Assembly (NCBI GenBank): GCA_028277085.1
Contig: JANQHL010000170.1
Location: 1-38,989, forward strand
Reading direction: 5' to 3'
DNA: 38,989 bases
DNA from: Flavobacteriaceae bacterium
GTDB lineage: Bacteria > Bacteroidota > Bacteroidia > Flavobacteriales > Flavobacteriaceae
Shown: piece after piece, positions 1 through 38,989 of the stretch
Layout: the number at the start of each line of letters is the position of its first letter
Position numbering within the stretch: position 1 is the first letter of the stretch
Made by a program: the position numbers and the translations under genes
Notes under the pieces: generated by a model
What the model saw: the letters and a program-made list of their open reading frames with translations, nothing else
What the model was told of the DNA's origin: nothing
The model's database searches: none

Positions 1-724
1 TTTGGTTGAAGGCATTGCTGTTTGTTCCTGGAGCTAAAAGTGCATACACACTTGAGCTATTACTGTACCACGCAATATCATCCGGATCTCTGTATTTAAG
101 AAAAGTCTTGTAAGGTAAGATAAAGTCGAATTGCTGGGAAGAGTTGTGCGGTATCTCAAAAATTCCAGATATGGTAAAAACCGCATCAATTTCTTCTCCA
201 GCTTCTTTAATCCTGAGGGTTTTTCCGATAGGGTCAACCCGCTCTCCAAAAAAACTGGCTGCCAATTCACGCGAAATGACCACGGAATTCACTTCAGCTA
301 AGGCGGTATTTTTATCCCCAGAAAGTAAAGGGTACGAAAAGACCTTAAAAAAATCTGCGCTGGCCATTACACCAAAGGCACTCAATTTTTTGTCCTTGGT
401 TTCCAAGCTAGCGCTATTGTCAAATTCATAAACCGCAGTCGCCAATTCCACTTCTGGAACTTCCTCCTGTAAAGCAGTAAGCATTAGGCTGGAGTTAGAA
501 GAAAAAGTGGCTAATTCTCCCGGGGCTACAGTCACATTTCTACGCACTTGATACAGCCGCTCATCGTGTTCATGAAACGTATCCATTGCAAGTTCATCCG
601 ATACCCAGAGGTATACAAGCAGTACACAGGCCATACCCGATGACAACCCTACCAGGTTGATGAAAAAGGTACTCTTGTGTTTTTGGATTTTCCTTAAATA
701 CAATACAATATTGTGCTTAAACAT
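1..724 (-). CDS. FtsX/MacB-type ABC permease (permease 1), N-terminal part; C-terminus truncated by window edge
   Basis: Read from the reverse strand: ATG at 724-722 gives MFKHNIVLYLRKIQKHKSTFFINLVGLSSGMACVLLVYLWVSDELAMDTFHEHDERLYQV..., open to base 1; same N-terminal TM1/MacB ectodomain layout as the other permeases. Absent from the ORF track, presumably because no stop lies in the window. Confidence 0.85.
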   Translation of the reverse strand, partial: MFKHNIVLYLRKIQKHKSTFFINLVGLSSGMACVLLVYLWVSDELAMDTFHEHDERLYQVRRNVTVAPGELATFSSNSSLMLTALQEEVPEVELATAVYEFDNSASLETKDKKLSAFGVMASADFFKVFSYPLLSGDKNTALAEVNSVVISRELAASFFGERVDPIGKTLRIKEAGEEIDAVFTISGIFEIPHNSSQQFDFILPYKTFLKYRDPDDIAWYSNSSSVYALLAPGTNSNAFNQ

Positions 725-818
725 TTTTTAGGATTTATGGTGATGGCTCAAAAAGTGTCTGTCATTTAGAATTTTTAAGAATCGTAGTCTGTTTTTATAG
801 AATCTTTCCTGTTTAATA

Positions 819-3200
819 CTATTCATCCCGGAGCACTTCTACAGGGTTTACAATCGCTGCTTTAAAACTTTGCCAACTTACCGTTAGCAATGATATGACC
901 AATGCTGAGGCCCCTGCTAAAGCAAAAATCCACCAACTGAGAGTCGTTTTAGATGCAAAACCCTCAAGCCATTGATTTAGGGCATACCACGAAATGGGAA
1001 TGGCGATTATAAAAGCCAACCCCACCCATTTTATAAAGTCTTTATTGAGAAGGGAAAGTATTTGTGTAATTGTTGCACCATTTACTTTTCGTATTCCAAT
1101 TTCCTTGGTGCGACGGGTCATGGTGTACGAAGCCAAAGCAAACAGCCCCATACATGACAAAATAATTGCCAGGAAAGAGAACCAGGTAATCAAGGTATTT
1201 ACACGTTCATACTCTTTGTAGTACAGGTTCAACTTTTCGTCGGCAAAAAAATGGGTCAATGTAGCCTGAGGAAACAATTCTTGCCATTTTTCTTCCAATA
1301 AACTGATAACTTGTAATGTGGCTTCTTTTTCTGACCGAATGGCAAGGTATTCCCAAGTGATAAGATCTTCAAAATCTGTGAAAAAGTGTGCCAAAGGTTC
1401 AGTAGCTCGTTGAACCCCTTGATAACTAAAATCGTCTATGGTGCCTACTACTCGATATTGCCTTCCCCCTTTTAGCCCTTCTACTAAAATTTGACCCTTC
1501 GCATCACTAAAACCAAGTCTGGCCATAGCGGTTTTGTTCAAGACTACGGTATTTTTTAGTGTTGTTGGGTCTTTGTCAAATCCATGTCCGTTTAACAGGT
1601 TTATTCCAAGGGTCTTGAAATAGTTTTTACCAACATATGATTTTCTAAGACTAATGGTAGGCACATTACTATTCCCAATCGGATAAAAGGTATTGTAGTT
1701 TTCGTCGTAATCCCCAGGAATACTTCCTGTGAAATTGATGGCTTTGACTAATGGGCTGTTTTGCAACTCTTTCGAGAGGATGTCAAGTTTTCTTGAGGCA
1801 GCATCAAGGTCTGAATGTTGCCATTCATTGGTTTCTAAAACGATGACGTTCTCATTGTCGAACTTTGGATTTTTATCCAACATAAAATTAATCTGTTTCC
1901 TAACAGCAATGGTACCCGAAATCAAAACAATGGCGATAACAAACTGTACAATGACGGAAGCGTGTTTTGTGAATCCAGATTTATTTGAAGTAGTAATTTT
2001 TCCTTGAAGGTTTTCAACAAGCTTACTTTTTGACCAAAGTATGGAGGGTACCGTTCCTGAAAAAAGCCCCATAAAGATCCAAAGGCCAAAGAGGAGGCCT
2101 GCCAAAAGATATGGATTCAGGGATTGAAGGGTCAGGTTTGTCTCAAAAAGTACATTAAAAGTTGGCAGTAATAGGGTACTAAAAAGAACTAAACCAATTA
2201 CTAAAGCAAAGAATCCAGTGGCAAAAGACTCTAAAACAATTTGTTGCGTTACATGTTTTTTTAGGGCACCATGGACTTTTTTAACCCCAATTTCACGCGT
2301 CCTTGATAGTGAAGTGACTATGGTTAGGTTAATAAAATTGACCATAGCTATACCGATAATCCCTATTGCGATTATGGCCAAAATAATTATCAGCATTTGA
2401 TTCGATTCTTCGGCGGCATGATATTCTGCATACGGAAGCAATTTTATTTTCGTATTGTTTTCACCTTGAGGGAGAAAGTTTGCTTTAACGATGTTGTCGA
2501 GTTTATGCTCAATTTGGGATGGATTGATACCTTCTTGAAGTACTACATAAGTCGCTGAAAAAGTATTGTACCAATCATGAACGTCTTTTATCCAGGGTGA
2601 AATGGCCTCTCCACTCTCATAGGAAGTTACGATGTCGAATTTAACGGAGGAATTTTCGGGAATCTCAACTACTCCAGAAATGGTCAGAAAAATATCCTCA
2701 AACCCCACTTGCAGTTGTTTTCCCAAAGCTGCGGTCGTTCCAAAATATTTTTTAGCAAAAGAAGCACTCACAACGGCATTAAATTTGTTGTCAAGCACAT
2801 TTTTTGCATTGCCTTCTTTAAAAGGAAAACTAAAAACGGAAAAGAACCCTTTGTCCACATAAAGAACATTCTCCATGAAGGCATTGTCACCGTTGCTCAA
2901 TCGATAACCGTCCCAATCAAAAATTCGAGTGCCATTGACCACTTCAGGGATTTCTTGTTGCATCTGTGGCAACAATAGGCCTTTGGTTTCTGAACCAGTA
3001 CCTTCTTCATACACCTCCTGTATCCGATATATATTGGAAAGATTTTCATTAAAATGATTGTAGGTCAAATCATTATAAACATAAACGACCAATATTAAAA
3101 AAGAAGCGATTCCCACGCTAAGGCCAATAACATTGATACCAAAAGTGGCCTTATTGCTCCTTATATTTCTGAGAAAGAGTTTTAAATTGTGTTTTAGCAT
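819..3200 (-). CDS. FtsX/MacB-type ABC permease (permease 2), duplicated-domain, ~793 aa
   Basis: Full ORF; N-terminal TM, large ectodomain, REIGVKKVHGA and KEIGIRKVNGA coupling-helix motifs, C-terminal NPVEVLRDE. Confidence 0.93.
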   Translation of the reverse strand: MLKHNLKLFLRNIRSNKATFGINVIGLSVGIASFLILVVYVYNDLTYNHFNENLSNIYRIQEVYEEGTGSETKGLLLPQMQQEIPEVVNGTRIFDWDGYRLSNGDNAFMENVLYVDKGFFSVFSFPFKEGNAKNVLDNKFNAVVSASFAKKYFGTTAALGKQLQVGFEDIFLTISGVVEIPENSSVKFDIVTSYESGEAISPWIKDVHDWYNTFSATYVVLQEGINPSQIEHKLDNIVKANFLPQGENNTKIKLLPYAEYHAAEESNQMLIIILAIIAIGIIGIAMVNFINLTIVTSLSRTREIGVKKVHGALKKHVTQQIVLESFATGFFALVIGLVLFSTLLLPTFNVLFETNLTLQSLNPYLLAGLLFGLWIFMGLFSGTVPSILWSKSKLVENLQGKITTSNKSGFTKHASVIVQFVIAIVLISGTIAVRKQINFMLDKNPKFDNENVIVLETNEWQHSDLDAASRKLDILSKELQNSPLVKAINFTGSIPGDYDENYNTFYPIGNSNVPTISLRKSYVGKNYFKTLGINLLNGHGFDKDPTTLKNTVVLNKTAMARLGFSDAKGQILVEGLKGGRQYRVVGTIDDFSYQGVQRATEPLAHFFTDFEDLITWEYLAIRSEKEATLQVISLLEEKWQELFPQATLTHFFADEKLNLYYKEYERVNTLITWFSFLAIILSCMGLFALASYTMTRRTKEIGIRKVNGATITQILSLLNKDFIKWVGLAFIIAIPISWYALNQWLEGFASKTTLSWWIFALAGASALVISLLTVSWQSFKAAIVNPVEVLRDE

Positions 3201-3229
3201 GATTTTCCTTTTTGATTGGTTAACGATAG

Positions 3230-5650
3230 CTATTCACTTCTCAGGCTAGCTGCAGGGTTTATCATGGCTGCCCGTATTGCCTGGCTCCCTACGGTTAGTA
3301 TCGCGATTATCAAGGCTATCAACCCTGCTCCGATAAAATACCAAACTTGTAATGGAATGTGATAGGCAAAGCCCGAAAGCCAGTTGTTGGCCAACAGATA
3401 GGCAAGGGGTAACGCTATCAAAATCGATATCAGGACTAGTTTGGCAAATTCACTGGAAAGCATCATTACGACCTGGGCCGCACTTTGTCCCAGTACTTTT
3501 CGAATACTGATTTCCCTTTTTCTCCTTTGGATGGTAAAGACCGCAAGCCCGAATAATCCCAGGCATGAGATTATTGTAGCAAGCACAGCAGAATATTTCG
3601 ATAAAGTGGCGACCCGTTTTTCCGCTTCGTATAAGGCTTGATAATTTTCGTTTAAGAAGTTGAACTCAAAAGGCATCCCCGAAATAAAATAATCTTGATA
3701 GGCCCTTTGGATGCGTTCAAGGGTGGCGGTTTCGGTTCCCCGTTCCATCCTAACCATAATATTGGAAGCGAAATTGCTGTTGGTCAACGTTATGAAGACC
3801 GGCATCACTTTTCTGTACAGTTTATCAATATGGAAGTTCTTAACCACACCAATGATTTCTTTGTCCTCACCCCAAAGGTTTACGGTTTTTCCAATGGGAT
3901 CTTTCATTTCCATCTGCTCAATGGCCGCTTCGTTGAAAATAATTTTTTCATGTTCGGTCTGGAATTTCTTGGAGTAGCTTCTGCCCTGCTTCAGTTCCAT
4001 TTGCATGGTTTCTATAAAGTTGTATCCACCTGCTATTTGGGCAAAAAGCCCATCGATTTCTGTATCTTTTCCTGGCCAGTCAAGGCCTGTGGTGGTTCCA
4101 AAGTCAGCCATCATGGTGTGCCTAAAATTGGAGGTATTTACAACGCCAGGAGTATTTTTTAAAATACCCACAAAGTTCTCAATATCCTCTGTGCTCATGC
4201 CCGCCGCACCTTCTGCTCTGTTGAGATTGGCCTCCATTACTCCAGAATTGAACCAAACCACATTGTCTCTATTGAATCCGAGATTTTTATTTTGGATATA
4301 TTCCATCTGTTTGTAAACGATAAAAACAGAAACGATTAAGATTACCGAGGCTACGAATTGAAAGACAACCAATCCCTTGCGGGCAAAGTCACTTTTTAGA
4401 TTCTGAACCATTTTACCTTTTAAACTATGTAGTGCAGACAGCCCCGATAGATACAGTGCTGGATAGATACCTGCCATAAATCCTGTGGAAAGTGTTATCA
4501 GCACAACACCCAGAATTAGGTCAGTATCAAAGCTCAAGGCCAGTTCCTTTCCTGCGATGCCATTAAATTGGGGCAACAATAACCGAACTAGGAGCAACGC
4601 GAAAAGCATGCCTATTGCTGAGATCACTATGGATTCGGAAGTGAACTGTGCCATTAAACTTCTTCGTTCCGCACCCATGGATTTTTTTACCCCTATTTCC
4701 TTTATTCGGGTGGAAGCCTTTGCCGTGGATATGTTCACAAAGTTCACACAGGCGATAACCAATATCAATAGGGCAATAATCGAAAACAAGCGTACATATT
4801 CTATTCTTCCACCTGCGACTTTTCCGTTTTCATAATTGCCGTGCAAGTAGCGATCTGCATAGGGTTGGGCAAAATAGGTCTCGGGGGCATTCTCATTTCG
4901 AGTCCTTAGAAAGTTTTTGATCTTTGCATTGAATTCATCAAGTTTCGTACCCTTGGCAAGTACCACATAGGTCTGGGCATCGCTATTGTTCCATTCCCTA
5001 AAATCCTCATCATAGGCAGCCAAAGCTTCAAAATTGAACACGGCATCAAACGTTTCTGAAGTGTTTTTTGGAAGTTTTTTAAAAACACCCGAAACGGTAT
5101 AACTTCCTCCGAATTCGTCATGTAGACATTCTACGGTCTTGCCAATGGCATTGGTGGTCTGAAATAGTTTTTTTGCCATTCCTTCAGATATGACCACCGA
5201 ATTCATAGTGGTAATTGCTTCATCAGGATTTCCATAAAGCAGCGGGAACGAGAACATGTTAAAATAGTTCTTGCCGGCAAATTGGATGGCCGAGCTAAAA
5301 AATTGTTCGCCACCATCGGACAACAGGAATTTCTCCCCTTCAAACCATGAGTTGTGCAATACGGTAGTTGATTCTTCAATTTCTGGAAACTCGTTCAATA
5401 AGGCTTTTGCCAAAGGTCCTTGGGTAGCATCATCGGTCTCAATACCGTTTGGGGTAGGTAGACTTTGCAATATCTGAACGAGACGATCGCCCTTTTTATG
5501 AAAACTATCGACCGATAGTTCATCCATGACCCAAATGGCGATAAAAAGGGCACAGGCAAGCCCAATGGACATACCAATCACGTTGATCGAAAAAGTGGTT
5601 CGATTCTTTTTGATGTTTCGGAGAAAGAGAAGAAGATTGTGCTTTAGCAT
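3230..5650 (-). CDS. FtsX/MacB-type ABC permease (permease 3)
   Basis: 806 aa; KEIGVKKSMGA and REISIRKVLGQS motifs; C-terminal NPAASLRSE. Confidence 0.93.
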   Translation of the reverse strand: MLKHNLLLFLRNIKKNRTTFSINVIGMSIGLACALFIAIWVMDELSVDSFHKKGDRLVQILQSLPTPNGIETDDATQGPLAKALLNEFPEIEESTTVLHNSWFEGEKFLLSDGGEQFFSSAIQFAGKNYFNMFSFPLLYGNPDEAITTMNSVVISEGMAKKLFQTTNAIGKTVECLHDEFGGSYTVSGVFKKLPKNTSETFDAVFNFEALAAYDEDFREWNNSDAQTYVVLAKGTKLDEFNAKIKNFLRTRNENAPETYFAQPYADRYLHGNYENGKVAGGRIEYVRLFSIIALLILVIACVNFVNISTAKASTRIKEIGVKKSMGAERRSLMAQFTSESIVISAIGMLFALLLVRLLLPQFNGIAGKELALSFDTDLILGVVLITLSTGFMAGIYPALYLSGLSALHSLKGKMVQNLKSDFARKGLVVFQFVASVILIVSVFIVYKQMEYIQNKNLGFNRDNVVWFNSGVMEANLNRAEGAAGMSTEDIENFVGILKNTPGVVNTSNFRHTMMADFGTTTGLDWPGKDTEIDGLFAQIAGGYNFIETMQMELKQGRSYSKKFQTEHEKIIFNEAAIEQMEMKDPIGKTVNLWGEDKEIIGVVKNFHIDKLYRKVMPVFITLTNSNFASNIMVRMERGTETATLERIQRAYQDYFISGMPFEFNFLNENYQALYEAEKRVATLSKYSAVLATIISCLGLFGLAVFTIQRRKREISIRKVLGQSAAQVVMMLSSEFAKLVLISILIALPLAYLLANNWLSGFAYHIPLQVWYFIGAGLIALIIAILTVGSQAIRAAMINPAASLRSE

Positions 5651-5671
5651 GGTTTATATACTATGATTGTT

Positions 5672-8092
5672 TTATTCATCTCGCAAAGATTCAACAGGGT
5701 TGGCCGTAGCTGCCTTTAAACTTTGCCAGCTTACGGTAAAGAGCGCTATAAAAAGGGCCAAAACCCCAGCAAGTGCAAATATCCACCAGCTTAATTCTGT
5801 TTTGTAGGCGAACGCCGACAACCATTTTTTCATAGCATACCAAGAAAAAGGAACGGCTACCAAAAAGGCCAACCCGACCCACTTGACAAAATCAATATTC
5901 AAAAGCGAAAGGATTTGGGTAATGGTAGCCCCATTGACCTTTCGAATCCCAATTTCTTTTTTCCGCTGTACAACAGTATAGGAAGTCAAACCAAACAGTC
6001 CCATAGCTGCAATTAGGATGGCTAGAATGGTAAATATTTGGAAGGCTCTGCTGAATTTTCGGTCCTCTTTATAAAGTCCTTCAAATTGTTCGTCCAGAAA
6101 AGCATAGTTATAAGTGCTTTGTGGAAATATTCCAAGCCATATCGTATTGAACTGTGCCAAAGCTTTGTCCATTCCTGCCAATGATAAGGCCTCATTATTC
6201 AATTTCACCAAAATATTGTCCGTATCCTTATAATGCCTTATAATCATGGGGACTATTGGTGATTTCATTCCAAAATGATTATAATCCTTGACTACGCCTG
6301 TTATTGACCAATCACTTCCCCCAAATTTTACGGTTTTTCCAACGAGACTTTGCGCGTTATCAATTCCCATAAAATCAACCATTTTTTCGTTGACAACAAT
6401 ATTGTCACTAAAACCCCTTGCCGTTTCTTCGAAAGCTCCCCCAGCAACAAAGTCCATTTGCATCAAATCAAAGTATTCCGGTCTTACGCTGTAATGGTAC
6501 CAAATATGCTTTGTATCGGTCTGTCCATTTGGGAAAGTCAACCCGAGACTTGAACTTACTTCCCCGAAATCATCTCCCGGATACGTACCTGCTCCTGTAA
6601 CATTGCTGACGTAAGGACTGTTTTTAAGTTCATTGATAAAAACGTTGATGTCTTGGTGGAAAAGGGAATCTTTCTCACGATTGAACACTTGTCCACTTAG
6701 AGCAACAACTTGATTAAGGTTAGCTCCAATAGGCCGATTTTTCAAATAATGGATTTGTTTATTGGCCACAAATGTCCCGGTAAGCAAGGCGATGGTGGCT
6801 ATGAATTGACAAATAATAAGCGCTTTTCTGAAGTTAAGACCGCTTTTTGAGGTCTGGGCCTTTCCTTTCAGCACTTTAGCGGGGTTATAACGGCTCAATA
6901 CCAAGGTGGGATAAAAAGCCGCCAAAGTAGCGCCCAATAAAAGAATACCAAAATATGGTAACAGGTCTTTCAACTGCTTGCTGTCAAAGCCCAAGTCCTG
7001 CTCCACAAAAGCATTGAAACTGGGGAGTAAAAAATAGGCTGCCAGAAGGGCCAGGATAATGGCAATTCCGTTTAAAAGGGCGGATTCCAGCAAAAACTGT
7101 AGAACCAATTGTGCTTTTTGGGCACCAACAACTTTGCGAACACCAATTTCTTTTGCACGTTCCAAAGATTTGCTACTTGATAGGTTCATATAATTCATCC
7201 AGCTTAGCACCAAGGTGATGAAAGCTATTATTGCCAAAAGCCTTACGCTGCTTCCACTTCCGTTAGCTTCAGCCTCAAAGGGCTTATTAGAATACAAATG
7301 GATGTCCTCAATAGGCTCAAGGTGGTGTTTTTCCTGAAATTCAAACCCCTCAGGTCTAAAATTCATTACTTTTTGATTAAGCAATTGGGCATCTGAATTT
7401 TCTGCAAGTTTAAGATAGGTGTAATACACATTTTGGTTCCACGTATATTCCCAATCCCCTTCGAAAACCTTCCATGAATAAAAGGTGTTAAAGGAAACAA
7501 GCAAATCGTTTTTAATATGGGTGTTTCTGCCGCTGTTATCCATTACCCCGGTGACCTTAAAAACCGCGGTGTCATCCCCAGCTATTTTTAAAGTCTGCCC
7601 TATTGGATTTTCATCGCCAAAAATCTTCTTTACCAGGACGGAGTTCAATACCACGGAATACGGTTCTTTAAGGGCCGTTTCCACATTGCCTTGGGTCAAA
7701 CCGTGGTCAAATACATCAAAATATTCTGGGTCTGCTAAAGACCCAACAATATTGTCATAGGGATAGTTATCTTTAAGCACCACCAAATTATTGATACGCC
7801 TAAACCGTACAAAATCTTGAATTTCTGGAAATTCCGCTTTAAGTGCAGGACCACTTTTTATGTAGGCTTCAGCATCTCCCGGCACATATTCGTCTCCTTC
7901 CAGGTAATCCATATAGACTCGGTATACATTCTCAGAGCCTTCAAATTTGTCATAGCTTTTTTCATGGTTTACGTATAGCATGATCAATACGAAAGAAGCA
8001 ACACCAATGGCCAGCCCAAAAATGTTGATAAAGGAGTACATTTTATTCTTGAGCAGATAACGTGTTGCGATTTTTAGAAATAGTTTGTACAT
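5672..8092 (-). CDS. FtsX/MacB-type ABC permease (permease 4)
   Basis: 806 aa; KEIGVRKVVGA and KEIGIRKVNGATITQILSLLN motifs; C-terminal NPVESLRDE. Confidence 0.93.
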   Translation of the reverse strand: MYKLFLKIATRYLLKNKMYSFINIFGLAIGVASFVLIMLYVNHEKSYDKFEGSENVYRVYMDYLEGDEYVPGDAEAYIKSGPALKAEFPEIQDFVRFRRINNLVVLKDNYPYDNIVGSLADPEYFDVFDHGLTQGNVETALKEPYSVVLNSVLVKKIFGDENPIGQTLKIAGDDTAVFKVTGVMDNSGRNTHIKNDLLVSFNTFYSWKVFEGDWEYTWNQNVYYTYLKLAENSDAQLLNQKVMNFRPEGFEFQEKHHLEPIEDIHLYSNKPFEAEANGSGSSVRLLAIIAFITLVLSWMNYMNLSSSKSLERAKEIGVRKVVGAQKAQLVLQFLLESALLNGIAIILALLAAYFLLPSFNAFVEQDLGFDSKQLKDLLPYFGILLLGATLAAFYPTLVLSRYNPAKVLKGKAQTSKSGLNFRKALIICQFIATIALLTGTFVANKQIHYLKNRPIGANLNQVVALSGQVFNREKDSLFHQDINVFINELKNSPYVSNVTGAGTYPGDDFGEVSSSLGLTFPNGQTDTKHIWYHYSVRPEYFDLMQMDFVAGGAFEETARGFSDNIVVNEKMVDFMGIDNAQSLVGKTVKFGGSDWSITGVVKDYNHFGMKSPIVPMIIRHYKDTDNILVKLNNEALSLAGMDKALAQFNTIWLGIFPQSTYNYAFLDEQFEGLYKEDRKFSRAFQIFTILAILIAAMGLFGLTSYTVVQRKKEIGIRKVNGATITQILSLLNIDFVKWVGLAFLVAVPFSWYAMKKWLSAFAYKTELSWWIFALAGVLALFIALFTVSWQSLKAATANPVESLRDE

Positions 8093-8102
8093 GTCTTCAT
8101 TG

Positions 8103-10499
8103 TTATTCGGTTCGTAAACTTCTTACCGGGTTCGATTTTGCTGTTTTAAGCGCTTGAAAGCTTACGGTGATCACAGTTACAAACAAAGCCCCAAAAATGG
8201 CTGCTGCATAAATTGACCAAGACAGGTCAATCCTGTAGGAATAGTTCTGTAACCATTCGCTCATCACATAGGAAGCAATTGGTACGGCCATCAAGCAGGA
8301 AATTAGGATTAAGACTACAAAGTCTTTAGACAGCAGTTTCCAAACGTTCATTGCTGTGGCGCCTAAAACCTTTCGTATTCCTATTTCCTTTGTTCTACGT
8401 TCTGCAACATACGCCGCTAACCCGAAGAGTCCAAGGCAGCTGATAAAAATGGCAAGCGCGGTAAAAACCCCTGCTAAATCAGCAATACGTTCCTCAGATT
8501 GAAACTTTACTGCATATTGATCGTCCACAAATTGATAATCAAAAGGCAGGTTGGGGAAATGCCGTTTAAATATGGTCTCAACTGCTGCAAGATTTTCAGC
8601 AGTGCTCTTTTGTGGATTTAACCTGAGATTATAAAAATTAGCGACACCAAATTTATCAAAGGCATACACACCTTGTGTCACAGGTTCAAATGGGGATTGC
8701 ACAACAACATCTTCTATTACTCCAATGATTTTCAAAGGAGGATTCGGATTTTCAACATTGGTATCCCTTAAGTATTTGCCTATGGGATTAGTGAAGCCCA
8801 TATATTTCATGGCTGCCTTATTGATTAGCACGGTATTGGAATCTGTTGCCATTTCCCTGGAGAAATCCCTTCCCATAATGATGTCCAGATCAAGAGAACT
8901 TGCATATTCCGGGGAAACCAGGGTAAAAGCTAAACTCACTTGAAAATCCTCAGGTTTCCCATCCCAGGTAAAACTACCAGTCCTTGACCATATTTCGGTT
9001 GTTGGCGCACTGGAGGTAGACATCTCAGTAACTGCCCGGGATGCAATGAGTTCACTTCGCATAATGTCTTTTTTTAAGGCGAACTCAGGACCAGTAGCCG
9101 GGAGCTGAATTAGCCCTTCCTTGTCGTATCCAATGGGGCGGTTCTTGGCAAAACGGATTTGTTGAAGCACCACAAGGGTTCCTATGATGAAAGCGACTGA
9201 GGCTGTAAATTGTACCACTACCAAGACCTTCCGTGGCAGTATGGAAAGTGGCCCAAACTTAAGAGTGCCTTTTAGGGCTTCTACTGGTTTAAATGACGAA
9301 AGGTAGAGCGCCGGATAGCTTCCGGAGAGCAGGGCAGTAATGGAAACAAAAACTAGTGAAGCTATCCAAAATAAAGTGTTGTACAACGGAAATTGCATCT
9401 CTTTTCGTGACAGTTCGTTAAAGTCTCCCAGGAAAACCAAAACCAGAATTATTGCTAGCAGGAAGGACACCAGCGTCACCAAAAAGGCTTCTCCTAGGAA
9501 CTGATTTATCAAATGCCCCCTATTGGAACCGATGGTTTTTCGAAGCCCAACTTCTTTGGCCCTTTTTTCCGAACGCGCTGTGCTAAGGTTCATAAAATTG
9601 ATACAGGCCAGTATTAATACAAGAATGCCTATTATGGCAAATAATCTTACGTAAGTTATACGCCCTCCAGCCTGGCGGCCCTCTTCAAAATTATTTCGCA
9701 GATACCAATCCTTCATAGGAAATAAGAAAAGTTCAGGATTGCTTTGAGCTTCAGGGAGTTGATTCTTCTTGGCGTCTTTGATTTTGGTGGTGACCTCTTC
9801 CATGGTCATGTTATCAGCAAGCTGTACCAATAGCTGAAACGAGTTGTTATTCCAATCATCTCTTGCCGCTGTCACCCATTCACGCCAGGCCACGTAGCGT
9901 TCCCATGGTATTAAAAAGCCAAGTCCGTGGAAGGAGTTATTGAAAGGGATATCCTCATAAACTCCTGTCACGGTTGCATCAAATTCGTTATTCACTCGAA
10001 CGACTTTTCCAATGGGATCTCCTGATCCAAACAATGCCAAAGCAGTGGATTGATCCAACATAATGGCATCGATGTCCTGAAGGCCGTTTTGTTGGCCATG
10101 TATCATTCTGAGATCTAACATTTGCGTGATACCAGCTTGTACGGAATTCCCAACTCGCGAAATGATTTTATCTTCGAAGGCAAGGCTTTGTGTCCACTCC
10201 CAAGAAGCCATTACAATATGCTTGAAAAGATCACCGTACTGCTCCCGGAGTACAAATTCTAAGGGCCTCGGAACAGCATTTCCGGTTTCGATGACACCAT
10301 TTCTTGTCCGATTTTGATAAACCTGTGCAATTTGACCCTTATTTTCAAAGTACTGATCGTAGGTCACCTCGTCGGCAACCCATAGTCCGATCAATAGTGC
10401 AACGGCCATCCCAATCGCTAATCCCCCGATGTTGATGAAGGAAAACAGTTTGTTCTTTTTAAGACTCCGCAGGGCAATCTTTAAATAATTTCTTACCAT
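8103..10499 (-). CDS. FtsX/MacB-type ABC permease (permease 5)
   Basis: 798 aa; KEVGLRKTIGS and KEIGIRKVLGAT; C-terminal NPVRSLRTE. Confidence 0.93.
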   Translation of the reverse strand: MVRNYLKIALRSLKKNKLFSFINIGGLAIGMAVALLIGLWVADEVTYDQYFENKGQIAQVYQNRTRNGVIETGNAVPRPLEFVLREQYGDLFKHIVMASWEWTQSLAFEDKIISRVGNSVQAGITQMLDLRMIHGQQNGLQDIDAIMLDQSTALALFGSGDPIGKVVRVNNEFDATVTGVYEDIPFNNSFHGLGFLIPWERYVAWREWVTAARDDWNNNSFQLLVQLADNMTMEEVTTKIKDAKKNQLPEAQSNPELFLFPMKDWYLRNNFEEGRQAGGRITYVRLFAIIGILVLILACINFMNLSTARSEKRAKEVGLRKTIGSNRGHLINQFLGEAFLVTLVSFLLAIILVLVFLGDFNELSRKEMQFPLYNTLFWIASLVFVSITALLSGSYPALYLSSFKPVEALKGTLKFGPLSILPRKVLVVVQFTASVAFIIGTLVVLQQIRFAKNRPIGYDKEGLIQLPATGPEFALKKDIMRSELIASRAVTEMSTSSAPTTEIWSRTGSFTWDGKPEDFQVSLAFTLVSPEYASSLDLDIIMGRDFSREMATDSNTVLINKAAMKYMGFTNPIGKYLRDTNVENPNPPLKIIGVIEDVVVQSPFEPVTQGVYAFDKFGVANFYNLRLNPQKSTAENLAAVETIFKRHFPNLPFDYQFVDDQYAVKFQSEERIADLAGVFTALAIFISCLGLFGLAAYVAERRTKEIGIRKVLGATAMNVWKLLSKDFVVLILISCLMAVPIASYVMSEWLQNYSYRIDLSWSIYAAAIFGALFVTVITVSFQALKTAKSNPVRSLRTE

Positions 10500-10524
10500 G
10501 ATCTCGTTGTTTTGATTGATGAGG

Positions 10525-12894
10525 TTATTCTGTCCGGAGACTTTTGACTGGATTGGTCATAGCTGCACTTATCGATTTAAAACTGACGGTTAACAGTGCT
10601 ATTGCGATTACTACACTTCCTGCTAACCCAAAAGCCCACCACGGCATATCAACACGATATTCATAATTCGTTAGCCATTTATCCATAAAATACCAGGCAA
10701 CAGGAAGGCCAATTACAATGCCCACAACCACCAACTTCAGAAAATCTTTTATTAAAAGACGCGTAATCTTACTCACTGAAGCACCAAGTACTTTTCGTAT
10801 CCCAATTTCCTTTACCCGTAACTGGGCCGAAAATATGACGAGGCCGAACAACCCCAGACATGAGATAAATATTGCCATGAACGAAAAGTACTGGGAGAGT
10901 TTAAAAAAAATGGTCTCACTTCTATACATATCATCGTACCATGCATCGGAAAAGAAATGCCCGAATGGCACTTCAGGAAATATTTCGGTATACAAATTTT
11001 CCAAAGCTTCTACCGTTTGTATACCATTTGCAGGGCTGATACGTACCAAAACAGCCCCCCTGTTCAGATGTTCGCCATTGCGGATAATCAATGGTGGAAT
11101 TGTAGATTTTAGGGTATTAATGGGAAAGTCTTTCATCACTCCAATGATCTCGCCTTCCCTGCCCCACATGGCCAGGGGTTTGCCTATAGGATCTTTTAAC
11201 CCCATTATTTTTAAGGCGGTTTCATTAAGGATGTAGCCCGAGTTATCGGCAACACGGTTCGTAGAAAAATCGGTTCCCATAAGCAATTCGGTGCCCCAAG
11301 CCTTTGCAAAATCCGATCCCACGGCCATACTTTTAAATATCGTTGGATCGTTTTCGGGTTTACCTGTCCAGACCACATCGTCAAAACCATTCGAAAACTG
11401 CATGGGTCCTATATCAGTAATAGACATGGATTCTACTCCGGGAAGTTGTAATGCTCTTTGTTTTAGTCCGGTAAAAGTGCGCGTAGAGTCACCTTGAAAA
11501 AGAAAAAGGACAACATTGTGACGGTCAAAACCAAGGTTTTCATTCTGTATAAAATGGATTTGGCGGGATGTAATGAGCATTCCCGAAATCAGGATGATGG
11601 TCAAGGCAAATTGAAAAACCACTAACCCCTTGCGGATCCATCTCGAACTGGCATTAGCATTCCTGTTATTTTTGAAAATGTCTATCGCTTTAAAAGAGGA
11701 AAGCACGAATGCCGGGTAACTCCCGGATACAAATCCTGTTAACAAGGTAATACCAAGAATGCTCAACCAAGACAATGGTGAGAGACGTAAAAGGTCTAAA
11801 TCCTTTCCAGCGAGTTCATTAAACAGGGGTAAAACAAGTGCAACCAGCACTAATGCTAAAAGGGTACTCATGAAGGAAAGTAGCAACGCCTCTCCCAAAA
11901 ATTGGGAGATCAAACTTCCTTTCTTTGCACCCAGAGATTTCCGCACCCCAACTTCCTTGGCCCTTTTTAACGAACCTGCAGAAGCCAAGTTCATAAAGTT
12001 GATACAGGCAATTAATAGAACGAAAAACGCGATAAATCCAAAAATGCGCACATTCTCGATACGACCACCGGAAATAATGCCGTTCTCAAAATTGTTATTT
12101 AAATAACTCTTCCCAAAAGGTTGTAGCCCTAGCTCTGCCGTAAAATTGGAATCTTCTTCCGTTCTATAGGGCATAAGAAAATCCTTGATTTTGGCATCTA
12201 CGGTTGTGACATCGGTATTTTCTTTAAGCATAATGTACGTAAGCGGGCCACTATTGGTAATGTCGGTTGCCCAGCTATGTTCTTCAAGGAAGATATCCCA
12301 GTGCAGGAAAAAATCACCTTTCTTGGAACTTGCCGGGCTAGCATCCTTAAACACAGCAGATATCTTTAGCGGGCGGCTGTTCTCATAGAGAATCGATTTG
12401 CCAATAGCATTTTTGGCACTTCCAAAAAACAGCTGTGCCATTTCTTCAGAAATAGCCACATTATCAGGAGAATCCATTGCCGATAGCACAGTCCCTTCCA
12501 AGAAGTCGTACGAAAACATCTCAAAATAGTCTTCACCAACATAAAACCCTTCTTGCCGAAAAATTTTATCATCCACAGTAAATGTTCGGGTATCTCTCCA
12601 AGTCATGGGGGAAGCTTTATCAACTTCAGGAATCTTGTTTTTAAGTTCCCTGTAAAGTAGTGCCGGGGTGAAGTAGCCTGCATCTATTCTCCCTTCAAAG
12701 ATTTGTTTTTGATACACCGAGTACAGAAGGTCTATGTTTTTGTGATATTTATCAATGGCCAGTTCGTCAGAAGCCCACAGATAAATCAAGAGACTACATA
12801 ACAGGCCGGTTGCCAATCCAACGACATTCAAAATTGAGAACACCTTGTTCTTTATGATGTTCCGCCAAGCGGTTTTTAAGTGATTCTTTATCAT
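10525..12894 (-). CDS. FtsX/MacB-type ABC permease (permease 6); start corrected to MIKNHLKTAWRN
   Basis: ORF track gives 12954, but the extra N-terminus MLNVPACLPAGRAKALKNDF is read through a GC-rich palindrome; the family-typical M-[FIL]-K-N/H start is ATG at 12894. Confidence 0.9.
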   Translation of the reverse strand: MIKNHLKTAWRNIIKNKVFSILNVVGLATGLLCSLLIYLWASDELAIDKYHKNIDLLYSVYQKQIFEGRIDAGYFTPALLYRELKNKIPEVDKASPMTWRDTRTFTVDDKIFRQEGFYVGEDYFEMFSYDFLEGTVLSAMDSPDNVAISEEMAQLFFGSAKNAIGKSILYENSRPLKISAVFKDASPASSKKGDFFLHWDIFLEEHSWATDITNSGPLTYIMLKENTDVTTVDAKIKDFLMPYRTEEDSNFTAELGLQPFGKSYLNNNFENGIISGGRIENVRIFGFIAFFVLLIACINFMNLASAGSLKRAKEVGVRKSLGAKKGSLISQFLGEALLLSFMSTLLALVLVALVLPLFNELAGKDLDLLRLSPLSWLSILGITLLTGFVSGSYPAFVLSSFKAIDIFKNNRNANASSRWIRKGLVVFQFALTIILISGMLITSRQIHFIQNENLGFDRHNVVLFLFQGDSTRTFTGLKQRALQLPGVESMSITDIGPMQFSNGFDDVVWTGKPENDPTIFKSMAVGSDFAKAWGTELLMGTDFSTNRVADNSGYILNETALKIMGLKDPIGKPLAMWGREGEIIGVMKDFPINTLKSTIPPLIIRNGEHLNRGAVLVRISPANGIQTVEALENLYTEIFPEVPFGHFFSDAWYDDMYRSETIFFKLSQYFSFMAIFISCLGLFGLVIFSAQLRVKEIGIRKVLGASVSKITRLLIKDFLKLVVVGIVIGLPVAWYFMDKWLTNYEYRVDMPWWAFGLAGSVVIAIALLTVSFKSISAAMTNPVKSLRTE

Positions 12895-12918
12895 GAAGTC
12901 GTTTTTTAATGCTTTGGC

Positions 12919-12942
12919 CCTGCCTGCCGGCAGGCAGGCAGG
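12919..12942. repeat. GC-rich palindrome CCTGCCTGCCGGCAGGCAGG(CAGG)
   Basis: Perfect 20-bp palindrome at 12919-12938 in the gap between permeases 7 and 6. Confidence 0.9.
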
Positions 12943-12965
12943 TACGTTCAGCATAAGTTGCTATT

Positions 12966-15335
12966 TTATTCCGTTCTCAGACTTTTTACTGGATTAACAA
13001 CAGCTGCACGAATAGTCTGAAAACTAATTGTTATAAGGGCAATCCCAATAGTAAGTATTCCTGAAAAAACAAAAATCCAGCCCGAGATCTCAATTCTATA
13101 GGTAAAATCAGCAAGCCAGTTTTGCATGAGGTAGTACGCCACTGGGGATGCTACCAACACCGCCAGGGCAACTAGCTTCAAAAAGTCTTTAGAAATTAGT
13201 GAAGTAATACTTTTAACACTGGCGCCGAGTACTTTTCGAATCCCAATTTCCTTGGTGCGTTGCTTGGCTACAAATGAAGCTAAGCCGAAAAGCCCCAAAC
13301 AAGATACCAGTATGGATATCCATGCAAAATAATAGGTCAACTTACCCGTAAGGACTTCGGTTTGGTAGAGAGCAGCATACTCCTGATCTAAGAACTCGTA
13401 GTGTAACGGCAGGTCAGGCATCACTTTTTGGAAGATACCATCTAGTGCAGCTAGTCCGTCCTGGGTCTTGCCCTCCTTGAATTTAACGAACATGCTGCCT
13501 GCATCATTAGGATCCAAGAAGAACACAGTGGGTTGTATAGGCTCGTAAAGTGATGTGTTATGAAAATCCTTGACTACCCCTATAATTTGCCGTTGACTTC
13601 CCCACACCTGGATTGTTTTTCCAACGGGATCAGTTAATCCCATAATTGCGGCAGCCTTTTGGTTGATGACCACATTTACAGTATCTATACTTGCCTCTCG
13701 GTAATAATTACCTTCGGCAAGGGGTACATTAAACACTTCGGGAAAATTGTGAGCCGTCCACAACAGCGCAAATTCAATATTCTCCTGGTCTACGGTTTTC
13801 TTTGGCCAGACAACACCACTTGACGAGGCCCTTATATCTAAAGGAGAAGGTCCTACCAAGGTCACATCTTCTACTGTATTTTTGGATAACAGCTCGTTTC
13901 GAAGCACATCGTATTTATCTGTGAGCGCCTGATCTTGATGAATGGAAACAATATTGCTACGGGCAATACCTAAGTCTTTTGTATTGATGTAATCTACTTG
14001 CAGCTTTACGATTACAGCTGCCACAATAAGCAGAATGGTCAGTCCAAATTGAAACACTACCAACCCTTTTCGAAAAGAAGCAGCACCTTTCCTTTCTCGC
14101 CCATTTCCTTTAAGTGCTTTGATCGGTTGGAATGAAGAGATTATAAAAGCAGGATAGCCTCCGGAGAAGAGGGTAGTTAACAGAAAAAGTAAAAGCAGCG
14201 CAACCCAAATAGTAGGTGTTGCTAAATTGGCCTGGAGATTTTTACCAACAAAATTGCTAATACCGGGTAGAAGCAACAAGCTGGAGACGATAGCCACGAT
14301 AAACGCAATAGCCGTGATAATACCGGTTTCCGTAAAGAATTGAGTGATCAACACCTTTTTTTGAGCGCCTATTACTTTTCGGACTCCTATCTCCGCAGCA
14401 CGTTTGGTGGCTGAAACAGTAGAAAGGTTCACAAAATTAATACAGGACACAAGTAACAGAAAGATTGCAGCTATGGTGAAGATGCGTACATATTCTATGC
14501 GACCGCCAGCAACCTTTGCCTGTTCGTCAAACTTCCCATAGAGATAACTATCGGAGAATTTCTGCAAAAAACACCCCTCTTTGTTCTCCCCACGGATGTT
14601 TTCCTGAAAGAGTTTGTTGAGTTTTTCAGATACCAGGGTTGGGTTTGCGCCATCTTTTAGAAGTAAAACACCTTGCATACCGTTATTTCCCCAATCCATC
14701 ATCCATTCATTGTCATTGAGGTATTTTTGAAAACTGTAGTAAAAATCATTTTGGATGGATGAGGTGGCAGGCAGATTCTGAAAGATAGCTTCTACAGTAA
14801 AGTCGCCATTATCCAAAATATGAATGCTCTTACCAATAGCTTCATTAGGCCAGGAAGCCCCCCATATCCGTTCTGCTAAACGCTCTGAGATGGCAATGGC
14901 TTCTGGTTTTTGATCCAGCTGTCCAATATCACCCTGTAGGATTGGAAAAGAAAATCCTGAAAAATAATCGGCATTGGCAAACGTTCCGGTTGCCCTGTAG
15001 TCAACGTTTTCAACCTTTAGATTGTCCTCAAAGGAAAAACCGACGGTAAGGTATTTTTCTACCTCGGGTAGTTGCTCCCTAGCGGCTTTCAGCAAGGGAT
15101 AGGCAGAGTTCTGGTAAACGTCAAAGACCCCTTCTTCCAGTGGAATAGTTCGTTTTACAAGGAATAACTGATCCTTATTTTCATGGAACTTATCTGTACT
15201 TAGCTCGTTACGTATCCATAAGAGCATCAGAAAAGAAGCGGTTAAGGCAACAGAGAGGCCAAAGACGTTGATCAAAAAATACCCCCTATTCTTAAGAAGG
15301 CTCCTCCAGGCGATTTTTAGATAGTTCTTAAACAT
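12966..15335 (-). CDS. FtsX/MacB-type ABC permease (permease 7)
   Basis: 789 aa; AEIGVRKVIGA and KEIGIRKVLGAS; C-terminal NPVKSLRTE. Confidence 0.93.
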   Translation of the reverse strand: MFKNYLKIAWRSLLKNRGYFLINVFGLSVALTASFLMLLWIRNELSTDKFHENKDQLFLVKRTIPLEEGVFDVYQNSAYPLLKAAREQLPEVEKYLTVGFSFEDNLKVENVDYRATGTFANADYFSGFSFPILQGDIGQLDQKPEAIAISERLAERIWGASWPNEAIGKSIHILDNGDFTVEAIFQNLPATSSIQNDFYYSFQKYLNDNEWMMDWGNNGMQGVLLLKDGANPTLVSEKLNKLFQENIRGENKEGCFLQKFSDSYLYGKFDEQAKVAGGRIEYVRIFTIAAIFLLLVSCINFVNLSTVSATKRAAEIGVRKVIGAQKKVLITQFFTETGIITAIAFIVAIVSSLLLLPGISNFVGKNLQANLATPTIWVALLLLFLLTTLFSGGYPAFIISSFQPIKALKGNGRERKGAASFRKGLVVFQFGLTILLIVAAVIVKLQVDYINTKDLGIARSNIVSIHQDQALTDKYDVLRNELLSKNTVEDVTLVGPSPLDIRASSSGVVWPKKTVDQENIEFALLWTAHNFPEVFNVPLAEGNYYREASIDTVNVVINQKAAAIMGLTDPVGKTIQVWGSQRQIIGVVKDFHNTSLYEPIQPTVFFLDPNDAGSMFVKFKEGKTQDGLAALDGIFQKVMPDLPLHYEFLDQEYAALYQTEVLTGKLTYYFAWISILVSCLGLFGLASFVAKQRTKEIGIRKVLGASVKSITSLISKDFLKLVALAVLVASPVAYYLMQNWLADFTYRIEISGWIFVFSGILTIGIALITISFQTIRAAVVNPVKSLRTE

Positions 15336-15352
15336 GAAAATTTGTTTTTTGA

Positions 15353-17776
15353 TTATTCGCTTCTCAGAACTTCAACAGGATTCGTTGAGGCTGCCTTAAA
15401 GCTCTGCCAGCCCACGGTTATTATAGCAATTGCTAAAGCGGTACTTCCTGCTGATGCAAACACCCACCAATGAATAGTTGTTTTGTAGGCAAAGTCTTCC
15501 AGCCATTTGCTCATCATCCACCATCCGATGGGAGTAGCAATTGCGATTGCAACCAAAACCAGTTTGAGAAAACCTGAGGTCAACAAACGCACTATTCCCT
15601 GAGTCGAGGAACCTAGCACTTTACGAATACCAATTTCCTTAAGACGTTGTGCTGTGGTCAAAGTGGTTATGGCCAGTAAACCCAAACAGGCGATGAGAAT
15701 GGCGATTACTGAAAAATACCTAAACAACGAACCGATGAGGGATTCTCTTAGATATAACCTTTCGAACGCTTCGTCTAAAAAAAAGAATTCAAAAGGCCTA
15801 TTTGGTGCAAATGCCTTGATTTCCTTCTCAATCTGTATCAATGTTTCGGTAATATTGGTCCCTGAAAGCTGTACCAAAATATTGTCGGTAAAATAACTTT
15901 CCGGAGTAATGGTGAGGATCAAGGGTTGGATTTCATCATGTAAGGACTGAATATGAAAATCTTTAACCACCCCAATTAGATTGCCCTTCTTTTGACCGGA
16001 GGAAGAAATACCTTCCATGGTAATCTTTACTTCGTCTACTTCGTCAATCCCAAACTTGGCCGCTGCAGTTTCATTCATAACGAAAGCCATCGTAGAATCT
16101 GTCCCATGTTCTGAAGAAAAACCCCTTCCTTTTACAACGGTCATATCCAGCGTGGGGATTATGCTCTCATCCACCATTAGTGTGTTTGCGTTGGCTTTTA
16201 TTACCTGGCCTTTATAGTTAACTGCGGTTTTAAAATCATAAAAACCCCTTTCCCAGGGGAAATTTGAAATTGCCGAAATTGCGTTTACACCATTTACCGC
16301 CAGGATTTTTTCTTTAACCGCACCAAAGCGGTTTTGAATGGCATCGTCGCGAACGGGGATCACAAGTATCTGACGCTGTTGTATCCCCAAATTCTTGTTT
16401 TTGATGTATTGCAATTGGGATTGCATTATTACTGTTGAAATGATAAGGGTAACAGCAATAACAAATTGGAAGACCAGTAATGAAGATTGGACGGAAGATG
16501 TTTTTTTGCCTTTGAAAATGGATCCGCTTTTTCCTTTCAAAAAAGCAATGGGTTTAAACTTTGAAATCACTAACAAGGGGATTGAGGAAATCAGCAGACC
16601 AATTAGAAGTAATATGGCCATTATATAAAAGAGCAAACCATCCAAAAGAATAGGCATAAGCTCCAGGCGTGTACCCATAATTGCATTGAATACGGGAATG
16701 AACAGAGTACACCAACCGACAGCTATCAGCAGGGATACGAATAGAAAAGAAAGACTTTCGAGTAGTGTTTGCCTCCAAATATTGCTGTTTTGTGCACCTA
16801 ATACTTTTTGAATTCCGACGGTTTTAAGGTGTAGCACAATTTTTGCGAGGAATAAATTGATAAAGTTGAACGCTGCAACTAATAGAATTACAATACCTAC
16901 CCCAATGAACAGGTAAAGCACACTTTTTTTGATAGTGGGATGAAGTTGATTTTCTAAATCTGAAAAGTGAATTTCCTTGAGGTTCTGAATTGAATGCGAG
17001 CGGGTTTGAGCAACATTTTCCGGAAGAATATCGGTTTCCAGGGATTTGATGTTGTGCACAATATCCTGTGATTTGACCTTTGAACTAAACTTTATGAAGC
17101 TGTAAACAGGAGGATAATACCATGTATTGCTTAGATCTGCTATCCAGGAGCCAATGATAGTTTCTGCAGCCTTCATGGGGACAATAAAATCAAATTCCAA
17201 ACTGGATTGCTCGGGGAGGTCTGCAATCACTCCCGCAATAGTAAAGACATGGTTTTCTTCTACCTGGAGTACTTTACCCAGAACATTTTCATCTCCAAAA
17301 TATTTTCGTGCAATCGTCTCTGTAATCAAAATGTTATTTGGTGCTTCTAAGGCGGTGGCCTTATCCCCTAGGACAAGGGGAAAGGTGAACACATCGAAAA
17401 AGTTAGGATCTACATAAAAAAACCGAGATTCCTGAAAGACGGAAGTGTTTTTGGGATTACCGATGCTTACACTCTGGGGTAGCATACGAACGGTTTCGTT
17501 GGCAAAAGAAAGTTTCGACTCCAGAAGCGGGGCATATGCCATGAATGAGTGGGCAAAATCACGTTTAATTCCATCTTCGGAGATTTCATGGGTTGTGATC
17601 CTATAGATGTTATCGGCATCGGAATGAAACGAGTCATAGCGCAATTCATTATTGACAAACAGGAAAATCACCATGCAGCAGGCTATGGCTACTGAAAGGC
17701 CAAAAAGGTTGATTACGGTATTCATTCGATCTCTTCTTGCGCGACGTAGTATGGCTTTTAACTGATTCTTTATCAT
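15353..17776 (-). CDS. FtsX/MacB-type ABC permease (permease 8); start probably MIKNQLKAILRR
   Basis: ORF track starts at a GTG at 17821; family-like start ATG at 17776. Second coupling motif KEIGIRKVLGSS conserved, first one divergent (KTVGIQKVLGA). C-terminal NPVEVLRSE. Confidence 0.88.
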   Translation of the reverse strand: MIKNQLKAILRRARRDRMNTVINLFGLSVAIACCMVIFLFVNNELRYDSFHSDADNIYRITTHEISEDGIKRDFAHSFMAYAPLLESKLSFANETVRMLPQSVSIGNPKNTSVFQESRFFYVDPNFFDVFTFPLVLGDKATALEAPNNILITETIARKYFGDENVLGKVLQVEENHVFTIAGVIADLPEQSSLEFDFIVPMKAAETIIGSWIADLSNTWYYPPVYSFIKFSSKVKSQDIVHNIKSLETDILPENVAQTRSHSIQNLKEIHFSDLENQLHPTIKKSVLYLFIGVGIVILLVAAFNFINLFLAKIVLHLKTVGIQKVLGAQNSNIWRQTLLESLSFLFVSLLIAVGWCTLFIPVFNAIMGTRLELMPILLDGLLFYIMAILLLIGLLISSIPLLVISKFKPIAFLKGKSGSIFKGKKTSSVQSSLLVFQFVIAVTLIISTVIMQSQLQYIKNKNLGIQQRQILVIPVRDDAIQNRFGAVKEKILAVNGVNAISAISNFPWERGFYDFKTAVNYKGQVIKANANTLMVDESIIPTLDMTVVKGRGFSSEHGTDSTMAFVMNETAAAKFGIDEVDEVKITMEGISSSGQKKGNLIGVVKDFHIQSLHDEIQPLILTITPESYFTDNILVQLSGTNITETLIQIEKEIKAFAPNRPFEFFFLDEAFERLYLRESLIGSLFRYFSVIAILIACLGLLAITTLTTAQRLKEIGIRKVLGSSTQGIVRLLTSGFLKLVLVAIAIATPIGWWMMSKWLEDFAYKTTIHWWVFASAGSTALAIAIITVGWQSFKAASTNPVEVLRSE

Positions 17777-17817
17777 AAGTGTATTTTTTATGATTTTAAA
17801 CATTTTCGAGATCGTAT

Positions 17818-20208
17818 TCACTCGGTTCTCAGGCTCTTTATGGGATTGGCCAATGCCGCTTTTACAGTTTGATAACTAATGGTTATGAGGGTGACCAACA
17901 TAATTGCCGAAATGGCAATAGCAAAATGCCACCAGAGTATTTCAGTCCTATAGGCATAACCCTGTAGCCATTGCTCCATAACATACCAGGTTAGTGGAGT
18001 AGCAATACATCCGGCTGCGATTATGAGTTTTAAAAAATCCACTGAAAAAAGGGCTAGTATACTAACCATACCACTTCCCAAAACCTTCCGGATACCAACT
18101 TCCTTGGTCCGTTGGCTTACAAAGAATAGAACAAGTCCGTAAAGGCCCATACATCCGATAAAAATTGCAAGCCCGGAAAAGACTTTAGATAAGGACAAGT
18201 AGCGCTGCTCGGTCTCGTACTGTTCAGCCACCCGCTCATCTAAAAAGCGATAGTCAAAAATGTGATTGGTAAAGGTCTGTGACCATTCTTTCTCTATTTC
18301 TTCCAGGGTTACTCTGGTGTTTAAATGGTTGATTTTCACACCTATTTCGTCGTACCAACGTACCCGTGGTGCGATGAAAATGGGCTTTATTGCATCGGTA
18401 AAACTGCCATCGTGAAAATCTTTAACCACCCCAACAATGGTAGCTGTAATACGTTCGCTGTTCACAGCAAGTGTCTTCCCTAATACATCCTCGGCAGAAG
18501 CGGAAGACCCACCAACTTTTTCTATAAATTTTTCATTAACCAGCATTTCGGTGATAGAATCAGTTTTGAAGAAATTACGCCCCGCTACCAATGGAATGTT
18601 AAATGCGGATAAATAGTCTTCATCCCCTACTTTTACCGAAATACTAAAGTCTTCCCTATCGGGCCGGTTATTGTATTTAAGATTGGTATCCCAAAAGACG
18701 TTGGCTCCTCCCGGGCTTGTTAGGCATCCTGAAACTTTTTGTACCCCCACAACATTTTTTAAGCGTTCTTTTAGGCTGTAAAACCGTTCGGAATCCATAG
18801 TTTCAGGAACTTCTAGCATGACAATGGATTCCTTATCAAAACCTAAATCGGTTTTTGTGGCATATTCGATTTGCCTTGAAATGACCAAAGTGGCTACAAT
18901 AAGGGAGATGGAAATGACAAATTGAGTTATAACCAGAACCTTTCTTGTACCTGCCCCACCCGTATCATTATGATTGAGTTTTCCCTTCAGTGCCAAAATC
19001 GGAACTATTCTCGACAGTAATACGCCCGGATAGCTTCCTGATAATAGGGAAACGACAATAAGTAAGACAAACAAAAAGCCAAAAAACGGAAAGCTTACCA
19101 GATTTTCCAGGGTCAATTGTATTTCAAAAAGGGCATTGAAGGCCGGTAGAAAAAGAACGGCCATAACGGTTCCTAGCACAATAGCGAATAAACTGATAAG
19201 AAAGGTTTCACTTAAGAATTGCCAGAAAAGTTGCTTTTTAAAACTGCCCAGCACCTTGCGTATTCCTATTTCTCTGGACCGATAAAAAGCCTGCGCCGTG
19301 GAAATGTTTATAAAATTGATACTGGCAATAACAATAAGGAAAAGACCGATAATACCAAAAATGATTAAAAAGACTGGATCTAAGCCTCCATAATCTGAAT
19401 TTAGGTGAATGCCGGCCAAAGGCTGAAGTTTGTATACATGTAAATTGTTTCTGTTCGGCCGATGTTCTTTGGGAAGTTCCAGCAGCGCATTTTCTATATT
19501 CGCGATATTTTGATTGGGTTTTAAAAGGGCATAGCATTGTAAGTTAGTGGTGATGCACCCCCAGTTTTCGCCATGGGCAAATGAAGAATAGACTGCAAGA
19601 TTGTCAAAGGCAATAAAGATACCGCCTTCGAGGAACGAAGCATCGGGAATATCTTTCAAAACACCGGTGATCTCTATGGTTTCACTGTTATCCAACACAA
19701 AAGTTTTGCCTACCACATCAGAGCTGCCGTAAAGTTCAAACGCTTCGCTTTCTGTGATTACCGCTGTGTTGGGTGCAGAAAGGGAAATGGCATTGCTACC
19801 GTTAACCAATGGGAAATGGAAGATTTTAAAAAAATCCTCTTCCGTAAACCTGACATCTTTTTTGTATTTACTGATGTTCCCATTCCGTTCAACATCGATA
19901 ACCAAACCTTGTCTGGCCACGATTTTGGCTACTTTTTCAGCATAGGTGTAGTTTTCCCGAAACACTTTCGCGAAGGCAGGAGGGACACTTGCAGAATAGC
20001 CAATACCATCCATATGTTCTTCGGTAGCCATTCTATAAATGCGGTCCTGGTTGGGGTGAAAATCATCAAAAGAAAGATGGTAGCTCAAAAAAAGATAGAT
20101 CAATATGGCGCTGCCAAAACCAATGGAAAGCCCTAAAATGTTAATCGATGTAAACACTTTTCGCTTTACGAGGTTACGCCAGGCAATCTTTAAATTGTTC
20201 TTTAGCAT
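17818..20208 (-). CDS. FtsX/MacB-type ABC permease (permease 9)
   Basis: 796 aa; REIGIRKVLGS and KEVGIRKVLGS; C-terminal NPIKSLRTE. Confidence 0.93.
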   Translation of the reverse strand: MLKNNLKIAWRNLVKRKVFTSINILGLSIGFGSAILIYLFLSYHLSFDDFHPNQDRIYRMATEEHMDGIGYSASVPPAFAKVFRENYTYAEKVAKIVARQGLVIDVERNGNISKYKKDVRFTEEDFFKIFHFPLVNGSNAISLSAPNTAVITESEAFELYGSSDVVGKTFVLDNSETIEITGVLKDIPDASFLEGGIFIAFDNLAVYSSFAHGENWGCITTNLQCYALLKPNQNIANIENALLELPKEHRPNRNNLHVYKLQPLAGIHLNSDYGGLDPVFLIIFGIIGLFLIVIASINFINISTAQAFYRSREIGIRKVLGSFKKQLFWQFLSETFLISLFAIVLGTVMAVLFLPAFNALFEIQLTLENLVSFPFFGFLFVLLIVVSLLSGSYPGVLLSRIVPILALKGKLNHNDTGGAGTRKVLVITQFVISISLIVATLVISRQIEYATKTDLGFDKESIVMLEVPETMDSERFYSLKERLKNVVGVQKVSGCLTSPGGANVFWDTNLKYNNRPDREDFSISVKVGDEDYLSAFNIPLVAGRNFFKTDSITEMLVNEKFIEKVGGSSASAEDVLGKTLAVNSERITATIVGVVKDFHDGSFTDAIKPIFIAPRVRWYDEIGVKINHLNTRVTLEEIEKEWSQTFTNHIFDYRFLDERVAEQYETEQRYLSLSKVFSGLAIFIGCMGLYGLVLFFVSQRTKEVGIRKVLGSGMVSILALFSVDFLKLIIAAGCIATPLTWYVMEQWLQGYAYRTEILWWHFAIAISAIMLVTLITISYQTVKAALANPIKSLRTE

Positions 20209-20233
20209 GACTCTGGTTTTTTGATGTGTTGTT

Positions 20234-22624
20234 TTATTCTGTCCGCAAGCTTTTTACGGGATTAACCACCGCCGCTTTAAGGGCCTGTAGGCTAACGGTT
20301 AATAAGGTGATGAGTAATACGATCAATACGGTAACCGCAAAAATCCACCAACTTACTTCTGTCCGATACGCATAATTTTCAATCCATCCCTGCATAAAAT
20401 AGTACCCTAACGGAATGGCAACAATACACGAAATGAGCACCAATAGTACAAAGTCTTTGGAAAGTAAGTGCCAAAGGCTATACACAGATGCCCCCAACAC
20501 CTTTCGCACCCCTATTTCTTTGGTTCGTTGTTCAGCCACATAGGAGGCAAGGCCAAAAATGCCAAGACAGCTTATAAAAATAGCTAAGAAGGCAAAAAAG
20601 GTGGCTAGCTTTCCAGTTCGTTCTTCGTTGATAAAATTCCTTTTGTACTCCTCATCCAAGAAGGTGTAGGTGAATAGACTTTCGGAATCGTACTTACTGA
20701 AAATAGATTCTATATGCGCCAGTGCTTCCCTGGTGTTTCCTCCTTTGCGTATTTTGATGTTCACAAAGTTTAGGAACCCCCCATAATGGAGTACAAATAT
20801 CATAGGGCGCACCTGGTCATAGGGTGATTGTGTCACCATGTCTTTTATGACGCCTACAATTTTGAAGCTTCCCATAGTGCCCCATTGTATCATTTCTCCC
20901 ACGGGATTTTCTAGACCCATATAATCCACTGCCGTTTCATTGACAATAAAGGCGAGGGAATCACTCTTAAACTCACGAGAAAAGTTACGCCCCTCCTTTA
21001 GTTCCCAATCTACCATTTCCCCATAACCATAGGTCGCCCTTAAGGTGTTGAATTCCTCGCTCATGTTGGGGTCTTTTCCTTTCCAGCTAAAACCACTGTT
21101 TGTTGTAAATGTTCCCGTGATCAGTACGTCGGAGGCGGCAACTTCTTTAATGTCACCTGAACGCAACAACTCATCTCGCAATGTATCAAAACGGGCAATG
21201 ATTTCCGGAGTGTTGATAGGAACATACAGTAATTGTTCCCGATCGTAGCCTATGGGCCTGTTTTTTACATGCTCCAATTGTCTGAAAATAGTTATGGTTC
21301 CTATGATGAGCAATACTGAAATAGCAAACTGAAAAACTACCAGGACTTTTCGTAAGCGAGCAGCACCTTTACCACCATGAAAAGAGCCTTTGAGTACCTT
21401 GACGGGCTGATAGGAGGAAAGATAAAATGCAGGATAACTGCCCGAAACAATAGCGGTTAATAAAATAAAGAATAGTGAGACCACCCAAAAGGGAGTACTA
21501 TCCCAAGGAATACCCATCGTTTTACCAGTAAGGTCATTGAAAAAGGGTTTTACTAGTACAACTAAAACAAAAGCGGTGATGAAAGCGAAAGTAACAGCCA
21601 AAAAGGATTCGAACAAAAATTGTGTAATTAACTGATTTTTTGTGGAGCCTATGGTTTTTCGTATCCCTACTTCTTTCGCTCTTTTTACTGATTTAGCTGT
21701 GGTCAGGTTCATAAAGTTGATACAGGCCAGCAACAAAATAAATATGCCTATTATCCCAAATAGCCATACACGCTCAATAGCTCCCCCGGTATTGGCACCA
21801 TTTTCAAATTTGGAGAACAGGTGCCATTTGCGCATAGGATGTAGATGTATCGCGGGTTTGTTTGTAACTGTGTTGGGGCCTTCTTTAATATTGTTATACT
21901 TTACATCTTTGATCAGTTCGGAGACATGTGCCCAATCTGCTCCTTCTTTCATTTGCGCATAAACTTGAAACCAATTATTTCCCCATTCAAGGCGTTCCTC
22001 GAAATTTGCAGTAGTACTAAGAAGTTGCCAAGGCACTATAAAACCGAGATTCGAAAAGGTGCTGTTTTGAGGCAAATCTTCATATATTCCAGCTACTTCT
22101 GCCTCCATATTGGTGCCTATTTTTACAATCTGACCCATAGGGTCTGCCTCTCCGAAAAGAGTTGCTGCCGTAGAAGCCGACATAAGCATTGAAGTTGGGT
22201 TTTGCAGTGCTTCCCGGGTACCTTTGATCATTTGTAGAGATAACATATCTGCAATTCCAGGTTCCATATAATTTCCTGACAGGGATACTTTATGATTGGC
22301 AACTGATAATTGTTCATTACCAATAAATGAAGCGGTGACCACATGTTCAAAATAATCTCCATAACTATCTCTGAGTGCAGGAGCCAATTGCATAGGTTGA
22401 AACACCCCGGTACTGACCTCGTCTCCAAATGTCTGGTCTTGCATTACTTGTACAATGGAGTCGTAGTTTTTGAATTTTGTATTAAAAGAGAGCTCTCCAT
22501 ACACCCAAAGGCCTATCAGCAGGGCGGCTGCCATTCCAATCGTTAGCCCTAGGATATTTAAAAGAGAATGCCCTTTTTGGCTGAGCAGTGATCTCCAGGC
22601 AATCTTTAAATTGTTCTTTAACAT
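20234..22624 (-). CDS. FtsX/MacB-type ABC permease (permease 10)
   Basis: 796 aa; KEVGIRKTIGS and KEIGVRKVLGAS; C-terminal NPVKSLRTE. Confidence 0.93.
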   Translation of the reverse strand: MLKNNLKIAWRSLLSQKGHSLLNILGLTIGMAAALLIGLWVYGELSFNTKFKNYDSIVQVMQDQTFGDEVSTGVFQPMQLAPALRDSYGDYFEHVVTASFIGNEQLSVANHKVSLSGNYMEPGIADMLSLQMIKGTREALQNPTSMLMSASTAATLFGEADPMGQIVKIGTNMEAEVAGIYEDLPQNSTFSNLGFIVPWQLLSTTANFEERLEWGNNWFQVYAQMKEGADWAHVSELIKDVKYNNIKEGPNTVTNKPAIHLHPMRKWHLFSKFENGANTGGAIERVWLFGIIGIFILLLACINFMNLTTAKSVKRAKEVGIRKTIGSTKNQLITQFLFESFLAVTFAFITAFVLVVLVKPFFNDLTGKTMGIPWDSTPFWVVSLFFILLTAIVSGSYPAFYLSSYQPVKVLKGSFHGGKGAARLRKVLVVFQFAISVLLIIGTITIFRQLEHVKNRPIGYDREQLLYVPINTPEIIARFDTLRDELLRSGDIKEVAASDVLITGTFTTNSGFSWKGKDPNMSEEFNTLRATYGYGEMVDWELKEGRNFSREFKSDSLAFIVNETAVDYMGLENPVGEMIQWGTMGSFKIVGVIKDMVTQSPYDQVRPMIFVLHYGGFLNFVNIKIRKGGNTREALAHIESIFSKYDSESLFTYTFLDEEYKRNFINEERTGKLATFFAFLAIFISCLGIFGLASYVAEQRTKEIGVRKVLGASVYSLWHLLSKDFVLLVLISCIVAIPLGYYFMQGWIENYAYRTEVSWWIFAVTVLIVLLITLLTVSLQALKAAVVNPVKSLRTE

Positions 22625-22649
22625 GACTGTCGTTTTTCGATGCCTTATT

Positions 22650-25049
22650 TCATTCCGTCCGAAGACTTTTCACGGGGTTCTGCCTTGCTGCCCGAATTGC
22701 TTGAAAGCTCACAGTAAGCACGGTAATGCCCATAGCTCCTACAACCGCAAGGCCAAAAATCCACCACTCCAGGATCACCCGATAGGGATAATCTTGTAGC
22801 CAACCATTCATGATGTAATAGGAAATGGGAATAGCTATAAAACAAGAGATCGTCACCAGCTTCAAAAAGTCCTTCGAGAGCATATTCCAAACATTCACGA
22901 CAGATGCTCCTAATACTTTGCGTACGCCAATTTCTTTGGTTCGTTGTTCCGCCACAAATGAGGTAAGTCCGAATAACCCTAAACAACTAATTAAAATGGC
23001 CAGGGCAGTAAAAATTCCTGATAGGCTGCCAATACGTTCCTCTGCCGCAAACTTTTCACCATATTCCTCATCCACAAACTGGTATTCGAAAGGAATATCT
23101 GGGAAGTGTTCCTTGAACACGCGTTCGACTATTGCGAGATTTTGACTGGCACTTTGTTTGGGGTTCAATCTCAGATTGTAATAGCTAAAATTGTTGTATC
23201 GATCATAAACATACCAGGCTTGCTTAACGGGCTCATAGGGAGATTGAGCAATCATATCTTCCACAACGCCGATGATTTTCATAGGTGGGTCGGGATCTTC
23301 CTCATCCTCGTCCCTGATGAGCATACCCACGGGGTTTTGCACCCCCATATATTTCACCGCCGTTTCATTGATGAGTATGCCCAATGAATCCGAGGCGACA
23401 TCCCTTGAAAAATCCCTTCCTTGAACCACCTTGAGATTGAGTGTGCTGGCATACTCAGGGGAGACTTCGGTCCAGGCAAAGTCTTCCTGGAAACCGTCCG
23501 GCTTCCCTTCCCAGGTATACCCGCTTCTATTGGACCAAATTCGTGTTGTTGGACTACTGGAAGTAGCCATGGCGACCGCAGCTCCCGACTTTAAGAATTG
23601 TTCACGCATAAGGTCGGTCTTGCCTTCAAAGTCAACAGACCATGTGGGAATCTGAATAAGACCTTCCCTATCATAACCAATGGGCCTGTTTTTGGCATGA
23701 TTAATTTGTTGCATGACAATTACCGTCCCAATAATAAAGGCCACAGAGACCGTAAACTGAAGCACGACTAGTATTTTTCTGGGAAGACCGGAATATTTAC
23801 CACCCCTAAAAGTTCCTTTCAAGACATCTACTGGCCTAAAGGAAGAAAGGTAAAGTGCAGGATAGCTTCCCGCTAACATTGCCGTAAATAAGATGAAGCC
23901 TATGGAAATCAACCAAAAATAGCTGTTTGCCCAGGGAAATGATATTTCTTTTCGTGATAGTTCATTAAAACCGTTAAGTGATAATAGCACTATGCCTACG
24001 GCAACCAGGAAACCAAAAACCACTACCAAAAAGGATTCACTTAAAAATTGATTAATCAATTGACCTTTTTGTGAACCTATCGACTTTCTGATACCTACTT
24101 CCTTGGCGCGCTTTTCCGAACGGGCCGTACTTAGGTTCATAAAGTTGATGCAGGCTAACAGTAGTACAAAAGCACCGATAATTCCAAACAACCAAACGTA
24201 TTTTATGCGTCCCCCAACCTGTTTACCCTGTTCGAAATTGTTACGCAAATACCAATCTTCCATAGGCAATAGGAATAACTGTGGATTGAATTCAGCGGTA
24301 TCTTCGTTAAGGTCTTTTTTGACATTTCTGATTTTTTCTGAAACTGCTTGCATGTTCGCATTATCCGCTACCTGTACGAACATCTGAAAGGAGTTGTTTC
24401 CCCAATTGTCCAATGAATTTTGAATCCATTCACGGTTGGCTACATAATTATCCCATGGAATGATATAATCAGTATCGTTGAAGGTGTTGTTAAACGGAAT
24501 GTCTTGATAAACAGCTGAAACGGTTAAGTCATACTGATTGCCAATTTTTACCACCTTTCCAATGGGATCCTCGTTTCCAAACAACGCATCTGCTGTAGAA
24601 GCTGAAAACATTATGGAATTGATTTCCCGAAGACCATCTTTTTCACCTTTTAGAATTTCCAAGTTGAGCAGTTCCGGAGCCATGGGCTGCATATAATTGC
24701 CTGTTCTTGAAATGCTATTCTCCTCGTACTTAATATAGCTACTCTGGGTCCAGGAAGCCATCATGAGATGTTTAAAATTATCACCATATCCCTCACGAAG
24801 TGCCGGCTCTAACGGTAAGGGGATGGATGGACTAGTTCCTACGTTCCCATTGAAAGTCTGTGACTGGAATACCTGCGCAATTTTATCTTTGTTTTTATAG
24901 TAACTGTCGCGGGACAGTTCATCGTACATCCAAAGGCCGATAATCAGTGTGACGGCCATTCCCAATGCCAATCCACCAATATTGATAAGGGAATACCCCT
25001 TGTTTTTTAGCAAGTTTCTCCAACCGATTTTTAAATAGTTTTTAAACAT
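22650..25049 (-). CDS. FtsX/MacB-type ABC permease (permease 11); start corrected to MFKNYLKIGWRN
   Basis: ORF track extends to 25184 into permease 12 coding sequence; family-typical start ATG at 25049 removes the overlap. C-terminal NPVKSLRTE. Confidence 0.92.
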   Translation of the reverse strand: MFKNYLKIGWRNLLKNKGYSLINIGGLALGMAVTLIIGLWMYDELSRDSYYKNKDKIAQVFQSQTFNGNVGTSPSIPLPLEPALREGYGDNFKHLMMASWTQSSYIKYEENSISRTGNYMQPMAPELLNLEILKGEKDGLREINSIMFSASTADALFGNEDPIGKVVKIGNQYDLTVSAVYQDIPFNNTFNDTDYIIPWDNYVANREWIQNSLDNWGNNSFQMFVQVADNANMQAVSEKIRNVKKDLNEDTAEFNPQLFLLPMEDWYLRNNFEQGKQVGGRIKYVWLFGIIGAFVLLLACINFMNLSTARSEKRAKEVGIRKSIGSQKGQLINQFLSESFLVVVFGFLVAVGIVLLSLNGFNELSRKEISFPWANSYFWLISIGFILFTAMLAGSYPALYLSSFRPVDVLKGTFRGGKYSGLPRKILVVLQFTVSVAFIIGTVIVMQQINHAKNRPIGYDREGLIQIPTWSVDFEGKTDLMREQFLKSGAAVAMATSSSPTTRIWSNRSGYTWEGKPDGFQEDFAWTEVSPEYASTLNLKVVQGRDFSRDVASDSLGILINETAVKYMGVQNPVGMLIRDEDEEDPDPPMKIIGVVEDMIAQSPYEPVKQAWYVYDRYNNFSYYNLRLNPKQSASQNLAIVERVFKEHFPDIPFEYQFVDEEYGEKFAAEERIGSLSGIFTALAILISCLGLFGLTSFVAEQRTKEIGVRKVLGASVVNVWNMLSKDFLKLVTISCFIAIPISYYIMNGWLQDYPYRVILEWWIFGLAVVGAMGITVLTVSFQAIRAARQNPVKSLRTE

Positions 25050-25066
25050 GACTGTTCGTTTTTTGA

Positions 25067-27502
25067 TTATTCTGTGCGTAAACTTTTTACCGGATTGGCT
25101 ACTGCCGCCCTGATGCTTTGATAGCTTACCGTTAGTATGGCAATGCCTACGGCTAGTGAGGCTGCAATTACCATCATCCACCAACTGACCTCAATGCGAT
25201 ACGAAAAATCTTCAAGCCATTTGTTCATGGCATACCAGCCGATTGGCAAGGAAATAAGTATACCTATACCGACCAACTTGATAAAGTCCATGGTAAGGCG
25301 GTATGAAATTTGACTAACACTTGCCCCCAACACCTTTCGCACACCTATTTCCTTTGTGCGCTTTTCAGCATTGAAGGCTGCTAATCCGAATAGTCCAAGA
25401 CAGGCGATTAGAATAGAAAGGGTTGTAAATATGATAAAAATGCGGCCCAAACGTTGTTCGGATTTATAGGTATTATTAAATGAATCTTCCATGAAGTAAT
25501 AATCAAAGGGTTGACCGGGAGTAACTTTGTTCCAAATCCCTTCAATACTTGCTATGGCGTTTGAATAATTGTCAGTATCCAACCTTATGGCCATCGAACC
25601 CGCAAAACTGCTTAAATGAAGGCTCAAAGCTTCTATTTCTTCCCTGAAAGGAGAAAAATGAAAGTTCTTAACCACACCTATGATCGTAAAAAATTCAGGG
25701 TTTTCTTGACCCATATCTGGTGTATAGCGTTTGCCCACTACATCTTCAGGGGAGAGCCCTATGGTGGAAACGGCGGATTCGTTAATGATGATACTCGTTG
25801 AATCATTCTTATACGCACGGTCAAAATCCCTCCCGGCGATAATCTCCAAATCCATGGTAGATACATAATCATGGTCAACGCCCCATGTTTGCATGGCTAA
25901 GGCGTTCTCTTGATCGGTGGCACCTTCTTCAGGAGCAAAAACACTATCGGACCTGTTAGAAGGTGTTGGAAAATAACTGCTTAGGGTGGCATTATTGACA
26001 AACCCTAGTTTTTTTACTTCTTCTTTGAAAGAAGTCATACCATCTCCGATGGTAAAAACATCGTTGACTATCAATACCTGATCTTTAGAAAAACCAAGGT
26101 CTTTATTCTGGATATACTGCAATTGCCTATAAACAACCAACGTGCCGATAATCAAGAAAACAGAAATCGCAAATTGAAATATGACCAGACCATTTCGAAT
26201 TTTTTCACCTTCCAAACTATTACCGTTGGCTCCTTTTAGCACTTTTATGGGAATGAATTTTGACATAAAAAACGCCGGATAGCTCCCTGAAAAAAGTGCC
26301 AAAATGGCTCCTGAAGCCAGTAAAATCAACCAAAAAAGAGGATTTGTATAGGGCATAGCAATTTCCTTATCTGCCAAATCATTGAAATAGGGCAAAACCA
26401 ATATGGCCAAGACCAGCGCTACCAAAAGTGAACCGAAGGAAACCAGACCGGACTCGATCAAAAACTGTCGGATAAGCGATCCTTTGTTGGAACCCAATGT
26501 TTTTCGTATGCCTACTTCTTTAGCTCTTTTTAGAGAATAAGCGGTACTCAAATTCATAAAGTTCACGCAGGCAAGCACAATTAGAAACAAGGCGATAAAA
26601 GAAAGTATGTAGATACTTTGGATGGTATTGTTGGCACTCATTTCGGCCACCCTGTCAGATCTCAAGTGTATATCGGTTAGTGGAATGGTACTGTAGATCA
26701 AATGGTTTCCGGCTGCTTTGAACTGTTCTTCAGTAATGCCCGGCATAAACTGCTGTACCCCGGGAATTACATATCTCCCCAAAAAAGCGCGTAGTGGTGC
26801 TTGTAAATCTTCTATACGTGCGGACGGGATGAGTTTGATGAACGTATTGTAATTATTACTGGCCCAGTTCACCACTCTAGAATCGTCATAACTGGCCATA
26901 GCCAGGAAAACGGAGTAATCCCTTAGAAATGAATTTTTAGGAAAATCTTCTATTACCCCGGTAACCGTATAGGTTTCAGTATTGTTCAGAAGCAGGTCCT
27001 GACCTAAAGCCTCTCGAATACCAAAGTGTTTTTCGGCGGCTGATTTGGTCAAAACCAAGGTGTTTGGAGACTTTAGAGCGGTCTTTACATCGCCAACCAA
27101 AAGCGCCACATCAAACATTTCAAAGAAGGTGGAGTCCACAAAAGTGGATTGCATTTCTTTTACATTAGCTTCAGCATCCGATTTTCTGACAAGCATACTA
27201 CCCCTTGTACGAAACCGTGTGGTTAGCTCAACTTCAGAAAAATCGCGATCAATAGTCTCCGCCATGGGGGCTGGGGAAACTGCAAATATGCGATCTTCTC
27301 CGCCAAACTTGATATCCGCATTGATGCGATGTATACGGTCGGCATCGGCAAACATGGTGTCATAGCTCAGCTCGTCATGGATATATAATGAAATCAGTAA
27401 ACCTCCGACCATGCCGATGGCAAGTCCGAAGGTATTGAGTAAGGTAAAAAAGGATTGCTTCTTTAGGCTTCTCCAGGCAGTTTTTAAATGGTTTTTGAAC
27501 AT
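25067..27502 (-). CDS. FtsX/MacB-type ABC permease (permease 12)
   Basis: 811 aa; KEVGIRKTLGS and KEIGVRKVLGAS; C-terminal NPVKSLRTE; close paralogue of permease 13. Confidence 0.94.
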   Translation of the reverse strand: MFKNHLKTAWRSLKKQSFFTLLNTFGLAIGMVGGLLISLYIHDELSYDTMFADADRIHRINADIKFGGEDRIFAVSPAPMAETIDRDFSEVELTTRFRTRGSMLVRKSDAEANVKEMQSTFVDSTFFEMFDVALLVGDVKTALKSPNTLVLTKSAAEKHFGIREALGQDLLLNNTETYTVTGVIEDFPKNSFLRDYSVFLAMASYDDSRVVNWASNNYNTFIKLIPSARIEDLQAPLRAFLGRYVIPGVQQFMPGITEEQFKAAGNHLIYSTIPLTDIHLRSDRVAEMSANNTIQSIYILSFIALFLIVLACVNFMNLSTAYSLKRAKEVGIRKTLGSNKGSLIRQFLIESGLVSFGSLLVALVLAILVLPYFNDLADKEIAMPYTNPLFWLILLASGAILALFSGSYPAFFMSKFIPIKVLKGANGNSLEGEKIRNGLVIFQFAISVFLIIGTLVVYRQLQYIQNKDLGFSKDQVLIVNDVFTIGDGMTSFKEEVKKLGFVNNATLSSYFPTPSNRSDSVFAPEEGATDQENALAMQTWGVDHDYVSTMDLEIIAGRDFDRAYKNDSTSIIINESAVSTIGLSPEDVVGKRYTPDMGQENPEFFTIIGVVKNFHFSPFREEIEALSLHLSSFAGSMAIRLDTDNYSNAIASIEGIWNKVTPGQPFDYYFMEDSFNNTYKSEQRLGRIFIIFTTLSILIACLGLFGLAAFNAEKRTKEIGVRKVLGASVSQISYRLTMDFIKLVGIGILISLPIGWYAMNKWLEDFSYRIEVSWWMMVIAASLAVGIAILTVSYQSIRAAVANPVKSLRTE

Positions 27503-27530
27503 GACATTGATTCTTGATTGATTTGATGCT

Positions 27531-29963
27531 TTACTCCGTGCGTAAACTTTTTACCGGATCTGCAATAGCTGCTTTAATACTTTGATAGCTTACCGTGAGT
27601 ATGGCAACGGTAATCGCCATAACTGCAGCCAACAGAAAGACCCACCCATTGATCTCTATGCGGTACGAAAAGTCTTCCAGCCATTTGTTCATAACAAACC
27701 AACCTACAGGTACAGATATCAGAATAGCAATACTCACCAACTTCAAAAAGTCTTTGGTTAACCTAAACGTAATTTGGCCCACACTTGCCCCCAGTACTTT
27801 GCGCACGCCAATTTCCTTTATCCTTTTTTCGGCATTGAAGGCAGCCAACCCAAAAAGCCCCAGACAAGCAATAAAAATGGATAACACGGTGAAGGCTATA
27901 AAGATTCTCCCCAGGTTTTGGTCGGCTTCATAGGTGCTGTTAAAGGCATCATCCATGAAGCGGTAATTAAAAGGCTGCCCTGGGGCAACGGTATTCCATA
28001 TACTTTCAATAGCGGTAATTGCAGAAGAAAAGTTACCCGGATTTAGTTTTACCGCCATAGCCCCCGTTGAATTTCCTATTCTCAAACTTAACGCTCCAAT
28101 ATCTCGTCTAAGGGATTCATAATGAAAATCTTTAATGACACCCACAACGGTTAGAAATTGAGGATTCTCTACGCCAATATCCCTTGATAACCGTAGCCCA
28201 AGAGCCTCTTTTGGGGTTATGCCCAATATGGAAACAGCCGCTTCATTGAGTATCATGGCCGTAGAGTCTGCTACGAATTGCCGATTAAAATCCCGACCTG
28301 CCAACACTTCAATATCCAAGGTGGAGAGATAATCGTGATCCACATTCCAGATTTGCATGTTAATGGCGTTTTCCTGGCTTAAAAGACCTTCTTTGACAAA
28401 GCTGGTGTTGCTTCTGAATGAAGGGGTGGGCAAAAATCCGGAAACGGATACGTTTTTTACCTGTGCCAATTGTTTTACCTCTTGCTTAAACGACTGTAAT
28501 TGATCTCCAGTGGTAAAGACATCTTCCACTATTAAAATCTGATCCTTGCTGAAACCCAGATCTTTATTTTGGATATAGCTCAGTTGTTGATACACCACCA
28601 CTGTACTAATGATCAACAAAATGGAAACCGAAAACTGAAAGACCACCAACGAGTTTCTGATCTTGCCGCCCCCTACGCCTTTTTCTCCGGAGCCTTTCAG
28701 TACAGCCACCGGCATAAAACGCGACATGAAAAACGCAGGATACCAGCCAGAAAATAACCCTAAAACCACTGCAGAAATAATCAGGAGTAACCAAAAAAAT
28801 GGACTGGAAAAAGGAATTTCAATGGTCTTGCCCGCAAGACTGTTGAACAAGGGCAGGGTTAAGAGTGCCAGTATTATGGCCACAAGAAGCGATAGAAAGG
28901 TGATAAGCCCCGACTCCATTAAAAACTGTCTCAGAAGTGCAATTTTTGAAGAACCCAGTGTTTTTCTAATACCTACTTCCTTGCTTCTTTTTAGTGAGTA
29001 TGCGGTGGAGAGGTTCATGAAATTGACACTGGCCAGAACAATTAAGAATAGCCCAATAAAACTAAGGATATAGATGTTTTGGATGCTGCTATTGGCACTC
29101 ATCTCAGCCTCTAAATCGGAATATAAATGTATATCTGTCAAAGGGATGGTGCTAAATTTTAAATGGTTGCCTGAAGCCAAAAGCGCTTCCTCAGTAATTC
29201 CGGGGAAAAACCGCTGAGCATAAGGAATGACATATTTCCCCATCATGCCTTGCAATGGTAGTTGAAAATCCTGTATATCAGTGTTGGCGGCAAGTTTAAT
29301 AAAGGTGGCATAGTTATGACTGGTCCACTCATCGGTTTGGGCATCTTCCAAACCGGCCATGGCTATAAATACACTATATTCACGTAAAAAGGAATTTTTG
29401 GGCATATCCGGAATAATACCGGTAACCGTATAGGTATCGGTATTGTTGAGCAAGAGGGTTTGTCCAATGGCATCTGAGCTTCCAAAATGCTTACGGGCTG
29501 CTGTTTCAGTAAGAATCAGGGTGTTGGATTCCTCCAGTGCAGTATTGATATCACCGGACGAAATGGCCAACCCGAACATTTCAAAGAAAGAGGCGTCTAC
29601 GAAAGTGGCATTATCCTCCTTGGCGTTTTGCGTGGCATCGCTTTTTCGCATTAAGGTGGTGCCAATAGGATTGAATCTTGTCGCTAGCTCTACCTGTGGA
29701 AAATCAGCTTCCAGAGCAGCTGCCATTGGAGCAGAAACCTCGGCCATGACACTTTCCGTACCGCCAAACTTTACATCGACGTTTATTCGATGTATGCGAT
29801 CGGCATCGGCAAACATGGTGTCATAACTAAGTTCGTCATGGATATACAATGAAATAAGTATACATCCGGCTATGCCGATGGCAAGTCCGAAGGTGTTGAG
29901 CAAGGTAAAAAAGGATTGCTTTTTTAGGCTTCTCCAAGCAGTTTTTAGATGGTTTTTGAACAT
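27531..29963 (-). CDS. FtsX/MacB-type ABC permease (permease 13)
   Basis: 810 aa; KEVGIRKTLGS and KEIGVRKVLGAS; C-terminal DPVKSLRTE; adjacent to the ATPase. Confidence 0.94.
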   Translation of the reverse strand: MFKNHLKTAWRSLKKQSFFTLLNTFGLAIGIAGCILISLYIHDELSYDTMFADADRIHRINVDVKFGGTESVMAEVSAPMAAALEADFPQVELATRFNPIGTTLMRKSDATQNAKEDNATFVDASFFEMFGLAISSGDINTALEESNTLILTETAARKHFGSSDAIGQTLLLNNTDTYTVTGIIPDMPKNSFLREYSVFIAMAGLEDAQTDEWTSHNYATFIKLAANTDIQDFQLPLQGMMGKYVIPYAQRFFPGITEEALLASGNHLKFSTIPLTDIHLYSDLEAEMSANSSIQNIYILSFIGLFLIVLASVNFMNLSTAYSLKRSKEVGIRKTLGSSKIALLRQFLMESGLITFLSLLVAIILALLTLPLFNSLAGKTIEIPFSSPFFWLLLIISAVVLGLFSGWYPAFFMSRFMPVAVLKGSGEKGVGGGKIRNSLVVFQFSVSILLIISTVVVYQQLSYIQNKDLGFSKDQILIVEDVFTTGDQLQSFKQEVKQLAQVKNVSVSGFLPTPSFRSNTSFVKEGLLSQENAINMQIWNVDHDYLSTLDIEVLAGRDFNRQFVADSTAMILNEAAVSILGITPKEALGLRLSRDIGVENPQFLTVVGVIKDFHYESLRRDIGALSLRIGNSTGAMAVKLNPGNFSSAITAIESIWNTVAPGQPFNYRFMDDAFNSTYEADQNLGRIFIAFTVLSIFIACLGLFGLAAFNAEKRIKEIGVRKVLGASVGQITFRLTKDFLKLVSIAILISVPVGWFVMNKWLEDFSYRIEINGWVFLLAAVMAITVAILTVSYQSIKAAIADPVKSLRTE

Positions 29964-29992
29964 GATTGTTTTTGATTGATGAATAAACTCTC

Positions 29993-30688
29993 CTATACCA
30001 TAGCACCCATTGCTCTGTTCTGACTTTCTGTAACAACTTGACCATCAAATAGATTGACTATCCTATGAGCGTAATGAGAATCCCGGTCCGAGTGGGTTAC
30101 CATAACAATTGTAGTCCCTTCCTGGTTTAGCTCGGTCAATAGGTTCATTACCTCAATTCCATTTTTGGAATCCAAGTTTCCGGTAGGCTCATCCGCTAAG
30201 ATCAATTTAGGAGTAGTTACCACAGCACGGGAAATTGCCACACGTTGCTGCTGTCCCCCTGAAAGCTGTTGCGGAAAGTGTTTTTGTCGGTGCGCAATTT
30301 TCATGCGCTCCAACACCGCCATTACTTTTTCCCTACGCTCCTTTTTACCCATTTTAAGATAGATCAGGGGCAACTCAACATTTTCATAGACCGTTAGTTC
30401 ATCTATTAGGTTAAAACTTTGAAATACAAAGCCGAGATTTCCTTTGCGAAGTTGTGTGCGTTGACTTTCCCTTAATCCCGCCACTTCATGGCCTGCGAAA
30501 ATATAGCTGCCTTCAGTAGGATTATCCAACATACCAATGATGTTTAACAAGGTGGATTTCCCACAACCTGAAGGCCCCATAACGGCAACAAATTCTCCCT
30601 GCTCCACAGTAAGGTTTACATTGTTTAAGGCCAATGTTTCTACTTCTTCGGTTCTAAAACTCTTTTTTAGATTTTTAATCTGTATCAT
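29993..30688 (-). CDS. ABC transporter ATP-binding protein, MacB/LolD family
   Basis: 231 aa; Walker A GPSGCGKST, signature LSGGQQQR, Walker B LILADEPTGNLD, H-loop VTHS. Confidence 0.96.
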   Translation of the reverse strand: MIQIKNLKKSFRTEEVETLALNNVNLTVEQGEFVAVMGPSGCGKSTLLNIIGMLDNPTEGSYIFAGHEVAGLRESQRTQLRKGNLGFVFQSFNLIDELTVYENVELPLIYLKMGKKERREKVMAVLERMKIAHRQKHFPQQLSGGQQQRVAISRAVVTTPKLILADEPTGNLDSKNGIEVMNLLTELNQEGTTIVMVTHSDRDSHYAHRIVNLFDGQVVTESQNRAMGAMV

Positions 30689-30699
30689 TTTTGATTGAT

Positions 30700-31950
30700 T
30701 TATTTTAAGACAATTCGTTCTGCTTCTCCAAAGCTGTCATAGTTGGAGGTGATTACTTGTTCTCCGGGCTGCAGCCCGTCCAGGACTTCGTAATACCTGG
30801 AGTTTTGTTTTCCGATACGGATGTTACGTTTAAGGGCTTCGCTCCCGTTGGAATTTACCACAAAGACCCATTGGCCTCCTGTGCTTTGAAAAAAACCACC
30901 TTTGGGCAACAACAAGGCGTCATTAGATGCACCCAGTTGCAATCGGATGTTATAGGTCTGTCCGGTTCGTATGGTCGCAGGCCTGTTTTCTGTAAATACA
31001 AGATCTACTTGAAACCTACCGTTCCGTACTTCCGGATATACCTTGCGCACCCGGAGGGGATAAATAGAATCGTTTCGTTCCAAAACCGCAGTCAAATCCC
31101 TTTTCACACGATCTATATAATGCTCATCTATCGCAGCCTCTATTTTAAAATCAGTTAACACATTGATCTGACCTATGCGTTGTCCCTGACCGATATTCTG
31201 TCCAATTTCCGCATCTAAAAAGCCCAACTGTCCATCTGCAGGAGCTCTTACGTTAAGGTGGTCCAAGCGTTCATACACCATGGCCAGGGTTTTTTTCATA
31301 CGTTCCAGGTCTGTATCTAGTCCGGCCAATGACGTTTTCCGAAGCGCATCGTCCTGTTCGGTCTGTAGTTTCACAATTTCGTACTGCTTTTGTGATAACT
31401 CATAGTTTTCCTTTGAGACTAAATACACCTCTTTCGAGATCAGTTCATCTTCGTAAAGCGCTTGGTTTTGCTCATAATTCCGCTTAGTACGCTTTAGATC
31501 GTTTTCGGCCGTGGCCAGATTTCTTCGGCCGTCTACCTGTCGGGAATCAAAATTCAAACGTGTTGAGCGGAGATCATTTTGCTTTAATGCAAGATTACTT
31601 TCGCTTTGCAAAATTTGCTCGTAGAGGACGCTGTTTTCCAGGGTGAGGATGATTTCCCCTTTTTTGACCATCGCCCCTTCTTCAATACGTTTTTCCGTAA
31701 CCCTTCCTCCTTCATAGGCATCCATATAGATGGTGGAGATAGGAGCAACAGAGCCGTTGATGGTGATATAGTCGTCAAATTTCCCATCAACAACCGCAGC
31801 AATAGACAGCTTTTCCTTATCTGTTCTGAAGGTGGATACTGATGTAGCAAAAAGGAGTTTCCAGCCCACAAAGAGTAACAGAATACCCAGCGCGATGTAC
31901 CCGTAATGTTTTGGGCGTAATCCTTTTTTCTTTTCTAGTTGTATATCCAT
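30700..31950 (-). CDS. HlyD/MacA-type periplasmic adaptor (membrane-fusion protein)
   Basis: 416 aa; short cytoplasmic N-terminus, single TM (YGYIALGILLLFVGWKLLF), lipoyl-like half-motifs, long coiled coil, beta-barrel region (IRTGQTYNIRLQL). Confidence 0.9.
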   Translation of the reverse strand: MDIQLEKKKGLRPKHYGYIALGILLLFVGWKLLFATSVSTFRTDKEKLSIAAVVDGKFDDYITINGSVAPISTIYMDAYEGGRVTEKRIEEGAMVKKGEIILTLENSVLYEQILQSESNLALKQNDLRSTRLNFDSRQVDGRRNLATAENDLKRTKRNYEQNQALYEDELISKEVYLVSKENYELSQKQYEIVKLQTEQDDALRKTSLAGLDTDLERMKKTLAMVYERLDHLNVRAPADGQLGFLDAEIGQNIGQGQRIGQINVLTDFKIEAAIDEHYIDRVKRDLTAVLERNDSIYPLRVRKVYPEVRNGRFQVDLVFTENRPATIRTGQTYNIRLQLGASNDALLLPKGGFFQSTGGQWVFVVNSNGSEALKRNIRIGKQNSRYYEVLDGLQPGEQVITSNYDSFGEAERIVLK

Positions 31951-31951
31951 T

Positions 31952-33295
31952 TTAGTTAATATTAAATATGGGTAGGCCCTTATAAAAATCCAGTGTACTG
32001 ATATTTACCCGCAATCGCAATTGTGCCTGTAAATTCTGGTTTTGGGCTGTTGCAAAAAGATTTTTAGCCTGACCTAGTTCAATAGCATTTATCATTCCCT
32101 TCTCATACCGTTTTTGAGCGATAGAAAAGGCAATCTCCTGTGAGGTGACCTGCTTTAGTGTCTGTGCTGTTTCTGCCCTTAGGGCATCATTTTCCTGTAC
32201 CAATTGTTGGATGATCTGATACAACTCCTGTTCTTGTATGCGCTCGTTGTTTTTAGCCCGCTCTACTGCTATTTTTTGTTGTTTCACCCGAGATCTGGAG
32301 GCCCAACCATTAAAGATGGGCATGTTTAATCTAGCACCAATAAACCGGAAGGTGTTGTCCCGAATCTGATCCCGGAAGGGAATGGTAACCCCCAAGGTGT
32401 CCGTAATGGTTTCGAAGTATCCAGTTCCAATACCTCCCTGAAGCGTTATTGAAGGATATAAACTGCCTCTTGTAACCGCTAACTGCTTTTTTGCAGCACT
32501 TACTCGATATTTCTGTGCTTTAACAGAAGGCATAAAACCCTTGGCTACATTGAAAACAGAATCCGCCTCCATGGTTTCCCAGGAAATCCCACTTTCAATT
32601 GCAACTATTTCTGGCTGAATGGAAATATCGCTTTCGCCAACAATGTTCATGGCCTGAAGCAAAACAAGCTTTGCGGCCTTTAGTCTATTTTCGTTTTGGG
32701 TAAGGAGTAATTCATCCGCTAACAACAGGGACTCCGCTTCATAAAGATCTGCCCCAGCCATTACCCCAAGCTCCACTTGTTTTGAAACCAGGTTGTAATT
32801 GGTTTGAGAAATAGCAACTTGTTCTTCCGAAATTGTAATAAGCCCCTTTATAAATTGAATGTCATAATAGGCAGACATAACTTGAAAGGCCAGCAGGAAC
32901 TTCTGTTGCAAACTTTCTTCCTTAGTCGCTTTATACAGGAGTTTGGAGGCTTTGATGCTATTTAGTTTTTGAAAACCTTGAAAAAGATCAAAAGAGGAAT
33001 TCAAATTATAGTTGTTAGAGAAAAACTCTGTGTTTACGAAGCTGTTATCTTCAGGGTTAATCGAACGCCCAAAATTAATAGAGTAATCTGCGGAGCCGTT
33101 TATGATAGGCAATAGATTCCGTACAGATTGCCGATACGTTTCTTTATTGGACTGGGTGTTAAAGTCAAAATCATTTAGCTGTAGGTTGTGATCTATAGCA
33201 TAATGGATACATTCCTCCAATGTCCAGATTTTCTGGGAAGAAACAGTAATGGTAGTTAAAATCAGTAAGGATAAAATATATTTTCTTAATCGCAT
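31952..33295 (-). CDS. TolC-family outer-membrane efflux protein
   Basis: 447 aa; signal peptide MRLRKYILSLLILTTITVSSQ, then WTLEECIHYAIDHN and repeated heptad helices typical of OEP family. Confidence 0.92.
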   Translation of the reverse strand: MRLRKYILSLLILTTITVSSQKIWTLEECIHYAIDHNLQLNDFDFNTQSNKETYRQSVRNLLPIINGSADYSINFGRSINPEDNSFVNTEFFSNNYNLNSSFDLFQGFQKLNSIKASKLLYKATKEESLQQKFLLAFQVMSAYYDIQFIKGLITISEEQVAISQTNYNLVSKQVELGVMAGADLYEAESLLLADELLLTQNENRLKAAKLVLLQAMNIVGESDISIQPEIVAIESGISWETMEADSVFNVAKGFMPSVKAQKYRVSAAKKQLAVTRGSLYPSITLQGGIGTGYFETITDTLGVTIPFRDQIRDNTFRFIGARLNMPIFNGWASRSRVKQQKIAVERAKNNERIQEQELYQIIQQLVQENDALRAETAQTLKQVTSQEIAFSIAQKRYEKGMINAIELGQAKNLFATAQNQNLQAQLRLRVNISTLDFYKGLPIFNIN

Positions 33296-33310
33296 AGTAT
33301 TTTACTATGC
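33292..33310 (-). repeat. Perfect inverted repeat GCATAGTA-(3 nt)-TACTATGC spanning the tolC-like start codon
   Basis: Plus strand gcatagta ttt tactatgc; ATG of the outer-membrane gene (33295-33293) lies in one arm. Confidence 0.8.
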
Positions 33311-33319
33311 CAAAAAATT

Positions 33320-33335
33320 AGCCATGACCATGCCA
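33320..33335 (-). promoter_or_regulatory. Candidate sigma54 (-24/-12) promoter for the tolC-like operon
   Basis: Minus strand reads TGGCATG-GTCA-TGGCT against consensus TGGCACG-N4-TTGCW: invariant GG and GC at correct spacing, 2 mismatches; 24 nt upstream of the start codon. Confidence 0.6.
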
Positions 33336-33382
33336 CAAAGTTAATGCACTGAAAAACAATAAATTATAAACAAAACTGCAAC

Positions 33383-33438
33383 ATAACACAAGTACAGGTG
33401 TAAAATATTTATACAAAAAGTGTAAAATTATTTAACAC
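33383..33438. promoter_or_regulatory. Candidate enhancer (UAS) cluster for the NtrC-type regulator
   Basis: GTGTAAAAT at 33398-33406 and 33420-33428 (22-bp period) plus inverted ATAACAC (33383-33389) and TTTAACAC (33431-33438). Confidence 0.4.
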
Positions 33439-33487
33439 CAAAAGTGGGTCATGGTCATGAAATTGTAGTTTTATCGAAAAGAAAGGC

Positions 33488-34852
33488 ATGGTTAACGCCA
33501 AAATTTTGATCGTAGATGATAATAAAAGTGTGTTGAGTGCTTTGGAAATCTTATTGCAATTCGAGTATCAAAATGTACTAACCATTTTTAATCCCAATCA
33601 GATTTCCTCTTACTCCGATATGAATGAGGTGGATATTGTGCTTTTAGATATGAATTTCTCTGCAGGGGTGAATTCCGGTAATGAAGGATTGTTCTGGTTG
33701 AATGAAATAAAGAAAAAATCACCGAATACTTCCGTTATAATGATGACTGCTTATGGTGCTGTTGACCTGGCAGTGAAGGCCTTAAAACAAGGGGCTGCTG
33801 ACTTTATTCTAAAGCCCTGGAATAATGAACGATTGCTGGCTACTGTACGATCGGCCTATGAGCTAAGAAGATCAAAGCAAGAGATCAATCAACTTCGTGA
33901 GCAAGAAAGTAATTTGAAGCAGGTTATTAATGAAGATAAGAATTACATTATCGGCAATTCAAAGGCCATTACGGCTGTGCTGAATTTAGTGCGAAAAGTG
34001 GCGAAGACAGATGTAAATGTTCTCATCACCGGAGAAAATGGAACAGGCAAAGAATTGATTGCAAGAGAACTGCATCGTCTTTCCCGCCGAAAGAATGAGG
34101 TGTTTATTGGCGTAGACATGGGGGCTATAGCGGAAAATTTGTTTGAAAGCGAGCTCTTTGGGCATTTGAAAGGTGCTTTTACCGATGCCAAGGAAGACAG
34201 GGCAGGGAAATTTGAGGCGGCGAATCGGGGGTCCCTCTTTTTGGATGAGATCGGAAATCTCTCGCTACCAATGCAGGCCAAACTGCTGTCAGCCATTCAA
34301 AATAAAGCTGTGGTTAGGGTGGGGTCAAATAAATCCGTTCAGGTAGATATCCGTTTGATTTGTGCTACCAACTGTAATTTAGAACAAATGGTAGCGGATG
34401 GGCTTTTTCGAGAAGACTTGTTGTATCGTATAAATACCATTCATATTGAAGTACCTCCGCTCCGGGAACGGGAGGGGGACATCCTGTTGCTTGCCGAATT
34501 CTTTTTGAAGCGATTCGGGCAGAAATATGACAAACCAGGGCTTAGGATCAACAATCCTGCACTGGAAAAAATGATGGAATATTCCTGGCCGGGAAATATC
34601 AGGGAATTACAGCACACTATGGAACGTGCTGTAATTCTCTCAGAAGGAAATGTTTTAAAGCCTGTAGATTTTCCTTTCCATGCTAAACCTATTCAGTCAT
34701 TATCCACCGAGATGGTTACGCTGGATGAAATGGAACACCATATGATTACCAGGGCACTTGCCCTTCACGACGGGAATTATACAGCCGCAGCGGAACAACT
34801 GGGGGTGTCCCGACAAACACTTTACAACAAACTGAAGAAGTTTAAAAACTAG
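33488..34852 (+). CDS. sigma54-dependent response regulator, NtrC family (receiver - AAA+ - Fis-type HTH)
   Basis: 454 aa; receiver ILIVDDN...LLDMNF...KPW, Walker A GENGTGKE, GAFTDA (GAFTGA position), FLDEIGNLSLPMQAKLL, C-terminal NYTAAAEQLGVSRQTLYNKLKKF. Confidence 0.95.
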   Translation: MVNAKILIVDDNKSVLSALEILLQFEYQNVLTIFNPNQISSYSDMNEVDIVLLDMNFSAGVNSGNEGLFWLNEIKKKSPNTSVIMMTAYGAVDLAVKALKQGAADFILKPWNNERLLATVRSAYELRRSKQEINQLREQESNLKQVINEDKNYIIGNSKAITAVLNLVRKVAKTDVNVLITGENGTGKELIARELHRLSRRKNEVFIGVDMGAIAENLFESELFGHLKGAFTDAKEDRAGKFEAANRGSLFLDEIGNLSLPMQAKLLSAIQNKAVVRVGSNKSVQVDIRLICATNCNLEQMVADGLFREDLLYRINTIHIEVPPLREREGDILLLAEFFLKRFGQKYDKPGLRINNPALEKMMEYSWPGNIRELQHTMERAVILSEGNVLKPVDFPFHAKPIQSLSTEMVTLDEMEHHMITRALALHDGNYTAAAEQLGVSRQTLYNKLKKFKN

Positions 34853-36195
34853 TGGCAAGCAGAAATTTTTACATCCGTTTGATTGTACAGGTGCTATTGT
34901 TAACCCTAACCACTGTGGTTTTGGGGTTCGCGGTTGTAAATAGGTGGTACCTTGTATTTTTCCTTGCGCTTATTTTGCTTGTCGCTCAGGTATACTCGCT
35001 CATTACCTTTATTAATAGCACTAACCGTAAAATAGCCTACTTTTTCGATGCGATAAAGAATGAGGATTTTACATTGAGATTCCCGGAAAAAGTTTCAATA
35101 AAATCGTTCAAAGAACTTAACAAAAGTTTGAATAGGGTCAATGGTCTTATCCAGGAAGTTCATCTTCAGTTGCAGATTCGGGAAAGATATTACCAGGAAA
35201 TCATAAAACAGGCAAAAATTGGTATTATGACCTATAACGAAAGGGGACATATCCTTTTTGCCAACCCTACCTTGGAACGAATTTTAAATTACCACCCCTT
35301 AAATCATATCAAACAACTACGGCAAATAAATGAAAATCTGTATGAGGTATTTGCTTCTTTTCAACCTTTTGAAAGAAAGCTATTCCAGTTGACCAACGAG
35401 CGAGAGCAGATACAGTTGGCATTAAAATCAACCGCCATTGTTTTGGATGAAAAGCCCCTGTTATTAGTGGTGGTACAAGATATTAAGCAAGAACTTGATG
35501 AAAAAGAGACGGATTCCTGGATTCGGTTAATTCGTGTTTTAACACATGAGATCATGAATACTATCACCCCGATTACCTCCATATCCGAGTCCATTCTTAA
35601 ATATTACCACACCCGTGAGGGTAAGGTAGTGGAACAATTGGATACGGAAAAGATTTTAAGTGCCTCCAGGGGATTAGAGGTAATCCAAAAACAAGGCAAT
35701 GATCTTATGGATTTTGTCCAATCGTATCGCAGCTTTCTTAATGTCCCCAAACCTGACAGAAAAATTGTCAGCGCCAAAAAGCTTCTGGACAAGGTTAAAG
35801 TACTTATGGGAAGGGATTCGGAAAGCACGCTTCAGCTTTTTTGGAGTTGTGATCCGGAGGATCTGGAGCTTTTTATTGATGAAAAGCAGTTAACACAAAT
35901 TTTGATAAACCTTGTCAAAAATGCGATACAATCTTTAGGGAATAGCGAGAACGGGTTGGTAGCAGTAACGGCAGCTATCGATGGTAACGGACGTAAGTAT
36001 ATAGAGGTTAAAGATAATGGGCCGGGTATTCCTGAACATCTGGCGGATGAAATATTTGTACCGTTTTTTACGACCAAAGAAGGAGGGACCGGGATAGGCC
36101 TTAGTCTATCCAGGCAGATCATGCAGCGGCATGGGGGGAGCTTAAAAATGTTCTCCATTCCAGATGTCGAAACTTCTTTTACCTTAACTTTTTAA
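34852..36195 (+). CDS. Sensor histidine kinase (two N-terminal TMs, PAS-like, HisKA/HATPase)
   Basis: 447 aa; GTG start overlaps the regulator TAG stop by 1 nt; H-box LTHEIMNTITPI, N-box NLVKNAIQSLG, DNGPGIP, GGTGIGLSLS. Confidence 0.93.
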   Translation: MASRNFYIRLIVQVLLLTLTTVVLGFAVVNRWYLVFFLALILLVAQVYSLITFINSTNRKIAYFFDAIKNEDFTLRFPEKVSIKSFKELNKSLNRVNGLIQEVHLQLQIRERYYQEIIKQAKIGIMTYNERGHILFANPTLERILNYHPLNHIKQLRQINENLYEVFASFQPFERKLFQLTNEREQIQLALKSTAIVLDEKPLLLVVVQDIKQELDEKETDSWIRLIRVLTHEIMNTITPITSISESILKYYHTREGKVVEQLDTEKILSASRGLEVIQKQGNDLMDFVQSYRSFLNVPKPDRKIVSAKKLLDKVKVLMGRDSESTLQLFWSCDPEDLELFIDEKQLTQILINLVKNAIQSLGNSENGLVAVTAAIDGNGRKYIEVKDNGPGIPEHLADEIFVPFFTTKEGGTGIGLSLSRQIMQRHGGSLKMFSIPDVETSFTLTF

Positions 36196-36202
36196 GGAGT
36201 TT

Positions 36203-36646
36203 ATGAAAGATGAGGTCTATGCGTTCTGCCAGGAGTTTGTAAACGACAAGCTTACCATGATTCAGGATCAGATCGGGAGAATCCGAGAATCTCTGGATTC
36301 CGAATCCAAAAATACTGCCGGTGATAAGCATGAGACGGGTAGGGCCATGCTACAATTGGAACGTGAGAAACTTGGGAAACAGCTCCATGAAGCGGAAAAG
36401 ATGAAACGGGCGCTCCAAAAAGTTATACTGAAAAAAAGCGGAGAGACGATTGCCATTGGAAGCCTGGTGGAAACCGAGAACGCCTATTATTTTATTGCCA
36501 TTTCTGCTGGAAAATTCAGTACCCATCAAACCGCAGTATACTGTATTTCATCACTAACCCCGTTGGCGCAACTTTTCCTCGGCAAGAAGGAGGGCGACTG
36601 CGTGAGGTTTAACGAGCAGGAACATCGGATTGTAAAGATTTTGTAA
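36203..36646 (+). CDS. Small GreA/GreB-like protein (coiled-coil N-terminus plus Gre C-terminal-like domain)
   Basis: 147 aa; GDKHETGRAMLQLEREKLGKQLHEAEKMK coiled coil, then a beta-rich region like the Gre C-domain (SLVETENAYYFIAISAG...PLAQLFLGKKEGD); aaggag SD overlaps the kinase stop. Confidence 0.5.
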   Translation: MKDEVYAFCQEFVNDKLTMIQDQIGRIRESLDSESKNTAGDKHETGRAMLQLEREKLGKQLHEAEKMKRALQKVILKKSGETIAIGSLVETENAYYFIAISAGKFSTHQTAVYCISSLTPLAQLFLGKKEGDCVRFNEQEHRIVKIL

Positions 36647-36731
36647 GATCGTTTCTCATTTAACCTTTCCTTAAAAATTTTCGCAGGAATCTTTGCTAAT
36701 TTTAAAGGGTTAACCTTTTAAATAAACACAT

Positions 36732-37103
36732 ATGACAACCCAGGAAGTTGCTGATAAGCTTGTTACACTTTGCCGTGAGGAAAAGTATAAAGAAGCCTAC
36801 GATCTCTATGCCGATGATGCGGAAAGCATTGAAATGGACGGTGTACCCGGTGATAAAGTCACTAAGGGCAAAGAAAATATCTGGAATGCCTACCTGCAAT
36901 GGGCAGATGGAATCGTGGAAATTCATGGTGGATCTGTTGGGGATCCAATTGTTGCTGCCAATCACTTTGTAGTTCCCATGTCTATGGATGCAACTTTCAA
37001 AGAAGGAGGAAGATGGGCTTTTGACGAATTATGTATGTATCAGGTGGAAGACGGAAAGATCAAAAGAGCGCAATATTTTTATGAAGTCCCTGATATGGGA
37101 TAG
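36732..37103 (+). CDS. SnoaL-like / NTF2-fold protein
   Basis: 123 aa; small alpha+beta protein with ...YADDAESIEMDG...GKENIWNAYLQWADGIVEIHG... and YQVEDGKIKRAQYFYEV. Confidence 0.65.
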   Translation: MTTQEVADKLVTLCREEKYKEAYDLYADDAESIEMDGVPGDKVTKGKENIWNAYLQWADGIVEIHGGSVGDPIVAANHFVVPMSMDATFKEGGRWAFDELCMYQVEDGKIKRAQYFYEVPDMG

Positions 37104-37124
37104 AAGTGTGAGTAAAGACTGCTA

Positions 37125-37149
37125 AGCGGGGGTTTCCTCCGCTTTTTTT
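37125..37149 (+). terminator. Rho-independent terminator downstream of the SnoaL-like gene
   Basis: AGCGGGGG-TTT-CCTCCGCT stem (one G.U pair) followed by a T tract. Confidence 0.8.
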
Positions 37150-37167
37150 GTATCCGAAGTTGAACGT

Positions 37168-37569
37168 TTAAAGCTCCGGGGGCTTTCTGGTCTCTTTTTT
37201 CTGGGCCGTTAATTTTTTGGCTTTCAATCGTTTTTCTATTGACGATTTGGAGGGTTGTGTTTGTCTTCGTTTTTTAGGCACCTGGATGCTTTTTTGCATC
37301 AAATCAAGAAAGCGCTTTGTAAGCTTTTCCCTGTTTTTATGCTGGCTACGCGTCTCGTCGCATTGAAGCACCAGTATCCCTTGTTTATTCAATCGTCTAT
37401 TGATTTTTGCCAGGATACGTTCTTTTTCTGCGTTAGTTAATCCGGCAGAGGCCCGGATATCAAAAAACAGCACTACTTTACTGGAGACTTTATTTGCATG
37501 TTGCCCTCCGGGGCCACCGCTTCGGATAGCCTGGAATTTAAGTTCTTGTAATACCACCTTCTTATCCAT
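37168..37569 (-). CDS. arfB: Alternative ribosome-rescue factor ArfB (YaeJ-type peptidyl-tRNA hydrolase)
   Basis: 133 aa; GGPGGQHANK catalytic motif and basic C-terminal tail (KKRRQTQPSKSSIEKRLKAKK). Confidence 0.92.
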   Translation of the reverse strand: MDKKVVLQELKFQAIRSGGPGGQHANKVSSKVVLFFDIRASAGLTNAEKERILAKINRRLNKQGILVLQCDETRSQHKNREKLTKRFLDLMQKSIQVPKKRRQTQPSKSSIEKRLKAKKLTAQKKETRKPPEL

Positions 37570-38548
37570 GTTGTCTTTCTATTCTGTTCCGAAGTGTCTC
37601 CGATGCGACTTGCAGTGCGATCTTTGTACCCGGTAGTATGGGCCTGTTGTGTTGGAACCAAATAGGCAATTCCGTCTCGTGCAAGGCCTTGATAAGATAA
37701 AACCCACCTTTAAAAAAGTTATCCGTAACAAGAACAACAAGTGGTGCTTGTGTGGTCACCGAAAGTTCATGAGGATAAACGATCAGCGGTTTGTCTGTAA
37801 AATAGTTAGGATCTAAAAAATGCAATGGAATACTATTCGCATCTCCAAAAAGCGATGCGATATAGGGATTTTTAGGGTAAAGATAAATGTCCTTAATCGT
37901 GCCGTAATCTACCATTTTACCATCTTGGATGATCATTCCCATCCCTGCAAAAGGCAAAACATCTTCGGGATCATGGGTCGCATTAACAACGGTAATTCCC
38001 TTTTCTTTCAGGTAAGGAAATAAGGATTGTCGCAAAGCATTTTTTTTGAATTGATCAATACCGCTAAAAGGTTCGTCTAAAAGCAGGAGCTCCGGTTCTT
38101 GCGCCAGCGCTTTTGCTATGGCAACCCGTTGTTTTTGCCCACCGCTCAGGTTTTTGACGGTTACCTGGGCGTAATCCTGCATTTCAATGATTTCTAAGAG
38201 CTCTGTAATTCTCGCCTGATGCTCTTCCTGTTGAAATACCGATAAATGTTGACTGATATTTTCAGCTACAGAGGTGTAGGGCATCAATTGCAAATCCTGG
38301 GCTACGTACTTCATATAGTTTTCTCCGGGGATAAGATTAAAATTTGGGCCCAAAACCTTTTTATTTTCCCAATGGATCGCTCCTTTTTCAATAGTAAGCA
38401 TGCCGTAAAGTGCTTTCAGCAAAGTACTTTTTCCTGAACCACTTTCACCAAGTACCGCTAAATGTTGTCCCTTGGGTAATTCAAAAGAGATGTCTTCCAA
38501 AACGGGTTGACTATGGTAGGCGAAGGAAATGGAATCGACTTTTAGCAT
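37562..38548 (-). CDS. ABC transporter ATP-binding protein with C-terminal TOBE-like extension
   Basis: 328 aa; Walker A GESGSGKST, LSGGQKQR, LLLLDEPFSGID; ~100-aa C-terminal domain; no permease gene adjacent. Confidence 0.9.
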   Translation of the reverse strand: MLKVDSISFAYHSQPVLEDISFELPKGQHLAVLGESGSGKSTLLKALYGMLTIEKGAIHWENKKVLGPNFNLIPGENYMKYVAQDLQLMPYTSVAENISQHLSVFQQEEHQARITELLEIIEMQDYAQVTVKNLSGGQKQRVAIAKALAQEPELLLLDEPFSGIDQFKKNALRQSLFPYLKEKGITVVNATHDPEDVLPFAGMGMIIQDGKMVDYGTIKDIYLYPKNPYIASLFGDANSIPLHFLDPNYFTDKPLIVYPHELSVTTQAPLVVLVTDNFFKGGFYLIKALHETELPIWFQHNRPILPGTKIALQVASETLRNRIERQHG

Positions 38549-38562
38549 ACTTTCTTGAAAAC

Positions 38563-38593
38563 AAAAATCCGCCCCCAGAAGAAACGGATTTTT
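38563..38593 (-). terminator. Hairpin/terminator downstream of the prolyl oligopeptidase gene
   Basis: Minus strand AAAAATCCG-(13 nt)-CGGATTTTT followed by GTTTT. Confidence 0.65.
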
Positions 38594-38612
38594 AGTAGCG
38601 ATAATAGGATTT

Positions 38613-38989
38613 TTAATCTTTAAATTTTTTTACAACAGCTTGGTTTGGTAATTCATCATACCCCATATTGTACAAGGTGAATCCAAAAATGTCCGCATAT
38701 TGTTCTATGGTTTTGCTTACCGGGGTACCGGCGCCGTGACCTGCTTTGGTCTCAACACGTATGAGAGTGGGATTATCTCCAGTTTGTTTTTCCTGTAGTT
38801 CCGCTGCAAATTTGAAGCTATGTGCCGGAACCACTCTATCGTCATGATCCCCTGTGGTAACTAATGTTGCCGGATATTCGGTGCCTTCGGTCACATTATG
38901 CACAGGAGAATATCCCTTTAAGTATTCAAACATTTCTTTACTTTCTTCAGCAGTGCCGTAATCATAAGCCCATCCAGCACCTGCAGTGA
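38613..38989 (-). CDS. Prolyl oligopeptidase (S9 family), C-terminal part; N-terminus outside window
   Basis: Reading frame extends upstream of the listed ORF to the window end: ...[65 protein letters not shown]; the [11 protein letters not shown] segment is the catalytic Asp region. Confidence 0.88.

Follow-up and report, generated by a model that had tools for sequence, protein, structure and literature searches.

An RpoN promoter with an enhancer probably switches on an exporter operon in a Flavobacteriaceae bacterium and, in its relatives, also many scattered permease genes

How is a long array of exporter genes switched on, and does the same signal serve the regulator gene lying back to back with it? 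This question is raised by the region between two divergent genes in the genome of a Flavobacteriaceae bacterium (assembly GCA_028277085.1, contig JANQHL010000170.1). The window, i.e., the whole stretch of DNA analysed here, comprises 38,989 nucleotides, and the features discussed are collected in Table 1. The initial annotation had drawn attention to a 10-mer, CATGGTCATG, placed symmetrically before both genes, and had proposed a σ54 promoter for the array, probably controlled by the neighbouring σ54 activator. From sequence comparison we propose that the intergenic region is an enhancer-dependent σ54 control region aimed at the exporter array and operated through looping by the kinase/regulator pair, a reading to which we assign a probability of about 0.88.

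The exporter operon starts with a TolC-like channel gene and continues through the adaptor and the ATPase to a series of duplicated permeases. A partial 13th permease (5–664, minus strand) is cut by the edge of the window and the contig, so the array is longer than seen. The nearest NCBIfam models for the ATPase, the adaptor and the permeases score 301 bits (DarD), 194 (DarC), 308 (ADOP) and 172 (DarB), the respective curated cut-offs being 375, 450, 622 and 700. Membership in the darobactin-type exporters was considered and rejected, as the best or near-best models all fall under their cut-offs; the proteins are homologous to these exporters and not members of them. A guess from the protein families is that peptides or toxic amphiphiles are exported when the envelope is under stress.

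Table 1. Features of the window, in order of position; functional names of DNA elements are predictions.
Feature	Position	Strand	Basis or remark
12 duplicated MacB_PCD/FtsX permeases, ~800 aa each	819–29963	−	ORFs and Pfam
ABC ATPase	29993–30688	−	Nearest curated model DarD
HlyD-type periplasmic adaptor	30700–31950	−	Nearest curated model DarC
TolC-like outer-membrane channel, leading gene of the operon	31952–33295	−	Pfam OEP
Second −24-like box TTTGGCATAG	33305–33314	−	At the predicted start site
σ54 −24/−12 element TGGCATG-GTCA-TGGCT	33320–33335	−	1 mismatch to TGGCAYR-N4-TTGCW
CATGGTCATG, operon-side copy	33323–33332	−	Overlaps the σ54 element; conservation limited to σ54 letters
25-bp IHF-like palindrome	33342–33366		WATCARNNNNTTR; both orientations, 1 mismatch each
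Candidate enhancer (UAS), two 17-bp palindromes TGT-N11-ACA	33399–33437		Conserved pair, 22 bp apart
UAS palindrome 1, TGTAAAATATTTATACA	33399–33415		
UAS palindrome 2, TGTAAAATTATTTAACA	33421–33437		
CATGGTCATG, regulator-side copy	33450–33459	+	No conserved function
σA-like −7 box TAGTTTTA of the regulator gene	33466–33473	+	
NtrC-type response regulator	33488–34852	+	REC, σ54 AAA+ with GAFTDA loop, Fis HTH
Sensor histidine kinase	34852–36195	+	Pfam PAS, HATPase; H-box THEIMNTITPI present

The putative σ54 element before the tolC-like gene has both the −24 GG and the −12 GC, and its geometry predicts transcription of the tolC-led operon from 33309/33310, in agreement with the start near 33309 expected in the initial annotation. 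When eight orthologous intergenic regions of the genus are aligned, the operon side keeps TGGCAYR and T.GCW, with a variable spacer of four letters between them. The element is conserved from the genus to Bacteroidales in most of the 80 relatives compared: a match with at most two mismatches is present on the operon strand in 66 of them vs. 21 on the opposite strand, the mean in shuffles being 3.4 mismatches. The C of the −12 GC is retained in just 30 of 104 non-redundant promoters. RpoN is encoded in the window's genome, and in Flavobacterium psychrophilum σ54 −24/−12 promoters are experimentally established according to the accessible part of that report (PMC9723704). Conservation in genus and family thus backs the proposal of a σ54 promoter for the array.

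Two further features lie close to the predicted start. GGCAY, the core of the second −24-like box, occurs 23 nt past the −24 GG in 36 of the 104 promoters (0.05 expected); in the form TTTGGCAYA the box is common at Flavobacteriaceae tolC promoters, and none of the inspected promoters of dispersed permeases has it. A perfect 8-bp hairpin spanning the tolC start codon (33292–33310) is not retained in relatives. As a regulatory element this hairpin was rejected; it folds at −9.3 kcal/mol from 33310, its z is only −1.1 when folding begins at 33309, and it is weak among relatives.

The strongest conserved feature between the two divergent genes is the pair of TGT-N11-ACA palindromes, which the initial annotation had missed and which is likely the binding site of the regulator. 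Scored over ten positions per site, or 20 per pair, it shows at most four deviations in 74 of the 81 loci, compared with 4 of 243 shuffled sequences, and in nearly all relatives it sits between the divergent genes. In the window's genome the single-site pattern is near-unique, with three matches of which two form this pair. The arrangement fits an enhancer for Fis-type regulator dimers, because two dimers would be placed about two helical turns apart. Here the pair lies ~84 bp upstream of the −24 GG and about 110 bp upstream of the start. Among the 104 non-redundant promoters the distance from the enhancer centre to the −24 GG is either 71–74.5 bp (17 promoters) or 82.5–85.5 bp (87), and none falls between 74.5 and 82.5 bp within the search window of 68.5–88.5 bp. 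These classes are one helical turn apart, which is the spacing to be expected of a regulator that has to face the polymerase. To the short class belong the sites of diverged regulators and internal array promoters. What the sequences hold is a conserved upstream palindrome, phased with the promoter and co-occurring with an activator, as would be expected of a UAS.

In the same 104 promoters a palindrome with the consensus YAAN4YTGATWATCARN4TTR occupies a fixed place between enhancer and promoter. The IHF consensus is WATCARN4TTR. Allowing at most one mismatch, the halves of the palindrome match it in 55 of the 104 promoters on one strand and in 61 on the other (shuffled mean 0.4), and judged by this consensus from general knowledge the palindrome has the sequence of an IHF site. 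The genome search returned two genes of the HU/IHF family, both under the IHF equivalog cut-offs and neither a clear IHF subunit. It is plausible that a homodimeric IHF-like protein bends the DNA at the palindrome.

On the other side of the intergenic region, the regulator exceeds the cut-offs of Pfam PF00072, PF00158 and PF02954, i.e., it has the domains of the NtrC type, and its σ54 AAA+ domain is intact. The σ54-contact loop reads GAFTDA here rather than GAFTGA, and G[AS]FTDA is found in 76 of the 80 relatives; GAFTDA is among the functional variants listed for Desulfovibrio (PMC4641369). This loop and the weakly retained −12 C might be linked. Past the kinase gene a small protein is encoded (36203–36646, plus strand) with a sub-threshold match to the GreA/GreB C-terminal domain. 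A σ54 promoter before the regulator gene, for which a weak alignment had been offered earlier, was rejected: no conserved σ54 site precedes this gene in the compared relatives, and a σA-like −7 box is found instead. The TTGTA of the alignment is part of a conserved AATTTGTAGNTTTA box that can be read as a σA −7 element. Of 57 Flavobacteriaceae loci, 34 have GTAGNTTT 28–44 nt before the ATG (expected 0.0), and the conserved box GTAGNTTTA equals, except for its last letter, the flavobacterial σA −7 element, which is given as TAnnTTTG in the accessible part of the mapping study (PMC9723704).

Most genomes of the genus have several copies of the UAS pair. A composite search, in which the pair had to be followed by TGGCA 48–68 bp downstream, gave up to seven matches per genome of the genus, the reversed-pattern controls giving 0 or 1. 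As many as 28 of the 34 distinct readings precede the operon tolC or ~800-aa MacB/FtsX permeases, either array-internal or far off; the remaining six comprise readings of the same palindrome from the opposite strand, one site at the edge of a fetched stretch, and sites without the −12 half. Across 151 Flavobacteriaceae genomes the intergenic matches of this class lie mostly before tolC or permease genes and in one case before an ATPase gene, while chance composite matches fall mainly within coding sequence. One genome holds eight scattered permeases with the module, plus three sites without an identified downstream gene. When the regulator clade is defined by identity above 60%, sites are found in 16 of the 19 Flavobacteriaceae genomes with the clade vs. 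0 of the 132 without it (Fisher 6e-19, kinship ignored); two of the three site-less clade genomes have a near-miss at the regulator locus, and the third case is at a contig end. Diverged regulators (about 45–50% identity, different recognition helix) have TGTTCG- or TGTATC-like UAS beside their own exporter genes, which ties the UAS sequence to the regulator type. It is this comparison that brings out the elements, their conservation and phasing, their co-occurrence with the regulator clade and the genes downstream, and that supports the adjacent activator as the probable regulator of the array.

Some variation in the layout was seen as well. Eight loci of a diverged regulator clade carry a TGTATCAAAATCGAACA-like UAS with the same σ54 layout, usually before the gene for an HlyD-type adaptor. 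An array in another genome (G005) has 13 permeases, a second ABC ATPase at its end and an internal module of UAS and σ54 element after ten permeases in transcription order. In the window's genome, no further module was found inside the array or before other permeases; the full module occurs at this operon only, and a half-match on another contig has a weak σ54 alignment.

What, then, of the 10-mer? Both intergenic copies of CATGGTCATG were found again where they had been reported, directly preceded by GTGG (GTGGGT on the plus strand) and 28 and 27 nt from the start codons of the regulator (ATG at 33488) and the tolC-like gene (ATG at 33295), and a third exact copy lies at 9801, within a permease gene. 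Only 0.14 copies are expected in the whole window, and three were reached in no shuffle. When the 192-bp intergenic region is shuffled, 0.6% of trials yield an inverted repeat of 10 bp whose two arms lie no more than 45 nt from opposite ends, and 2.4% yield one anywhere across the two halves. The inverted pair is somewhat unusual by chance, and conservation is decisive. A symmetric operator, at which the regulator or another factor would act on both sides and coordinate both genes, would account for an exact inverted pair so close to both start codons and so seldom met in shuffles. However, the search of orthologous loci that had been suggested as a check covered 80 relatives, ranging from Allomuricauda and Flagellimonas to Bacteroidales, and the 10-mer was found on neither side in any of them. 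In the closest sister, with 97% identity in the regulator, the sequence is CATAGCGATG before the regulator gene, no longer an intact 10-mer, and CACGGTCATG before the operon. The σ54 element alone accounts for the operon-side conservation; this copy lies within a predicted σ54 promoter that is well supported, and the rest of it is variable spacer. The idea of a functional motif shared by both sides was therefore dropped, since the 10-mer is conserved on neither; an operator of this kind has next to no probability, and the repeat is mostly a coincidence.

Two other explanations accept the conserved elements and assign them differently. A σA promoter close to the start codon could drive the array, the σ54-like element being incidental; the AT-rich leader, a TTTG-containing box near the start and the poor conservation of the −12 C would all suit such a promoter. 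We nevertheless consider it extremely unlikely, because the −24/−12 letters and the fixed enhancer phasing recur before dozens of positionally unrelated permease genes. Alternatively, the palindrome pair could mainly serve the regulator gene by activating or repressing its σA promoter, with the array driven otherwise: ~40 bp separate the end of the UAS (33437) from the inferred regulator start downstream of it, and the place of the UAS between the two genes is kept in nearly all relatives. It is the distance from the UAS to the σ54 element that is fixed, in two phased classes, whereas that to the regulator gene varies with insertions, and the dispersed copies precede permeases, where the regulator gene is not the target. 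This alternative is thus very unlikely, and σ54 control of the array from the enhancer stays the preferred reading; autoregulation besides array control is possible.

In this σ54 reading, the NtrC-type regulator would be phosphorylated by the kinase, and its dimers would occupy both palindromes of the UAS and assemble there. An IHF/HU-type protein would bend the intervening DNA at the IHF-like palindrome, bringing the AAA+ ring into contact with Eσ54 at TGGCATG-N4-TGGCT, where the promoter would be opened. Transcription would then run from near 33309/33310 through tolC, the adaptor, the ATPase and at least 12 permeases, while the regulator/kinase pair would be transcribed oppositely from its σA-type promoter. 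We infer phosphorylation, binding, bending, looping and σ54 dependence from the arrangement of the elements. In relatives, where the module stands before scattered permease genes, the regulator would command a permease-family regulon.

A bolder proposal, held tentatively and at somewhat under even odds, is that a whole permease family answers to one σ54 activator as its master switch. This activator would turn on a shared ATPase-adaptor-TolC core along with duplicated permeases, a dozen in tandem and many scattered, each with the helically phased module and the symmetric IHF-like bend. The core operon would also have the second −24-like box at its start site, and a single energy source would serve interchangeable permeases expressed together with it. 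One switch, and perhaps one ATPase, common to scattered permeases is a directly testable idea. In practical terms, the composite enhancer-promoter pattern locates targets in unannotated genomes, and σ54 control of Bacteroidota FtsX-type exporters, for which there were earlier promoter statistics only, gains a proposed activator, enhancer and target list.

Control of a σ54 promoter by an NtrC-type regulator acting from an enhancer is textbook knowledge. The locus resembles such promoters, as generally known, in the pair of palindromes that forms the UAS some 110 bp ahead of the start, the bend site in between, the −24/−12 element and the adjacent REC-AAA+-Fis regulator with its kinase. It differs from them in its targets, an exporter operon and scattered permeases, and in the symmetric double IHF-like bend, the weakly kept −12 C and the GAFTDA/GSFTDA loop. 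The darobactin exporter DarBCD and the ADOP duplicated permeases supply the nearest curated models for ATPase, adaptor and permease; unlike there, one ATPase here goes with at least 12 permeases. The σ54 (SM4) promoters of F. psychrophilum, from the same bacterial family, were mapped at −24/−12 by 5′-end sequencing; in the accessible part of the report their targets concern envelope stress, protein quality control and gliding and not this exporter array, and, unlike here, activator and enhancer are not assigned (PMC9723704). A search of the literature, with most subscription journals outside its coverage, found no earlier account of the regulator-enhancer-permease unit. Closest is a 2025 survey, the accessible part of which reports that FtsX-like permease genes (COG0577) of Bacteroidia are enriched in predicted σ54 promoters upstream and calls this the first evidence for the link (PMC12316311). 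The same link between σ54 and the permease family is reached there from statistical promoter enrichment, and that part of the survey gives no activator, enhancer, phasing or gene set (PMC12316311). To this the present comparison would add a candidate activator, its enhancer, a phased architecture and dispersed targets.
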